Made by a program: the position numbers and the translations under genes. From assembly GCA_944324485.1 (NCBI GenBank), contig CALUWM010000004.1, positions 1-64,000 of the forward strand: a stretch of DNA of 64,000 nt. The letters run 5' to 3'. The stretch comes from Candidatus Gastranaerophilales bacterium. Lineage in GTDB: Bacteria; Cyanobacteriota; Vampirovibrionia; Gastranaerophilales; Gastranaerophilaceae. Shown here one piece after another: positions 1-64,000 of this stretch. The notes beneath the pieces are model-generated. The model was not told the origin of the DNA. It saw only the letters and a list, made by a program, of their open reading frames with translations, and ran no database searches. Positions within the stretch are counted from its first letter, which is position 1. Each line of letters opens with the position of its first letter.

Positions 1-30
1 GATAAAAGGCTTAATGAAAGGAGCTCATTT

Positions 31-879
31 ATGTCAGTAGTTATTAACACAAATGTGGATTCTATCAAAATCCAAAACATTTTGTCAGGTTCGACCAGTG
101 CTTTGTCTCAAGCAATGGAGAGAATGTCTACGGGATTAAAGGTTAATACCGCAAAGGATGACGCAGCAGGTACAGTTATTTCTGCTCGTATGCAAGTTCA
201 GTTAAACGGTAACAAGGTTGCGCAAAATAACGTGCAAAATGGTAATGCGTTATTGTCTACCGCAGAAGGTAACTTGGATGTTATTCAAGACAATTTATCA
301 AGAATTCGTGATTTGACTTTGCAAGCGAAAAATGGTACTTATTCTCAAGATGAAATTCAAGCTATGCAAGATGAAGTAGCTCAACGTATTGCTGAAATTG
401 ACCGTGTTTCCACTTCTTCAAAATATTCTCAATTAAATTTATTTGAAGACGCTGATTTACAGGCTAATGGTGTAACATTCCAGGTTGGTGCGAATGCGGA
501 TGATGATAATACAATATCTGTTGAAAATACTGTATTTGAAAGTGTTAAGTTTGAAGAATTAACAGGAGTTGCTGATTTTGATTTAACTACCATGAGTGCT
601 GCTACGTTTAAAACTGCTGTTGAAAACTTGGATACGGGTATCGATAATGTTACATCAAGAAAATCATTAATAGGTTCTGCTCAAAACCGTCTTGAATCTG
701 CATTAGATACGTTAGCTATTCAATATGAAAACTTATCAAGTGCAAAATCAATAATTACAGACGCTGATATTGCTTCTGAAGCTTCAAACTATGCTCAACA
801 GCAAATACTTCAACAAGTATCAACTTCATTGTTAGCTCAAGCAAATCAGGCACCATCTATTGCTTTAAGCTTACTATAA
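31..879 (+). CDS. fliC: Flagellin
   Basis: Structural subunit of the flagellar filament, exported by the flagellar type III apparatus. The 282-residue product has the conserved N-terminal D0/D1 helices (INTNVDSI, then MSTGLKVNTAKDDAAG) and the C-terminal helix ending ANQAPSIALSLL. The variable middle (about residues 140-215) is short, so this is a compact flagellin. A strong SD (AAGGAG, 18-23) lies 7 nt before the ATG. The promoter is outside the window. Codon use is more regular than in neighbouring genes, as expected for an abundant protein. A hairpin terminator follows. The symbol could equally be hag/fla. Confidence 0.96.
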   Translation: MSVVINTNVDSIKIQNILSGSTSALSQAMERMSTGLKVNTAKDDAAGTVISARMQVQLNGNKVAQNNVQNGNALLSTAEGNLDVIQDNLSRIRDLTLQAKNGTYSQDEIQAMQDEVAQRIAEIDRVSTSSKYSQLNLFEDADLQANGVTFQVGANADDDNTISVENTVFESVKFEELTGVADFDLTTMSAATFKTAVENLDTGIDNVTSRKSLIGSAQNRLESALDTLAIQYENLSSAKSIITDADIASEASNYAQQQILQQVSTSLLAQANQAPSIALSLL

Positions 880-892
880 AAAGTATGAAGGA

Positions 893-1573
893 TTATATAA
901 TTATCGCCTCCAAGTTATCTTGGGGGCTTTTTATTATTTTTCTTAAAAAGGAAGGCCTATGGTATTTTGTTATACCATTTGTTTTTATGGCGTCTATATG
1001 CTTTTTTGTTAAGTAGCCTCTGTTGTTTTTCCAATCGTAGATAGGAAATTCCTTATCGATTATATCCATATATCTATCTCTTGAAACTTTTGCTAAAATA
1101 CTAGCTGCTGCAATAGAAGCAGATTTTGAATCCCCTTTTATTATGTATTTTTGTGGTTTTTCAAAATCTTTTATCAATTTGTTGCCGTCTATAAGTACAA
1201 GAAAGTTATTATTGTTGATTTTATTTATTACATCTAATGCTGCATATCTCATTGCTAAAAGAGAAGCATTTAGAATGTTAATTTGTTCGATTTTTTCTAC
1301 TGTGATTGCTTTTATAGACCAGTATGAATTTTCTTTTATTATCTCGAATAATTCATCTCTATTTTTTGAACTTAATTTTTTTGAATCATTTAATTTTAAA
1401 AATTGTTCAGTATTAATATTGTTTTTAAAACAAACTGCTGCCGCCCAAACTCCTCCGGCTGCAGGCCCTCTACCTGCTTCATCGCATCCGATAATAAAGT
1501 CATAATTATTCATTTGAAGTTGCAGATTGGTTTTGTTAATTTTTTCATTTTCGTCAAATTTAAATAGATCCAT
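893..1573 (-). CDS. rnhB: Ribonuclease HII
   Basis: Endonuclease that cuts RNA in RNA-DNA hybrids, including single embedded ribonucleotides. The 226-aa product carries the RNase HII signatures: GCDEAGRGPAAGGV (catalytic D-E near residues 30-31), the LIDGNK motif (third acid) and ASILAKVSRDRYM (fourth acid region). Its ATG overlaps the 3' end of ylqF by 14 nt, so it is probably translationally coupled. Order rplS-ylqF-rnhB is widespread. A start at the Met near residue 21 is possible, but it has no better SD. The last dozen codons overlap the flagellin terminator hairpin. Confidence 0.95.
   Translation of the reverse strand: MDLFKFDENEKINKTNLQLQMNNYDFIIGCDEAGRGPAAGGVWAAAVCFKNNINTEQFLKLNDSKKLSSKNRDELFEIIKENSYWSIKAITVEKIEQINILNASLLAMRYAALDVINKINNNNFLVLIDGNKLIKDFEKPQKYIIKGDSKSASIAAASILAKVSRDRYMDIIDKEFPIYDWKNNRGYLTKKHIDAIKTNGITKYHRPSFLRKIIKSPQDNLEAIII
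906..937 (+). terminator. Rho-independent terminator of flagellin
   Basis: A 9-bp stem (GCCTCCAAG / CTTGGGGGC, one G-U pair) with a 4-nt loop is followed by a T-rich run. It lies 26 nt after the flagellin stop and inside the last codons of the convergent rnhB gene. Confidence 0.8.
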
Positions 1574-2420
1574 AATCTTCAGGTTTATCTAGAGTAAATT
1601 TACCCATTTTTCCTTCTCTAAAGCATGACAAAATAACATTTGCGGTTCTTGTGATGTCTGCTTTTTCTCCTTTTAGTATCCAATTTCTTTTTAATGCAAT
1701 TTTTTCAAGATTGATTTCTTTCTCGTTTTGCGGAAAATCAAAATATTCTCTAATTTTATTTGGATATTGTGAATCCAATAGCTTAATTAGATTTTCTGCT
1801 ACGTAAACACTGTCATATGCGTTATCACCTATTGAATTAACACAAGCAAGTTTAAGTGCTTGGGTTTGATCTTCTTGTGTTGTAGGTATAATTCCCGGAG
1901 TGTCTAGTAATTCAATTTTATCATTGATTCTGACCCATTGTTGTTGTCTTGTTACCCCTGCTTTTGCTCCTGTTTTTGTTTTTGCTCTTTTGATTAATTT
2001 GTTTATTGTGCTTGACTTTCCAACATTCGGCATACCTATTACCATAGTTCTTGTTGCTCTTGGAAGAAGTCCTTTGTCTATTCTTTTCTGCATTATTTCA
2101 TTTGATAATGCCAGTACTTTGTTGATAATTATATTTATATCTGATTTATTTTTAAGGCTTGTTACTATAACGTCACAATTATATTTTTCTTTGAATATAT
2201 CAGCCCAAAGTTTATTGTATTTTTCATCAGATACGTCAGATTTATTCATTATAATTATTTTTGGCTTATTTGGGCACAACATATCTGTTGTTTTATATTT
2301 GCTTGAATGTGGAATTCTTGCATCAACAACTTCAATTATTACATCAACGAGGTTGAGTTTTTCTTTTAATTGTTTTTGGGCTTTTGCTATGTGCCCTGGG
2401 TACCAATGTATGTGATTCAT
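1560..2420 (-). CDS. ylqF: Ribosome biogenesis GTPase YlqF/RbgA
   Basis: Circularly permuted GTPase for late assembly of the large ribosomal subunit. Motifs occur in permuted order: G4 (MNKSD, near residue 60), then G1 (GMPNVGKSS, about 130) and G3 (DTPGI, about 174). The N-terminal IHWYPGHIAKAQKQL segment is diagnostic of the family. Length (286 aa) is normal. It lies downstream of rplS but beyond a strong terminator, so its expression depends on read-through or a nearby promoter. The ATG has only a weak SD (AAAG). Confidence 0.94.
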   Translation of the reverse strand: MNHIHWYPGHIAKAQKQLKEKLNLVDVIIEVVDARIPHSSKYKTTDMLCPNKPKIIIMNKSDVSDEKYNKLWADIFKEKYNCDVIVTSLKNKSDINIIINKVLALSNEIMQKRIDKGLLPRATRTMVIGMPNVGKSSTINKLIKRAKTKTGAKAGVTRQQQWVRINDKIELLDTPGIIPTTQEDQTQALKLACVNSIGDNAYDSVYVAENLIKLLDSQYPNKIREYFDFPQNEKEINLEKIALKRNWILKGEKADITRTANVILSCFREGKMGKFTLDKPEDYGSI

Positions 2421-2426
2421 ATCTTT

Positions 2427-2465
2427 AAAAAAGCCTTGAATTAACTGATTAGTTTAATTCAAGGC
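2427..2465 (-). terminator. Strong terminator after rplS
   Basis: A perfect 12-bp inverted repeat (GCCTTGAATTAA, 9-nt loop) is followed on the minus strand by six T. It separates rplS from ylqF-rnhB. Confidence 0.85.
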
Positions 2466-2489
2466 ATTACAATTTCGTTTAAAAAGAGA

Positions 2490-2843
2490 TTATCTTTTTT
2501 CCATTTTTTCTCTGATACGTGTTGCTTTTCCTGAACGTTCTCTTAAGTAATACAATTTAGCACGTCTTACATCACCTTTTCTTAATACTTGTATTTTTTC
2601 AATTCTTGGTGAGTAGATTGCAAATACACGTTCAACACCAACACCTTGGAATACTTTTCTTACAGTGATGGTTTTATTAATTGAGCTACCACGTTTTTTA
2701 ATTACGGTTCCTTCAAACGCTTGTGTTCTTTCTTTGTTACCTTCGATAATTCTAACAAAAACCTTGACAGTATCACCAGGGTTTATTTCAGGCATTTGAC
2801 GAGTCGTATATTCTTTTTCTAGTTCTGTAATTATAGGATTCAT
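2490..2843 (-). CDS. rplS: 50S ribosomal protein L19
   Basis: Large-subunit protein at the 30S-50S interface. The 117-aa sequence shows the L19 core ([56 protein letters not shown]) at normal length. SD AAGGA lies 8 nt upstream of the ATG. It is transcribed alone, or weakly with ylqF-rnhB, because a perfect hairpin terminator follows. Confidence 0.98.
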
Positions 2844-2929
2844 TTTTCTGTCCTTTTTGTTATTTGTTCCAGTATTATTTATATTATATTAAACATATTT
2901 TATAAACAAGTACCAAAAGTAAACTTTTA

Positions 2930-2959
2930 TTAACAAAAATTAATTAATTTTTTTTATAT
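2930..2959 (+). promoter_or_regulatory. Promoter placing the start of transcription at the PLD gene ATG
   Basis: TTAACA (2930-2935), an 18-nt spacer and TTATAT (2954-2959); the ATG follows after exactly 6 nt. No SD exists, so a leaderless mRNA is predicted. Confidence 0.5.
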
Positions 2960-2965
2960 CAGATA

Positions 2966-4816
2966 ATGATTTTATTCGGTATGAACAAAAAGTTAATTAC
3001 AATTATATTTTTATTTTTTATTTTCTTTGTGTTTTTGTATTTTTTAAATAAAGCCAAAGAATGTCCTTGTTATAAAATATTAAAAGTTGTTGAGGCTGAT
3101 TGGCTTTATATTGATTTTAATAAAAATAATATGATTGATGGTGATGAATTAGTTAAAATTAAAAATATAAATGCGTTTTCACCGCTTCAGAATGATTATG
3201 CTAAAGAAAAATCAATAAAATTAGGCATTACAACGCTGGAATATTTAAAAGTGGGTTTTCTTGCAAGAAGCTGGGCAAAAGATAATTTAGAAGGATCTTT
3301 TGTGTGCGTAAAATCTAAGGCTAGAAATTTGAAATATAATGCTTATTTAGCTGAGTTAAGTTTTAATGATATAGATCTTGGAGAGTTTTTGTTAAAAAAC
3401 GGACTTGCATACGTTAACTCAAATTGTGATAATATTTTGTATTTACCAATACAAAACATAAATGAAATAAGAAATAATGCAAAAGAGCTCTCTCGACTTG
3501 ATTTCCTGCTTTTGAATTTGCGTTCGGGAGTTATTCATAAGACTGATTGTGAATATGCTAAGGTTATGCATAATGGTGAATTATTGCTTAAAAAATCAAT
3601 TAAAAATGTTTATCATTATTGTAGAATTTGTTTTGGTGATAATTATTCAGGTAATATAACTTATGATATTCCAAAAAGTAAACATATTTATAAAAAATTG
3701 GTATATAAAAATTTTGGTTATTTTGAAATTTATTTAATTAATCCGCTTGAATATAAAAAACCAAACTTGGGTTGTAATAATGCCTTTGCAAAGAGAATTA
3801 TAAAAGAAATTGATTCTTGTAATAAAACTATTGATTTAGCTTTGTATTCAATAGGAGAACAAAAGGAAATCGTTGATGCTCTTCGCCGTGCAAAAGCAAG
3901 AGGTGTAAAAATCCGCTCTGTTGTTGATTATAGTAAAAATATTTCTGAAATTTATCCTGAGACTGTTAAGTTTGCAGACGAATTTGATTCTCGTTTTGAT
4001 AAAACGGAAATTTTAATGCACAATAAAATTTTCATTTTTGATGATAAAAGGGTTTTAGTTGGTTCGACAAATATTTCATCTACGGATTCTGGTGGTTATA
4101 ATGCAAACATTTCTATAATTTTTAATTCAGCACAAATTGCAAGTTATTATAAAACTGAAATAAATCAAATGTCAGAAGGCAAATTTTCAAAAAGAAAAAC
4201 CGAATTTTCTCCCTTAAATGTTGAATTAGGTAATTCTAAGATAAGAATTTTTTTATTACCAAAGAGTAATGCAAATTCTGATTATATAATTCCTGCTATA
4301 CAAAATTCAAATAATGAGATATTAGTTTCAGCTTTTTATTTGACAGATAAAAACATAATTTCAGAGTTGATTTTGGCTAGAAAAAGAGGAGTAAAGGTTT
4401 ATATTTTATTGGATGCTTTGGGTGCTTCTAATTTTAAAAATAGAATATTGCAATTAAGAAATAATAATATTCCAACAAAAATTGAAAACTGGGGCGGAAA
4501 AAATCATGAAAAAACTATATTAATTGATAACAAAATTTTAATTACAGGAAGTTCTAATTTTTCAGTTAATGGTTTGTATAAAAACGATGAAAATATTACA
4601 GTTATCGAGAATTCTGAAGTAGCTTCATTTTATCGTGATTATTATTTTTATTTATTTAATTCAATCGATAACAAATATCTAAGAGCCTTTCCTAGAGCAG
4701 AAGGTTGGGATTCTATAAATTCTTGTCATGATGGAGTTGATAATAATCATGATGGAAAGATTGATTTAGAAGATGAAGGTTGCAAAATATATAAAAATTT
4801 CCATAATGTTAAGTAA
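2966..4816 (+). CDS. Membrane-anchored or secreted PLD-type nuclease/phosphodiesterase with degenerate thermonuclease domain
   Basis: 616 aa. An N-terminal hydrophobic anchor (about 10-27) is followed by a thermonuclease (SNase)-like segment (about 37-152), in which the expected catalytic Arg and Glu of the family are not recognisable. Next comes a His/Cys cluster (H191, C195, C219, C222) like a small zinc site, then two phospholipase D domains with intact HKD motifs (H352-K354-D359 and H514-K516-D521). The C-terminus carries a Ca-binding-like acidic repeat, DGVDNNHDGKID (589-600). The two HKD motifs should form one active site for phosphodiester cleavage, outside the cytoplasmic membrane. 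The natural substrate (DNA, phospholipid or other) cannot be told. Start 2966 is favoured by the promoter spacing; Met6 is the alternative. Confidence 0.85.
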   Translation: MILFGMNKKLITIIFLFFIFFVFLYFLNKAKECPCYKILKVVEADWLYIDFNKNNMIDGDELVKIKNINAFSPLQNDYAKEKSIKLGITTLEYLKVGFLARSWAKDNLEGSFVCVKSKARNLKYNAYLAELSFNDIDLGEFLLKNGLAYVNSNCDNILYLPIQNINEIRNNAKELSRLDFLLLNLRSGVIHKTDCEYAKVMHNGELLLKKSIKNVYHYCRICFGDNYSGNITYDIPKSKHIYKKLVYKNFGYFEIYLINPLEYKKPNLGCNNAFAKRIIKEIDSCNKTIDLALYSIGEQKEIVDALRRAKARGVKIRSVVDYSKNISEIYPETVKFADEFDSRFDKTEILMHNKIFIFDDKRVLVGSTNISSTDSGGYNANISIIFNSAQIASYYKTEINQMSEGKFSKRKTEFSPLNVELGNSKIRIFLLPKSNANSDYIIPAIQNSNNEILVSAFYLTDKNIISELILARKRGVKVYILLDALGASNFKNRILQLRNNNIPTKIENWGGKNHEKTILIDNKILITGSSNFSVNGLYKNDENITVIENSEVASFYRDYYFYLFNSIDNKYLRAFPRAEGWDSINSCHDGVDNNHDGKIDLEDEGCKIYKNFHNVK

Positions 4817-4879
4817 TTTGCTATTTTAGACTGGTTTTTGTTATTATATTATTAAATAATATATGAAAAAGGTGAGAAA

Positions 4880-4984
4880 ATGGAATTTTTTAGAAGACAT
4901 AGGAAAATAATTGTAGTATTTTTAACTATTTTTTTAGTTGCTTGGATGGTTGGAATAGGTGCTTTTTTGAGCGTTTTGTTTTAG
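4880..4984 (+). CDS. 34-residue single-pass membrane microprotein
   Basis: Small ORF of 34 codons, with a good SD (AAGGTGAG, 4869-4876) just before the ATG and a stop 3 nt before the next gene. The product has a basic N-terminus (MEFFRRHRK) and one hydrophobic helix. The tight spacing to the M23 gene argues for co-translation. The Phe-Arg-Arg-His-Arg-Lys plus helix pattern recalls inner-membrane anchors, but no family is recognised. Confidence 0.6.
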   Translation: MEFFRRHRKIIVVFLTIFLVAWMVGIGAFLSVLF

Positions 4985-4987
4985 TTT

Positions 4988-6142
4988 ATGAATAGGATAT
5001 GCAAGAAAAATAAATTAATATTTTTATTGCTCACTGTTATGTTGTTTGTTTTTACAGTGCCTTCTTTTGCTGTTGATAAATTAGACGATAAAAAAAGTGA
5101 AATCGAAGCACGGAGGGGTAAAGCCAAGAAAGAAATTCATAAACTAAAGTTATTGGAAAAAATTGAAACAAATAGACTTTATAAAAATCAACAAAAATTA
5201 GAATACACTCAACATAGCCTTCAAAAAAACAAAAGAAAATATGTTGATGCTCAAAACGAAGTTGAAATTTTAGAAAAAAAATTAGATAGACTGTTGGTTG
5301 AGCATAGAAAACATCAAGCATACACTTCAAAAAGACTTGTTCAAATTTTTAAGCAAAAAAGAAACGGCTATATTGAATTTTTGTTGAATTCAGGTGATAT
5401 TAATGCGTTTTTGGATAGATTGTATTTTGAAAACATAATCATTGCGCAAGATAAAAAACGTTTAAGAGAAACAAAAGCAAGTGCTAGAGAGATTTTGGTT
5501 TTGAAATCTCGTATTGAAATGCAAAAGAAAAATTTAGAAGCAAATATCCAAACAATAAATAGACAACAAAATGATATACAAGATGCAATTTCTAAAAATG
5601 AAAAGTTAATTGAAAAATTAAAAACCGACAGGGCTACTTGGGAAAAAGCAGAAAAAGATTTGGCTCGTCAATCAAGAGCAATTTCTCAAATGATTAATCA
5701 AGAAACAAAGAAAACACAAAAAGAAGGTGTTAGTGTTGTTGTAACAAGTGGCTTTACTCGTCCTGTTCCCGGAAGGATTACATCTCCTTTTGGTTGGAGA
5801 GTTCACCCTATTTTCAAAAGAAAGATTTTTCATTCTGGTGTTGATATTGGTGCTCCATATGGTACGCCGATTAAGGCTGCAAATTCAGGAAGAGTTATTT
5901 TTGTGGGTTGGTATAGTGGTTATGGTAAGGTTGTTATTATTGACCATGGTAATATAAATGGTGTTCCAACAACAACTTTATATGCTCATATGTCAACTAC
6001 AATAGCAAAACAAGGTACTAATGTAGCTAAAGGTACGGTTATTGGTAAGGTAGGTACAACAGGATATTCAACAGGACCTCATTTACATTTTGAAGTCAGA
6101 CAAAAAGGTAATCCTACTAATCCATTAAATTTCATAAGATAG
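4988..6142 (+). CDS. EnvC/NlpD-like murein hydrolase activator (M23 peptidase domain)
   Basis: 384 aa. A signal peptide (about 1-29, ending PSFAVD) is followed by a long coiled coil (about 30-235) and a C-terminal LytM/M23 domain (about 255-384). The domain retains the zinc ligands: HSGVDIG (His and Asp) and HLHFEV (HxH), plus the first His of YAHMS. It may therefore be a real peptidoglycan endopeptidase rather than only an amidase activator such as E. coli EnvC. The coiled-coil plus LytM layout is typical of division-associated hydrolases. It lies directly after the membrane microgene and before the LptD-like gene, forming an envelope cluster. Confidence 0.92.
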   Translation: MNRICKKNKLIFLLLTVMLFVFTVPSFAVDKLDDKKSEIEARRGKAKKEIHKLKLLEKIETNRLYKNQQKLEYTQHSLQKNKRKYVDAQNEVEILEKKLDRLLVEHRKHQAYTSKRLVQIFKQKRNGYIEFLLNSGDINAFLDRLYFENIIIAQDKKRLRETKASAREILVLKSRIEMQKKNLEANIQTINRQQNDIQDAISKNEKLIEKLKTDRATWEKAEKDLARQSRAISQMINQETKKTQKEGVSVVVTSGFTRPVPGRITSPFGWRVHPIFKRKIFHSGVDIGAPYGTPIKAANSGRVIFVGWYSGYGKVVIIDHGNINGVPTTTLYAHMSTTIAKQGTNVAKGTVIGKVGTTGYSTGPHLHFEVRQKGNPTNPLNFIR

Positions 6143-6201
6143 TTTGAATAGTAATTGTTTTTGTTGTAAATTAATTTAAGTAAGACTATTGAGGGTTATA
6201 A

Positions 6202-8250
6202 TTGTTTAGGTTCAATAAGAAGCTAAGTTGTGTTTTATGTATGAGTTTTATTTTCATGCATAGTTTTAAGGTAGCTCATGCTCAGTATGAAGTTATTAAA
6301 GCTTCTACAATTTCAAATGATGTTGAAGCCTCTCCTGCGATAAGCGACACTTATATGCCTACATATAACGACCCAGAGTTACCTGATTTTAGCCCCGAAG
6401 ATAGCATTAGTGCAAAGGCAGAACGCGGATTTAAGAATTTTTTTGAAAAAAGAAAGCAAAAGAAAGCAAAAAACGAAGACTCAACAGATATTATTAACGA
6501 AGATAATTTATCTTCTGATGAAAGTCCAATAACTTCCAATAGAGACATATCTGATCAAGAAAAAGTTTCAAATAAAATAGAAGACAAGATTAATGTCGAT
6601 TCAAAAAATAGATTTCAAATAAATGCTGATAAGATAACATATGATGATTCTGATGGAAATGTATATGCAAAAGGTCATGTTGAAATAATCGCTAAGTCGC
6701 AAGGTGTAGTTTTAAAAGCAGATGAAGCTGTTTTAGATAAAACTGCTCAAAATTTAAAACTCTATGATAATGTAAAAATAATTAAAGATGGTATCGAGAT
6801 GACAGGAGAATATTTGCTTGTTGACTTTAATGAGCAAAATATTTTAATGGATAATCCCAGAATTGAAGCTTATCAATTTGTGATAAATGCTCAAGAAGGA
6901 TATTTAATTGCAAACGATATGCAATTAATAAACGGTACCCTAAGAAGTAATAAACAAAGCGAATTTGCATTAGAAACAAATGGGTTTCAACGATATGAAA
7001 ATGTTGCTTTGGACTATATAAAAAATCGTAAAATCGATAGAAGCAACCTTGAGTCTCAGCGTAAGCAAGTTTATGATATACACACAAAAGAAATAGTAAT
7101 AACAAGTTATAGAGATCATAACTCACTGCTTTTGAAGGGGTCAAATATTTACTATAATAAGCACAAAATAATTGCTAATTCTGATATTGAAATTATTTCA
7201 GATAAAGAAAATAGAGTTTATGAGACAAATTCTCCTGAAGGAGGAACTTTAAGAGGTTTTGGTACATATCTTGGTTACGGCATGTTATTTAAATTGCCCC
7301 ATGGGCAAAGCTTAAAACTTTTACCCGCTTTAGTTTATGGGGATAGCAATATCGGTGTTGGTATTATAGGACGTCATAGAAGTCCAAATAGTATGGTAGA
7401 AGCAGGATATGCTTCATCTACAACCGATTTGGTAGTAAGGGGTAGGTATAGATTTAGTGATGCTCTGTCATTAAGATATGGAAGACATGCCTATATGCCG
7501 GAAGGTTTTTTAGGTGCAAGACGTTCAGGGTATGCTGCACAGTTGGAATATGCTAAAAGTTACAGTGTTAAAGACTTGGATGCTGTTTTTAACCAAGGTT
7601 TTTATGCCGGTGTCTTTAGTGATTATCAGACACATGATCAAGAAAACGCATATTGTACGTCTAGATTTAGATATATTGCAGAAATTAGAAAACAATTTTT
7701 TAAGTTTGAAAACAAAGAACAAGATTTAAGTATAGCTTTTAGTGCCTTAGCGCAAGGAGCTGCAACTTTATATGGTTCTGGAGAAACATCAGGTATTGCA
7801 AGAATTGGTCCGTTTGTTACAACAAAAGTTAAACGTTGGGAATCCAGTTTAGGATATATGTTTGGTGGAATCCACGGTGATAGCCCCTTTATTTTTGACA
7901 AATATAGATATGGTAAATCTTCTATAATGTTAAATGAAAAATTTAATTTTAACGATAAGTTTGCGCTTGGTTATAGAGCTGTTGTTTCTCCTCTTAAAGA
8001 TAATTATGAAGAAGATTTGCTTACAGAATCGCGGTTTTATGCAATTTTTGGACCTCAAGATTTGAAATTATGTATATCTTATGACTTTGTGCGTGATATT
8101 GCACATTTAGATTTCCTTTTCTTGCTTGGGTCGGATTCCTCAAGAATACATTTTGACAAATTAACCACTAAAGATGCAGACGGTGGTCGAGAAAAAAGAG
8201 ATTTTTATAAATCAAAACCGGTCAAAATAGAGGTGCCTGAAAGCATCTAA
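6202..8250 (+). CDS. LptD/OstA-like outer-membrane LPS assembly protein
   Basis: 682 aa starting at TTG. GAGGG (6191-6195) with 6-nt spacing supports this start over a downstream ATG. Order: signal peptide (ending VAHA, about residue 27), an acidic/basic linker, an OstA/LptA-type beta-jellyroll (about 130-260, FQINADKITYDDSDGNVYAKGHVEI) and a C-terminal part rich in alternating strands. The family delivers lipopolysaccharide to the outer leaflet. The putative barrel (about 340-660) is much shorter than the 26-strand barrel of proteobacterial LptD, so the assignment is to the superfamily. It converges with kdsB; the stops overlap by 4 nt. Confidence 0.75.
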   Translation: MFRFNKKLSCVLCMSFIFMHSFKVAHAQYEVIKASTISNDVEASPAISDTYMPTYNDPELPDFSPEDSISAKAERGFKNFFEKRKQKKAKNEDSTDIINEDNLSSDESPITSNRDISDQEKVSNKIEDKINVDSKNRFQINADKITYDDSDGNVYAKGHVEIIAKSQGVVLKADEAVLDKTAQNLKLYDNVKIIKDGIEMTGEYLLVDFNEQNILMDNPRIEAYQFVINAQEGYLIANDMQLINGTLRSNKQSEFALETNGFQRYENVALDYIKNRKIDRSNLESQRKQVYDIHTKEIVITSYRDHNSLLLKGSNIYYNKHKIIANSDIEIISDKENRVYETNSPEGGTLRGFGTYLGYGMLFKLPHGQSLKLLPALVYGDSNIGVGIIGRHRSPNSMVEAGYASSTTDLVVRGRYRFSDALSLRYGRHAYMPEGFLGARRSGYAAQLEYAKSYSVKDLDAVFNQGFYAGVFSDYQTHDQENAYCTSRFRYIAEIRKQFFKFENKEQDLSIAFSALAQGAATLYGSGETSGIARIGPFVTTKVKRWESSLGYMFGGIHGDSPFIFDKYRYGKSSIMLNEKFNFNDKFALGYRAVVSPLKDNYEEDLLTESRFYAIFGPQDLKLCISYDFVRDIAHLDFLFLLGSDSSRIHFDKLTTKDADGGREKRDFYKSKPVKIEVPESI

Positions 8251-8975
8251 TTTTCAACTAATGATTTAAATTTTTCGTAGTCTTCAATGGTGTCAATTCC
8301 TGTTGGATTTAAATCTGTAATTGCAATTTTAATTTTCATACCATTTTTTAGCGCTCTTAATTGTTCCAGACTTTCTTGTTTTTCTATATCTGCTTGCTCT
8401 AGTTGAGTGATTTTATTTAGTGAATCTTTTTTATAACAATATATCCCAATATGAGCGTAGTAGTTTGCTTGTGATTTATTTCTTTCATATGGTATTGGAC
8501 ATCTGGAGAAATATAGCGCATTAAAATTATTGTCAAATACGCATTTTACGCAATTTGGATTGTTTATTTGTTCAGGTGATGTAATTTGTCTTACCAGTGT
8601 TGATATGTCTGCTTTTGAATCGTTTTGCAATGTATTGATTGCTAAATCAATTACTTCCGGTGTTATTTGAGGTTCATCCCCTTGTAGGTTTAAAATATAA
8701 TCATACTCAGGGTGTCTGTTTAAAACTTCTGCTATTCTATCAGATCCGCATTTATGATTTTTGTCTGTCATTTCACATTTTCCGCCAAACTTTTCAACGG
8801 CTTCTTTTATTCTGATGTCATCAGTTGCTACAATTACTTCGTTTTGCAATTTTGATTTTTTTGCAGCTTCATATACATATTGAATTATAGGCTTGTCTTT
8901 AACTTTTAATAATGGTTTTGCAGGTAATCTTGTTGAACCGTATCTTGCAGGTATTATTATAGCTGTATTTTTCAT
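8247..8975 (-). CDS. kdsB: 3-deoxy-manno-octulosonate cytidylyltransferase
   Basis: Activates KDO with CTP to CMP-KDO for lipid A-core synthesis in the cytoplasm. The 242-aa sequence opens with IIPARYGSTRLPAKPL (nucleotide binding), has VATDD and NLQGDEPQI, and shows normal family length. SD GAGGAT precedes the ATG. It follows the TPR gene by 22 nt on the same strand. With the LptD-like gene next door, it shows the organism makes KDO-containing LPS. Confidence 0.96.
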   Translation of the reverse strand: MKNTAIIIPARYGSTRLPAKPLLKVKDKPIIQYVYEAAKKSKLQNEVIVATDDIRIKEAVEKFGGKCEMTDKNHKCGSDRIAEVLNRHPEYDYILNLQGDEPQITPEVIDLAINTLQNDSKADISTLVRQITSPEQINNPNCVKCVFDNNFNALYFSRCPIPYERNKSQANYYAHIGIYCYKKDSLNKITQLEQADIEKQESLEQLRALKNGMKIKIAITDLNPTGIDTIEDYEKFKSLVEN

Positions 8976-8997
8976 TTCATCCTCTTAATTTTGTGCT

Positions 8998-11046
8998 TTA
9001 ATAGTATTTAGCTCCTAGGGCTATCACTTTTTTTTGTACTTCTTCTATTAAATCTTTTTCTTCCGGTTCTGTTGATAAGAATTTTTCATATGCAACAAGC
9101 GCACTCTTTTCGTCTTTTATCTTTTCATATGCTTTTCCAAGCTGATAATATGCCATATAGTATCCAGGATCATATTCTATTGCTTTTTGTAAGTCGATTA
9201 TTTGTGCTGCATTTCTGTTCATTGCATCATACACAAGCGCTCTATAATATAGCATTTGAGAGTTTTTGGGATAGTTTTTTAAGCCTTCATCTAATATGGA
9301 GCTTGCTTTTAGATATTCTTTTTTTTCATATTCATTATAGGCATTGTTTACAATTTGTGTAATTATTTTTTGATTTACAAAACCAAGTAATTTTATTGCT
9401 TTTTCATTTTCTTTATTTAAATTGACTGCTTTTATAAGATTAGCCTTAGCGGTTACAAAGCTATTTAATTCCATATATGTAAGACCTATATTGTAATATA
9501 TGTCTGAATCTGTTGGGTTTAGCTTTTGTGCTTCTCTAAAATTTTGAAGTGCGCTTGTAGGTTCACCCATTAACTTATATGTGTTTCCAATGGCTGTATA
9601 TATTGACGCATCCTTTGGAGTCATTTTAAGATAGTTATCTAGCGTTGCTTTGTATTCGTAGTATTTTTTAGGGTCTTTTGATATTGCTTTTTTGCGTTCT
9701 TGCTGAATAATTTTATCTTCTTTTTCAAGCTGCAGTTTTTCTTCTTGTTGTTTTTGTTTTTTTAGCTGCTCTTGTTTTTGTTTTTCCTTTTGAAGAGAGT
9801 CTTTTAGTTGTTTCTTTTCTTTTTCTGATAATTTATTGCTTTCAGTTTGTTTTTTTTGTGTTTTTGATATATCTTTTTTTTCTATAATTTTATTTTCTTC
9901 TTTTGGCGTGAGATTTTGTTTTTGGTTTTCAATAGCTTTTTTTTGTGCAAGTAGTTTTTCTTTTTCTGCTTCGTCAAGCTTTAGCGCAAACTTTTTGAAG
10001 TTTTTTGCACCTTTTTCATCATTCATTTCTTCCAAGAATTTCGCAAAATTTAAGCACTCTTGTTGGTTTACTTTATAGTTTTCTTTGTTTTTATATATTC
10101 TTTCAAGGATTTTATCTGGTGTATATTTTCTTTCATAGATTTTATATAGCCCATATATTGCTTGAGAAGAATTTGGAATTTTAGCTAGAACTTCATTAAA
10201 TTCTTTTTCTGCGTTTAAAAGATTTCCTGTGTTTGCATAAGCTTTTGCTTTTGATATTTTTACCATTGTGTCGTTTGGATAATCTTTTAAAATATCATCA
10301 TAAACGCTTATTGCTTCATTATCTTTGCAATCACAAAAATATAAATCTCCTAAATAATATTTTAAAAATATATCATTAGGGTTAATTTTGATTGCTTTTG
10401 TATAAGCAATATATGAATCATCTTTTTTGCCAAGTTTATTATAAATGTCTCCAAGTGCTTCATATAGATTGTTGGCGTCATATTTATCTTCGGGGGTTAT
10501 TTTATTTAGTATAATGTATTCTATTTCTTTTAAGACTTTTTCGTCATTTGTTTTTTGTATTGTATGTTTTAGATATTCGATTCCAAGAATGTTTTTGTTT
10601 TCTTTTAGATATAACTTTGCTAGTTTGTATGACGATAAATAGTTGTCCGGATTGTATTGTAGTGATTGTTTATAATATGAGGCAGTTTTTTTGGGATTTT
10701 TAGCTGATTTAAAAGAGATATCTCCAAGAAGCATATAACAGAGGCTTGGCTCTATATTGTTTTCAATCAGGTCATTTAATTCATATATAGCACTGTTATA
10801 CTTTTGTTCTTGTATGAGTCTTTCAACATCTTCAATTCTTGCTTGAGTTGAGTAGTCGATTTTATTTTGAGATATGTATCTTTCAAGTTTTTGTTTTGTT
10901 TTTTTGTATTGTGGGGAATTCTTATCTTTTAAAACTGAAAGTTCGGCTCTGATTAAATCATATTCATAGCTTTTTGGTGTTTGAGCAAAAGCGCTTAAAC
11001 TTGTTGAAATCTGAAACAGTATAAATAATACAAAAAGTTTTTTTAT
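8998..11046 (-). CDS. Secreted TPR-repeat protein
   Basis: About 682 aa with a signal peptide (KKLFVLFILFQ.. to AFAQ). An N-terminal TPR array (about 80-330) is followed by a Lys/Glu/Gln-rich charged helix (about 355-465) and a second TPR array (about 475-680). TPRs bind partner proteins; placement with kdsB suggests a periplasmic envelope role, but no precise function is known. Start choice: the first in-frame ATG (11094) has no SD and adds 16 residues before the signal peptide. An AGAGGG SD instead sits 6 nt before an ATA codon at 11046, exactly at the signal peptide. Confidence 0.8.
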   Translation of the reverse strand: MKKLFVLFILFQISTSLSAFAQTPKSYEYDLIRAELSVLKDKNSPQYKKTKQKLERYISQNKIDYSTQARIEDVERLIQEQKYNSAIYELNDLIENNIEPSLCYMLLGDISFKSAKNPKKTASYYKQSLQYNPDNYLSSYKLAKLYLKENKNILGIEYLKHTIQKTNDEKVLKEIEYIILNKITPEDKYDANNLYEALGDIYNKLGKKDDSYIAYTKAIKINPNDIFLKYYLGDLYFCDCKDNEAISVYDDILKDYPNDTMVKISKAKAYANTGNLLNAEKEFNEVLAKIPNSSQAIYGLYKIYERKYTPDKILERIYKNKENYKVNQQECLNFAKFLEEMNDEKGAKNFKKFALKLDEAEKEKLLAQKKAIENQKQNLTPKEENKIIEKKDISKTQKKQTESNKLSEKEKKQLKDSLQKEKQKQEQLKKQKQQEEKLQLEKEDKIIQQERKKAISKDPKKYYEYKATLDNYLKMTPKDASIYTAIGNTYKLMGEPTSALQNFREAQKLNPTDSDIYYNIGLTYMELNSFVTAKANLIKAVNLNKENEKAIKLLGFVNQKIITQIVNNAYNEYEKKEYLKASSILDEGLKNYPKNSQMLYYRALVYDAMNRNAAQIIDLQKAIEYDPGYYMAYYQLGKAYEKIKDEKSALVAYEKFLSTEPEEKDLIEEVQKKVIALGAKYY

Positions 11047-11060
11047 ATTGCACCCTCTTA
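11044..11060 (-). promoter_or_regulatory. SD preceding a possible ATA start codon
   Basis: On the minus strand AGAGGG is followed by 6 nt and ATA-AAA-AAA-CTT, the first codons of a canonical signal peptide. No ATG, GTG or TTG in this frame is better placed. Confidence 0.45.
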
Positions 11061-11198
11061 TATTTAAAAATTCTATCTCTAAGATTTTTCCCATAGGTAT
11101 ATTTTAATATAAAATTTTGTTAAATGAAATAAACTAACGACTATTGTTAAAAATTTTAATAGTTGCATTTTGATTGGATAAGTTTAATAATATTGTCT

Positions 11199-13022
11199 AT
11201 GAAAAGAAAATTATTTTTATTAACAGGTATTGTTTTTTCTTTGTCTCTAGCTAATAGTCAAGTTTTTGCTAAGATGAGTTCGGAGTCTAATAAGCTATAC
11301 AATAGTGCTATTGTTCATGAACAGGAAGGCAATTTAGAGCAAGCTTTATTTTATATTAAAAAAGCACTTAATTATTCTCCCGATGATGCTGTTTTAAATA
11401 TTAAATTGGCTGGTATTTATAGCGCCATGGGTAAATATTCTGATGCTTTAAGTGCATACAATAAAGCGGTTATATTAAGACCTGAAGATGGTTTTTTGTA
11501 TATAAGTATGGCAAATTTATATATGCAACTTTATGATTATAAAAATGCATTAGCTTCGTATGAAAAAGCGCAAAGTTTAATGCCTGATTATAAGTATAAT
11601 TTTATAAATATTGCAAATGCAAAAAATTTGCTGGGTGATAATACTGGTGCAATATCTTCTTATGAACAATTTTTAGCTGTTTATCCTGAAAATCTTGAAG
11701 CACAGTCTGCAATTGCAAATATATATCTTGAAGAAAAGGACTATGATAGAGCCATAGATAAGTTTGCAGCAGCACTTAGGTCCAATCCTTCAGATTTTCG
11801 TGATTATTCAAATTATGGTCTAGCATTACTCAGAAAAGGTGATTATCCAAAAGCGGAGATTGCTTTTAAGAGTGCCGTTGGAATTAATAAAAATGATGCA
11901 ATGAGTTTTGCTAATCTTGGCGTTGTGCAAATGAAACAAGATAAACTATCTGATGCGGAAAATTCTTTTAAAAGAGCTTTAGAGTTAGATAGCGAATTAA
12001 ATGCTATACGATTTGATTATGCTGTTTTATTGGATAAAAATAATAAAATTGCTGATGCAGTCGAGCAATATAAATTATTCATAGAACATTACCCTGACAA
12101 TTTAAGCGGTTATATAAATCTTGCAAATTTATATTCAAAAAATTCTGATTATAAAAATGCAATTAGTGTTCTTGAAAAAGCAAGAGAACTTAAGCCCGAT
12201 GATAATTTTATTAAGTTTGAACTGGCAAGAATGTATCAAAATAATGCTGAATTCACTGATGCGCTTAAATATTATAATGATGTGCTTGCGGTTGATAAAA
12301 ATAATTATCTGGCATATTACAATAAGGGTGTTATTCTATCTGAAACCGGAAATTATCAAGATGCCGATCTGATATATACTCAACTTTTAAAAGCAAATGA
12401 AGAAATGTTGTCTAAAAGTAATATTTCTTTGGAAGATATTAAAAGCGACAAGATTGATAATTCAATAAAGCAAGCTGAAAGTTTTTACAATAGTGGCGAT
12501 TATAAGAAGGCTCGTTCTATATATTTGAAGTTAATCAATGACAACCCTGATGATTATCGTGTTTTAGTTGGACTTGCGGATACTTCATTATCGCTTGGTA
12601 TGAATGAATTTGCAAAAGATTATTATGAAAAAGCTCTTGTTATTGATAATTCAAATCCGGATATTCTTTCACATTATGCTCAGGCGCTTTATCTTTTAAA
12701 GGACTACGAGACAGCTGATTCTGTTTTGGATAAAGCGATTGAATGTGATAATGATGATGATAAGTTGTATTACAATAAAGCCTTAATTGAATATGAGTTA
12801 AAGAAATATGATCTTGCATTGATTAATGTTAAAAAAGCTTCTGTACTAAAACCTTTGGTTGCAGATTATTTTTATCTTGAGGGTTTAATTTTAGAGGCAG
12901 ATAATAATTCAAAAGATGCAATTTTTGCTTATGAAAAATTTATTGAATTAACAACAGATGATTTACTTAAATCTCAAGTTCAAACTAAAATTAAGTCTTT
13001 ATATGATAGTTTAGTGCAATGA
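11199..13022 (+). CDS. Secreted multi-TPR protein
   Basis: 607 aa from ATG 11199; upstream in-frame TTG 11163 would only lengthen the signal peptide. Signal peptide MKRKLFLLTGIVF..FA is followed by an almost continuous series of TPR units (about residues 30-600), with typical A..Y..A and P motifs at 34-residue spacing. It is a scaffold, probably periplasmic. It is divergent from the other TPR gene at 8998-11046 and heads an operon with a secreted protein (4-nt ATGA overlap) and a cysteine-cluster protein. Gene-specific function is unknown. Confidence 0.9.
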   Translation: MKRKLFLLTGIVFSLSLANSQVFAKMSSESNKLYNSAIVHEQEGNLEQALFYIKKALNYSPDDAVLNIKLAGIYSAMGKYSDALSAYNKAVILRPEDGFLYISMANLYMQLYDYKNALASYEKAQSLMPDYKYNFINIANAKNLLGDNTGAISSYEQFLAVYPENLEAQSAIANIYLEEKDYDRAIDKFAAALRSNPSDFRDYSNYGLALLRKGDYPKAEIAFKSAVGINKNDAMSFANLGVVQMKQDKLSDAENSFKRALELDSELNAIRFDYAVLLDKNNKIADAVEQYKLFIEHYPDNLSGYINLANLYSKNSDYKNAISVLEKARELKPDDNFIKFELARMYQNNAEFTDALKYYNDVLAVDKNNYLAYYNKGVILSETGNYQDADLIYTQLLKANEEMLSKSNISLEDIKSDKIDNSIKQAESFYNSGDYKKARSIYLKLINDNPDDYRVLVGLADTSLSLGMNEFAKDYYEKALVIDNSNPDILSHYAQALYLLKDYETADSVLDKAIECDNDDDKLYYNKALIEYELKKYDLALINVKKASVLKPLVADYFYLEGLILEADNNSKDAIFAYEKFIELTTDDLLKSQVQTKIKSLYDSLVQ

Positions 13023-13441
13023 AAAAACTTTTATTATTAATTTTTTTATTTTCGTTTTTAATTAACCCTTCTTTTGCTTGGGGAAAAAAGCCAAAAAATT
13101 TATTGTATTTTGGTAATTCGATAGATGAAATTGAAAAATCAGTTATTGATAAGATTGAAACCAAAGATGTTTTTAAGGCCGGAAATAAGATTTATTTTCT
13201 TGCTTATATTCCGGAAGGCTTTAAGTCTGATTATATTAAATATCAAATTGTTAAACAAGATGATAATGCCCATGTAGCAGGTTATACACGTATTAGAAAT
13301 ATTACTTGCAGAATAAAAAATAAAAATTATTATTCGGATTATTTCATTATATATGAGACAGGTAAATATTACCTTCAAGTGTTTGACATTCAAAATCTCC
13401 ATCAGTGGCTTGTTATTGGAGGATTTAAAATTGTTGAATAA
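13019..13441 (+). CDS. Small secreted protein of unknown function
   Basis: 140 aa with a clean signal peptide (MKKLLLLIFLFSFLINPSFA). The mature part is predicted to be beta-rich (YFLAYIPEGF, YYLQVFDIQN). Its ATG overlaps the stop of the TPR gene (ATGA), so the two are translationally coupled. No family is recognised; it could be a periplasmic partner of the TPR scaffold. Confidence 0.75.
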   Translation: MKKLLLLIFLFSFLINPSFAWGKKPKNLLYFGNSIDEIEKSVIDKIETKDVFKAGNKIYFLAYIPEGFKSDYIKYQIVKQDDNAHVAGYTRIRNITCRIKNKNYYSDYFIIYETGKYYLQVFDIQNLHQWLVIGGFKIVE

Positions 13442-13868
13442 AATAAAAATTTTTTTTGAAGATTTTGTTTTAAAAATGTACAATAAATTATTTTCTTCAA
13501 AATATGTAATTAAGGGAAAGTGCAAGAAATGCGGTAAGTGTTGCAGGAATATTTTATTTTCAACAAAAGATGGTTATGTTAAGTCCGAAGATGTTTTTAA
13601 AAAAATGCAAAAGAAATACAGATATTATAGAAATTTCCGTATTTCGGGTGTTATTAAGGATAAAATGGAATTTCAAAATGGCGCTTTAACTTTTGAATGT
13701 AAGTTTATATCTAAAAATAATAAGTGCTTAATTTATCCCATTCGTCCTATTTTTTGTAGAGATTATCCAAATATCAACTCTGACCTTATATATAATGGTG
13801 TTGAAATGTTAGATGATTGCGGTTTTTATTTTGATGTAGATAAAAAATTCTCTAGTTACTTAAAATAA
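13431..13868 (+). CDS. YkgJ-family cysteine-cluster protein
   Basis: 145 aa. Cysteine pattern CKKCGKCCRN near the N-terminus with later Cys in FECKFI, KCLIYPIRPIFCRDYPN and DDCGF matches the YkgJ/UPF0153 family, thought to bind a metal or Fe-S cluster; its reaction is unknown. I place the start at TTG 13431, because a perfect GGAGG (13418-13422) lies 8 nt upstream. The first ATG of the frame (13353) lies deep inside the preceding gene, and the next ATG (13476) lacks an SD. The overlap with the preceding gene is 11 nt. Confidence 0.85.
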   Translation: MLNKIKIFFEDFVLKMYNKLFSSKYVIKGKCKKCGKCCRNILFSTKDGYVKSEDVFKKMQKKYRYYRNFRISGVIKDKMEFQNGALTFECKFISKNNKCLIYPIRPIFCRDYPNINSDLIYNGVEMLDDCGFYFDVDKKFSSYLK

Positions 13869-15068
13869 TTATTCATATTTTATTCCGGCTTCTTTAAATC
13901 TTTTAAATACTTCTTGAAGTCTTAATATTGGCTGCACTAGAGATACTCTAAATCTGTCATCGCTCATTGCGCCAAAGGCACTTCCCGGAGTTATTAAGAC
14001 CCCTGTTTTTTCTAGAACATATTTACAAAAATCCATGGAGCTTTTAAATGTTGATGGTATTTTAATCCAAAAATACATCGTAGCATCACTTCTTGGCGCA
14101 TAAAAACCAAGTTCGTTAAACCCTTGTGCTACAATTTCTCTTCTTGCGTCATATTTATCCATGATTGACTTAACATATTCTTGTGGCATCGTTAATGCAG
14201 CTATGCAAGCATCTTGTACAATGGTTGACGTTCCGTAATCTATGTTTGATTTCATTGCATATAAATTTTGAATAAAATCTTTTTTGCCTACTGCAAATCC
14301 ACATCGCCAGCCTGCCATATTAAATGTTTTGGTAAAAGAGTGAAATTCTATTGCTATATCTTTTGCACCGTCAATGTTAAAAATAGAATAAGGGCGATAA
14401 TTAGAGAAGCAAACTTCGCCGTATGCCAAGTCTGAAACTAATAAAATATTGTTTTCTTTGCAAAAAGCTACTATATCCCTTAAAAAGCTTTTTGGCGCCA
14501 CTGCTCCTGTTGGATTATTCGGGTAGTTTATGAAAAACATTTTTGCTTGTTTTGCAATGTCTGTTGGAATTTCATTGAGATCTATTAAAAACCTGTTTTC
14601 TTCTTTCAACTTAACAAAAAAAGGTTTTCCTCCTGCAATTAGTGTTCCTCTGCATAATACCGGATAATACGGGTCGGGAATTATGTTGATGTCATTTTCA
14701 TCAGTGTATGCCATTGCAATATTTGCAAGTCCCTCTTTTTCTCCAATCAAGGTTTGAACTTCACTATCAGGATCTATATCTACATAGTATCTTTTTTTCA
14801 TCCAATCTGATATCGCCTTTCTTAGCTCCGGTTTACCCCTAAAATTTGGATATCCATGATTGATTGGATTTTGTATAGCTTCAAGTGCTACTTTTACAAC
14901 CGGATCCGGAGTTGCTCCATCAGGATTTCCGATTGATATATCTATTACATCAACTCCGTTTTTTATTGCTTTTTGTTTGAGTTCAGCAAGTTCTGCAAAT
15001 ATATATTTAGGTAGATTTAAAATTCTTTTTGATGGCCTTATATCTATTTTTTGAGTGTCTGTATTCAT
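13869..15068 (-). CDS. PLP-dependent aminotransferase, LL-diaminopimelate aminotransferase-like
   Basis: 399 aa class I/II fold-type I aminotransferase. Motifs: NYPNNPTGA (PLP-pocket Asn), SDLAYGEVCF (Asp-x-x-Tyr pair), SFTKTFNMAGWRCGF (Schiff-base Lys) and FRVSLVQP (carboxylate-binding Arg). Sequence style resembles DapL and alanine aminotransferases. Cyanobacteria use DapL to make LL-DAP for lysine and peptidoglycan, so that role is plausible but not proven. SD is GAGGATAAA. It follows rpsP past a terminator and abuts the YkgJ gene tail-to-tail with no gap. Confidence 0.85.
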   Translation of the reverse strand: MNTDTQKIDIRPSKRILNLPKYIFAELAELKQKAIKNGVDVIDISIGNPDGATPDPVVKVALEAIQNPINHGYPNFRGKPELRKAISDWMKKRYYVDIDPDSEVQTLIGEKEGLANIAMAYTDENDINIIPDPYYPVLCRGTLIAGGKPFFVKLKEENRFLIDLNEIPTDIAKQAKMFFINYPNNPTGAVAPKSFLRDIVAFCKENNILLVSDLAYGEVCFSNYRPYSIFNIDGAKDIAIEFHSFTKTFNMAGWRCGFAVGKKDFIQNLYAMKSNIDYGTSTIVQDACIAALTMPQEYVKSIMDKYDARREIVAQGFNELGFYAPRSDATMYFWIKIPSTFKSSMDFCKYVLEKTGVLITPGSAFGAMSDDRFRVSLVQPILRLQEVFKRFKEAGIKYE

Positions 15069-15095
15069 TTTATCCTCTTTTTCTTTAATTAAAAC

Positions 15096-15127
15096 AAAAA
15101 AATAAGCCTCGAATATCGAGGCTTATT
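15096..15127 (-). terminator. Terminator of rpsP
   Basis: Near-perfect palindrome AATAAGCCTCGA / TCGAGGCTTATT with a 3-nt loop, followed on the minus strand by a run of T. Confidence 0.85.
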
Positions 15128-15145
15128 GAGTGTTCTTTAAAAAAC

Positions 15146-15511
15146 TTATGCTTGTGCCTCGTCAGCAGAAGTTTCCGCTTCTTGCGCGGCTTGTGCTTGG
15201 GCAGCTTTTTCTTGTTCTAATTTTGCTTGTGCTTTTTTAGAAAGTTTTTTGGTTTCAACTTTTTTGTAGTTTAAGCTTCCGTCTTCATTAGCATTTTTAA
15301 TTAAATACATAACTGTTTCAGTTGCTTGAGCACCTTGAGCCAATCTTTCATTTGCTCTTTTAGTGTTTAATTTCATTTCCTTAGTTTTTGGATTATAGTA
15401 TCCAAGTTCTTCTATTGGAGCACCTTCTCTTTTTGAACGGCTGTCGATTACAATAATTCTGTAACTTGGATTTTTCTTATAGCCTAATCTTTTAAGTCTT
15501 ATTTTAACCAC
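15146..15511 (-). CDS. rpsP: 30S ribosomal protein S16
   Basis: 121 aa from GTG 15511 (VVKIRLKRLGYKKNPSYRIIV, the invariant S16 N-terminus). AAGGAA 9 nt upstream supports this start over the longer ATG at 15577, which would add a 22-residue extension foreign to the family. Core motifs RSKREGAPIEELGYYNP and NTKRANERLAQGAQ are present. After the core the protein carries an Ala/Gln/Glu/Lys-rich tail of about 35 residues. Single-gene unit with its own terminator. Confidence 0.95.
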   Translation of the reverse strand: MVKIRLKRLGYKKNPSYRIIVIDSRSKREGAPIEELGYYNPKTKEMKLNTKRANERLAQGAQATETVMYLIKNANEDGSLNYKKVETKKLSKKAQAKLEQEKAAQAQAAQEAETSADEAQA

Positions 15512-15635
15512 TTTATTAAATTCCTTTTTTGTGTACTGTCTTAATTCTATCAAACTATAAACATATTTATTTTGCAAGTATAAAGAAAATATATTTGTTA
15601 ATTTTTTTAATAAAGCTTACTTAATTTAAAATCAA

Positions 15636-15644
15636 TGTTATTCT
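15636..15644 (+). promoter_or_regulatory. Extended -10 box of the TrpD-like gene
   Basis: TGT-TATTCT ends 6 nt before the ATG at 15651; no SD is present. A weak -35 (TTACTT, 15617-15622) lies 16 nt upstream. Predicts a leaderless transcript. Confidence 0.35.
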
Positions 15645-15650
15645 TTTATT

Positions 15651-16652
15651 ATGATTAAAGAAGCTTTAGAGAAATTACTAAACGGTTATAATTTAACTCC
15701 TACGGATATAAAAGAAGTTTTTGATGAAATTGTTTCGGGTTTAGCCGATGAGATACTAGTTTCTTCTTTTTTGACCGCTTTAAAATTAAAAGGTGAATCA
15801 ACAGATGAAATATCTGCTGCAATATCGTCATGCAGGGAATCTTTTAGAACACTTAATTCTAATTTTTTAAAAGATGAACTGTTTGAAAATGTCGTATTTG
15901 GGAATCGTGATGGTCTTTTAGATATTTCTTTTGCGGTTGATATTGTGTTATCTGCTTCAGACTTAAAGGTTTTTAAATATTCGCTTGCTTCTGATTATAA
16001 TATCAATCAGTCTTTTCAGACGTTCAATCTTATAAATAATGGCAATTTTGATTATAGTGAATCTGTTTTTGAAAGAACCGGATTTATTTATTTTCTTTTT
16101 CCTTCTTGTGAAAACTATGTTAAATACACAAAAAATATTTCAAGAGCTTTATGTTTTAGTAATTTATTAAATATTACAGATAAAATGTTAAGTCCTTTGG
16201 GAGCAAAAAATCAAGTTATCGGTTTAGTTGAAAAAGATTTGGTTGAGAAATATGCTGATATTTGTCTTAAATTAAATAATCATAATACTTTGGCTTTATC
16301 TGGAGTTAATGGTTTTCCTTTTGCATCAATTGAAGGAGAAACTTTTGTAGCAGAAGCTTGGAAGAATAAAATTTTTACATATATTATTACTCCTGAATTG
16401 GTCGGATTAAAAGCTGCTTCATTTGATGAAATTAAATGTGAAAATTCTGCTCATGGCCTTGAAATTATTAAAAATGTTTTTGAAAATAAAATTAAAAATG
16501 CGCCGTATGATATAATAGTATTAAATTCTGCACTTTCTTTATATATAACAAAGAAGGCTGATTCTATTATGGATGGAATTTTGCTTGCAAAAAAAATAAT
16601 TGATTCTAACCTTGCAAGGGAAAAGTTGGAACAATTAATAAAAATATACTAA
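15651..16652 (+). CDS. Degenerate anthranilate phosphoribosyltransferase (TrpD)-fold protein
   Basis: 333 aa, the usual TrpD length. The all-alpha N-terminal domain is recognisable (LTPTDIKEVFDEIVSGLADEILVSSFLTALKLKGES). The PRPP-binding GTGGD loop is replaced by FGNRDG, and the KHGN motif by a SLASDYN stretch. The later NLLGPL-type segment persists only as LLNITDKMLSPLGAKNQVIG. The family normally transfers phosphoribose to anthranilate; this copy has lost the key binding residues and is probably a pseudoenzyme or has a new role. No other trp gene is nearby. Confidence 0.7.
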   Translation: MIKEALEKLLNGYNLTPTDIKEVFDEIVSGLADEILVSSFLTALKLKGESTDEISAAISSCRESFRTLNSNFLKDELFENVVFGNRDGLLDISFAVDIVLSASDLKVFKYSLASDYNINQSFQTFNLINNGNFDYSESVFERTGFIYFLFPSCENYVKYTKNISRALCFSNLLNITDKMLSPLGAKNQVIGLVEKDLVEKYADICLKLNNHNTLALSGVNGFPFASIEGETFVAEAWKNKIFTYIITPELVGLKAASFDEIKCENSAHGLEIIKNVFENKIKNAPYDIIVLNSALSLYITKKADSIMDGILLAKKIIDSNLAREKLEQLIKIY

Positions 16653-16662
16653 TAATTTACGA

Positions 16663-16691
16663 TTGTAAAAATGCTGTATTGTAACTATAAT
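16663..16691 (+). promoter_or_regulatory. Near-consensus sigma-70 promoter
   Basis: TTGTAA (16663-16668), a 17-nt spacer and TATAAT (16686-16691); ATG 16701 follows 9 nt later with no SD. Transcription should start at or within a few nt of the ATG. Confidence 0.65.
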
Positions 16692-16700
16692 TTTTTCACT

Positions 16701-17483
16701 ATGAGAGCTTTAAAGATAACGTTTTTAATTTTTTCTTTTGTTTTTACTTCTTGTTTTGCAAACGTGGAGCAACAAGAGGAATATAAAAACGATTATTTGT
16801 ATTCAGATGCTTATTTTGATTATTTAATAGAGTGTGCTTCTCTTGAAAAACAAGCCCAAGACGAAAAAGAAAAAGAATTGAAAAAAACAAATTCAGAAAA
16901 TAACCAGTCAGATGATGAAATTATTGTTTCAGGCGATGATAATGATGAATTAAATCAAAGTGAAATAAAGCAAGATGAAATTATCATCTCTGATAGCACT
17001 CCTTTTAAACTTCGTATAGAAAATTTTTCTTCTCCAAAAAAATACGGAGAAACATTCAAGAAAGTTGATTCTAAAACGATTATTCCTGTAAATGATAAAT
17101 TTAGCTTTATTCAAAATATGACTCAGGTTAGAAACAAATACAACAGTAATGACTATAAAATTCTTGCCGGAGCTGAGTTTACTCCTTGTAAATTCTTTTC
17201 TTTGGCTTCTGGGCTAGAGGCAAATTATAGAGATATAGACCAAATACCTACTTCGAGAAAGTTATATATTACCCCAAGCTTGTTTTTAGGAGATAAAATT
17301 TCTTTGAGTTTTTACAATAAAATAGATACAAACACCCATTCAACCGATCATGATATAGGTTTAAATGTTTCGCCATTTAAATCAAAGTTTATGGATTTTG
17401 GTATTTATGCCGGACTAACAAGAAACACATCCGGCTCAAATAGCCAGAGTGCCTTGTTTAAAACTAATTTCTACTTTTTTTAG
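16701..17483 (+). CDS. Putative outer-membrane beta-barrel protein
   Basis: 260 aa from ATG 16701; the promoter just upstream excludes the ATG at 16671, whose reading frame would start before the -10 box. Signal peptide (MRALKITFLIFSFVFTSCFA, possibly lipoprotein-like at TSC) is followed by a Glu/Asp/Asn-rich linker. The C-terminal domain (about 105-260) has alternating amphipathic strands and ends in aromatic YFF, as in outer-membrane barrels sorted by BamA. Only about 8-10 strands fit. Function unknown. Confidence 0.7.
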   Translation: MRALKITFLIFSFVFTSCFANVEQQEEYKNDYLYSDAYFDYLIECASLEKQAQDEKEKELKKTNSENNQSDDEIIVSGDDNDELNQSEIKQDEIIISDSTPFKLRIENFSSPKKYGETFKKVDSKTIIPVNDKFSFIQNMTQVRNKYNSNDYKILAGAEFTPCKFFSLASGLEANYRDIDQIPTSRKLYITPSLFLGDKISLSFYNKIDTNTHSTDHDIGLNVSPFKSKFMDFGIYAGLTRNTSGSNSQSALFKTNFYFF

Positions 17484-17984
17484 TTATTTGTTTAAATAAT
17501 TTTTATTGTATTCTGCAAGCATTTCAAGGCTTGTCATAAGAGCTTGATTTGTGTTGTCATATCCGCTTGATCCGCTGCTTTGTGCTTGTATATTTGCAAG
17601 TTCCAAACTAAGTCCTTTTAGTTCTTTTAGTGCATTTATATTGTTTTGGTTTGATTTTAAAAGTTGTTCAAGTTTTCCTTCTATTGCAATGAGCAGTGTG
17701 TTAAAATTTGTACCTTCTTTTACTTCTATTCCAAGCTTTTGTGCTAAACTTTTTGCTTTTTCAAATAAATCACTTTTTTGTTCATTTTTTGAAAACAAAT
17801 TGTTATCTTGTTTTTGATTATTTGCTTCTTGTGCCGCAATAAGCCTTTTGGCTTCGCTTTCTGTTGTATTTGCGTTGAATGGAATTTTTAGCTCCAAAAG
17901 CTTTTCTTTTGTTTCTTGGGTCAATTTTTGATTATATGCCCCATAAGAATTCATCAAATTGTAATTTACTGAACTGATACCCAT
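17484..17984 (-). CDS. Conserved-looking hypothetical helical protein
   Basis: 166 aa, no signal peptide. The N-terminus (MGISSVNYNLMNSYGAYNQKL) is followed by predicted helices and a Ser/Gly-rich break near residue 137. SD AAGGAA precedes the ATG. The stop abuts the convergent outer-membrane gene with no spacer. Layout (short Ser/Asn N-terminus plus helices) resembles export substrates or chaperones, but nothing is recognised. Confidence 0.7.
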   Translation of the reverse strand: MGISSVNYNLMNSYGAYNQKLTQETKEKLLELKIPFNANTTESEAKRLIAAQEANNQKQDNNLFSKNEQKSDLFEKAKSLAQKLGIEVKEGTNFNTLLIAIEGKLEQLLKSNQNNINALKELKGLSLELANIQAQSSGSSGYDNTNQALMTSLEMLAEYNKNYLNK

Positions 17985-18107
17985 AATAACTTTTCCTTAA
18001 TGTTTTTCCTTTAAAAAGCAAAATATTAGTTAGCTTTTCCTTCCAATTTTTATTTCGGCAATTAAGGGAAAAAATATTAGGTTTTTTTGATTTTTTGTAA
18101 TAATTCT

Positions 18108-19973
18108 TTACAAATTTTTAAATATTAAAAATACATAATCGCTATCCATTGAGTTGAGTGCATTTTGTATGTTTTTTTGTAAGGAATCTATTTTATAGTA
18201 TTCATTATCTATTTTTTTATATTGTGCAATTTCTTTTAAATAAAAATTATCTGTAAGTATATCTATCAAGTTGTATAACGTTTTTGATTTCATTGCATCA
18301 TATAGTATTTTTGTTTTATTTTGCGGAATATTTATGTTTTCAAATTTTATTTTCCTGAGTGAAGTTGAATATTCAGTGTTATTAGCACATTTTGTTATTG
18401 CCGCATTTGAGATTGGTCTTGAATTTGATTTATCAATAATTAGAATTATGTTATTTGAGTAATTACCTTTTTTATCATAATTTTCTATAAAAAGCTTTGT
18501 TATATATTCGTTTGGTAATTTTTCAACTAAGTAATATTGCATTAAAAAGTGAATATTGTTTTTATTAATTGTTTTTGCTTTTTTACTGATTATATTTTTA
18601 ATTATTTTCTTTTTATTTTTTCCTTTTAACATTTCATAATCGAGATCCATAAAAGACATATTTTTGAAATAATATTTCCCATATGTTCCAAGGTAGGGCA
18701 TTATTATGAAATTATCAGATGTTATGTTGTAATCTTTTATAAAAGCTTTTATGCATCCAATTGTGGGGTAATTTTTTTTAATGGTTATATTGAATGAGCT
18801 TATTTCAGGATTTATAATTTGTATCCCTATAATACAAAAGATAATTATTAGTCTTATAAAATTATCTTTTATTTTAAATATTCCATAAAATGTCGATATT
18901 AAAATAGTTAGGTATAAAGCTAAGAAATATAGTGGTGATGTATCGATTGTTTCATACAACATAGCAATTAGCATAAATGAGGAATTTAGAAGTGCTATTA
19001 TAATGACAATTTTCAAAACGGGATTTTGTTTGAAAGTTTTAAATGTAAAAAATATTGCCGTAAATATTGGAAAAATTGAGCCAAATAAAAGTGAAGTTAA
19101 TATTTTTAAGGTGTTTATTTCGCTTAAATTTTGGTTTAAAAGATAGCTATATATCATTCCAAGTGTGCTTTTGTTTTGCATATTAAATGATTCAAAACTT
19201 AAATATGGACTAAGAAATTCATTAACAGTTAAATAAATTGAGTTAAAATTTAAGCCAACTCCCGTGTATGTTTCAGGAATTAAAAGTTTGCTCCACCTTA
19301 TATATTGAATTATGAGTATCGGTAAAATTATTAAAAAAGCAACTGAGGATTGAATTAAAAGTTTTATGATTTCATCTTTTTTCTTTTTTGTTAAATACAA
19401 TATTATAATTTCTGATGCCACAAGTAAAAAGCCGAGTGAGTCAGCTAGAATACATATTATGTTTGCTATTGATAGCTTTTTTAGATTTTTTCTATTAGGT
19501 TTGTATAAATAGTCAATAATGCTGTTAATAATAATTGTATATGTTAAAAGAGTTGTACAGTATGGTGCTATTAAGTTTGTATAGTATATAAAAAAATGTG
19601 AAACTGAAAGAAATATTCCAAGAAAAAGACCCAAACACAGCCTTTTTTTGCCTTTTAGAATTTTTTTTGAAATTTCCATTAATAGAAAGATTGTCGTTAG
19701 TGAAATAATGGAATTAAAAATTCTTATAGCTATTTCGTTTTTGAACAATGTTTGAATAAAATGAATAATTAAATAGTAAAAAGGTAAAAAATAAGAATTT
19801 ATTGCTGATTCTTTTATTATTTGGAATGGAAAAGACAAGTTTGAAATTGCAAGTGTTTTAAATTCTATTTCATATATCCCTGAATTGGATGTTATGTTGC
19901 AAGTTCTAACTATGATGAAAATTAAAAAAACTAATATGTATAAAAATAAATTAGTACTATTAACTTTTTTCAT
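18108..19973 (-). CDS. GT39/ArnT-like polytopic membrane glycosyltransferase
   Basis: 621 aa with about 11-12 hydrophobic helices in the first 400 residues, then a soluble C-terminal domain (about 410-621). The architecture of lipid-phosphate-sugar dependent glycosyltransferases (GT-C fold, PMT/ArnT) fits. Such enzymes add sugars to lipid A or proteins on the periplasmic face. An acidic IYEIEFKT segment after TM1 could be the catalytic Asp/Glu loop. It stands alone and has its own promoter with no SD. Another GT-C-like gene lies at 54993-56573. Confidence 0.7.
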   Translation of the reverse strand: MKKVNSTNLFLYILVFLIFIIVRTCNITSNSGIYEIEFKTLAISNLSFPFQIIKESAINSYFLPFYYLIIHFIQTLFKNEIAIRIFNSIISLTTIFLLMEISKKILKGKKRLCLGLFLGIFLSVSHFFIYYTNLIAPYCTTLLTYTIIINSIIDYLYKPNRKNLKKLSIANIICILADSLGFLLVASEIIILYLTKKKKDEIIKLLIQSSVAFLIILPILIIQYIRWSKLLIPETYTGVGLNFNSIYLTVNEFLSPYLSFESFNMQNKSTLGMIYSYLLNQNLSEINTLKILTSLLFGSIFPIFTAIFFTFKTFKQNPVLKIVIIIALLNSSFMLIAMLYETIDTSPLYFLALYLTILISTFYGIFKIKDNFIRLIIIFCIIGIQIINPEISSFNITIKKNYPTIGCIKAFIKDYNITSDNFIIMPYLGTYGKYYFKNMSFMDLDYEMLKGKNKKKIIKNIISKKAKTINKNNIHFLMQYYLVEKLPNEYITKLFIENYDKKGNYSNNIILIIDKSNSRPISNAAITKCANNTEYSTSLRKIKFENINIPQNKTKILYDAMKSKTLYNLIDILTDNFYLKEIAQYKKIDNEYYKIDSLQKNIQNALNSMDSDYVFLIFKNL

Positions 19974-19979
19974 AAGTTA

Positions 19980-20009
19980 AGTATATCTTATTTGGATTAA
20001 AAAAGGCAA
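19980..20009 (-). promoter_or_regulatory. Promoter of the GT39-like gene
   Basis: On the minus strand: TTGCCT (20004-20009), an 18-nt spacer and TATACT (19980-19985), then 6 nt to the ATG. No SD. The same -35 hexamer occurs before the second GT39-like gene. Confidence 0.55.
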
Positions 20010-20010
20010 A

Positions 20011-20445
20011 TCAAGAAGCTCGTTTTAATATTTGTATTGCTTTATTATCTGCGTCTTGCCAAATTGAATTACCAATGCTTTCACCTGAATAAACCGTAAT
20101 TGTATCGTAGTCTTTATCGTTATCAAGAACTAAGAGATAATAATCTTCAAGCCAAGGGTTTTTATATACTTTCGAATTTTCGCCTTCGCCTATTTCGCCT
20201 CTTTTAATTACACCTTTTGCCACCCACTCCATATCTTTAAACATATCAATAGCATCTTTTGGGTTTAGTATCTTTTTTATTTCATCCGGAAGTGTATTGT
20301 ATTTTTTTATATATCTTACATTTGAGCTAAATGAGATAGTGTCTGACTTTAACGGTTTAATAAAATCGTTTTTGTTATTTTCTCTCATATTATTGCAATT
20401 TAGCACCCCAAACGTGCTAAAAATGCCGATTGGTGGTATTCTCAT
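20011..20445 (-). CDS. Hypothetical protein with DTISFSS-type N-terminal tag
   Basis: 144 aa. The N-terminal part is low-complexity (MRIPPIGIFSTFGVLN) and ends in a KSDTISFSSN segment. The C-terminal 80 residues look globular (YYLLVLDNDKDYDTITVYSGESIG). No domain is recognised. SD is weak (GAGAAAAGAG). Divergent from sbcD with a 171-nt intergenic region. Confidence 0.6.
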   Translation of the reverse strand: MRIPPIGIFSTFGVLNCNNMRENNKNDFIKPLKSDTISFSSNVRYIKKYNTLPDEIKKILNPKDAIDMFKDMEWVAKGVIKRGEIGEGENSKVYKNPWLEDYYLLVLDNDKDYDTITVYSGESIGNSIWQDADNKAIQILKRAS

Positions 20446-20581
20446 ACTCTTTTCTCTTTTCTAACAACACTTATACTTTCTATTATTATTTTATCAGAAT
20501 TTGTATAAAAAATCTATAATATTTTTAAAGTATTACAAAACTAAATATCGTATAAAATACACTTGTAGCTTATTTTTTGGT

Positions 20582-20610
20582 TTGTTTATTGCGCTTGTTT
20601 CTGTTTTAAT
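20582..20610 (+). promoter_or_regulatory. Promoter of sbcDC, leaderless spacing
   Basis: TTGTTT (20582-20587), a 17-nt spacer and TTTAAT (20605-20610) with an extended TGT. ATG 20617 follows 6 nt after the -10, so its A is the expected transcription start. Confidence 0.55.
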
Positions 20611-20616
20611 ATAGAT

Positions 20617-21744
20617 ATGAAAATATTGCATTTAGCAGACTTGCATCTTGGAAAAAAGATTAATGATTTTTCGTTAATTTCTGATCAAAAATATGTTTTA
20701 AATCAAGCAATTGAGCTTATTATTTCTGACAATATATCTGTTGTTTTGATTTCCGGTGATGTTTTTGATAGATCTGTTCCTTCTTCAGAGGCGTTGGATT
20801 TATTTGGTGATTTTTTGTTAAATTTAAAGAAGATGGGTGTAAAATGTTTTATTATCTCAGGCAATCATGATAATTCTGAAAGGTTATCTTACTTATCTGA
20901 TTTGATAAAAAGTTCTAATATTTTTATATCCAAGTGTTTTTCCGGTGATATTGAAGTTTATAATCTTGATGATGGTATTAATATCTATTTAATGCCATAT
21001 TTGTATCCTGCAATAATAAGAAAGTTTTATTCGGACATAAAAGTTTCTGATTATAACGGTGCAATTAAAAAAGTGATAGATAATACAAAAGTAGATTCTA
21101 AAAAGATAAATATAATTCTTGCCCATCAATTTGTTGTGTCTGAAAATATTGTTTTTTCTGATAGTGAGCAACTAAGTATTGGTGGTGTTGATGCAATTAG
21201 TCCAAACGTATTTGAAAAATTTGACTATGTTGCACTTGGTCATCTGCATTGCCCTCAAAAGGTTTCATACGATAAAGTCAGGTACGGCGGTTCTATTTTA
21301 AAATATTCTTTTAGTGAAATAAATCAAAGAAAGCTTTTTACTGTTTTAGATGTAAAAAACAAAGATGAAATATTGTTTGAATTTCATGATATAAAATTTT
21401 TACATGAACTTAAGATATACAAAGGTTATATCGAGGATTTTTTAAAAGAAGATTTTTATTTAAAAATTAACACTGATGATTATATACAATTTGTGTTATT
21501 TGATGATTATGTTGTTGATGCAAAAAAGAAGCTTCAAGCGATTTATCCTAATATATTGTCTTTGGAATTTGATAATCAATTTACAAGGAGTTTGGACAAT
21601 TTTTCTAATTCGTTTGCAGGAAAAAATAAATCAGTTGCCGAGCATTTTCTTGATTTTTATAATATGCAATATGGCGAAGATATTGATGATATAAAAAAAG
21701 AGATTGTGTTAAATATTTCAAATAATTTAAAGGAGGTTTATTGA
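20617..21744 (+). CDS. sbcD: Exonuclease subunit SbcD
   Basis: 375-aa Mre11-type metallophosphoesterase, nuclease half of the SbcCD complex that opens DNA hairpins and processes breaks. Motifs: DLHLGK, SGDVFDRSVPS, ISGNHDN and LGHLHCP (metal-binding Asp/His/Asn). The length is normal. Its stop overlaps the sbcC start by 4 nt (ATGA-type coupling, with an AAGGAGG SD inside the sbcD end). Confidence 0.95.
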   Translation: MKILHLADLHLGKKINDFSLISDQKYVLNQAIELIISDNISVVLISGDVFDRSVPSSEALDLFGDFLLNLKKMGVKCFIISGNHDNSERLSYLSDLIKSSNIFISKCFSGDIEVYNLDDGINIYLMPYLYPAIIRKFYSDIKVSDYNGAIKKVIDNTKVDSKKINIILAHQFVVSENIVFSDSEQLSIGGVDAISPNVFEKFDYVALGHLHCPQKVSYDKVRYGGSILKYSFSEINQRKLFTVLDVKNKDEILFEFHDIKFLHELKIYKGYIEDFLKEDFYLKINTDDYIQFVLFDDYVVDAKKKLQAIYPNILSLEFDNQFTRSLDNFSNSFAGKNKSVAEHFLDFYNMQYGEDIDDIKKEIVLNISNNLKEVY

Positions 21745-24290
21745 TGCGTCCTTTAAAACTAACCATTCAGGCATTTGGTCCTTTTTTAAAAAAAGTGGTT
21801 ATTCCTTTTGAAAATCTTGAAAAGAATTCTATATATTTAATTACCGGACCAACTGGCTCAGGTAAAACAACAATTTTTGATGCTATTTGTTTTGCTTTGT
21901 TTAATCAATCGTCTGGTTCTATTAGAGGTACAAATTCTTTAAGAAGTCATTTTGCTGAAGATAAATGCGAAAGTTTTGTTGAATTAATATTTGAACATAA
22001 AGGTGAAATATATACAGTTATTCGAACACCAAGTTATGAAAGAAGCAAATTAAAAGGAAACGGTAAGATTGTTGTTAATTCAAAGGCGCAATTGACTTTG
22101 CCGAATTCGAAATTAATCCTTGGAGTTAAAGAAGTTGATTCATATATAGAAAATTTGCTTGGAATTAACGCTTCTCAATTTGGACAGATTGCTCTTCTTG
22201 CACAAGGTGAGTTTTTAAAAATTTTGAATTCTGATACTCAAAAAAGAGGCGAAATTTTTAGAAATATATTTAAAACCAAGATTTATTCTGATTTTTCTTT
22301 AAAGATTAAGGATAAATTTGATAATTTAAAAGTTAAACACTTGGAACTAAAAAAGTCTTTTTTGCAGTATATTTCTCAAATAAATTCAGAAAATCAAAAA
22401 ACTAATTTGTATATAAAAAATTATCTTGAAAACGAATGTTTGTATAATGTTGATGAGTTTATTTCACTTTTTTGGGATGAGATTAAAAAAATTAAAACTG
22501 AAATTGGTAATTTAGAACTTTCTATTGGAAAATTGAATAATGAAATTAAAGATAATGATTTAATTATCGGTAAAATTAACGAAAAAAATACATTAAAAAA
22601 AGATATAGATAATTATAATTCTCAATTATTGGTTTTAAAGGATAATTTTTCAGTTGTTGAATGCAAGTATAACAATCTTTCAACAAAGAAAAGAATGCTT
22701 GATGAGCTGAAAATTAAAATAGAAAAATCTGACAACTTATTAAAAAAAATTAATACATATTACGAGTACAAAAATGAATTTGAAAACTTGAATATTAAAA
22801 AGAAAAATATCGAAGGAGATATATTTAAAATTAAATTTGAATATAGTAAGTATTCTTATTTCTATTATATATCTTTAAAAGATAACTTAGAAGAAAAGCA
22901 AAAAGAGTTTATTTCTCTTCAGGATAACTATAATGAGTGCAATTTTAAATATATTGAACTTAATAATAAATTTTTATCTATGCAAGCTGGTGTGCTGGCT
23001 TCAAATTTAAAAGAAGGCTCTCCTTGTCCTGTTTGCGGTTCTAAGAAACATCCTAATTTGGCAAAATTGGATGAAGGTGTTTCTTTGGATATTGTTGAAA
23101 GTGCAAAAAAAGAAATCGATAAAATTAATGCGGATTTAACAAATTTATCCCTTGATTGTTCTTTAGTTAAGGCTGATGTTGAAATGGCATTAGATTATTT
23201 TAATAAACTTTTAAGCCGTTTTTTAATTGTTGATTTTGATTATGTTAATGAAAATATTAAAAAAATAAACAAGGATGATTTTAATAGTGAAATATTGATT
23301 TTTGAGAAAAATTTAGCTGACAAGGATAAGCTGCTTACTGAAATTAATAGTAAAATTGCTGCCGTTGAATCTGCTATTGAAATTTTTTTAAAGGATTTTG
23401 ATGGCCTTGATATTCAAGAAGCTAAAAGTGAATATATTGAACTAAAGAAAAAAGCAAACAATCTCGAAGATGAAATATTGAGTGTTGAAAAAGAATTTTT
23501 TGCTTCCCGTCAAGTGGTAAGTGATATAACTTCTAAATTGGAGATTTTAAATAATAATTTTTTAAAATTAGATTGTCCGATTATGGATGTAAATGAAATT
23601 ATAAATAAGAATGAAAAACTTTTATCTGATAGAGATATCTTATGTAAACAGCTGAAGACTTTGGAATATTCTTATAATTTAAATAAAGAATTGTGTTCTC
23701 GTTTGAAATCTGTTTATGCTGAATTTGAACAGGTTGATAAAAGTTTTTCCCATTATAAAGCCTTGTCAGATTTAGCTTGTGGTTCAATCACCGGAAAAGC
23801 AAGAATTGCTTTCGAACAATATATTCAGGGATATTATCTTGATTTGATAATTTTTGAAGCAAACAAAAGGTTAAAAGTCTTATCGAAAAATCAATTTCAA
23901 CTTTTAAGAAAAAAAGATTCATTTTCCGGTTTATCAAAAACAGGTTTAGATTTAGAGGTCATGGATTTTCATACATTTAAAACCCGATCTACAAAGACTT
24001 TGTCTGGAGGTGAATCTTTTAAAGCGGCATTATGTTTGGCTTTGGGTTTATCAGATATTGTAAGTTCTTTTTCCGGTTCAGTAAGTATTGATTCACTTTT
24101 TATTGATGAAGGTTTTGGTACTTTGGATGCTGAATCATTGGAACTTTCTATGCGTGTGATTTCGACTTTGAGTGAAACAGGTAGATTGATTGGGGTAATT
24201 TCTCATGTTGAAGATTTAAAATATAGAATTGAAAATAAAATCACTGTTCTTAAAAGTGATTCAGGTTCAAGCGTTGAAATTAATTTTTAA
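21741..24290 (+). CDS. sbcC: Exonuclease subunit SbcC (Rad50-like ATPase)
   Basis: 849 aa. Walker A GPTGSGKTTIFD near residue 37; long coiled coils interrupted by the zinc hook CPVCGSKKHP (about 430); ABC signature LSGGESFKAAL and Walker B DSLFIDEGFGTLD near the C-terminus. It is shorter than E. coli SbcC (about 1050 aa), mostly in the coiled coil, as in many low-GC species. The start ATG lies in the sbcD stop with a strong SD (AAGGAGG). Confidence 0.95.
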   Translation: MMRPLKLTIQAFGPFLKKVVIPFENLEKNSIYLITGPTGSGKTTIFDAICFALFNQSSGSIRGTNSLRSHFAEDKCESFVELIFEHKGEIYTVIRTPSYERSKLKGNGKIVVNSKAQLTLPNSKLILGVKEVDSYIENLLGINASQFGQIALLAQGEFLKILNSDTQKRGEIFRNIFKTKIYSDFSLKIKDKFDNLKVKHLELKKSFLQYISQINSENQKTNLYIKNYLENECLYNVDEFISLFWDEIKKIKTEIGNLELSIGKLNNEIKDNDLIIGKINEKNTLKKDIDNYNSQLLVLKDNFSVVECKYNNLSTKKRMLDELKIKIEKSDNLLKKINTYYEYKNEFENLNIKKKNIEGDIFKIKFEYSKYSYFYYISLKDNLEEKQKEFISLQDNYNECNFKYIELNNKFLSMQAGVLASNLKEGSPCPVCGSKKHPNLAKLDEGVSLDIVESAKKEIDKINADLTNLSLDCSLVKADVEMALDYFNKLLSRFLIVDFDYVNENIKKINKDDFNSEILIFEKNLADKDKLLTEINSKIAAVESAIEIFLKDFDGLDIQEAKSEYIELKKKANNLEDEILSVEKEFFASRQVVSDITSKLEILNNNFLKLDCPIMDVNEIINKNEKLLSDRDILCKQLKTLEYSYNLNKELCSRLKSVYAEFEQVDKSFSHYKALSDLACGSITGKARIAFEQYIQGYYLDLIIFEANKRLKVLSKNQFQLLRKKDSFSGLSKTGLDLEVMDFHTFKTRSTKTLSGGESFKAALCLALGLSDIVSSFSGSVSIDSLFIDEGFGTLDAESLELSMRVISTLSETGRLIGVISHVEDLKYRIENKITVLKSDSGSSVEINF

Positions 24291-24331
24291 TTTTATGTTA
24301 AAATTTTATTGAAAATTTAAAAGAGGTATAT

Positions 24332-25525
24332 ATGAATAATATTAGGAATTTAACTGATGATTTATATTATATTGGCGTTAGCGATCGAAAAATAGCTCTT
24401 TTTGAGAATGTTTATCCTGTTAAAGACGGAATGAGCTATAATTCATATTTTTTAAATGATGATAAAACGGTTTTATTTGATACGGTTGATAAATCATGTT
24501 CGGGTCAGTTTTTTGATAATTTGGATGCTGTTTTAAATTCAAGAACCTTGGATTATTTGGTAATAAATCATCTTGAGCCTGATCATAGTGCATTAATAAA
24601 GGACGTTATTCAAAAATTTCCTAATTTAAAAATTGTATGTAATCAAAAAGCTAAGCAAATGTTGTATCAGTTTTTTGAATTTGAAAATGATATAGAAGAT
24701 AATTTTCATATAGTTAAAGAAGGCGATTCGATTGTTGTTGGTAAGCACACTTTGACTTTTTATATGGCTCCTATGGTTCATTGGCCAGAAGCTATGGTAA
24801 CTTATGATTCATTTAATAAAACTTTATTTTCAGCTGATGCGTTTGGTTCATTTGGTGCTATAAATGGTAATATTTTTGATTTAGAGGTCGATTTCATTGA
24901 AAGAGTAAGTGAGTATAGAAGATATTATTCTAATATAGTCGGCAAATATGGTATGCAAGTAAATATGCTTTTAAACAAAGCAAAAAATCTTGATATTAAA
25001 ATGATTTGTCCTTTGCATGGTCTTGTAATTAAGGATAATATTGGATTATTGTTAAATAAATATGAGCTTTGGGCAAATTACACTCCTGAACGAGATTCGG
25101 TTTTAATATTGTATGCGAGCGTATATGGTGGTACGCAAAATGCTGTTGAAATTTTAGCTGGTGAGCTTTCAAAATTAGGCGTTAAAAATATAAAAATGCA
25201 TGATGTTTCACACATAAATAGTTCTTTTGTTATTTCTGATATTTTTGAATATTCGAAAATTGTTTTTGCGTCAACAACGTATAATAATTCAATTTTTGTG
25301 AAAATGGAAAATATAATAAATGATGTCATTCATCATAATATTCAAAACAGAAAAATTGCTATAATTGAAAATGGAAGCTGGGCATGTTGTTGCGGTGATT
25401 TAATAAGAGATTCATTATCTAAATTAAAAAATATTACTTTTATTGAAGGAAAGATTAATATTAAATCTTCTCTTAAAAAATCCCAAAAAGAGGACATTGA
25501 GAATTTAGCAAAAGAATTAGTATAA
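24332..25525 (+). CDS. fprA: FprA-family A-type flavoprotein (diiron O2/NO reductase)
   Basis: 397 aa: N-terminal metallo-beta-lactamase-like diiron domain (1-250) and C-terminal flavodoxin domain (about 255-397, ILYASVYGGTQNAV FMN loop). Diiron ligands are complete: NHLEPDHSALI (H-x-E-x-D-H), VHWPEAM, SADAFGSFG and CPLHG. Such enzymes reduce O2 to water or NO to N2O in anaerobes using rubredoxin; no rubredoxin domain or gene is adjacent. SD AAGAGG. Followed by a bidirectional terminator. Confidence 0.95.
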   Translation: MNNIRNLTDDLYYIGVSDRKIALFENVYPVKDGMSYNSYFLNDDKTVLFDTVDKSCSGQFFDNLDAVLNSRTLDYLVINHLEPDHSALIKDVIQKFPNLKIVCNQKAKQMLYQFFEFENDIEDNFHIVKEGDSIVVGKHTLTFYMAPMVHWPEAMVTYDSFNKTLFSADAFGSFGAINGNIFDLEVDFIERVSEYRRYYSNIVGKYGMQVNMLLNKAKNLDIKMICPLHGLVIKDNIGLLLNKYELWANYTPERDSVLILYASVYGGTQNAVEILAGELSKLGVKNIKMHDVSHINSSFVISDIFEYSKIVFASTTYNNSIFVKMENIINDVIHHNIQNRKIAIIENGSWACCCGDLIRDSLSKLKNITFIEGKINIKSSLKKSQKEDIENLAKELV

Positions 25526-25553
25526 AAAAGCGGTTAATTTAACCGCTTTTTTT
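25524..25553. terminator. Bidirectional terminator
   Basis: A-run, GCGGTTAA / TTAACCGC stem, T-run of seven. It sits between the convergent fprA and acyl-CoA ligase genes and can serve both. Confidence 0.85.
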
Positions 25554-25554
25554 A

Positions 25555-27201
25555 TTATACATTTTGAACAACTTTTTTTCTTGAAACCTTTGATATCCCT
25601 GTTCTTGGAAGAGGATCTTTGGTTATTATTATATTGTTTGGTCTTTTGTATGATGATAATTCAAGAGAGAGTCTTTTTACTTCTGCTCTTATTGCTTTTT
25701 CTAAGTCTTCATCATTATATTTTTCAATTGCTTCTTTTGTGGGGTGTATTTTTGCAATTATTTCTTCTGTCCCTTGTTTTGAACCTGTTTTAATAACTTC
25801 AGAGTACACAATTAATTCTTCAATTAAAGGGCTTTTTATTAATACTGCCTCTACTTCTTCTGGAAATACTTTTTTACCTCCAGATAGGACAATCATGTTT
25901 TTGATTCTTCCTGTGATATATACATATCCATTGGAGTCTATTTTTGCTATATCTCCTGTTTTAAGCCAACCATCTTCGCAAAAGGCTTCACGTGTTAATT
26001 CTGGTTTATTGTAGTAGCCCTTCATTATATTTTCGCCCATGATTTGTAATTCGTGTGTTTTTGAGTCAACTCTTACCTTGACTCCGTATATGGGTCGTCC
26101 TACCGAGCCTAGTTTGCGGTGTTTCTCTGTGTTCATTGTTATAATTGGGCTTGCTTCTGATAGTCCGTATGCTTCATATATTCTTATTCCTATTGTTTCG
26201 AAAAACTTGGCAACATTAATATCAAGGGGTGCTCCTCCTGACATAAAGCCTTTGAATTTTCCGCCAAATTTTAGATTTAGTTCCCTGAATAATATTTTTG
26301 AAAGTGCTTTGTTGTTTATAATTTTGGCTATTGCATATTTAAAATTATAGAAAGCTTTTTTAAATGGTCCATATTGTTTTATTTCTGTTTCTATTGTGGT
26401 TTTCATTAATTTTAAAAATGCAGGTACTGCAACCATGAATGTTATTTTCTTTTCTCTCATAATTGGAAATATGTCTTTTGGTTTAAGGCTGTTTGAATAA
26501 TATATTGACGCACCTTTGTTTAAAAATGACATAAATCCGACAGATATTTCAAAAAGGTGATTCATAGGAAGTATAGATAACATTGCATCATTTCTATCAA
26601 AGCTAAAACATTTTCCCACTGCTAAAACTTGAGATAGCATGTTGCGATATGTTATCTCTACTCCTTTTGGATTTCCTGTTGTTCCGGAGGTATATACAAT
26701 TAATGCTGTTTTATCGGGGTTTCTATGTCTCCATTTTTTATCAGGCATATCTTCAAGAGAATGAAGATTTATATGTTCTTGATTTGTTCTTTTTCCGTCA
26801 ATTATGATGATGTGTTCAATTGATGGAACTAAATCTTTTAATTTTAGTGCATCTTCGTAATGTGCACTTGAAACAAGGATAACTTTTGGTTCGCAATCGC
26901 TTAATATGTGTGTTAATTCATGGATTGTTAATTTAATATCCAGTGGAACACTTGTTGCCCCTGATAGAACGGAAGCAAATAAAGTAGCTCCTAATTCCGG
27001 CATTGATTCTGATAATATTGCTACTTTATCGCCTTTATTTATGCCTATATCAATTAAGTAACTTGCTAATTTTCTTGAAAGTATGCTTAAACCTTTAAAA
27101 GTTATCTCGCTCCAGCCAAGATTCGATCTTATGCCAAGAGCAACATGATCTTCTAGTTCTTTTGTTCTTTTTTCTATAAACGTTAAGATGTTTGTATCCA
27201 T
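25555..27201 (-). CDS. AMP-dependent acyl-CoA synthetase/ligase (long-chain fatty acid type)
   Basis: 548 aa ANL-superfamily adenylating enzyme. Motifs: IVYTSGTTGNPKGVE (P-loop), YEAYGLSEASP, GWLKTGDIAKID, GRIKNMIVLSGGKKVFPEEVE (hinge) and the C-terminal catalytic Lys region LPRTGISKVSRKKV. Activates a carboxylate with ATP and probably loads CoA or an acyl carrier protein; the substrate is not readable. SD GGGGAG lies 12 nt upstream. A 127-nt divergent region separates it from bfn. Confidence 0.9.
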   Translation of the reverse strand: MDTNILTFIEKRTKELEDHVALGIRSNLGWSEITFKGLSILSRKLASYLIDIGINKGDKVAILSESMPELGATLFASVLSGATSVPLDIKLTIHELTHILSDCEPKVILVSSAHYEDALKLKDLVPSIEHIIIIDGKRTNQEHINLHSLEDMPDKKWRHRNPDKTALIVYTSGTTGNPKGVEITYRNMLSQVLAVGKCFSFDRNDAMLSILPMNHLFEISVGFMSFLNKGASIYYSNSLKPKDIFPIMREKKITFMVAVPAFLKLMKTTIETEIKQYGPFKKAFYNFKYAIAKIINNKALSKILFRELNLKFGGKFKGFMSGGAPLDINVAKFFETIGIRIYEAYGLSEASPIITMNTEKHRKLGSVGRPIYGVKVRVDSKTHELQIMGENIMKGYYNKPELTREAFCEDGWLKTGDIAKIDSNGYVYITGRIKNMIVLSGGKKVFPEEVEAVLIKSPLIEELIVYSEVIKTGSKQGTEEIIAKIHPTKEAIEKYNDEDLEKAIRAEVKRLSLELSSYKRPNNIIITKDPLPRTGISKVSRKKVVQNV

Positions 27202-27294
27202 AAGTTATTAACGCTCCCCATAATTGTAATAAGAATATTATATATTATTTTTTGAAAAATAGTCTAATTATTTGTAAATTTATGTTTACTTTAG

Positions 27295-27303
27295 TGTTAT
27301 AAT
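27295..27303 (+). promoter_or_regulatory. Extended -10 promoter of the bfn gene
   Basis: TGT-TATAAT, a perfect extended -10; the -35 is poor. ATG 27329 follows with an AAAGGAG SD, so this transcript has a normal short leader. Confidence 0.55.
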
Positions 27304-27328
27304 TTTTTTAAATTAAAGGAGATTATAG

Positions 27329-27841
27329 ATGATTGAAATGAGAGTAATGGGTATAGCGCTTGACACAAGGACAGGTTCACCCATTGTTGTACTTAATGAT
27401 ATTGATAATAGAAAAGCTCTGCCTATTTGGATAGGTTCTGCAGAAGCAAGTGCAATTATAAGAAAGATTGAAAACATACCTTCGTCTCGTCCTATGACGC
27501 ACGATTTATTTATAGACATTGCTAAGCAATCTGAATTTTTAATAACCAAAGTAGAAATAAACAACGTTGACGACCAGACATATTTTTCAACTGTTTATAT
27601 GTACAACAACAAATTACAAAAAGAAATTCAAATTGATTCTAGACCTTCTGACGCTATTGCGATTGCATTAAGAGCAGATGTGCCTATTTATGTTACTTCT
27701 AATGTGTTAGCTGTCGGTGCAATTTCAACAGATGTTGAAAAAGATGAAGAAGAGGCTAGAGAGTTTAAGGATTTTATAAAAGATATTAAACCTTCTGACT
27801 TTGAAAAGCTACTCAAAAAGAATTTTGAATCGGATCAGTAA
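27329..27841 (+). CDS. Bifunctional nuclease family protein (DUF151)
   Basis: 170 aa. The DUF151/BFN core is clear: VVLNDIDNRKALPIWIGSAEASAI, RPMTHDLF and DSRPSDAIAIALRADVPIYV. Plant members cleave RNA and DNA; bacterial members are conserved but poorly studied. The gene has an AAAGGAG SD and an extended -10 promoter. Confidence 0.9.
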   Translation: MIEMRVMGIALDTRTGSPIVVLNDIDNRKALPIWIGSAEASAIIRKIENIPSSRPMTHDLFIDIAKQSEFLITKVEINNVDDQTYFSTVYMYNNKLQKEIQIDSRPSDAIAIALRADVPIYVTSNVLAVGAISTDVEKDEEEAREFKDFIKDIKPSDFEKLLKKNFESDQ

Positions 27842-27981
27842 GTTCCATTTGTTTTTGTCGAATGTGATTTTTGATTTTAAATTTCTTTTTTTAATTTGGT
27901 TTAATCCGATTGAATAAAAAGTTGTATAATTTTTGTTTTCCATGGTATTTTATTAATGAAGGATTTTAAAAAGGCAAGATT

Positions 27982-28194
27982 ATGGAAAAAGTAACAAAAG
28001 ATATGGGAATAATGGATATAGTTACAGCTCATCCGGAGACTTTGGAAGTTTTTGCACAATATGGCATGGGCTGTATTGGTTGCGCTGCTGCCCATTTTGA
28101 AAATTTGGAAGCAGGCGCAAAAGTTCATGGTATTGACCCTGATGAAATGGTAAATGCTATGAATGCAATTATTGAACAAAAGGCTGGACAATAA
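27982..28194 (+). CDS. DUF1858 domain protein
   Basis: 70 aa. The DUF1858 signature is present: KDMGIMDIVTAHPETLEVFAQYGMGCIGCAAAHFENLEAGAKVHGID, with a CIGC cysteine pair. These small proteins are thought to take part in redox or Fe-S/hybrid-cluster chemistry; function is unproven. SD AAGG. Possibly co-transcribed with the tRNA 48 nt downstream. Confidence 0.9.
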   Translation: MEKVTKDMGIMDIVTAHPETLEVFAQYGMGCIGCAAAHFENLEAGAKVHGIDPDEMVNAMNAIIEQKAGQ

Positions 28195-28242
28195 AAATAT
28201 TTTATTGTATTATTATTTCACGCATTGATTGCGCTTGGTTTT

Positions 28243-28332
28243 GCCCTGGTGGTGGAATCGGTAGACACGTCGGACTTAAAATCCGATGAGGCTAATAACT
28301 TCGTGCCAGTTCAAGTCTGGCCCAGGGCACCA
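28243..28332 (+). tRNA. tRNA-Leu (anticodon UAA)
   Basis: Full class II cloverleaf: acceptor GCCCTGG/CCAGGGC, anticodon stem TCGGA/TCCGA with loop CTTAAAA giving UAA at 28277-28279, a long variable arm, T stem GCCAG/CTGGC with TTCAAGT loop, discriminator A and an encoded CCA (28330-28332). Confidence 0.97.
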
Positions 28333-28335
28333 TTT

Positions 28336-28359
28336 AACTCTCCTTTTGGAGAGTTTTTT
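28336..28359 (+). terminator. Terminator of tRNA-Leu
   Basis: AACTCTCC, TTTT loop, GGAGAGTT and six T, only 4 nt after the CCA. Confidence 0.9.
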
Positions 28360-28735
28360 ATTGCAATTTTTTTGTTTTACATGCGATTTTTTTTGTTATG
28401 CACAAATATAAAAAATGTGATAATTTGTGTTAAGAAATGTTAAATTAATTATGTCTGATTAATAATAATGTTCAGTATGTTTAATAAAATAATTAATAAA
28501 AAATTACTTCTAAACTAAATAATGTAAGACAAACACTAAAAAAAATGATAATATAACAAAGCAAGTGTTCAAGTTAATATTTTAAGAATATAAATATGAT
28601 TGTAAAAAATAAATTTCGTTAAAAAGTTAGTCGTTACATAAGTTAAAAATTAGCAACAAAAAAGTCATTTTATTAAGTCAGAAATTTTTTATTAATATAT
28701 AGGTAATAGTGTGTAAATGTTATTGGAGGAAATCA
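28360..28735 (+). other. 376-nt AT-rich region upstream of the HEAT gene
   Basis: No supported ORF on either strand and no stable hairpin. It is very rich in A and T. A weak promoter-like pair (TTAAGT and TATATA, 17-nt spacer, near 28674-28702) precedes the HEAT gene. A long 5' leader or small RNA cannot be excluded from sequence alone. Confidence 0.5.
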
Positions 28736-29590
28736 ATGACAATTAGTGTGAACAATCGAAAAAAGACAGCTAAGAAATCTTTTGAGGAATTGGTTAAGGA
28801 TTTAAAAACTTCAAATTCTGAAAAAGTCCGTTATAACGCTGCAAGAATTCTTGGCGAAATGGGAGATTTCTCTGCAGTTAATCCCCTAATCGATGTTCTT
28901 AAAAACGATAAAAATGGCTCTGTACGTTTGTATGCAGCTCGTGCTTTAGGTGAGCTTGGCGATACAAATGCAACAGTTCCTTTAATTGAATCATTAAGAT
29001 TAGATAGAAATGTTGACGTAAGAGTTCGTGCAGCACGTGCTTTAGGACGTCTTGGTGGTGAGATAGTTGTTGAACCATTAGTTGAGGCTCTTAATGATGA
29101 AAATCCACAAGTATGTATTACTGCAACTGAAGCTTTAATTGAAATTGGTGATGTTGCTACTGATGCTTTAATTGAGTCATTGGATCATGAAAAAGTTAAT
29201 GTACGTTGCGATGCTACTCGTGCATTGGGTGAAATCGGAAATCCTAAATGTGTAGATAAAATTATTGGAATGTTAAATGATGAGTGGGTTAATGTTCGAA
29301 TTTATGCAGTAACTTCACTTGGTAAATTAAATGACAAAAAAGCTGTCCCTGCCTTAATTGAAGTGATGAAAAATGAAAAAGAAAATGATCTTGTAAGAGC
29401 TGGTGCTGCAGCAGCACTTGGTGTTTTAAGAGATCAAAGAGCATTACTTCCTTTAAGAGAACTAATCATTAACGCTGAAGAATTAGGTGAGCTTGAAGAT
29501 ACAGCTTTAAAATCATTTAAGAAAATTATGGCTGCAAATTGGGAAGCAATGCAAGGTGCTCAAAACGTTAAAAAACCAAGCTTCTTTTAA
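28736..29590 (+). CDS. HEAT-repeat protein (PBS-lyase-like repeats)
   Basis: 284 aa from ATG 28736; a perfect GGAGGA (28725-28730) selects it over the GTG at 28709. About seven HEAT units of the type VRxxAARALGELGD, as in E/F-type phycobilisome lyases and many scaffold proteins. Residues 1-35 are basic and low-complexity. No pigment-synthesis gene is near, so a protein-protein scaffold is likelier than bilin lyase. Codon use is fairly optimal and a strong terminator follows, suggesting good expression. Confidence 0.9.
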   Translation: MTISVNNRKKTAKKSFEELVKDLKTSNSEKVRYNAARILGEMGDFSAVNPLIDVLKNDKNGSVRLYAARALGELGDTNATVPLIESLRLDRNVDVRVRAARALGRLGGEIVVEPLVEALNDENPQVCITATEALIEIGDVATDALIESLDHEKVNVRCDATRALGEIGNPKCVDKIIGMLNDEWVNVRIYAVTSLGKLNDKKAVPALIEVMKNEKENDLVRAGAAAALGVLRDQRALLPLRELIINAEELGELEDTALKSFKKIMAANWEAMQGAQNVKKPSFF

Positions 29591-29603
29591 GGAATATAGA
29601 TTA

Positions 29604-29635
29604 TAAAAATGCTCCCTAAGTAGGGAGCATTTTTT
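29604..29635. terminator. Bidirectional terminator
   Basis: ATGCTCCCTA / TAGGGAGCAT with a 2-nt centre, preceded by five A and followed by five T. Serves the HEAT gene and the convergent small secreted-protein gene. Confidence 0.85.
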
Positions 29636-29640
29636 ATTTA

Positions 29641-29928
29641 TTAAATTCTGTTGTGCCAAACTCCGCCTTGTCTATCAATTATTGCATCATAAAATGACCA
29701 TAATCTAAAGACTCCAGTTAGTCCCAATACCGCATGTGTTACGTTTTTTTCTGTTGATTGTCCGTTAATTGCTTGTCCAATTCCTGGCCAAATTAAAAGT
29801 GAACATATTGATGCACCGACACTTCTTCCTGAAATCTGTCCATCTGTGCCATGTGTACCTGCGGCATAGCTTGCAGGAAATGCGGCCAGTATTAATAATG
29901 TAGTTAAAATAGCTATTTTCTTTTTCAT
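29641..29928 (-). CDS. Small secreted or membrane protein
   Basis: 95 aa from ATG 29928, which has a textbook AAAGGAGG SD; an in-frame extension to 30087 runs back through pepA and is not real. Signal peptide MKKKIAILTTLLILAAFPASYA; the mature part has a hydrophobic helix (SVGASICSLLIWPGIGQAING) and a short basic end. Function unknown. It lies 11 nt downstream of pepA on the same strand, so it could be in the same transcript. Confidence 0.8.
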   Translation of the reverse strand: MKKKIAILTTLLILAAFPASYAAGTHGTDGQISGRSVGASICSLLIWPGIGQAINGQSTEKNVTHAVLGLTGVFRLWSFYDAIIDRQGGVWHNRI

Positions 29929-29939
29929 ACTTCCTCCTT

Positions 29940-31412
29940 TTAACTTAGTATATAATTTATCAGACTTCTTATCATAACTCCTGTCGGACCGGATAAAGTT
30001 TCTTTGTTTGATTTTTCTAAATAAGCTGTTCCTGCAATATCTAAGTGCATCCATGCTTTTGATTTTGTAAAATTTGATAAAAACCATGCAGCAGTTGATG
30101 TTCCGGCGTTTCTTCCGCCAGTGTTTTTGAAATCTGCTATTTCTGATTTAAGATTGTCTTTAAGTTCGTCAATTATTGGCATTTGCCAAACATTTTCGCA
30201 ATATTTTTCAGATATTTCTTTAAAATTATTAATTTGATTTTGATTATTTCCCATAATACCTGTTATATTATTACCAAGTGCAACGATTACAGCTCCGGTT
30301 AATGTCGCGATGTCAATAACTTCATCAACGTTTAGTTTGTCTGCATAACATAGTGCATCTGCTAGTGTAATTCTGCCTTCAGCGTCTGTGTTATCAACTT
30401 CTATTGTTTTTCCGTTCATTGCTGTTAGTATATCGCCTTGTTTGTATGCAGACCCTGATGTCATATTTTCGCAAAGTGCTGATATAACATGGACTTCGAC
30501 ATCAGGTTGTAATTTAGCTATTGCTTGAATTATACCAAGTACGCTTGCTGCACCTGTCATATCTGATTTCATTGTTAGCATAGAGGTTGCCGGTTTTATA
30601 TTCATTCCTCCGGCATCAAATGTTATTCCTTTTCCAATTAGTGCTATTTTTTTTCTTGGAGTATTGTTAGGTTTATATGTTAAATGTATAAACATCGGTT
30701 CGTTTACACTGCCTTGCCCTACCGCAAGAAAAGCATTCATGTTTAATTCTTTTATTTGATGTTTGTTGTATATTTTTGCTTCAAGCTTATGTTCTTTTGC
30801 AATTTCTTCTGCCAGATTTGCAATGTACAATGGGGTTGCTATTTGTGCTGATTCGTTTACTAAGTCTTTTGCAAACTTCATTGCAAATGAAACAAAAGCG
30901 CCTTTTTCCGTTCCTTTTTCAATTTCAAGATTATTATTTAAATTTAATAGTTCCAGAGTTTCAACTTTGTTTTTATCTTTAATATATTTATCGAATTGGT
31001 ATAGTCCTATTCTTGCTCCTGAAACAGTTATTTGTGCTATATCTTCTTGGTTAAAATTGGCATTTTGGCAGCAATGTTCAATTATTTCGATACCTATGGT
31101 CTTGTTTTTTGTCATTGTCTTTGCTATTCTTGCTGCATTTGCAACGCATTGAGAGTATTTTTGTCTTGTAAATTCACTTTTTTTCCCAAGACCTTCTATT
31201 AAAACTTTAATATTTTTATTAATTGAAAATTTAAAAGTTTCTTGAAATTTACCAGTAATACTTTTATAGTCAAATATTTGTTCTGATAGCTGCCCATTGG
31301 ATAGATTGTCAAGATATTTAAAAAGTTCGCTTTTTTCATCATCATCTTCAAATATAAAGCAAATTAAAGTATCTGAACTTAATTCTTCTATATTTTTGGT
31401 TACAAATCTCAT
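29940..31412 (-). CDS. pepA: Leucyl aminopeptidase (M17)
   Basis: 490 aa. Two-metal aminopeptidase removing N-terminal residues. Signature GKGITFDAGGMNIKP (catalytic Lys and metal Asp), MKSDMTGAA, and NTDAEGRITLADAL (metal Asp/Glu and catalytic Arg). Length normal. SD AGAGGAG; the start overlaps the trmFO stop by 4 nt. Confidence 0.95.
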   Translation of the reverse strand: MRFVTKNIEELSSDTLICFIFEDDDEKSELFKYLDNLSNGQLSEQIFDYKSITGKFQETFKFSINKNIKVLIEGLGKKSEFTRQKYSQCVANAARIAKTMTKNKTIGIEIIEHCCQNANFNQEDIAQITVSGARIGLYQFDKYIKDKNKVETLELLNLNNNLEIEKGTEKGAFVSFAMKFAKDLVNESAQIATPLYIANLAEEIAKEHKLEAKIYNKHQIKELNMNAFLAVGQGSVNEPMFIHLTYKPNNTPRKKIALIGKGITFDAGGMNIKPATSMLTMKSDMTGAASVLGIIQAIAKLQPDVEVHVISALCENMTSGSAYKQGDILTAMNGKTIEVDNTDAEGRITLADALCYADKLNVDEVIDIATLTGAVIVALGNNITGIMGNNQNQINNFKEISEKYCENVWQMPIIDELKDNLKSEIADFKNTGGRNAGTSTAAWFLSNFTKSKAWMHLDIAGTAYLEKSNKETLSGPTGVMIRSLINYILS

Positions 31413-32746
31413 TTTTGCTCCTCTATTATTTTTTTAATTTCTTCTATTTCTTCAAGTGATCTGTTTGAACGTATGGTATTTTTGTAATTTTTGTCTTTTG
31501 CTTTCTTTTTATCGCAAATTATTTCTTCTACAATCCCCCAGTTTGAGTTAATCGGTTGAAATTTTTTATGTTCTTCAAAAGTTATATATTCAACTAATGC
31601 CCCAAGCATGGTTTTATTAGATAATTTTATCATGTTTTTATTTTTTAGATATCTATCCATATTTATTGCACTTAACAATCCTGTTGCAATGCTTTCGGTG
31701 TAACCTTCGACACCGGTCAATTGCCCTGCAAAGAATAAGTTTTTATGTTTTTTTGTTTGTAAAAAACCGTTTAAAATTTTAGGAGAATTGATAAAGGTAT
31801 TAGCATGCATTACGCCGTACCTTATTATATTTGCATTTTCAAGCCCTGGGATTGAGTTTATTAATTTTTTTTGCTCGCCCCACACCAGATTTGTTTGAAA
31901 ACCTACAAGATTATATAAGTTTGCATGCTTATCATCTTGTCTTAGCTGAACAACTGCCCAAAATTGATGTTTTTTGAATTCTGTTTTAATTCTTTTATCA
32001 AAAATCCCGACTGGTTTTAAAGGACCAAATCTTAGAGTATCTTTGCCTCTTGATGCCATAACTTCTATTGGCATACAGCCTTCAAAATAGTTTGCTTCAA
32101 ACTCTTTTAGCGGCGCTCTTTTTGCTGTTGTAAGTATCTCATAAAATTTTTCATATTCTTCTTTTGTCATGGGGCAATTTATAAAGTCCGCTTCTCCTTT
32201 GTCCCAACGTGACGCATAGAATGCTTTTTCAAAGTTTATAGATTTTTTTTCAACTATGGGTGCTACTGCGTCAAAAAAGTGAAAATTGCTTTCTCCAAAT
32301 TCTGATTTTATATCTTGAGTTAATTCTTCTGCCGTGAGCGGTCCTGTCGCTATAATTGTTGGAATAGTTGTATCTATTTTTTTATATTTTTCTACAATTA
32401 AGTTTATTTTTTTGTTAGATTTTATAATATTTTCAATTTCTTTTGAAAATCCAAATCTGTCTATTGATAGTGAATTTCCGGATGGCACTGAACATTTTTT
32501 TGCGGTTTTAATTAACGTTGAACCTAATCTTAGTGCTTCTTCTTTTAAAAGTCCTGAGGCGTTAAGTATATCTAGAGAACCTAGACTGTTTGAGCATACA
32601 AATTCCGCCGGATATGCTGTTTGATGTGCTCCTGTTTGATATTTTGGGCGCATTTCAATTAAATCTATTTCATATCCTTTGTTTGCAAGATATATGGCAG
32701 CTTCTGCACCTGCAAGTCCTGCTCCGATAATTTTTATCTTGGTCAT
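31409..32746 (-). CDS. trmFO: tRNA (uracil-54 C5)-methyltransferase, folate/FAD-dependent
   Basis: 445 aa. FAD-binding IIGAGLAGAEAAIYLANKGYEIDLIEMRP; TrmFO hallmarks HQTAYPAEFVCSNSLGS (Cys region), KRAPLKEFEANYFEGCMPIE and GVEGYTESIATGLLSAIN. Makes T54 in tRNA with methylene-THF as carbon donor, as in Firmicutes, Cyanobacteria and some others. Start coupled to pepA, ATG preceded by a weak AGCGGA SD. Confidence 0.96.
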   Translation of the reverse strand: MTKIKIIGAGLAGAEAAIYLANKGYEIDLIEMRPKYQTGAHQTAYPAEFVCSNSLGSLDILNASGLLKEEALRLGSTLIKTAKKCSVPSGNSLSIDRFGFSKEIENIIKSNKKINLIVEKYKKIDTTIPTIIATGPLTAEELTQDIKSEFGESNFHFFDAVAPIVEKKSINFEKAFYASRWDKGEADFINCPMTKEEYEKFYEILTTAKRAPLKEFEANYFEGCMPIEVMASRGKDTLRFGPLKPVGIFDKRIKTEFKKHQFWAVVQLRQDDKHANLYNLVGFQTNLVWGEQKKLINSIPGLENANIIRYGVMHANTFINSPKILNGFLQTKKHKNLFFAGQLTGVEGYTESIATGLLSAINMDRYLKNKNMIKLSNKTMLGALVEYITFEEHKKFQPINSNWGIVEEIICDKKKAKDKNYKNTIRSNRSLEEIEEIKKIIEEQK

Positions 32747-32885
32747 TTTTTTATCCGCTTATTTAATTATAATCCTTACATTTTTTTTGTTGTTTCTTTA
32801 ATATAACTTTACATTTATGATTTTTAGTTAAAGATTATTGTTTTTTGTGCCGAGAAATATTATATAGATTTTGGTGGTATATATT

Positions 32886-33017
32886 ATGAAAGCAGAAAAA
32901 AATTATTTTAATTGTAATGAACTTATTTTAAAAGGTATGTTGAAAAGACGTAGACTTGCTGTTTCTGCTATCTATAATATTTGCGATGTAAAAGAAAAAA
33001 TAAGAATAGTTAAGTAA
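32886..33017 (+). CDS. Possible 43-residue basic protein
   Basis: 43 codons from ATG 32886, preceded by a GGTGG motif (about 10 nt upstream) and ending directly at the convergent DivIC-like gene. The product is basic (MKAEKNYFNCNELILKGMLKRRRLAV..). It fits the gap between trmFO and the DivIC gene and has no stops. There is no homology I recognise; it could be chance. Confidence 0.4.
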   Translation: MKAEKNYFNCNELILKGMLKRRRLAVSAIYNICDVKEKIRIVK

Positions 33018-33470
33018 TTATTCTGATATTTTGTCAGATGCTATATCTTTATTGAACTTTGAGGAAAATGTTTCTAAGAATTTAATAAAAGCATTTTCTG
33101 GAAGTTTTTTTATTTCTTTTTCTTCTTCTTGAGGTTGGTTTATTATAATTAAAACTTCGTCTTTTCCTGCCATTTTTAAGTTGTTTCTTGCAATTGATTC
33201 AACTTTGTACATTGATGAGAAATTTTTTATTTCATTCTTTAATGTTCTGTTTCTTGTTTCTGCTTGGGTTTTTAGTTCTTGTGCTTTAATGATTTTGGTT
33301 TGATATACTACTATTTTTGCTAGATTTAATAACGCTGAGTAACTTATTTGAAAAACGCACAACAAAAGAACAATTGTAAGAAAAGAGTGATAGAATCGGA
33401 CTTTTCTTATTTTTTTCTTTTGTTGTTTTTGTACCCTTGTTTTTAAATTCATATATTTTGTACTTGCCAT
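33018..33470 (-). CDS. DivIC/FtsB-like septum formation initiator
   Basis: 150 aa. One TM helix (about 30-50), a short coiled coil and the typical DivIC ending VESIARNNLKMAGKDEVLIIINQP. Such bitopic proteins form the FtsQLB complex at the septum. A C-terminal acidic/basic tail of about 40 residues is extra. The ATG has no SD; a -10 like TAAAAT lies 6 nt upstream (see promoter). Confidence 0.85.
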   Translation of the reverse strand: MASTKYMNLKTRVQKQQKKKIRKVRFYHSFLTIVLLLCVFQISYSALLNLAKIVVYQTKIIKAQELKTQAETRNRTLKNEIKNFSSMYKVESIARNNLKMAGKDEVLIIINQPQEEEKEIKKLPENAFIKFLETFSSKFNKDIASDKISE

Positions 33471-33476
33471 AAATTA

Positions 33477-33505
33477 ATTTTAACTTAAATTCTAGTTTAT
33501 GATAA
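33477..33505 (-). promoter_or_regulatory. Promoter of the DivIC-like gene
   Basis: Minus strand: TTATCA (33500-33505), a 17-nt spacer and TAAAAT (33477-33482), then 6 nt to the ATG. No SD. Confidence 0.4.
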
Positions 33506-33506
33506 T

Positions 33507-34442
33507 TTATATCTGAAATTCGTAACAATATTTTGCAGTTATTTCATTTTGTTGATTATACTCTAATTCTTCTATATTTGTTTTTAACCAATCCAGTTTA
33601 TTAAGTGCATACATTGTTATTAGTTTTCTTACGGAATTGTTGTTTTGAGTAAGTTTGATTAATAATGATTTTTTTTCTTTAAAATTGTATATTAAAATAA
33701 ACCCGCCCGCACCTACTTTAGAAAAAAGTTTTCCTTTTGAAAGTTTAATTATATCGCTATCCAGTCTGTCATATCCGCCATATATTTCAGGATATTTTAT
33801 AATGGAATTAATTATTTTTTTGTATTTATCGTTATTGAAAAAGTTGTAGTATGCTTCGATTATATTTTTTGCGCTTAGTCCCCAAAGTGGAGTTGAACAT
33901 CCGTCTTTTGTTTTGTATTGGCTTTTATATCCTGAGAGTTCTGTTTGTTTGCTATATATTAATTTTTGTATGGGGTGGTCGTATGATGTATAGTTTTTGG
34001 TTTCATACCCGAGATATTTAGACATAGCTAGCATCATCAGATGTTTGCCGCAACAGTTGTTGTGAAATTTTGTTTTTTTACCTTTAAAGCTTCTTGTATC
34101 GAGTGGAGTATCAGGTTTTAAAATTAGATCTGAAATATTGATTTTTAAGCGTTTTGCAAGTCTTTTTAGAATTTCAATGTGTTTTGGACTTCCTGAATGC
34201 GATGCACAAAAAATAGCTATTTCTCTTTCTGATAAATTTAAATCTTGAATAATATTGCAATCAGATATTATACAGGCTTGAAGAGGTTTAGCCAATGAAC
34301 GCATAAAAAAAATATCTTCCGGATTTTTTCCTATGTGTTTTATGATTTTATTTTTGTCTGATAAATATATACTTCCATAATATTCGCAGTCAGTTATATT
34401 ATTTCTTTTTGTCGAAAGTAGAAGTTCTGGTTTGCTATTCAT
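33507..34442 (-). CDS. L-asparaginase II family protein
   Basis: 311 aa. Sequence KPLQACIISD, FCASHSGSPKHIEILKRLAKRLKI, CCGKHLMMLAMSKYLG and DGCSTPLWGLSA matches the plant-bacterial asparaginase II type (thermolabile, unlike the E. coli AnsB fold). Hydrolyses Asn to Asp plus ammonia. Starts 8 nt inside the preceding MshEN-like gene (overlap), so coupled. Confidence 0.85.
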   Translation of the reverse strand: MNSKPELLLSTKRNNITDCEYYGSIYLSDKNKIIKHIGKNPEDIFFMRSLAKPLQACIISDCNIIQDLNLSEREIAIFCASHSGSPKHIEILKRLAKRLKINISDLILKPDTPLDTRSFKGKKTKFHNNCCGKHLMMLAMSKYLGYETKNYTSYDHPIQKLIYSKQTELSGYKSQYKTKDGCSTPLWGLSAKNIIEAYYNFFNNDKYKKIINSIIKYPEIYGGYDRLDSDIIKLSKGKLFSKVGAGGFILIYNFKEKKSLLIKLTQNNNSVRKLITMYALNKLDWLKTNIEELEYNQQNEITAKYCYEFQI

Positions 34443-35187
34443 TTATGTTTAACATTTTCTTTAATCTTTTTTTCATTATAATATTTTCATTTTCTAATCT
34501 TGAGATTTCTCTTTGCATTCTTATTATTTGATCTTCTTCGTCTTTTTTATCGTTGTATTTTATTGAATTAAAGCCAATGCCTAAAGGAAGTCTTTTTTTG
34601 GCTTCATCTTTAAGTAATAAAAGGCTATCTAAGCCTTTATTGGTTATAAAGCCCATCTTAATTAATATGCTTGCCATTTTAATATGTCTTCCTTCGTCAT
34701 TTAATTCTTTCTGGTATCTTATTGCTTGTTCAAGTTGAAATACGTTAATTTTACCAATTCTTTTTAGAAATTCGCCCGTTTTAATTTTACCTGCAATAAA
34801 CATTGCAATAGCAACATTTTTGTTTGTTGTTTCATCCGTTATTTTAAAATATTCTAATTCCATTAATCTGCAAAATATTTTTGCAGTATCTGCTAATGTC
34901 CAGTTGTTTTTAACTGTGATATCAAACATATCACAACCATCCATTAGGTCTTGAAGAAAAATATAGTAACCTTCACTTAATCCAAGGGTTCTTTGGGCAA
35001 GCTCCTCTTTCCCTTTATATGTAAGAGTAGGTGACATTGATTGAAATAAATCATCAACTTGTACGAGCTCAGTAAAATCTTCTAGCTTTTTTTTCAAGTC
35101 TTCTAAGATTTCTTTTGTTACAACTTGTTTTACCCATATTGGTAGGTTTTTTATGTTTTGGATAAAAAGATCTGATGTTTTTTGCAT
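34435..35187 (-). CDS. MshEN-like (putative c-di-GMP-binding) protein with coiled-coil tail
   Basis: 250 aa. N-terminal part (about 1-125) unassigned. Residues 136-159 (KTGEFLKRIGKINVFQLEQA..Q) and 170-193 (KMASILIKMGFITNKGLDS..) match twice the MshEN spacing G-x2-L-x3-G-x6-L-x3-(L/I)-x2-Q, with Lys for the first Arg, a 10-residue linker instead of 5, Ala for the first Gly and Lys for the final Gln in the second copy. The C-terminal 30 residues form a coiled coil. MshEN domains bind c-di-GMP in secretion ATPases and other proteins. No ATPase follows. It is divergent from flaG-fliS-fliT. SD AAGGGG. Confidence 0.6.
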   Translation of the reverse strand: MQKTSDLFIQNIKNLPIWVKQVVTKEILEDLKKKLEDFTELVQVDDLFQSMSPTLTYKGKEELAQRTLGLSEGYYIFLQDLMDGCDMFDITVKNNWTLADTAKIFCRLMELEYFKITDETTNKNVAIAMFIAGKIKTGEFLKRIGKINVFQLEQAIRYQKELNDEGRHIKMASILIKMGFITNKGLDSLLLLKDEAKKRLPLGIGFNSIKYNDKKDEEDQIIRMQREISRLENENIIMKKRLKKMLNINE

Positions 35188-35301
35188 CTAAAATCCCCTT
35201 TTTAGTTAATTATAAACAACTTGTTAATTTTTATAAATACATTATATAATTTATTAAAATTTTTGTGAAATAAGTTATAATATTTAACGAAAGAAGTAAT
35301 T

Positions 35302-35739
35302 ATGGGTTTAGATGGTATTTCCGTAAATCAGCTTAGAGTAACACCAGAGCATAATTCCAGTGAGCTAAATAAAGTTCCTAAATTTTCATTGGATGTTTCT
35401 CGTGCTGTGGATGGTTTATCGGAAGGTCAAAAAATAGATCCGGATAAAGAGAGAGAAAAAGAAAAAAGGGAATTAAATAAACAATATAATTCTTCAGAAG
35501 ATGAAACAATAGAAAATTCTAATGCAGATTCATTAGATGTTGATTCTGTTGAGGTAGTAAAATATGATTTATCACAAAGTGATAGGTATATGCTCAAAGT
35601 CGATGATGATACAAATGAAATATTAATTATTGAAAAAGCATCAAAAAATATCGTTCAGAGAATAGATGCTGAAAACCTTTCAAATTTTGTCAGTTTTTTA
35701 TCTTTTCCACAGGGTAGTATTGTTAATAGGAAATTTTAA
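35302..35739 (+). CDS. flaG: FlaG-like flagellar protein
   Basis: 145 aa. The C-terminal 60 residues (DRYMLKVDDDTNEILIIEKASKNIVQRIDAENLSNFVSFL) match the FlaG domain; the N-terminal 75 residues are charged and flexible. FlaG influences filament length in some bacteria. SD GAAAGAAG. First gene of a tight flagellar set; the stop abuts fliS. Confidence 0.85.
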   Translation: MGLDGISVNQLRVTPEHNSSELNKVPKFSLDVSRAVDGLSEGQKIDPDKEREKEKRELNKQYNSSEDETIENSNADSLDVDSVEVVKYDLSQSDRYMLKVDDDTNEILIIEKASKNIVQRIDAENLSNFVSFLSFPQGSIVNRKF

Positions 35740-36213
35740 ATGAACCAGTATGTAAAACAATATCAAAAATCAAGTATTGAAACTGCTTCTCGTGAGCAGA
35801 TATTGATTATGCTTTATGATGGAGCAATTCAATTTTTAAATAAAGCAAAAATTTCTATGCAAAATAACGAAATTGAAGCGACGCATAATAATTTAATGGG
35901 GGCTCAAAATATAATTCAAGAATTTATCAATTCTTTAGATAGAGAAGTTGCTCCACAATTAGCAGAAAATTTAACAAGTTTGTATGAATATTTTATTCGT
36001 CGTTTAATACACGCAAATATCAAAAAAGAGATTGAGCCTATTGATGAGGTTTTAAAGTATTTAAAAAATTTAAAATCAACTTGGGAAAAAGCTATATTAA
36101 TTGCTCAACAAGAATCTAAAAATGAACTTGTAAAGAGTTCTGTTTCATCTGATTATTATGATGAAGAAGAGGATGAAGATGTTGAAGATGATGACGATGA
36201 GGATGAAGATTGA
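35740..36213 (+). CDS. fliS: Flagellar export chaperone FliS
   Basis: 157 aa. Classic FliS start: NQYVKQYQKSSIETASREQILIMLYDGAIQFLNKAKISM, then four helices. It binds flagellin before export. An unusual acidic tail (about residues 133-157, nearly all Asp/Glu) follows. It directly abuts flaG; its stop overlaps the next ATG by one base. Confidence 0.94.
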   Translation: MNQYVKQYQKSSIETASREQILIMLYDGAIQFLNKAKISMQNNEIEATHNNLMGAQNIIQEFINSLDREVAPQLAENLTSLYEYFIRRLIHANIKKEIEPIDEVLKYLKNLKSTWEKAILIAQQESKNELVKSSVSSDYYDEEEDEDVEDDDDEDED

Positions 36214-36590
36214 TGTTGAGTATAAATGATTTTAATCATTTAAGATTGTTGTATGATCAGTTTTTAAAAATGAATGCGCATATTAAAAAACTTGTATTAG
36301 CGGGAGATTGGGAAGCAGTTAATTATGCAATTCAAGATAAAGAAAAGTTACAGAGAAAAATTTTGAGTTTTGAAAAACCACACATTGAAGAAATCAAAAA
36401 ATGTCCTGAGCTTTTGAATTTTAGAAAAAAATTAATACAGTTAGAAAGTGAAAATATAGATTTAGTTAAGTCTTTAAGAAATGATATTATGAAAGAAATT
36501 TCTAATGTTAAATTGGCAAAAAAAATCTTAAATGCTTATGAGCCAACTACAAATAAGATAACTTCCACTTTTGAAATTAAGGATGAGTAA
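36213..36590 (+). CDS. FliT/FlgN-like flagellar chaperone
   Basis: 125 aa helical protein; start ATG overlaps the fliS stop (TGATG). N-terminal MLSINDFNHLRLLYDQFLKMNAHI and regular heptads (LQRKILSF, FRKKLIQLESENIDLVKSL). Position after fliS and size fit FliT (cap chaperone), but sequence similarity is weak, so the role is inferred from context. Convergent with the permease gene, with no spacer and no terminator visible. Confidence 0.65.
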   Translation: MLSINDFNHLRLLYDQFLKMNAHIKKLVLAGDWEAVNYAIQDKEKLQRKILSFEKPHIEEIKKCPELLNFRKKLIQLESENIDLVKSLRNDIMKEISNVKLAKKILNAYEPTTNKITSTFEIKDE

Positions 36591-38093
36591 TTATTTTCTT
36601 AGATTTTTATAACTAAAGCCTGCATAAATTGTTACGCCTATTGTTATCCATACAAAAAACATTGCTACGCTGGATGTGAGCTGTTTGAAGGAAAATACCA
36701 TTAACCCGAGACAACATAAAATACCTAAAATCGGAAATAATGGCACAAAAGGAACTTTAAAAGGCCTGTTTAAATTTGGTTCTGTTTTTCTTAGTACTAT
36801 AACTGATATACATATTGCTATAAATGCTGTAAATGTGCCATAGTTACAAAGTTCGGCTGATATATTTAAATCCATAAACAAGCTGCAAAAGATTATTACA
36901 AGTCCTACGCACCATGTCATTATGTGAGGTGTTCTGTATTTTTTGTGTATTGCTCTTAAAACTCTTGGTAAAAATTTGTCTCTGCTCATTGCATATAATA
37001 TTCTTGTTGATGCTAAATGACATATTAAAAATACTGATGCAAGCGCACAAACTGCTGCAACGGATATAAATCCGGCCATGTAATCTTTGTTTATAATATG
37101 TAGTGCGGCAGCAATAGGAGCTTGTGTATTTATAGATGAAACAGGGCAAATTCCTGTAAGCACAAGCGCAACAAGGATGTATAAAATTGTGCAGAAAGAT
37201 AATGTGCCAAGTATAGCTATTGGAAGGTCTTTTTGAGGATTTTTTGTTTCTTCTGCTGCCGTTGAAACAGCGTCAAAACCAATATATGCAAAAAATATTA
37301 TAAATGCACCCATTAATATGCCTTCAAGTCCATTTGGAGCAAACGGAACCCAGTTTTCGGGTTTTACATAAAAAGCGCCAACTACAATAAATGATATTAT
37401 CATTAACAGGTTTAAACATACCATTATGGTTGCAAATCTTGTGGATTCTTTTATTCCTTTTATTAAAATTATTGTTGATACGAGTGTTAATATAACTACG
37501 GGTAAGTTTATTGCAAAAGGAATTGTTCCAAATAAAAAAGGCATTTTGTCATGCACATCTAGTCCATATTTATCGCACATCGCATATATTGATCTAAAGT
37601 CAGACCTAAGCCAAATAGGAAAATTTACGATAAAATTTGGAAGATGGTTTGAAAATCCTTTCAAGAGTTGAGTTAAATATCCGCACCATGAGCTGCCTAC
37701 GGTTATATTTCCAATGACATAATTAAGCATTAAAACCCAGCCTACTATCCAAGAAGCAAATTCGCCAAGTGTTGCATATGTATATGTGTATACGCTTCCT
37801 GAGACAGGGATAATGGAAGCAACTTCACTGTAACATAGCGCAGAAAAAACACAAGCTATGGCAGCAAGCACCATCGAAAAAATTATAGCAGGTCCCGCTC
37901 CAATGCTTTCCGGTCCACCCTGAATGGCAGTTCCAATTATTGTTAGAATGCCAGTTCCAACTACTGCTCCAATTCCTATTATAAATAAATCAAAGGCGTT
38001 TAGACTTTTCTTTAGTGAGCCGGTTTTAGCCCTTTGAAGAAGTTCCTCTGTTGTTTTTCTATTTATAAGGTTGGTAGCTATTCTTTTAAACAT
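36591..38093 (-). CDS. Amino-acid permease (APC family), copy 2
   Basis: 500 aa, about 12-14 TM helices. The N-terminal unwound helix motif GVGTGILTIIGTAIQGG and the GFDAVSTAAEETKNPQKDLPIA loop mark the cationic/branched amino-acid APC group. Closely similar to the neighbouring gene; they overlap by 8 nt and probably derive from a tandem duplication. Substrate cannot be told from sequence; the SD for this gene is AAGGAT. Confidence 0.92.
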   Translation of the reverse strand: MFKRIATNLINRKTTEELLQRAKTGSLKKSLNAFDLFIIGIGAVVGTGILTIIGTAIQGGPESIGAGPAIIFSMVLAAIACVFSALCYSEVASIIPVSGSVYTYTYATLGEFASWIVGWVLMLNYVIGNITVGSSWCGYLTQLLKGFSNHLPNFIVNFPIWLRSDFRSIYAMCDKYGLDVHDKMPFLFGTIPFAINLPVVILTLVSTIILIKGIKESTRFATIMVCLNLLMIISFIVVGAFYVKPENWVPFAPNGLEGILMGAFIIFFAYIGFDAVSTAAEETKNPQKDLPIAILGTLSFCTILYILVALVLTGICPVSSINTQAPIAAALHIINKDYMAGFISVAAVCALASVFLICHLASTRILYAMSRDKFLPRVLRAIHKKYRTPHIMTWCVGLVIIFCSLFMDLNISAELCNYGTFTAFIAICISVIVLRKTEPNLNRPFKVPFVPLFPILGILCCLGLMVFSFKQLTSSVAMFFVWITIGVTIYAGFSYKNLRK

Positions 38094-39681
38094 TATTATC
38101 CTTGTTATTTTCTTGTTGCAATTTTCTTTGTTGTTGGTAGCTGTAAGTAAAATAGAACACTATTCCGATTATCACCCATACAGGAAATAAAACCCTTGAT
38201 GTTTTTAGGAATTGCATTGAATATATCATTAGTCCGCCACAACAAAATATACCCATTAGTGGTAAATATGGTGAAAATGGTACTTTAAAGGGTCTTGGTC
38301 TTTTTGGATCGGTTTTTCTTAAAATTAATACGGCAACACATACTATTATAAATGAGGCAAAAGTGCCAAAATTACAAAGTTCTGCTGCAATTGAAATATT
38401 TAGGAATAATGAACCCAATATGCAAATAATACCAACAATAATAGTTAATAAGTGCGGTGTTTTGAATTTTGGGTGTAAGGTTTGTAAAATTTTTGGCAAA
38501 AATCCATCTCTGCTCATTGCGTATAATATTCTCGTTCCCGCTAACATTAATACGAGTAACACTGAGGTTAATCCTGTTAGCGCGCCGATTGAAATTAGTC
38601 CTGCTACCCAATTTTGTCCAACCATAGACATTGCGCTTGCAATAGGTGCTTGAACATCAATTTTATCAATAGGTACAACGCCAGTTAAAACAAGTGCGAC
38701 AAGTACATATACAATAGTGCAAACCCCAAGAGAACCAATTATACCAATCGGAAGATTTTTTTGAGGGTTTTTAGTTTCTTCTGCTGCTGTTGCAATGGCG
38801 TCAAAGCCTATGTAAGCAAAGAAAATTATAAATGCGCCCATAAATATACCATTGAGACCATTTGGCGCAAATGGCGTCCAGTTTTCAGGTTTAATATAAA
38901 ACATTCCGGTTAAAATAAACAATCCTACTACGCCGAGTTTAATTGCCACCATTAACCCTGCCATTTTTGTTGATTCTTTCATTCCTTTGATTAAGGTCAT
39001 TATTATAAATAATGTTATACAAATACCGGGGATATTTACGCAAATTGGAATTCCCATAAAATGTGGAATTAGATTGTCGGTATTGCTTCCCAGCATATTT
39101 TTAACGGTTGAATAATCATGTATAAGATATATTGGTGGATTTACGATGCAATCAGGTAAAAATTTTGAAAATCCTTTTATAAATTGCATAAAATACCCAC
39201 TCCAGGCGCTAACAACTGCTATATATCCAACAAGATATTCAAGCATTAAGACCCAACCAATAAGCCAAGCCATAAATTCGCCCATTGTTGCGTAGGTGTA
39301 AAGGTATGCACTTCCTGCTGCAGGTATCATTGAAGCAAATTCCGAATAACAAAGTGCGCTAAAGACACAAGCTAGTGAAGCTAAAATCATTGAAATTACA
39401 AGTCCAGGCCCTGCTCCTAAGGATTCTGCCGACCCTGCTGCTGCAATTCCAACCACGGTGAATATCCCGCTTCCAATAATTGCACCAACACCCAGTACAA
39501 TCAGGTCGAATGCACCAAGTGATTTTTTTAAACCTGCTGTCTGTGCTTCTTTGAGCATATTGTCAGGATTTTTTATTGTTAAAAGATTTTTAACAAATTT
39601 TGCAATTATACTAATTTCAGCTCCCTGTGTTGAATTAGCGGTATCTAATTCATTTTCTTTAAAATTGTTCAAGTTGTTCAT
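38086..39681 (-). CDS. Amino-acid permease (APC family), copy 1
   Basis: 531 aa. A 45-residue cytoplasmic N-terminus precedes about 12 helices. Motifs IIGSGIFTVVGIAAAG and GFDAIATAAEETKNPQKNLPI as in copy 2. The N-terminal extension and the C-terminal QQQRKLQQENNKD tail are not in copy 2. Lies 13 nt after glyQ. Confidence 0.93.
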   Translation of the reverse strand: MNNLNNFKENELDTANSTQGAEISIIAKFVKNLLTIKNPDNMLKEAQTAGLKKSLGAFDLIVLGVGAIIGSGIFTVVGIAAAGSAESLGAGPGLVISMILASLACVFSALCYSEFASMIPAAGSAYLYTYATMGEFMAWLIGWVLMLEYLVGYIAVVSAWSGYFMQFIKGFSKFLPDCIVNPPIYLIHDYSTVKNMLGSNTDNLIPHFMGIPICVNIPGICITLFIIMTLIKGMKESTKMAGLMVAIKLGVVGLFILTGMFYIKPENWTPFAPNGLNGIFMGAFIIFFAYIGFDAIATAAEETKNPQKNLPIGIIGSLGVCTIVYVLVALVLTGVVPIDKIDVQAPIASAMSMVGQNWVAGLISIGALTGLTSVLLVLMLAGTRILYAMSRDGFLPKILQTLHPKFKTPHLLTIIVGIICILGSLFLNISIAAELCNFGTFASFIIVCVAVLILRKTDPKRPRPFKVPFSPYLPLMGIFCCGGLMIYSMQFLKTSRVLFPVWVIIGIVFYFTYSYQQQRKLQQENNKDNNV

Positions 39682-39694
39682 TTGCCTCTTTCTG

Positions 39695-40570
39695 CTATTT
39701 CTTAATTAAAGGAAAGCACATTGCTTCTCTTTGTTTTACGTATAGTTCTGCTACTTTTGATGCCAGAGTTCTTACTCTTGCTATATAATTTATTCTTTCA
39801 TCTTTGCTTATTACCCCTCTTGCATCAAGAAGGTTAAAAGTATGCGAACACTTTAACACCCAGTCGTATGCAGGGAGTACTATTCCTGCTTCCATACAGT
39901 TTTGAGCTTCTTTTGAGGCTAAATCAAATAATTCAAATAATCTTTCTGGAGAAGAAACTTCAAAATTGTATTTCGACTGTTCTATTTCATTTTGTAAATA
40001 GATATCACCGTATTTAAGGCTATCGTTCCACTTTATGTCAAAAACACTGTTTGTATTTTGTAAATACATAGCGATTCTTTCGAGGCCATAAGTAATTTCT
40101 AATACAACCGGTTTTACCTCAATTCCGCCAACTTGTTGAAAATATGTAAATTGTGTTATTTCCATTCCATCAAGCCAAACCTCCCAGCCGACACCAGCAG
40201 CACCTAATGTAGGAGATTCCCAATTATCTTCAACAAAGCGAACATCGTGCTTATTTAGGTCAATACCCATTGCACTTAGGGAGTTTAAATATAGGTCTTG
40301 TGCATTGTCGGGAGAAGGTTTTAATATTACTTGATATTGAAAATAATGTCCTAGTCTGTTTGGATTTTCGCCGTATCTTGCATCGGTCGGTCTTCTACAT
40401 GGCTCTACCATTGCACAATTAAAAGGTTCAGGACCTAGTGCTCTTAAAAAAGTAGCAGGATTCATTGTGCTAGCACCCTTTTCGATGTCGTAGGGTTGCT
40501 GTATAACACAGTTATTGTCTGACCAGTATTTTGATAGATTTAGAATTAATTGTTGAAAAGTTAGTGCCAT
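39695..40570 (-). CDS. glyQ: Glycyl-tRNA synthetase alpha subunit
   Basis: 291 aa. Catalytic class II subunit of the alpha2beta2 Gly[49 protein letters not shown] and [11 protein letters not shown]. The beta-subunit gene (glyS) is not adjacent here, unlike in most genomes. SD AAGGTGA; it follows aroF by 8 nt. Confidence 0.97.
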
Positions 40571-40578
40571 TTTTCACC

Positions 40579-41616
40579 TTATTTACTGTTTTTGTTATCG
40601 TAATCTATTCTTCCGATTAATTTATTAAGCGCTTTTGTAGTTTCCTTGAATTGTTCAATATTTAAGCTTTGTGCACCATCACACATAGCATTATCCGGAT
40701 CATGGTGTACTTCAAACATTAGTCCGTGTGCGCCCGCAACAAGAGCAGCTTTTCCCATTGGTTCAATCAGATATCTTTTACCCGTTCCGTGTGAAGGATC
40801 TACAATAATTGGTAGGTGAGAGTATTTTCTTATTATCGGAACAGCTGCAATATCAAGTACATTTCTTGAAAATTGTGTGTCGAATCCTTTGACTCCTCTT
40901 TCACACAAGATAACATTTGGATTTCCGTTTGATACAACATATTCAGCTGCAAGTAAGAATTCTTTTATAGTGGCTGCCGGTCCTCTTTTTATCATGACAG
41001 GCTTTTTTATTCTTCCAAGAGCCTTAAGTAATTTGAAATTTTGCATATTTCTTGCGCCAACTTGAAGAATATCTGCGTATTTGCAAAGTAGAGATATATC
41101 CATTGTGTCCATTACTTCAGTTACTACAAGAAGTCCTGTTTTTTCTCTTGCTTGTGCAAGATATTGAAGACCTTTTTCTTCTAATCCTTGGAAGTCATAG
41201 GGGCTTGTTCTTGGTTTAAATGCGCCACCTCTTAGGAATTGACATCCCATTTCCTTTGCTGCTGTTGCAACTTTTAAAAGACCTTCAAAGTCTTTTTCAA
41301 CTGAGCATGGTCCAACCATTAAGACGGGTCTTTCAAGACCTCCAATTTTAACTCCGTTTGGAAATTTTATTATTGTGTCTTCAGGATGAGCGATTCTTGA
41401 GACAAGTTTATAGGGTTCTTGTATTTTTTTTACTTCCCTTACACCCTCAAGAGCTGCTATATTTTCAGAATTTAAATCTTTTTTATCTCCGATAACAGCT
41501 ACCACATTTAAAAGCTCTCCATTGTTTACTTGAGCTTTTAGTCCCCTGTCTTCTATATATTTCACTACCTTATTCAATTGGTCAATTGTTGCGTTGTGCT
41601 CCATTACAATAATCAT
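40579..41616 (-). CDS. aroF: 3-deoxy-7-phosphoheptulonate synthase (type with N-terminal ferredoxin-like domain)
   Basis: 345 aa. First step of the shikimate pathway: PEP + erythrose-4-P to DAHP. Residues 1-65 form a ferredoxin-like regulatory domain; the barrel shows GPCSVEKDFE, RGGAFKPRTSPYDFQG and IVDPSHGTGKR. SD GGAGAAT. Likely first gene of an aroF-glyQ-permease-permease operon, an amino-acid supply theme. Confidence 0.95.
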   Translation of the reverse strand: MIIVMEHNATIDQLNKVVKYIEDRGLKAQVNNGELLNVVAVIGDKKDLNSENIAALEGVREVKKIQEPYKLVSRIAHPEDTIIKFPNGVKIGGLERPVLMVGPCSVEKDFEGLLKVATAAKEMGCQFLRGGAFKPRTSPYDFQGLEEKGLQYLAQAREKTGLLVVTEVMDTMDISLLCKYADILQVGARNMQNFKLLKALGRIKKPVMIKRGPAATIKEFLLAAEYVVSNGNPNVILCERGVKGFDTQFSRNVLDIAAVPIIRKYSHLPIIVDPSHGTGKRYLIEPMGKAALVAGAHGLMFEVHHDPDNAMCDGAQSLNIEQFKETTKALNKLIGRIDYDNKNSK

Positions 41617-41713
41617 TTGTTGTTATTCTCCAATCTATGCTGTGAATGTTGCATTTAAAATTCAACCACAAATATGGTTTTATGTATAGCAGTTATTAAG
41701 AAATGTTGTTTTA

Positions 41714-41722
41714 TGTTATGAT
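41714..41722 (+). promoter_or_regulatory. Extended -10 of rnhA with leaderless spacing
   Basis: TGT-TATGAT followed by six T and the ATG at 41729. No SD. The -35 is weak (TTATTA, 41693-41698). Confidence 0.4.
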
Positions 41723-41728
41723 TTTTTT

Positions 41729-42214
41729 ATGAAAAAACCCTTGGTTGAAATTTATACAGATGGTGCATGTGCAAATAACCCAGGAAAAGGTGGTTATGGT
41801 GCAATTTTATTTTATAAAGACTCTGAAGGTGAAATTCACGAAAAAAGAATTTCAAAAGGTTTTAAAAATACAACAAATAACAGAATGGAGCTGCTTGCCG
41901 TAGTTGATTCTTTGTTGTTATTAAAAAAACCATGCGATATAAAATTATATTCTGATTCAAAGTATGTGGTTGATTCTATTAATCAAAAATGGCTAGATGG
42001 TTGGATTTTAAAAAATTGGAAGCTTAATACCTCTAATCCTGTCAAAAACATTGACTTATGGCAAAAATTCCTCGAAGTAAGAAAAAATCATAATATTGAA
42101 TTTATTTGGGTAAAGGGTCATGCTTCAAATAAGTATAATGAGTTATGCGACAAAATGGCAGTAGAAGCAAGGAATTCTGAAATATTACATGATGATTTGG
42201 GGTTTAATGTTTAA
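41729..42214 (+). CDS. rnhA: Ribonuclease HI
   Basis: 161 aa. Cleaves RNA of RNA-DNA hybrids. Four catalytic acids are visible: YTDGACANNPG (D), NRMELLAV (E), YSDSKYVVDS (D) and CDKMAVEA (D); WVKGHASNKYNELCD is the His-loop region. The ATG has no SD but a -10 box 6 nt upstream. Together with rnhB both RNase H types are in this window. Confidence 0.96.
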   Translation: MKKPLVEIYTDGACANNPGKGGYGAILFYKDSEGEIHEKRISKGFKNTTNNRMELLAVVDSLLLLKKPCDIKLYSDSKYVVDSINQKWLDGWILKNWKLNTSNPVKNIDLWQKFLEVRKNHNIEFIWVKGHASNKYNELCDKMAVEARNSEILHDDLGFNV

Positions 42215-42420
42215 AATAACAGCCTTCTTGTATCACAGCAAGGTAGTGCCGTTGTGTGAATTATAAAATCATTTAATGGTTGAAGGTGTTTTATCATAAA
42301 ATTTTTGTTTTTTATTTTTTCATAACAAATTGTAGAGTCAAATTCTTGTGAAAAATACTCTACCAGGTTGCTCTCTTGAGGGGTTTTTGCGTAATCTTTT
42401 AATATTTTTACAATTTCCAT
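42211..42420 (-). CDS. Small hypothetical protein
   Basis: 69 aa, MEIVKILKDYAKTPQESNLVEYFSQEF.., with two adjacent Cys near the end (LPCCDTR). It converges on rnhA with a 4-nt overlap. No clear SD. The ORF fills most of the gap between rnhA and rmuC; coding nature uncertain. Confidence 0.4.
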   Translation of the reverse strand: MEIVKILKDYAKTPQESNLVEYFSQEFDSTICYEKIKNKNFMIKHLQPLNDFIIHTTALPCCDTRRLLF

Positions 42421-42483
42421 TACATTTATAATAATCCACCATATGGATGAATTTATTTAAAATAATGAAAAATTTTACATATC

Positions 42484-43449
42484 TTAATTTAAGAAGTTTT
42501 TATTTATTTTAATTTCGCTTATCTTTTTTCCGATTTTTTTGTTGGAAGCTTGAATTCCCATAGTTCTTAGTTCTTCTGTCATTTTGAAGAGTTGATTTTG
42601 TGAAGTTATTTTTTGGAATTCTTTGTTAAATTGTTCATTACTTTCATTTATCTGTTCTTTTATTTTGTATAAATTTTGAGAATGTTTGGCAATAAGTTCG
42701 TATATGTTTTCTGCGATATTTATAATTTGTTGTATATTTTTTGCTTGTTTTTCTTGACTCCAAAGAAGTTTTGTTAGTCTTAGTGTTGTTAATATTGATG
42801 AATTGCCAACTATGATAATATTTTTTTCATTTGCATTTTTAATAACTGAAATATAGTCGCAATCTGTGTATATTTCTGTAATTACAGGCTCAAGTGGAAT
42901 ATACATTAAAATAAAATCCGGTTGATTTATATTTTTTGCACTTTCATAGTTTTTGTTTGAAAGGTTGTTTATTGTTGTGTTTAAATCTTTTATAAATTCA
43001 TTTTTCTTTGAGTTGTCATTTTTGTATTCGATATATTTTTCAAGATTTACTTTGCAATCAATTAAAATAGATTTTTCATTTGGGAGTTTTATTAAAAAAT
43101 CCGGCTTAATTTTTTTATTTTCTGAGTTTTCTGTATTGAATTGTTTTATATAGTCGACATTTTCAGTAGGGTAACAAACCTTGATAATGTTTTCAAGACA
43201 ATTTTCGCCATATTGACCCTTTAGATTTTGGTTAGTGGTTAGAGTTTTTGCTAATTTAGTTGCTTCAAACATTGTTTGAGTTAATTCTTTTGAGCTTATA
43301 ATATTTTGCAACTTGTATTCTTCTATTGTTTTTTTTAATTCATCCAGAGTTGTTATTAGAGAATTTTTGTTATCTTTTTTGAATATTAAAAATGCGATTA
43401 AAAAACCAATAGAAAATATTGATAAGTATATAAAAATTTCGTTAGTCAT
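42484..43449 (-). CDS. rmuC: RmuC-family DNA recombination protein
   Basis: 321 aa: one N-terminal TM helix, a coiled coil, then the RmuC nuclease-like domain: LKGQYGENCLENIIKVCYP, KPDFLIKLPNEKSILIDCKVNLEKYIEY and FILMYIPLEPVITEIY. RmuC limits inversions at short inverted repeats in E. coli. Domain acids (PDF..LIDCKV) resemble a PD-(D/E)xK nuclease. SD AGAGG. Confidence 0.9.
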   Translation of the reverse strand: MTNEIFIYLSIFSIGFLIAFLIFKKDNKNSLITTLDELKKTIEEYKLQNIISSKELTQTMFEATKLAKTLTTNQNLKGQYGENCLENIIKVCYPTENVDYIKQFNTENSENKKIKPDFLIKLPNEKSILIDCKVNLEKYIEYKNDNSKKNEFIKDLNTTINNLSNKNYESAKNINQPDFILMYIPLEPVITEIYTDCDYISVIKNANEKNIIIVGNSSILTTLRLTKLLWSQEKQAKNIQQIINIAENIYELIAKHSQNLYKIKEQINESNEQFNKEFQKITSQNQLFKMTEELRTMGIQASNKKIGKKISEIKINKNFLN

Positions 43450-43549
43450 TTTTACCTCTTTGATTTGTCTGAATTATAACTTTTTTAAATTTATTTTGCA
43501 ATTTTCTATTCATAAAATAAAATATATTATAGAAATTGAGGAGAATATT

Positions 43550-43966
43550 GTGCTTAAAAAGTTGATATTATTAGCCCTGTTTTTGTTTCTTGCTTCAGTT
43601 AAAGCAGCATATGCGATTGATTGGGTTGAACTGACTACTCCATTAGGAAAATCAGTTGCTTTGGATAAAGATAGTATTTTAGAGCTTGATGGCTATTATT
43701 TTTATAATATCAAGTATAAAAATGCTCATAATTCTTATTATACCGTTGTTACAATTCAATCAGGAGTTGCTCATCCTTTTTCTGCAAGAATCAAATTCTA
43801 TCCATTAGATGAATATGTTTCTTTGAAAGGTGATTATAAAAATATTGCTTTAAATAAAACAAAAAAACTTGAAGCAACAACATATGATTCAGTTGTAGGA
43901 ACTTGTTACAGAGAAGTTAAAAAAATAAAAAAAGGGTCAAGTATCCCTCAAATTACGTTAAAGTAG
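43550..43966 (+). CDS. Secreted protein, surface-adhesin-E-like layout
   Basis: 138 aa from GTG 43550; GAGGAG (43538-43543) at 6-nt spacing fixes this start, the longer frame from 43313 overlapping rmuC is not real. Signal peptide MLKKLILLALFLFLASVKAAYA. The mature domain begins DWVELTTPLGKSVALDKDSI and is beta-rich. The Trp-start and Asp-Ser-Ile pattern resembles small surface-adhesin-like domains; match is weak. The next gene starts 1 nt after its stop. Confidence 0.75.
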   Translation: MLKKLILLALFLFLASVKAAYAIDWVELTTPLGKSVALDKDSILELDGYYFYNIKYKNAHNSYYTVVTIQSGVAHPFSARIKFYPLDEYVSLKGDYKNIALNKTKKLEATTYDSVVGTCYREVKKIKKGSSIPQITLK

Positions 43967-43967
43967 T

Positions 43968-45476
43968 ATGGATAAAAATACAAAAATAGCTTTAATAATT
44001 GGTGCCGGTCCGGCTGGACTTGCGACAGCATACGAATTATTAAAAAATAATTCCGGAATACGTCCTGTTATAATTGAAAAACTTGATTGTGTGGGAGGTT
44101 TGTCTAGAACAGTCTATGATGGCAACTTAGGAGTTGACATTGGCGGACATAGACTTTTTACTAAAAATAAATATGTTCAAGATATTTGGAATGAGTTTTT
44201 GCCGGTCCAAAATAGCCCTTCAATAGATGACATATATTGTGAAAGAGAAATTGAATATCCAAAAATCGGGTGCGATCCTAATAAAACCGATGATGTTATG
44301 TTAATTAGAAAACGTTATTCTACAATTATCTATGACGGTAAAACTTTTCAATATCCAATCAAATTAAATCTTGAAACATTGTCTAATCTTGGTTTTAAAA
44401 CATCGTTTTGTGCTGGATTGAGTTATATTAAAAGCTTATTTGTTAAAAGAAAAGAAAATAGCCTTGAAGATTTTTTGATTAATCGTTTTGGATTGGTATT
44501 ATACAGTATTTTTTTTAAATCTTATACAAAAAAAGTTTGGGGTCGTGATGCTTCTTTAATTTCAAGCTGTTGGGGGCACCAAAGGATTCGTAAACTGTCT
44601 CTTTTTAAGACACTGCTAAATGCCCTTGTTTCAAAATTAAATTTTCTAAAATTTTCAAAAGAAACATCTTTGATTGATGAATTTTACTATCCAAAACTAG
44701 GTTGCTCGCAACTATGGGAAAAAATGGCAAAGTATATTGTAAATAACGGCGGAAAAATAATTTTAAATTCTGAATTTGTCGATTTTATAATAAAAGACAG
44801 AAAAATCATCGGGGTCAGATACAAAAATAATGGCGAAATTAATGAAATTGCTGCTAATTATTTTATTTCTTCTATTCCAATTGCCGATTTAGTTAAAGGT
44901 ATAGATGCCCCTTATGACATTAAACAAAATGCTATTAATTTGCCTTATAGGGATTATATTCTTGTAAGTTTTTACACAGATGCTTTTAATTTAAAAAATA
45001 ATACAGATTATAAAACAGTAAATAATGCTGCTCCTGAGTGTTGGATATATCTTCAACAAAAGGATGCGATTGCATCTAGAATACAAATTATGAATAATTG
45101 GTCTCCTTATTTGGTAGGTGATTTTAGAAAAAATTATTTAATTTCGCTTGAATATTTTGTCAATCAGAATGATGATTTTTGGAATTTGTCTGATGAGAAA
45201 ATTATTGAAATTGCATCCTTTGAATGTGAAAAATATAATTTATTTAGAAAGAATAATATTATAAAATCTGCTGTGATTAGAGAATTAAAGGCTTATCCTG
45301 CATATTGGGGAACGTATTTTGAACTTGAAAATACAAAAAAATTCTTGAGTGGTTTTAATAATTTATATTTAATTGGAAGAAATGGGCAACATTGTTATAA
45401 TAATATGGATGAAGCCATGATTTCAGGTATCAATGTTGCTAGAAAGATAATTGGCGGTTTTGATTATGAAAAATAA
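43968..45476 (+). CDS. FAD-dependent amine-oxidase/UDP-galactopyranose-mutase-like oxidoreductase
   Basis: 502 aa. N-terminal Rossmann motif IIGAGPAGLATAYELL with Glu at the strand-2 end (VIIEKL), then GGLSRTVYDGNLGVDIGGHRLFTK, and a C-terminal FAD-contact motif YLIGRNGQHCYNNMDEAMISG. This matches the family of FAD proteins often found with polysaccharide genes (COG1232/Glf-like). Substrate unknown. Overlaps the next gene by 11 nt. Confidence 0.85.
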   Translation: MDKNTKIALIIGAGPAGLATAYELLKNNSGIRPVIIEKLDCVGGLSRTVYDGNLGVDIGGHRLFTKNKYVQDIWNEFLPVQNSPSIDDIYCEREIEYPKIGCDPNKTDDVMLIRKRYSTIIYDGKTFQYPIKLNLETLSNLGFKTSFCAGLSYIKSLFVKRKENSLEDFLINRFGLVLYSIFFKSYTKKVWGRDASLISSCWGHQRIRKLSLFKTLLNALVSKLNFLKFSKETSLIDEFYYPKLGCSQLWEKMAKYIVNNGGKIILNSEFVDFIIKDRKIIGVRYKNNGEINEIAANYFISSIPIADLVKGIDAPYDIKQNAINLPYRDYILVSFYTDAFNLKNNTDYKTVNNAAPECWIYLQQKDAIASRIQIMNNWSPYLVGDFRKNYLISLEYFVNQNDDFWNLSDEKIIEIASFECEKYNLFRKNNIIKSAVIRELKAYPAYWGTYFELENTKKFLSGFNNLYLIGRNGQHCYNNMDEAMISGINVARKIIGGFDYEK

Positions 45477-47445
45477 ATGTCCAAAATGCGGATTTGAATA
45501 TAACGAATTTGATGTTTTTTGTGCTCGTTGCGGAATGAAGCTTTCTGATAATGAATTTACAGAAGCGAAAGCTGATAGAAACACATCTTTTTTAAAAAGT
45601 AAAGTTGATGATATAAAAGTTTCACATAAAGATGTAAAAAATAGATTATCCTTTGCCGGTAAAAATGTTTTTGCAGATTCACTTGCTTTAAATTTAGTAA
45701 TTTGTATGCTTGTAATTTCATTAATTTTATGCGGAATTATGTATTTTGTTTTAAACAAGCACAATAAATATAAATCTGAATTGAATTATAGGAATTTAAT
45801 GTCAAACCCTGCAAATATTCCAGAACTTAAAGAGCCTTCAAATTATAAAGAGCTTGTTGATAATTTAAAAGATGTTCAAAATTTTTTATTAATATATTTA
45901 AAATATTCAAACGATTCTATTGAAAAAAAAGAAAGAATTTTTATTGCATATTTGGATGAGATAAATAAGCTTCCTCATATTACTAATGAGAATATGATTA
46001 CAGATGAGAGTGATGTATGTTTTAAAATTAAAACAACTTCAAAGGCTAAATATTGTGCTGTAAGACTCACTAAACAGTTTAAAAATATTGGTGTTATGGC
46101 TTTTTCTAATTATAATACCATTTATTTATATCCGGACAATAATTTTATTAAAAATAATTATTCAAGATATTTATCTGAGCCGCTAAAAGATTATGTTAAT
46201 TTAAAAGCCAAATACAATACGCCTGTTGGGGTTGGCTTGGATTTATATATAAAGCCAAAGAAGCTTGCAGATAAAATTTATGATTTTGAAAAATTGTTTT
46301 TGTCTTCTGACAACGCATTTGTAAAAGAAGACGCAGAAAGAATATTATTTGATGATTTTAGGAGATTTATTTTTACTCCATCTATATATGCAACAACTAC
46401 TCAGGAGATGAAAAAAGAATTTAAGTCAGCATATAATTACTTTATTCGCTGTAAAAAGGATTCTTCATTGCGTCCTGTCGTGATGAGTTATCTTGATAAG
46501 CAACGATCATATAACGAAGATAATTTTAAAAATGACTATCCTTATAAGATTTTCAAAGATACATTTGATGAAAGTGTCGTTAATAATGCTTTTTCTGATA
46601 TTTTTGCTGAACTTAGAAAAAATCTGTTTTCTAAAAATTCAGAGTATGGTTTTTCATACTCTTATAACAGTGTTCAAGCACGTTGGATTAAGTACAAGAC
46701 TGATTTGAAGCTTAATGTAAACGATTTTATTATTTCTGAGCCTGATTCAAACTCTACTATACTTATCTACAATAATACTTTTTCACTTGTACAGGAATTG
46801 AATATTTCGAAATTTGGGCGTTTATTCCTTGTAAATGGTGGCTTATATGTATTTAATTCTGACAAATTATCTATTTCAAAAATAATTTATAATGGCAGAC
46901 AGTTTAGTATACAAAATTTATCTTCACATGATGTAACTTCTATATTTCCCGGAATTGAAGTTATAAATATAGACTCGTATTCTAATTATAATATATATTT
47001 AAATAAGGATAATAAAAAATCTTCTTATATAATACTTTCACGCTATTCTAACGGATATAGCGATTATGTTTTGAGTCCTTTAAAAGGTAATATTCAGTCT
47101 TCAATTTTACCTAATATGTTTACTGTTGATACTCTTGATGATGTTTTAATTGCATTTCATGGTAGTAATGTGAATCCTGAAGAAACTTCTGAAGCTTCTC
47201 CTACTTATAAATTCATAGTTAGAACCAGAGGGATTTCAAATGATTATCGTGATGATAAAACAGATTTTGCCGTATATGATAAGCAAACTGCTCAAGAAGA
47301 GGAAAATAATTCACAAAAACATAAACCTCAATTTATGCCTAAAATTCCGACAAGAAAAGATTTAGAAGTTGAACTTAGAGATGATTTAATGCAGACTGCT
47401 CCTGCGCAAAACATAGAGCCTCCGTCTGACGATAGTGAAGATTAA
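45466..47445 (+). CDS. Zinc-ribbon membrane protein with large extracytoplasmic domain
   Basis: 659 aa from ATG 45466, whose codons overlap the previous stop. Residues 1-25 form a zinc ribbon (CPKCGFEYNEFDVFCARCG). A basic linker and a TM helix (about 80-100) lead to a large domain of about 500 residues with no recognised family, rich in Tyr/Asn and beta-strands near the end. C-terminal Pro/Asp/Glu-rich tail. Resembles YvbJ/YcdA-type zinc-ribbon anchored proteins in layout only. Confidence 0.8.
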   Translation: MKNKCPKCGFEYNEFDVFCARCGMKLSDNEFTEAKADRNTSFLKSKVDDIKVSHKDVKNRLSFAGKNVFADSLALNLVICMLVISLILCGIMYFVLNKHNKYKSELNYRNLMSNPANIPELKEPSNYKELVDNLKDVQNFLLIYLKYSNDSIEKKERIFIAYLDEINKLPHITNENMITDESDVCFKIKTTSKAKYCAVRLTKQFKNIGVMAFSNYNTIYLYPDNNFIKNNYSRYLSEPLKDYVNLKAKYNTPVGVGLDLYIKPKKLADKIYDFEKLFLSSDNAFVKEDAERILFDDFRRFIFTPSIYATTTQEMKKEFKSAYNYFIRCKKDSSLRPVVMSYLDKQRSYNEDNFKNDYPYKIFKDTFDESVVNNAFSDIFAELRKNLFSKNSEYGFSYSYNSVQARWIKYKTDLKLNVNDFIISEPDSNSTILIYNNTFSLVQELNISKFGRLFLVNGGLYVFNSDKLSISKIIYNGRQFSIQNLSSHDVTSIFPGIEVINIDSYSNYNIYLNKDNKKSSYIILSRYSNGYSDYVLSPLKGNIQSSILPNMFTVDTLDDVLIAFHGSNVNPEETSEASPTYKFIVRTRGISNDYRDDKTDFAVYDKQTAQEEENNSQKHKPQFMPKIPTRKDLEVELRDDLMQTAPAQNIEPPSDDSED

Positions 47446-47470
47446 AAAAGCCCGATTAACGGGCTTTTAA
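47445..47470. terminator. Bidirectional terminator
   Basis: A-run, AAGCCCG, 5-nt loop, CGGGCTTTT. Between the zinc-ribbon gene and ftsH (convergent). Confidence 0.85.
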
Positions 47471-47474
47471 TGTT

Positions 47475-49379
47475 TTATGCTTGATTTCTTCTTTCTTTAA
47501 CTTTTTCAACTATTGCATCAAATTCCTCTGCATTAATTGTTTCATGTTCAAGTAATGACATAGCGAGCTCGTTTAATATGTCCCTGTTTTCAGTTAATAT
47601 TTTTTTTGCTAGTTCATATTTTTCGTCTATGATTTTTTTAATTTCAAGGTCTAATTCATATGCAACTTGATCGGAGTAATCTTTTGTTTGACCAAAATCT
47701 CTACCCATAAATACGTGTTCATGGGGTTCTCCGTATGTCATATTTCCCATTTTTTCACTCATACCCCATTGAGTAACCATATTTCTTGCGAGTTTTGTTG
47801 CTCTTTGCATATCGTTAGAAGCACCCGTTGAAATATTGTCTCCGTAGACAAGTTCTTCTGCTACTCTGCCACCAAGCAAATCTGTTATATGAGCTAAAAG
47901 TTTTCTTTTTGTTTGATGTTTTGAATCATCTTTTGGTGTATACCATGTTAGTCCAAGTGCTCTTCCTCTCGGTATAATTGATATTTTTTGTACTTCTTCG
48001 CAATCTTCAAGCATTTTTAGAATAACAGCATGACCTGCTTCATGGTAGCTTGTTCTTTCTTTGTCTTCTTGTGTTAAAACGGTTGATTTTTTCTCAATTC
48101 CGGCTATAACTCTGTCTATTGATTTATCAATATCTTTCATTGTTATATTTTCACCGTTGTTTCTTGCTGCTAACAGTGCAGCTTCATTTAGTAAGTTTTT
48201 TAGATCAGCACCAGTAAACCCGGGAACTCTTTTGGCAAGTGCTTTTAAATCAACATCGTCTGCTAGTTTTTTATTTTTTGCATGTACTTGCAGGATTTCC
48301 TCTCTGCCTTTTACATCGGGTTCATTAACATATATTTGTCTGTCAAATCTTCCCGGTCTTAATAATGCACTGTCAAGGATGTCGGGCCTATTTGTTGCGG
48401 CTATAACAATTATGTTTGTGTTTTCATCAAAACCATCCATTTCAACAAGTAGTTGGTTTAATGTTTGTTCACGTTCATCGTGTCCGCCACCCATGCCGGC
48501 TCCTCTTTGGCGACCAACAGCATCGATTTCATCTATAAAAATCATACAAGGCTGGTGTTTTTTTGCTTGTTCAAATAAATCTCTCACACGGCTGGCACCA
48601 ACACCAACAAACATTTCAACAAAGTCTGAACCTGATATGGAGAAAAACGGTACTCCTGCTTCTCCTGCAACAGCTTTTGCCATCAATGTTTTACCTGTTC
48701 CTGGAGCACCTACTAATAATACGCCTTTTGGAATTTTTGCTCCAAGTTTTGTGTATTTTTCGCTATTTTTAAGAAAATCGACAATTTCTTCAAGTTCTTG
48801 TCTTTCTTCATCGATACCTGCGACATCTTTAAATGTTATTTTAATTTTGTCATCTGCAAGCATTTTTGCTTTTGATTTTCCAAAATTCAGTGCAGATGAA
48901 CCTGTTTGCTGTATTCCTTTTAAGATTAATACAATCATTATTGTTATAAAAATAATTGGAATTATAACTGAGCCAACTACGCTCATCCAAGAACCATCTT
49001 GGGGTTTTGATATATTTATTTCAACATTTTTTTCTTTTAACAGGTCATAAAGCTCCTCATCGTTGTATGGAATCTGAACTTTGTATTGCATTTTTGGAAC
49101 TTTTTGTTGAATTTTATTGTTAGCTAATAGTGGATTTTCATTAGTTATTTTTTTTGTTACAGGTTGTTTTTGTTCTGTTTTTTGTTCTTTGGGTATGGCA
49201 GTTAGTGTGTCTTTTGAAATAGTAACACTTTCAATTTGTTCCAATTGAACTTTGTTTAAAAATTGACTGTATGATATTTCGCTTGTTGATGTTGCGGGAC
49301 CCTCAAAGGCTATCGATAAAAGTGCAATTAGTATAATTGCGACAATAATTATTATTCCCGTTGATTGATTTTTGTTCAT
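47475..49379 (-). CDS. ftsH: ATP-dependent zinc metalloprotease FtsH
   Basis: 634 aa. Two N-terminal TM helices flanking a periplasmic domain of about 90 residues with a Lys/Gln/Pro-rich insertion; AAA+ Walker A GAPGTGKT, Walker B MIFIDEID, and the zinc motif [10 protein letters not shown]. Degrades misfolded membrane proteins and regulators. SD GAGGAG. Length typical. Confidence 0.98.
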
Positions 49380-49469
49380 AAACTCCTCTTTATAGCTGAT
49401 ATAAACATATTGATATTATACCAAAAGAATTATAAAATGTTAATTATGTTAAAAGGATATGTAATATAA

Positions 49470-49985
49470 ATGGCTCGAGTTTTTATATCATTGGGTTCAA
49501 ATATTGGCGATAGGCTTGCAAATATTCAACAAGCCGTCAGTATGCTTACAATGACTGAAGAAATTAAAATTGTAAAATCATCATCATTTTATGAAACAGA
49601 GCCATGGGGAAATGAAAATTTAAGTTGGTTTGTAAATGCAGCCATTGCAATTGACACTGAATTGTCGCCGCTAGATTTGCTTAAAGTTTGTCAAAGTGTT
49701 GAAAAACAACTCGGCAGAATTAGAAAAGATGGTGAAAAATGGTTGGATAGGGTAATTGATATAGATATTTTGATGTATGATGATAAAATTATTTCTATTG
49801 AAAATATTTTAAATATTCCTCATCCTTATATGCACAAACGAGCTTTTGTTTTAGTTCCTATGCTTGAAGTTAAGTCTGATTTAGTTCATCCGATTTTTAA
49901 TAAAACAATCTCAGAATTGTATGATGATCTTGAGTATCCGGAGGATGTATTTTTATATGGTACAGTCATCCCCAAAAAAGAATAA
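49470..49985 (+). CDS. folK: HPPK, 2-amino-4-hydroxy-6-hydroxymethyldihydropteridine diphosphokinase
   Basis: 171 aa. Folate pathway enzyme. Motifs SLGSNIGDRLANIQQAV, ETEPWGN, GRIRKDGEKWLDRVIDIDILMYDD and PHPYMHKRAFVLVPM. SD AAAGGA. First gene of folK-HI0933-like-lpd-lipA. Confidence 0.95.
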   Translation: MARVFISLGSNIGDRLANIQQAVSMLTMTEEIKIVKSSSFYETEPWGNENLSWFVNAAIAIDTELSPLDLLKVCQSVEKQLGRIRKDGEKWLDRVIDIDILMYDDKIISIENILNIPHPYMHKRAFVLVPMLEVKSDLVHPIFNKTISELYDDLEYPEDVFLYGTVIPKKE

Positions 49986-51084
49986 AATTGCTATTGTTGG
50001 TGCAGGACCAAGTGGCATATATTGTGCATTAACTATATTAAATTTATTTAAAAAAAATAATTATACTGATTTTTGCATTGATGTTTTTGATAAGGATGAA
50101 CCTCTTAAAACTATATTAAAAACCGGTAATGGCAGATGTAATATTACCAATTTTACTTCTGATATTAAAGAGTTTGCTTCAAATTACCCAAGAGGTGAAA
50201 AATTTTTGTATTCCATTTTTTCAAGACATTTTATATTTGATACTTTGGATTTTTTTAAATCTATTGGTATTGATACATATACAGAAGACGATAATAGGGT
50301 TTTTCCGGTCTCTCAAAGTGCAAAAGATGTTAGAAATAAATTATTAACTGCAATAAGCGATTTTAAAAATATTAAATTTATCAAGAAAAAAATTCATTTA
50401 GCTTCTGAACTCAGTTCTTACAATAAAATCGTAATTTCCTGCGGTTCAAAAGACAGTGAAAATCTTATTAAATCTTTTGGACATGAGATTGTTGAATTTA
50501 AAAAAGCACTCTGTGCGCTAAATATTGAAAATAATTATAATTTACAAGGAGTGAGTATTAAGTCGGAAGATGGTGATTTTATTTTTACAAGAAAAGGTGT
50601 TTCCGGACCTTTAATATTTAAAATTTCTTCAATCAATGCTTACAAGGATTTTCCGTATGAAGTTAAAATCAAATTGTATGATGAAAATAAATTATTTGAA
50701 TTAGTTAAAAAGTATCCTAAAAAATCAATTGGAAATTTAATAAGTACAATGTTGCCCCGTTCTTTTGTAAAACAACATGTGCCTGACTTTGACAAAAATG
50801 CTTGTGAGATTTCAAAATCTCATCTTGTAAATTATTCTTTTTTAAAATTAAAAGTTATATCAACATATTCAGAAGGTGAAATTGTAAGAGCAGGTGGAGT
50901 TAAGTTATCTGACTTAGACAAAAATTGTAAATCTAAATTAAAAGATAATCTTTGGTTTTGTGGCGAAATTATTGATGTTGATGGTTTTTGCGGAGGATTT
51001 AATTTGCAGAATTGTTGGTCAAGCGCTTATTGTGTTGCATTTGATGTTGTAAGTTCTATAATAAGTAATAATAATTTGGAGTAA
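49957..51084 (+). CDS. HI0933-like NAD(P)/FAD-dependent oxidoreductase
   Basis: 375 aa from ATG 49957 (GGAGG at 49940-49944, 12 nt upstream); it overlaps folK by 29 nt. The frame opens earlier at 49921, but that ATG has no SD. Rossmann motif IAIVGAGPSGIYCALTI, then KTGNGRCNITNF and the C-terminal CGEIIDVDGFCGGFNLQNCWSSAY, diagnostic of the HI0933/YhiN family of flavoproteins of unknown reaction. Confidence 0.9.
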   Translation: MVQSSPKKNKIAIVGAGPSGIYCALTILNLFKKNNYTDFCIDVFDKDEPLKTILKTGNGRCNITNFTSDIKEFASNYPRGEKFLYSIFSRHFIFDTLDFFKSIGIDTYTEDDNRVFPVSQSAKDVRNKLLTAISDFKNIKFIKKKIHLASELSSYNKIVISCGSKDSENLIKSFGHEIVEFKKALCALNIENNYNLQGVSIKSEDGDFIFTRKGVSGPLIFKISSINAYKDFPYEVKIKLYDENKLFELVKKYPKKSIGNLISTMLPRSFVKQHVPDFDKNACEISKSHLVNYSFLKLKVISTYSEGEIVRAGGVKLSDLDKNCKSKLKDNLWFCGEIIDVDGFCGGFNLQNCWSSAYCVAFDVVSSIISNNNLE

Positions 51085-51086
51085 AT

Positions 51087-52403
51087 ATGTACGATTTAGC
51101 TGTTATTGGACTTGGTCCTGCTGGATTAGAGGCGGTAGAAGTTGCTGTTAAGAATAATTTAAAGGTAGTTGCTTTTGAAGAAAAGGAGCTTGGTGGTACA
51201 TGTTTAAATGTCGGATGTATTCCAACTAAGTCTTTAATACATTGTGCAAAGCTTTTTAACGAGATTTCTAACGCATCAAAACTTGGTATTAATGTTGCTG
51301 AATTGCCTGATTTTAACTTTAGTAAAATGTTAGAAAGAAAAGATGATATTGTATCTAAATTTACCAAGACTCTAAATTCATCTCTTTTAAAAAATGTTAC
51401 TTTAATTAAGTCAAGGGCTGAGCTATACATAGATAATGATGAACCGTTAATTATATGTGATGACAATATATATAAGGCTAAAAATATAATTGTATCAACC
51501 GGTTCAAAGTCAATAGAATTACCAGATTTAAAATTTGATTCTAAGTTTGTTTTGTCTTCTGATGATTTATTTAATTTAAATAAAATTCCAAATTCAATAA
51601 CAATTGTGGGAAGTGGGGCAATAGGTTTGGAATGGGCTCAAATATTTGCTTTTTTGGGCTCAAAAGTAACTATTGTTGAAAAAGCTCCTGTGCTGGCACC
51701 TTCCTTGGATTGCGATTTGCAAAAAAGAATTGAGCGTATATTAAAAGTTAATAACATAGTTTTTTATAAAGGTGATTATATTGTCTCTGCAAATAATCAC
51801 GAAATTACTTTAAATTCAGGTAAAAAAATAAATTCTGATATTATCTTGGTTGCAGTGGGAAGAAAAGCTAATTTGCCTAAAGTCAGTGTTTTGGGTTGTA
51901 GTGAAGATTTTAAGTTGAACATTATTGATAATTTTAAGACCGAATTTGAAAATTTATATATTATAGGGGATGCAACAAGTGGCGTTATGCTTGCTCATAA
52001 TGCTTCTTATCAGGCAAAGTGTTTAATGAATAAAATATTAAATAATGAAGATTTTGAATATAGAGCTATACCTTCTGTAATTTATTTAACTCCTGAGATT
52101 GCGTCTTGTGGAGTATGTGAACAAGCAGTTAAGAATGATAGTGAATATACAGTATCCAAGATTATGTTAGCTTCTATTGCAAAATCTTGGTGTGATGAAG
52201 CTCAAGATGGATTTATTAAATTAATTATTAAAGATAATGCTATTAAAGGTGCGCATTTAGTTTGTCCTGAGGCTTCTTCTTTGATTGCATTGCTTTCATA
52301 TTTTATTGATAATTGTGTATCGTTAGATGAAATCAAAAAAATGATATTTCCACATCCTTCTTATAGTGAATTGATCTTGAGGGCTGTTAAAAATGTCAAA
52401 TAA
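51087..52403 (+). CDS. lpdA: Dihydrolipoyl dehydrogenase-like flavoprotein disulfide reductase
   Basis: 438 aa. FAD motif AVIGLGPAGLEAVEVA, redox disulfide GGTCLNVGCIPTKS, NAD motif IVGSGAIGLEWAQIF and C-terminal HPSYSE (active-site His/Glu pair). E3 activity is supported by the neighbouring lipA. Second FAD motif YIIGDAT is present. SD GGAG. Confidence 0.9.
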   Translation: MYDLAVIGLGPAGLEAVEVAVKNNLKVVAFEEKELGGTCLNVGCIPTKSLIHCAKLFNEISNASKLGINVAELPDFNFSKMLERKDDIVSKFTKTLNSSLLKNVTLIKSRAELYIDNDEPLIICDDNIYKAKNIIVSTGSKSIELPDLKFDSKFVLSSDDLFNLNKIPNSITIVGSGAIGLEWAQIFAFLGSKVTIVEKAPVLAPSLDCDLQKRIERILKVNNIVFYKGDYIVSANNHEITLNSGKKINSDIILVAVGRKANLPKVSVLGCSEDFKLNIIDNFKTEFENLYIIGDATSGVMLAHNASYQAKCLMNKILNNEDFEYRAIPSVIYLTPEIASCGVCEQAVKNDSEYTVSKIMLASIAKSWCDEAQDGFIKLIIKDNAIKGAHLVCPEASSLIALLSYFIDNCVSLDEIKKMIFPHPSYSELILRAVKNVK

Positions 52404-53265
52404 AAAAAGATTACCAGAATATTTAAAGACTAAACTGGCTAGTTTAGATGATATTGAATATAAAAACGTTAGGATGATTTTAAATAAAAATAATCTAAAT
52501 ACTGTTTGTGATGGTGCAAGATGCCCAAATAAGTGTGAGTGTTATAGCAGTAGAACAGCAACTTTTTTAATTTTAGGTAATACATGTACAAGAAACTGTG
52601 CTTTTTGCAACATTTCTCAAAAGACTCCTATTGGAATAGATTTAAATGAGCCATATCATGTTGCACTTGCTGTTTTAGAGTTAGGGCTAAAATATTGTGT
52701 TATAACATCTGTTACTAGAGACGATTTAAAAGAAAATAATGATTATGGTTCTATTCATTATGTAAACACAATAAATGAAGTTAGAAAATTAAATAAAGAT
52801 GTAAAGATTGAAATTTTAACACCCGATTTTAAAGGCGATAAAATTGCTCTAAAACGTATTGTTGACGCGCATCCCGATGTTTTTAATCATAACATTGAAA
52901 CAATAGAAAGATTATATCCTATTGCTCGTCAAATGGCTAACTATAATTGCTCTTTAGAAGTTTTACGTTATATGAAAAAATGTGGTTTAAAAACTAAATC
53001 TGGTTTTATGCTAGGTCTGGGCGAAAGTATGGATGAAATAAAGAAATTGATATTAGATTTAGCAGAAACTGATTTAGACATTGTTACTGTCGGGCAATAT
53101 ATTCAGCCATCTAAAAAACATCTTGAGGTTTCAAGGTACTATACGCTTGATGAATATAAAATTATAGAAGATTTTATAAAAGAAAATACGGATATTTATC
53201 CTGTTGTAGCACCGCTTGCAAGAAGTTCATATAAAGCTCTAGATGCTTATAAAGCTATTTTGTAG
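52393..53265 (+). CDS. lipA: Lipoyl synthase
   Basis: 290 aa radical-SAM enzyme that inserts two sulfurs into octanoyl groups. Both clusters are complete: auxiliary C-x4-C-x5-C (CDGARCPNKCEC), radical-SAM CTRNCAFC and C-terminal RSSYKA Ser ligand. Overlaps lpd by 11 nt; SD GAGGG within the lpd end. It lies with lpd, a lipoate-enzyme pair. Confidence 0.97.
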   Translation: MSNKKRLPEYLKTKLASLDDIEYKNVRMILNKNNLNTVCDGARCPNKCECYSSRTATFLILGNTCTRNCAFCNISQKTPIGIDLNEPYHVALAVLELGLKYCVITSVTRDDLKENNDYGSIHYVNTINEVRKLNKDVKIEILTPDFKGDKIALKRIVDAHPDVFNHNIETIERLYPIARQMANYNCSLEVLRYMKKCGLKTKSGFMLGLGESMDEIKKLILDLAETDLDIVTVGQYIQPSKKHLEVSRYYTLDEYKIIEDFIKENTDIYPVVAPLARSSYKALDAYKAIL

Positions 53266-53653
53266 CGGATTTTCTGCCTCTTTTTGATGTTTTCTTTATG
53301 TTGTCTTCTTGTACATTTGTGTTGATATTTGCTAATTTTGCAATTTTATCAATATATTTTATATAATCTTTTGGCTCTATATTGTTTTCTTCTAAAATTT
53401 TTAATATTATTTTTACGCCTGATAAATTAAGAGCAAGATTTCTTGTTAAAAACAAAATTAACTTTGCTCTCTCTAAGTCGTCAATGCTGTAATTTCTTCT
53501 GTTTTTATCAGTCCTTTTAGGTGATAATATTCCTTCTTTATCGTATATCCTCAAAGTCCTTTGGTGTATATTTAAAGTTTGTGCAACTGAACTTATTGGA
53601 AGGATTGCAAGTGATGTATCTATTGGTTGATTGTTATTATTTTCTTTATTCAT
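53255..53653 (-). CDS. MerR-family regulator, HspR-like
   Basis: 132 aa from ATG 53653, with an AGGAA SD 7 nt upstream; the longer frame to 53674 starts with TTG before the SD. Winged-helix domain: LPISSVAQTLNIHQRTLRIYDKEGILSP and RRNYSIDDLERAKLILFLTRN. HspR-type proteins repress heat-shock genes, but no chaperone gene is near. Basic Lys/Arg tail. Converges on lipA with an 11-nt overlap. Confidence 0.85.
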   Translation of the reverse strand: MNKENNNNQPIDTSLAILPISSVAQTLNIHQRTLRIYDKEGILSPKRTDKNRRNYSIDDLERAKLILFLTRNLALNLSGVKIILKILEENNIEPKDYIKYIDKIAKLANINTNVQEDNIKKTSKRGRKSATK

Positions 53654-53698
53654 ATTAATTCCTAGAACAGACAAACATTATAAAAGCTTATAATTAAA

Positions 53699-55003
53699 TT
53701 ATATCACTCCGTACATATCATAGCATGTTGCTTTAGTTATTTTTACATCCACAATATCTCCGGGAGTTAGAAACTCGTTTGTTTTGATGTATACTAATCC
53801 GTCCACCTCTGGTGCGTCTTTGTAGCTTCTTGCTATAACTGTATTGTTTGAATGTATTTCCTCTATTATACATTGAATTTTCTTTTCTGTGTAGTTTTTA
53901 TTTATTTTCAATGAAATACCTTTTTGTAATTCCATTAAGAGTTTTTTCCGTTTATTTTTTATGCTTTGTTTGATTTGAGGTTTTAGTGTGTAAGCATATG
54001 TGTTTTTTTCTCTTGAATACGTAAATACCCCAACTTTGTCAAATTTCATTTCTTTTACAAAATTATACAAATCTTCAAATTCTTCATCTGTTTCTCCGGG
54101 ATATCCTACTATAAATGTTGTTCTGATTGCTACATTTTTAATATTTTTTCGTATTTTTTTGATGAATTTTCTATAATCAATAGCAGGTCTTTTCATCCTT
54201 TTTAAGACATTTATGTTTGAATGTTGTAATGGTATATCTATATATTTAACAACTTTATCTAGATTATTTATTGTTTTCATTAATTCTTCATCAAAATTAG
54301 TAGGATAAGCATACATTAATCTTATCCAATTGACGTTTTCAATTTTATTAAGCTCTTCTAAGAGCTCTTTTAACATTGGTTTTTTATATATATCAAGTCC
54401 ATAGCTCGTTGTATCTTGAGCTATTAGTACTATTTCACTTACTCCTTTGTCAGCCAGACTCTTTGCTTCTTTTATAATGTCTTCTATTTTTCTTGATTTA
54501 TATTTTCCTCTTAAATTTGGGATTACACAGTATCCGCAATTATAGTAGCAACCTTCTGCTATTTTTAGATAGCTTGATGAACCTACTGTTATTTGTTCTC
54601 TTTGTACATTTTCGCAATATTTATATTCGGGAGTTTCTGAAACTTTATAATATTCCTTGTTTTTGATTGCATCTATAATATTTTCATAGTCGCAGGTGCC
54701 AATATAGCATTTAACTTCAGGAAGAAGCTTTTTAAGTTCTTCTTTGTATTTTTGTACTAAACAGCCTGTTAGTATAATTCTTTTTCCTTTTTCAATCATT
54801 TCTATTATTGCTCTTATGCTTTCTTTTTCAGCATCATTTATAAAAGAGCAAGTGTTTATTATGACTGTTTTTATGTCTTTGTTGTCATAATCCAGACTGT
54901 ATTTATAGCCGTTTTTGACTAAAATACCTAACATAAGCTCCAAATCAATAAGATTTTTTGCACATCCAAATTGTAGTATTCCTATTATTTCTTTATTTTT
55001 CAT
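53699..55003 (-). CDS. rimO: Ribosomal protein S12 methylthiotransferase
   Basis: 434 aa. N-terminal cluster Cys in FGCAKNLIDLE, NTCSFI and TGCLVQ; radical-SAM GCYYNCGYCVIP; C-terminal TRAM-like domain. Methylthiolates S12 Asp. The CAKNLIDLE opening favours RimO over MiaB. Starts 11 nt inside the upstream GT gene. Confidence 0.94.
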   Translation of the reverse strand: MKNKEIIGILQFGCAKNLIDLELMLGILVKNGYKYSLDYDNKDIKTVIINTCSFINDAEKESIRAIIEMIEKGKRIILTGCLVQKYKEELKKLLPEVKCYIGTCDYENIIDAIKNKEYYKVSETPEYKYCENVQREQITVGSSSYLKIAEGCYYNCGYCVIPNLRGKYKSRKIEDIIKEAKSLADKGVSEIVLIAQDTTSYGLDIYKKPMLKELLEELNKIENVNWIRLMYAYPTNFDEELMKTINNLDKVVKYIDIPLQHSNINVLKRMKRPAIDYRKFIKKIRKNIKNVAIRTTFIVGYPGETDEEFEDLYNFVKEMKFDKVGVFTYSREKNTYAYTLKPQIKQSIKNKRKKLLMELQKGISLKINKNYTEKKIQCIIEEIHSNNTVIARSYKDAPEVDGLVYIKTNEFLTPGDIVDVKITKATCYDMYGVI

Positions 55004-56573
55004 TTATTTTAAAAATTAATACTTTGTGTTCATTTTCTATTATAGCTGTTCTTTTATAATAATCCATAATATATGTACAAAAATTTACTCCATAATTATA
55101 ACAAATTGTTTGAGCTCCGTATTCTTTAGTATTTCTGGGGTAAAATATTATATATTCTGTTTTGTTTTTTTTGAGTTGTTCTATGATTTGTTCTTCTTTA
55201 AATGTTTCAAAATCAAGAGGTGTAAACGTTGAATTGTAGAAATTCCAAGGCTTTTTGTGTATTAAATTAAAAATTTGACCTTCTGGAACCACAATAAAAT
55301 TTTCATTATTTTTTATATTTTTTAAAATATATTCATTTGTTTTGTCGAATAAAATACTATCGTTTTTTGTTAGTTGTATATTGGGGTATAGTTTAGTTTT
55401 ATATTTTTTATGTTTAATATTATATTTGAAATTTGTAATTGTTATTAAGGTCGTAAAAATCAAAAAGAAACTTAAGAGCCATTTTTTGTTTGTTACTTTT
55501 TTTAATAGTACATAAAGTGTGAGTATTGCAAAAATATATCCAAAATTTGTATAACATAAGGGGTTTATTTTGAATATGGATTTTAAATTAAGAATTATAG
55601 CAAAAATGATAAGAGTGATATCTTTATATGATAATCTTTTTTTTATAAATAGAAAAATACTAAGGTATGTTATTAAAATAATGCACAGGTTAAACAAATT
55701 GTTTAAATTGAAAAATAATAATGATAATATGATTATAGAAATCGATGTGTATTTAAAATTTTTTTTGTATATAAATTCTGAAATTATTAGTATAGTTAAA
55801 ATTAATATAAAAGATATTAGACTTTGTATAAGGTATTCTTTTTGAATATAAACTCCGACTGATTTATAAAGAGAGTATATTGCATTTGTTGAAATCATTT
55901 CTTTTATATAGTACAGATTTAAAATTGTATCATTTATTGTTATTCCTTTGTGTGCAAAATATATCAGGTTTATGGTCGGTAAAATTAATATATATGAAAA
56001 ATCTTTGATATTTTTTAGTTTGTTTTCTTTTATTTCTAACGCGATTAGAAATATTGCCATTAAAATAAAAAGCTCAATTTTATTTATTAAAATAAAGCCT
56101 AATAAAAGAAACATTATTTTTGGTTGTTTTTTTAGATAAAACAAAAATGTTGCATATGAAGCTAAATATGCCCAAAGAGTAGAATACGAATAGGGAAGAA
56201 CAAATGAAAAAGTTGAGTTTGAAAATATTGATGCACTGATAAAGAGCGCCGTTAATATAAGTGATTCGTTTTCTTTAAGGAAATTTTTTGATATGAAGTA
56301 AAAAATAATTATAGCAATGTATGAAATTATATGGCTTAAAATAAGTAAAATATTAATATTTAGACCAAATAGTTTATATAAAATAGAATTAAAAATATAT
56401 CCAAAAGAACCATATATCAAGAAAATATCTTTTATCAATTTTTCTCCGTTATTTATCTGGTATGGAATGTATGCTTCTCTTGAAAAATCGATTAACATAT
56501 TTCCACATTTACCAAAATAAAATAGGCTAAAAATTAAAAAAAGTATTGTAATTGTGAATACATTTTTTTTCAT
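54993..56573 (-). CDS. Second GT-C/GT39-like polytopic membrane glycosyltransferase
   Basis: 526 aa from ATG 56573. The longer frame to TTG 56609 is rejected because that TTG is part of the -35 box (TTGCCT). About 11-12 TM helices then a periplasmic domain of about 110 residues. Low sequence similarity to the protein at 18108-19973 but same layout. The residues after the first TM (DFSREAYIPYQI) include the acidic motif expected of the GT-C fold. Substrate unknown. Confidence 0.7.
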   Translation of the reverse strand: MKKNVFTITILFLIFSLFYFGKCGNMLIDFSREAYIPYQINNGEKLIKDIFLIYGSFGYIFNSILYKLFGLNINILLILSHIISYIAIIIFYFISKNFLKENESLILTALFISASIFSNSTFSFVLPYSYSTLWAYLASYATFLFYLKKQPKIMFLLLGFILINKIELFILMAIFLIALEIKENKLKNIKDFSYILILPTINLIYFAHKGITINDTILNLYYIKEMISTNAIYSLYKSVGVYIQKEYLIQSLISFILILTILIISEFIYKKNFKYTSISIIILSLLFFNLNNLFNLCIILITYLSIFLFIKKRLSYKDITLIIFAIILNLKSIFKINPLCYTNFGYIFAILTLYVLLKKVTNKKWLLSFFLIFTTLITITNFKYNIKHKKYKTKLYPNIQLTKNDSILFDKTNEYILKNIKNNENFIVVPEGQIFNLIHKKPWNFYNSTFTPLDFETFKEEQIIEQLKKNKTEYIIFYPRNTKEYGAQTICYNYGVNFCTYIMDYYKRTAIIENEHKVLIFKINEK

Positions 56574-56580
56574 TATACTT

Positions 56581-56609
56581 TTTATATCAAAAACCTTTTT
56601 TGCAGGCAA
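56581..56609 (-). promoter_or_regulatory. Promoter of the second GT39-like gene
   Basis: Minus strand: TTGCCT (56604-56609), a 17-nt spacer and TATAAA (56581-56586), then 7 nt to the ATG at 56573. No SD. Same -35 hexamer as before the other GT39-like gene. Confidence 0.55.
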
Positions 56610-56639
56610 TTTTTTAATATTAAAATACTTTATTAAGGT

Positions 56640-57026
56640 ATGATTAATAATAAAAATATTGAATCAATAGCTGATATGGGCGGGCATAGAATCCTTGGTA
56701 TGGGTGGCTCGCTGATGAGCTATATTGAAACCGGAAATGCTTATAGTAAGGATTATAGGCCTAATGATACACCTGATGCTTTTATAAAAAATGAACAACG
56801 AACAACAAAAAAGAAGGAAAATAATTTAAAAGCATTAACTTTAGCTGGAATGTTGGCTGCAAGTTCGCTTGCTGTATTTAACATTTTTAAAAAGAAAAAA
56901 TATTCCATAAAGAACATTAATTTAAATTCTATTAAAGAAAAGGTAAAAGCTTTTAATATTAATGAATTTTGCAAAAATGGTATTGAAAAATTAAAAGCAC
57001 TTATAAGTAAAATAAAAATCAAGTAG
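56640..57026 (+). CDS. Hypothetical membrane-anchored small protein
   Basis: 128 aa: a Gly/Met-rich start (ADMGGHRILGMGGSLMSYIE), a basic linker, one hydrophobic helix (about 67-82, ALTLAGMLAASSLAVFNI) and a Lys-rich helical tail. Divergent from the GT39-like gene; converges on the Spy-like gene with a 2-nt gap. No family is recognised; AAGG just before the ATG is too close to be a good SD. Confidence 0.6.
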   Translation: MINNKNIESIADMGGHRILGMGGSLMSYIETGNAYSKDYRPNDTPDAFIKNEQRTTKKKENNLKALTLAGMLAASSLAVFNIFKKKKYSIKNINLNSIKEKVKAFNINEFCKNGIEKLKALISKIKIK

Positions 57027-57028
57027 TT

Positions 57029-57523
57029 TTATTTGGAAGAAGTATTATTTTTCATTCTTTTTTTATTATGAAATTCTTGTTTTATTTTTTCAAATTCTGC
57101 TTTTTGAGCATCATTTAGTATGCTTTCGAATTTTTTTCTATTTTCTATTCTTATTTTATCTGCTTTTTGTTTTAGCAGCACCAGCTCAAGTTTCAGCGGT
57201 GTTGATTCTACGTTTGCTTGTATTTTTGATGTTTTAGTTTCGTAAATTCTTTTTATTTTTTTGCTTAAATATTCCATTTTTTTAACAGTTTTTTGCATTT
57301 CTTTTCTATATTCAAGCCTGTTTTCATCTATTTGTTTTTTTTGTTCAGCTGTTAAGTTGAGTCTTGTTTCAAGCATTAAATCAAAATCTCTTTTTTGTTT
57401 ATGACATTCTATGCGTTTTTGTTTTTCAAATTGATTGTTTTGAAAGTTTATTGTTGTGTTTTGTGCAAAAGCACATAAATTAACTGTAAAAATTATGGTT
57501 ATTATGGTTAAAATTTTTTTCAT
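57029..57523 (-). CDS. Periplasmic LTxxQ (Spy/CpxP/CnrX-like) protein
   Basis: 164 aa. Signal peptide MKKILTIITIIFTVNLCAFA, then an all-helical domain with LTAEQ (residues 57-61) and a partner LNDAQ (136-140), the two half-motifs of the Spy/CpxP/ZraP/CnrX superfamily. These bind misfolded proteins or metals in the periplasm. It lies 1 nt after the ECF sigma gene, so it may be the sensor of that module. CH at 40-41 could be metal ligands. Confidence 0.85.
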   Translation of the reverse strand: MKKILTIITIIFTVNLCAFAQNTTINFQNNQFEKQKRIECHKQKRDFDLMLETRLNLTAEQKKQIDENRLEYRKEMQKTVKKMEYLSKKIKRIYETKTSKIQANVESTPLKLELVLLKQKADKIRIENRKKFESILNDAQKAEFEKIKQEFHNKKRMKNNTSSK

Positions 57524-57524
57524 T

Positions 57525-58019
57525 TTAATCTTCCTTAATTAAAAAACTGAGCTTATCTTCAAGAATTTTTCTTGCATTATTTATTCTTGATTTTACTGTT
57601 CCTGTTGGAATATTTAATTTCTTAGAAATTTTTTCATAAGAGTAATTTTCATATTCGTATAAAATTATTACTTCTTTCATTTTTTTTGGCAGTGAATTTA
57701 CTGCCTTAAGTATAATTTTTTGTCTTTCTTTTTGAGTATATATTTCTTCAGGTGTTTTTGTGTTGCTTATTTTTTCTAAAGTTTCGTCATCATGATCCGT
57801 GTTGTTGCTGTTTTTAAAATGCGAACTTTTAAGGTAATCTCTGCAGATATTTGCTGTAATTGTGCATATCCATTGTGTAAATTTGTTTTGCTCTTGATAT
57901 TTGTCAATGTTTTTAAGCGTTCTTATATAGACCTCTTGCTCAAGGTCTTCGTTGTATTCGCCTGTAAATTTTTTTATTATTTGTTTTATTTTATTACTGT
58001 TATTAAGTATGTCTTTCAA
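57525..58019 (-). CDS. ECF-type RNA polymerase sigma factor
   Basis: 164 aa. Region 2 (EDLEQEVYIRTLKNIDKYQEQNKFTQWICTITANICRDYLK) and region 4 helix-turn-helix (LPKKMKEVIILYEYENYSYEKISKKLNIPTGTVKSRINNARKIL). Directs transcription of a small regulon, presumably envelope stress. Central gene of a three-gene unit with 2-nt and 1-nt spacings. Regulon promoters are not identifiable here. Confidence 0.95.
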   Translation of the reverse strand: MKDILNNSNKIKQIIKKFTGEYNEDLEQEVYIRTLKNIDKYQEQNKFTQWICTITANICRDYLKSSHFKNSNNTDHDDETLEKISNTKTPEEIYTQKERQKIILKAVNSLPKKMKEVIILYEYENYSYEKISKKLNIPTGTVKSRINNARKILEDKLSFLIKED

Positions 58020-58021
58020 GA

Positions 58022-58243
58022 TTATAGCCCTAATGCAAAATCGTTTTCCATAAGCTCTGTTTGTAAACTCTTGGTTTCAAGTGCAAAATATAAATTTTCG
58101 CCTTGTGTATAAAGTTGTGCTATGCTTCCAAGCAACATCATAGGCATACTTATCATAACAAACAGAGTTATCATTGCTTTTCTTCTTTTATTTCTTTTGT
58201 ATAAAGGTTTGGCTTCTTGAAGTATTTGTGATAATTTATCCAT
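58022..58243 (-). CDS. Small single-pass anti-sigma-like protein
   Basis: 73 aa: a short cytoplasmic helix (MDKLSQILQEAKPLYKRNKRRK), a TM helix (23-44) and a periplasmic tail of about 30 residues. First gene of the ECF unit with SD GAGGG. Size and layout match short zinc-free anti-sigma factors (CnrY/NccY type); the role is inferred from context. Confidence 0.65.
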   Translation of the reverse strand: MDKLSQILQEAKPLYKRNKRRKAMITLFVMISMPMMLLGSIAQLYTQGENLYFALETKSLQTELMENDFALGL

Positions 58244-58455
58244 TTTTATCCCTCTTCATATATTATAACGATTATTTAATTTTTTTGTTCATATTTTTTT
58301 TGTTACATTTGTTAATATTTTTTTTCTTATTATTACTGTGTTTTAGCTGTGCTTATATTTTTTATATACTAAATATTAAAATAAAAAGGCAATTTTATAT
58401 CAAAAAAATACTTTATTTATATATAGATGAGGTAAATTCAAGAGAGAGATAAAAA

Positions 58456-58713
58456 ATGTCAAAAAGACGAAATTTAGAATTAATCGAAGAAACTTACAAT
58501 CCATTTGAACAGGTGGTTTCTAAAGACAGGTTAATTGGTAATTTAAATGAGATTGATGAAAGAAGCATTCGTTCTAAATTTAAAAATACGGATGATCCAA
58601 TCAATCTTGCGTTTGATGCTATTGAGAAATCATCATTGAAAACTTTAGCCAGAGATTTTATTAAGGAAAGTTTTTTTGATGCTATTTCTTTTATAACAGA
58701 TATTTGTAAATAA
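58456..58713 (+). CDS. Small hypothetical soluble protein
   Basis: 85 aa: SKRRNLELIEETYNPFEQVVSKDRLIGNLNEIDERSIRSKFK.., helical, no signal. SD GAGAGAG. Followed by a good terminator. A 212-nt T-rich region separates it from the divergent sigma operon and holds its promoter. No family is recognised. Confidence 0.65.
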   Translation: MSKRRNLELIEETYNPFEQVVSKDRLIGNLNEIDERSIRSKFKNTDDPINLAFDAIEKSSLKTLARDFIKESFFDAISFITDICK

Positions 58714-58766
58714 TTATTACGATAATTATTTAGTCGAAATGGGGGATTATAGGTAGGTTTACAAAT

Positions 58767-58791
58767 TGACGCTATATGCGTCATTTTTTTT
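58767..58791 (+). terminator. Terminator
   Basis: TGACGC, TATAT loop, GCGTCA, eight T. Ends the 85-aa gene transcript. Confidence 0.9.
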
Positions 58792-58856
58792 AGGCAATTA
58801 TTTTTTATTAGTTGTTTTATATTCGTGTGATAATAAGTATCTAGCTGAGGTATAAA

Positions 58857-60035
58857 ATGATTAATAAAATTCAATTAACAACGCCTAGTCGAATTTCATT
58901 CAAACAAGCTTATCGTTCTAATGATGGCTATCGCAGTTATACTAGCAAATATAATTATGATCAAAATTATGATTATGATGCCACTGGTAGCGGATCTGAT
59001 AAAAGGACTTGTTTAGATTGTTATGATTATTCAAGAGTAGGTTACATTCCAAGATATCCAAACAGATCTGATTATTCTGTACGTGATTCGCGTGGTTTAA
59101 TTGGTGCGATTAGTAATTCTATTGACACCGGTCGTGCAAATCGTTATGAACATATGAGAGAAAGAGTTGTACCTGTTGAAACAACTGTTTCTAATTATAT
59201 AAGGTCTAATCCTCGTTTGGCAAAAATAAGAGAAGAGTCAATTGCTGATTTTGAACGTTTTAGAGAATGCTATTATAAGTATAATGATTATTTAGACCAT
59301 GTAAACCCTGTTTATATGAGAAGACCGACTTCATCTATTGACACGTTCGATTTCTTTGGTGCGAACTCAAAAGTATTTTATACAAATGGACGAAGAACAG
59401 TTCCATATTCCAGAGAGGTATTTGTAACAAATGTACCTTTTGCTGTCGCAATAAGACCAAGAATGGGTGTAAGAGATGAATTTTATGGTGCTAAAGAACT
59501 TTATGATTTCCAAAAAGGTATTATGTTTGATAATGTGAATTTTGGCATTGGCAATTATACCTCTGCGGATCAAGTAAATGTTTTTAGTCCAAAAAAATGC
59601 GATATGTTATTTGCAAAGCTTGCTCGTGCTTTTAGATCTCCAATTACAATAAATGGCTTGTCTGCAAAAGGAAATGGTGATTTTAAAGCTAATTCTTTAA
59701 TTGTATATAACTATGATAAATATGGAGATGTTGCTGGTACAAAAGTTTTTGTTAAACCTGAAGTTGAATATTATTTTTCTGAATCAGATGTTCCTGAATT
59801 TTTACTTAATGGTCAATCTATGATTGAATCAGAATTTAAAGGACAAAATGGAAGAAACGTTAGATTTTTAGAAGCGCCTAATGTAAAATATAGCAATGGC
59901 AGATTTATTGTGAAAGCTGATCAAGCGCTTGAGCTTCAAAGAAATGGTTTAGCAAGTTACTATTCTAATTATGATGACAACTCAAGAAAATTGCGCTATG
60001 AGACTAGACAAGTTATTGATTTAAATAGAGGCTAA
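58857..60035 (+). CDS. Hypothetical protein with Tyr/Asn/Arg-rich N-terminus
   Basis: 392 aa. Starts MINKIQLTTPSRISFKQAYRSN, then a Tyr/Ser/Asp/Asn-rich stretch (about 20-70), a CLDCYDY pair of cysteines and a globular C-terminal 200 residues (YYFSESDVPEFLLNGQSMIESEFKG). No signal peptide. SD GAGG. Unknown; repeat-rich tyrosine composition could suggest secretion or phosphorylation-like regulation, both unproven. Confidence 0.7.
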   Translation: MINKIQLTTPSRISFKQAYRSNDGYRSYTSKYNYDQNYDYDATGSGSDKRTCLDCYDYSRVGYIPRYPNRSDYSVRDSRGLIGAISNSIDTGRANRYEHMRERVVPVETTVSNYIRSNPRLAKIREESIADFERFRECYYKYNDYLDHVNPVYMRRPTSSIDTFDFFGANSKVFYTNGRRTVPYSREVFVTNVPFAVAIRPRMGVRDEFYGAKELYDFQKGIMFDNVNFGIGNYTSADQVNVFSPKKCDMLFAKLARAFRSPITINGLSAKGNGDFKANSLIVYNYDKYGDVAGTKVFVKPEVEYYFSESDVPEFLLNGQSMIESEFKGQNGRNVRFLEAPNVKYSNGRFIVKADQALELQRNGLASYYSNYDDNSRKLRYETRQVIDLNRG

Positions 60036-60056
60036 GCCTGTTCTATTTAAATCAAT
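60015..60056. repeat. 15-bp inverted repeat spanning the stop codon
   Basis: ATTGATTTAAATAGA (60015-60029) pairs with TCTATTTAAATCAAT (60042-60056); a nested 4-bp AGGC/GCCT lies inside. The TAA stop (60033-60035) sits in the loop. Confidence 0.7.
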
Positions 60057-60074
60057 CTATATAACATACATAAT

Positions 60075-60105
60075 AAAACAGCCTCGTTCAAGAGGCTGTT
60101 TTATT
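60075..60105. terminator. Bidirectional terminator
   Basis: AAAACAGCCTC, 6-nt loop, GAGGCTGTTTT. Between the 392-aa gene and fusA (convergent). Confidence 0.85.
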
Positions 60106-60120
60106 AATTGTTTATTTCAT

Positions 60121-62208
60121 TTAAGCACCTGTTGCTGATTTTGAAATGATTTCTTTTTCTATATTAGCCGGTACTTGTTCGTATTTGCAGAATTCCATTG
60201 AGAATGTTCCTCTGCCTTGAGTGTTTGAACGTAGGTCTGTTGCATATCCAAACATATTTGCAAGAGGAACGATACCTCTAACAATAACGTTTCCTGTATT
60301 GCCTTGTGGTTCTTGGCCTTCTATACGTCCTCTGCGTCTAGATATATCACCAATAATTGTACCCGTAAATTCATCAGGAATTTCAATTTCAACTTTCATC
60401 ATAGGTTCTAATATGCAAGGTTGAGCTTTTTTGCAACCTTCTTTCATTGCCATTGAACCGGCAATTTTGAAAGCCATTTCAGATGAATCGACTTCGTGGA
60501 ATGAACCATCATATAATTCAACTTTAACATCGATTACTGGATATCCTGCTAGAATACCGCCTTCAAGCGCTTCTTCCATACCTTTTCTTGCAGGTTCTAT
60601 GTATTCTTTAGGTATTGCACCACCAACAATTTTGTTTTCGAATACAAAACCTTCATTTTCGCCAGCTGGGGAGATTTTAACTTTAACGTGTCCGTATTGA
60701 CCTTTACCACCTGATTGACGTATGAATTTAGAATCTTGGTCAGCAGTTCCTCTTATTGTTTCACGATATGCAACTTGAGGTTTACCGATATTTGCTTCAA
60801 CTTTGAATTCTCTAAGCATACGGTCAACAATAATATCCAGGTGAAGCTCGCCCATACCGGAGATAATTGTTTGACCTGTTTCTGCGTCAGATTTAACTCT
60901 AAATGATGGATCTTCTTCTGCCAGTTTTTGAAGTGCAACGCCCATTTTATCTTGGTCTGCTTTAGTTTTTGGTTCGATTGCAACAGAAATAACAGGTTCA
61001 GGGAAGCTCATTCTTTCAAGTATAATTGGTGCATTTTCATCGCATAATGTATCACCTGTTGTTGTGTCTTTTAAACCAACAGCTGCACAGATATCACCCG
61101 CGTATACTTCTTGTTCTTCAAGCCTTTGGTCAGCATACATTCTAACTAATCTTGAAATACGTTCTTTTTTACCATTTGTAGAGTTTAGAACATATGATCC
61201 TGAAGTAATTACGCCAGAATATACTCTTAAGAAAGTTAAACGACCTACAAATGGGTCAGTCATAACTTTGAATGCCAACGCTGAAAATGGTTCTGAGTCA
61301 GATGAATGACGTTCTGTTTTTGTTCCGTCTTCTAGTTCACCTTCAATAGCTTTAACATCAACAGGAGAAGGCATATAGTCAACCACATTATTTAATAACA
61401 GTTGTACACCTTTGTTCTTAAAAGCTGTACCGCAGCATACAGGAACGATTTTATTGTTGCAAACAGCTTTTCTTAAGCCTGCCTTTAGTTCTTCTATTGT
61501 AATTGTAGAAGGGTCTTCAAAGAATTTTTCCATTAAAGCATCGTCTTCTGCAGCGATAGCTTCTACCATTTCATCATGGTATTGTTGTGCTTTTTCTTTT
61601 AATTCAGCCGGGATTTCAACTTCTTTGATGTCAGTTCCAAGGTCATTCGTGTAAATTTCAGCTTTCATTGTCATCAAGTCTACAAGACCTGTAAACTGGT
61701 CTTCTGCACCGATTGGAAGTTGGATAGGAATAGCATTTGCACCTAGTCTATTTTTGATTTGATCAACAACTCGGTAAAAATCTGCACCAGTTCTGTCCAT
61801 TTTGTTAACGAAAACCATTCTTGGTACTTCGTAACGATTAGCTTGTCTCCAGACTGTTTCTGATTGAGATTGTACGCCGCCTACTGCACAGAAAACGGCA
61901 ACAACACCATCTAATACACGTAATGAACGTTCTACTTCAATAGTAAAATCAACGTGGCCCGGGGTGTCGATTATATTGATTTGATGACCTTTCCATTCTG
62001 CAGTAACTGCTGCTGATTGAATTGTAATTCCACGTTCTTTTTCTTGTTCCATAAAGTCTGTTACAGCAGCACCATCGTGAGTTTCACCAATTTTGTGTGT
62101 TTTACCTGTGTAGAATAAAATACGTTCGGTTGTAGTTGTTTTACCTGCATCAATATGCGCAGCAATACCGATATTACGAATCTTATCCAAAGCTGTTTTT
62201 CTTGGCAT
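60121..62208 (-). CDS. fusA: Elongation factor G
   Basis: 695 aa translocase GTPase. G1 [21 protein letters not shown]3 [23 protein letters not shown]4 [10 protein letters not shown]; domain IV and V intact to the C-terminus. Upstream SD AAGGAA. Not linked here to rpsL/rpsG/tuf, which is common in some phyla but not all. A 176-nt region upstream, shared with the divergent EF-hand gene, holds both promoters. Confidence 0.98.
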
Positions 62209-62384
62209 ATTTGATTTCCTTTTCTAAAAATATTATCTATTAATATATATTAATTCTCGCATAAACAAGTATATTGACAAGTGTTTTGCATTAAAATTCA
62301 AATTTCTTAAAAATACTTCATTTATTGGTTTTACTTTACCTAATAAATCATTAATATATATTTGAGTATTATGAGGTATTATTT

Positions 62385-62921
62385 ATGGCAAAATTAATTG
62401 GAAGCAGTTTATTTACCGGTGCAATTTCCGGTCTAAATTCAAATTTTTTATTAATGTTAAATGGTGGTAGTGGTTTAACTTTGGATAATCTTTTAAATCC
62501 TTCTTCTGATAACATTAAATATACTGTTAATCAGTCTTTTAGAAGTTATATGATGAATAATTTTAATCAGATTGATATAGATGGTGACGGTACAATTTCA
62601 CAAGAAGATTTAAGTGGATATACTACAAAATTGCAAACTCAAGGTATGACATATAACGAATTATCTCAGTTATGCGCAAGTAACGGTTCTATGTCTAGTC
62701 TTTTAGATACTGTTTTGTCTAACTTTAATGAAATAGACACTAACCATGACGGAAGAGTTACGCAAAGCGAGATAAATGCTTATAGGATAAACGAGGAAAT
62801 TCGGGAAGTTAAAGACAAGTATCCTAAAATTGATCCTACAAAAATGTCTATGTTTTATGAAACAGATACTTCTAATGATACTTCAAGTTCTACTGATAGT
62901 GATGATAAGGTTTTTAAATAA
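62385..62921 (+). CDS. EF-hand domain protein
   Basis: 178 aa. Two canonical EF-hand loops: D64-I-D-G-D-G-T-I-..-D75 and D118-T-N-H-D-G-R-V-..-E129, both with helix-like flanks (FNQIDIDGDG, FNEIDTNHDG). N-terminus Ser/Gly/Leu-rich, C-terminus Ser/Asp/Thr-rich tail. No signal peptide. Ca-binding is expected from the loops; role unknown. SD GAGG. Confidence 0.85.
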   Translation: MAKLIGSSLFTGAISGLNSNFLLMLNGGSGLTLDNLLNPSSDNIKYTVNQSFRSYMMNNFNQIDIDGDGTISQEDLSGYTTKLQTQGMTYNELSQLCASNGSMSSLLDTVLSNFNEIDTNHDGRVTQSEINAYRINEEIREVKDKYPKIDPTKMSMFYETDTSNDTSSSTDSDDKVFK

Positions 62922-62951
62922 AAAAAAGGCGGGTTTCCCGCCTTAATTTTT
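62921..62951. terminator. Bidirectional terminator
   Basis: A-run, AAGGCGGG, 3-nt loop, CCCGCCTT, AATTTTT. Serves the EF-hand gene and the convergent coiled-coil gene. Confidence 0.85.
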
Positions 62952-62999
62952 ACACGTTTTATGAATTTAAAGAGAGTTGAGATTTAATTTAATTCTTTT

Positions 63000-63836
63000 T
63001 TATGCCAATCTGATTGTTGAGTTTTGAATTTGTGTGCTTACTGCTTCGCCTACTGCTTGCATTTCTTGGCTAATTGCTTCCATTTGTGATTCAACATCTG
63101 ATTGTTCAAGTTCTAGCATTGTTTCTTGATCATTTACATCTTCTTCCAACATAGCCAGTTCATCTTCATAGAATGTTTTTTCTCTATTTACATCTTCAGT
63201 ATATTCTAATTGTGCATCTTCTTTTTCCATTTGAATATTTGAGATTTCAGATTCAATTTGTGTTTGCAGTGCTGAAATATTATCTTCGTTTAATGTTGAG
63301 ATATCCGGCAAGTTATATTCTGCTGATAATTCTGTAAAATCATACATATCAAATCTTTGAAGATCTTCTGATGATGTTTCAAAATATTTTGTATCATTTC
63401 TTTCGTACCAAACTTTTTCGCCATCTTCGCTAGCTGAAAGTTCGCTAAATTTAATATACTTTGTTTCGCCACTATTTAATTTTAATTTAAATGGTGTGTT
63501 GCTTCCTGCATATTCTCCGTTTTCATTTCTTATGATAACAGCTTTACCTGATGTAGCTATATCTCCATTTGAATTTCCGGTTGCATATTCTTTTGCTATT
63601 TTTAAGAAATTTGTAAGTTCTTTTCTTTTGCTTTCAAGTTCGTCAATTAATTCATTATAGCTTTGTTTTAATGGTGCTAAAGCTTGATTTTGTTGATTTT
63701 GAATTGAAGCAGTTTCATACTGTTTTCTTCTTGCCAGTTGTCTTTTTTCACGTGAAATTTGTAAATCACGCATTTGGTATCCAGCATGAGATTGCTTTAA
63801 AACCCTTTTTCTTAATGTAAGTGTTACCCACCCCAT
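63000..63836 (-). CDS. Coiled-coil hypothetical protein
   Basis: 278 aa. Starts MGWVTLTLRKRVLKQSHAGYQ; coiled coils about 22-100 and 190-270 flank a central domain (about 100-180, DIATSGKAVIIRNENGEYAGSN). SD AGAGAGG. The long Glu/Gln-rich C-terminal helices are acidic. It resembles tether or export-apparatus components in style, but no family is recognised. Its promoter should lie in the 164 nt up to the window end. Confidence 0.7.
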   Translation of the reverse strand: MGWVTLTLRKRVLKQSHAGYQMRDLQISREKRQLARRKQYETASIQNQQNQALAPLKQSYNELIDELESKRKELTNFLKIAKEYATGNSNGDIATSGKAVIIRNENGEYAGSNTPFKLKLNSGETKYIKFSELSASEDGEKVWYERNDTKYFETSSEDLQRFDMYDFTELSAEYNLPDISTLNEDNISALQTQIESEISNIQMEKEDAQLEYTEDVNREKTFYEDELAMLEEDVNDQETMLELEQSDVESQMEAISQEMQAVGEAVSTQIQNSTIRLA

Positions 63837-64000
63837 ATTAATACCTCTCTCTCTAAAACGTGTTATTAAATATCCCTACACTGTAATAAAGTTTTTTTTG
63901 TTGAATTAATTGCTTGTTTTTTATTATTTAGTTTACAAAAGTTAACAATTCAAGAAAGACTCTTCCATATTTCTTGATTTTAGGGGTTTTAAGGGGTAAG

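Follow-up and report, generated by a model that had tools for sequence, protein, structure and literature searches.

Three adjacent genes in the 64,000-nucleotide stretch of Gastranaerophilales DNA analysed here (the window) probably encode an autoregulated envelope-stress switch, in which an ECF sigma factor would be governed by a membrane anti-sigma factor with a single cytosolic helix, and a Spy-like chaperone would serve as output and probably as feedback. We favour this reading because of the computed ancestry, operon layout, promoter, regulon sites and distribution of the module. Gastranaerophilales are gut-dwelling, non-photosynthetic relatives of the cyanobacteria, and none of the papers searched combined 'Gastranaerophilales' with 'sigma factor'.

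At rest, the sigma factor would be held at the inner membrane by the one cytosolic helix of the 73-residue protein encoded by the first gene, a protein that would retain a membrane span, a short tail in the periplasm and the one helix that blocks sigma-2 in class I anti-sigma factors. Damage to the envelope would act on this tail, either directly or by way of proteolysis, and set the sigma factor free. From TGAAC-N16/17-CGTT promoters, the freed factor would then transcribe the operon that encodes it, together with a regulon of genes for small proteins that are secreted or lie in the membrane. The third product, the Spy-like protein, would act as a periplasmic chaperone, probably damping the signal as CpxP does. 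In outline, such a switch would work like RsiW-SigW or CnrYXH. Sigma binding and inhibition, the route of release, the envelope signal, expression of the regulon and Spy-like feedback are what we infer from the features described below. A site-2 protease, a member of a nearly universal family, is encoded.

The gene trio and its promoter

All three genes lie on the reverse strand. The first (58022..58243, ATG start) encodes the 73-residue single-pass protein, for which the Pfam search gave no family. After a gap of 2 nt comes the gene of the 164-residue ECF sigma factor (57525..58019), which starts with TTG, and after a further gap of 1 nt the ATG-started gene of a secreted, 164-residue LTXXQ (Spy-family) protein (57029..57523). 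The original prediction, which described three genes at 57029-58243 with gaps of 2 and 1 nt, encoding a 73-residue single-pass protein, an ECF sigma factor and a periplasmic LTxxQ protein, holds at each of these points: one hydrophobic core is present in the small protein (residues 24-42), Sigma70_r2 and Sigma70_r4_2 (Pfam) as well as TIGR02937 (NCBIfam) match the sigma factor above cut-off, and Pfam LTXXQ matches the third protein (3.4e-7; 31.3 bits against a cut-off of 24.3), which carries an N-terminal signal peptide by sequence. The nearest solved relatives of the sigma factor are E. coli sigma-E, SigW and AlgU, with CnrH far down the list. Nearly all of the relatives searched, including those that lack the sigma factor of the trio, have another ECF-like sigma factor, about 190-200 residues long and 30% identical (G000:C3:53530-53961). 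Elsewhere in the window, positions 62385-62921 encode a 178-residue protein carrying two EF-hand motifs of the calcium-binding type.

Sigma orthologues were sought in 58 genomes, all draft assemblies and including the window's own, and a clear one is present in 46 of them. The order small membrane protein, sigma factor, LTXXQ protein is kept at all 46 sigma loci, neighbouring genes being about -14 to +25 nt apart; in one copy (G010) the sigma gene is frameshifted. Lack of a conserved gene order had been set beforehand as one way to refute the prediction, and this test did not refute it; since the same order recurs in 46 of the 58 genomes, the trio is not a chance arrangement. Small proteins of the 73-residue type are absent from all four sigma-negative genomes of the same genus (G005, G009, G022 and G027), and the module therefore tends to be present or absent as a whole.

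Sequence comparison indicates that the operon is preceded by a conserved predicted promoter of the ECF type (-35 AAC, -10 CGT) at 58264..58291 on the reverse strand. It consists of TGAAC (58291-58287), a 16-nt spacer and CGTTATA (58270-58264), its CGTT beginning 27 nt ahead of the ATG of the first gene. Upstream of the first gene, GAAC followed at 16-17 nt by CGTT, AGTT or CGTC is found at 46 of 46 loci, the upstream element having the form TGAAC at 45 of them; the strict combination of TGAAC and CGTT occurs at 42 of the 46, against 0.13% of shuffled sequences. The operon's site is the sole exact TGAACN{14,18}CGTTATA in its own genome. SigW promoters are characterised by AAC at -35 and CGT at -10, and the promoter of the trio is of this same general type. 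Both this promoter and the zinc-finger ancestry of the small protein go beyond what had been predicted.

Descent of the 73-residue protein

The distribution of charges in the 73-residue protein, with eight Lys or Arg residues before the hydrophobic core and one after it, places the N terminus inside the cell. Residues 1-22 (58178..58243, reverse strand) form the sole cytosolic helix, equivalent by alignment to helix 4 of anti-sigma factors; hydropathy puts the transmembrane core at residues 24-42 (58118..58174); and residues 43-73 (58025..58117) make up a periplasmic tail, a degenerate form of the MG(L/F)P(V/T)D(E/D)YGL sequence of its relatives. Within the order, the first gene of the module has two forms. 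At 19 loci it encodes a zinc form of 105-128 residues with an N-terminal Hx3Cx2C motif, and at 26 loci, the window's included, a short form of 72-84 residues, in which this motif is missing in every case (26/26). The median length of the cytosolic part falls from 61 residues in the zinc forms to 23 in the short forms. Two loci, L024 and L025, are intermediate, being short yet retaining the periplasmic tail of the zinc form (MGLPTDEYGL type). In the sigma tree a single change parts the short from the zinc forms (support 99/96).

The profiles of the two forms align with a probability of 99% in hhalign (E 2e-18), in an alignment that covers the short form completely, from its first residue on. 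The Met at which the short form starts is the one at the beginning of the final anti-sigma helix (EKMxKVSxLVKEAKP against MDKLSxLLKEAKPLY). The zinc-form profile in turn matches RsiW in the PDB (E 1.4e-4), and nine of 14 zinc forms give weak matches to Pfam zf-HC2. Because of this chain of matches, the 73-residue protein is assigned by its sequence as a descendant of the class I zinc (RsiW/ZAS-type) anti-sigma factors that has lost the N-terminal Hx3Cx2C bundle, and not as a full member of that class. A zinc finger hidden upstream by a wrongly placed start was considered and ruled out, the open frame being only 77 codons long. A hand-written 25-residue consensus of the helix matched no Pfam family.

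Like RsiW with SigW, and like the ZAS proteins generally, the first protein of the trio is a single-pass protein encoded next to an ECF sigma factor, and the long forms share with these systems the Hx3Cx2C motif as well as the match to RsiW. Unlike the ZAS proteins, the forms found in the window's genus and in gut Alphaproteobacteria are without the three-helix zinc bundle and have its last helix only; a further difference from RsiW-SigW is the Spy-family gene inside the operon. In class I anti-sigma factors, helix 4 covers sigma-2 and helix 1 covers sigma-4, according to a coevolution analysis (PMC7406223). The short protein retains helix 4 only, and the bundle that contacts sigma-4 is gone.

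The 73-residue protein would still hold and inhibit its sigma factor. It is quite unlikely that the truncated protein is non-inhibitory and only tethers or helps the sigma factor, whose activity would then be set by expression, through the TTG start and autoregulation. Such a role would fit the loss of the sigma-4-contacting bundle, and a TTG start, found in 25 of the 26 short-form loci of the order (17 of the 19 zinc-form loci have ATG), could keep the sigma factor low even without a strong inhibitor. However, the helix expected to contact sigma-2 (PMC7406223) is the best-conserved part of the short protein, with M1, E10, A11, P13, L14 and Y15 invariant, and the sigma genes behind alphaproteobacterial short forms start mostly with ATG. 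With an inhibitory 73-residue protein, the TTG start may serve to keep the sigma factor below its partner. In a structure prediction for a read-through fusion of the anti-sigma and sigma proteins of the relative L002 (the stop read as Gly), which serves as a weak check, the sigma domains fold, with a pTM of 0.45 and no readable interface. Coupling between the helix and the sigma factor, computed from 101 pairs (Meff 67), was strongest for L8 and I137, the latter in sigma-4, a signal judged unreliable given the dominance of related sequences among the pairs.

The Spy-like protein and the predicted regulon

In the CnrYXH and NccYXH systems of Cupriavidus, as in the trio, one operon encodes a small membrane anti-sigma factor, an ECF sigma factor and a protein of this fold class in the periplasm, and the trio had been proposed to be a unit of this kind. 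That comparison stands as far as a conserved module of an ECF sigma factor, a membrane protein descended from an anti-sigma factor and a protein of Spy/CpxP/CnrX fold is concerned; it is not supported for the anti-sigma factor, which is linked through the zinc forms to RsiW, while a PDB search with the short-form profile, a short query and so a weak test, matched no chain of CnrY. On the present evidence the trio is thus not placed among the CnrYXH systems. The cytosolic part of CnrY, a class II protein, consists of two helices (PMC7406223, PMC4598750), whereas the 73-residue protein has one and is of class I descent. The gene order also differs, that of the trio being anti-sigma, sigma, LTXXQ.

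The LTXXQ protein shares its LTXXQ motifs and its fold with Spy, CpxP and ZraP, whose textbook cases serve two-component systems (Cpx, Bae and Zra), whereas the protein of the trio goes with an ECF sigma factor. Its family profile matches Spy of E. coli (E 5.9e-8), with a weak match to ZraP, and no CnrX chain was matched in the sequence search of the PDB. The AF2 model (pLDDT 92) is all-helical and hairpin-like. Alignments of this model with CpxP and CnrX extend over 102-108 residues at 2.3-2.9 Å and place a periplasmic helical bundle of CnrX/Spy fold in the operon, with moderate scores and with the proviso that helical bundles yield many matches of this kind. Among 45 LTXXQ homologues, the invariant or nearly invariant positions are M1, A20, L55, Q61, L117, L136, Q140 and E150, and no conserved ligand set of His, Glu and Met like that of the metal sensor CnrX is present. 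These sequence comparisons indicate a protein of the Spy/CpxP type rather than a metal sensor of the CnrX type. A Cys/His-rich N-terminal extension (CNCDCKCDCGCDHHKGHHHGYHKGHHPC) is present on the LTXXQ proteins of L027 and L028, from two related genomes whose anti-sigma factor is of the zinc form, and in this branch metal binding is possible. In some Alphaproteobacteria the LTXXQ gene is followed by a gene for a His-rich secreted protein (L219 4276-4629 and L240 4281-4658), possibly a fourth member of the operon.

A set of small secreted and membrane proteins appears, from the placement of promoter sites, to be under the predicted control of the trio's sigma factor. The pattern TGAACN{16,17}CGTT has 17 matches in the window's genome, and three of these, besides that of the operon, lie in AT-rich gaps directly ahead of genes for secreted or membrane proteins. 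Raw counts were rejected as evidence for a regulon because TGAACN{15,16}TCGTTWWA has 83 matches in 28 genomes of the genus and its reversed control 82; placement was used instead. Among the 67 sites examined outside the operon, 50 are followed at a distance of 8-68 nt by an ORF of 80 or more codons with a signal or transmembrane segment, against one of 30 control sites. The targets comprise R1, a family of small membrane proteins whose tail is rich in His and Cys (15 members), a 16-member cluster of secreted proteins, likewise small, family R3 (six members), a three-member family of about 250-270 residues and, in two of the genomes, a TolC-like protein. The exact regulon pattern has few matches in eight genomes from other taxa, mostly Alphaproteobacteria, and these are mostly the operon's own promoter.

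R1 is the most widespread target family, contains 9.0% His and 4.3% Cys, and has no Pfam family above cut-off; it is a candidate metal-binding target of the trio's sigma factor. One R1 protein (G000:C11:61968-62303; L057, L289), of about 112 residues, has a cytosolic ECFCKS and a tail reading HHYMEH...CDCPCHKK. The R1 site is present in all 18 sigma-positive members of the genus with a readable start. R1 is kept but the site is absent in the near-complete, sigma-negative genomes G009 and G027, while the site is retained in sigma-negative G005 (77% complete) and G022 (95%), where either the sigma gene is missing from the assemblies or it was lost recently.

The composition of R1 also bears on whether the trio is a CnrYXH-like metal switch, in which the LTXXQ protein would be a periplasmic metal sensor directly controlling the 73-residue anti-sigma factor. 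R1 is conserved and His/Cys-rich, the AF2 model aligns to CnrX (104 residues, 2.4 Å) and to ZraP, and some relatives of the LTXXQ protein have N termini rich in Cys and His, as at L027. The LTXXQ family, however, lacks a conserved set of His, Met or Glu ligands, its sequence matches Spy and not CnrX, the protein looks cleavable and secreted rather than membrane-anchored, and the target families other than R1 are not His/Cys-rich. Metal sensing by the LTXXQ protein, which the original prediction had offered as one option, is thereby lowered in standing, and the metal switch is unlikely. A lesser but serious possibility is that the switch is as we propose, except that the Spy-like protein is a mere output chaperone, leaving a two-protein switch and its first target. 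A Spy homologue encoded by the last gene of the operon, with a regulon otherwise made up of envelope proteins, would be in keeping with this role; but it is the sole target that always lies within the operon, in both phyla in which the module is found, which suggests a tighter link than that of an output alone.

Spread between phyla and significance

The system is not confined to the lineage for which it had been predicted; the short form and its promoter are found in gut Alphaproteobacteria too. When the profile of the short form was run against one genome of each species, it matched at least 80 loci. Among the matches listed, 21 are from Gastranaerophilales or match known loci, and the 59 others come almost entirely from Alphaproteobacteria of the gut that are uncultured, 'Azospirillum sp. 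CAG:239' being an example; of those 59 listed, 58 adjoin an ECF gene, 56 have an LTXXQ-type gene and 57 have the same promoter. In an even draw of 240 alphaproteobacterial genomes, six have the short form and none the zinc form; the short-form motif of the main scan could miss other forms. One contig named Lactobacillaceae (JAISVX010000003.1, L221) carries the alphaproteobacterial version of the module and is probably a misnamed MAG. Trios of this general make-up are already known in Alphaproteobacteria. The operon of Azospirillum brasilense listed as RpoE8, a hypothetical protein and a periplasmic heavy-metal sensor (PMC12826043) is similar in make-up by its description, with the sigma gene placed first.

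A tree of 97 sigma sequences unites the zinc forms in a single clade (100/97). The short forms of Gastranaerophilales occupy two positions in this tree, and those of Alphaproteobacteria are placed among the short forms. Transfer of the module between the phyla is the simplest reading of these sequences. The finding of zinc forms in Gastranaerophilales only suggests transfer from Gastranaerophilales to Alphaproteobacteria, although the deep branches of the tree are weakly supported. Within the order, one genome of another family, f6 (G039, locus L025), has the short-form module where two other f6 genomes have the zinc form, and its module was possibly acquired by transfer.

For a broader proposal the balance seems to us about even: a cytosolic helix of some 22 residues, left from a zinc anti-sigma factor whose bundle was lost at an internal Met, would suffice to hold an ECF sigma factor, and the module, together with its promoter, would have crossed between Gastranaerophilales and gut Alphaproteobacteria to become a conserved envelope-stress switch in both. 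The trio offers a traceable case of an anti-sigma factor that lost its best-known domain yet remained with the same sigma partner, in the same operon and behind the same promoter. As long and short forms coexist within one order, the minimal size of an anti-sigma factor becomes a directly testable question. For uncultured gut bacteria of two phyla, the analysis predicts an envelope-stress switch, whose simple promoter signature could be traced in metatranscriptomes.
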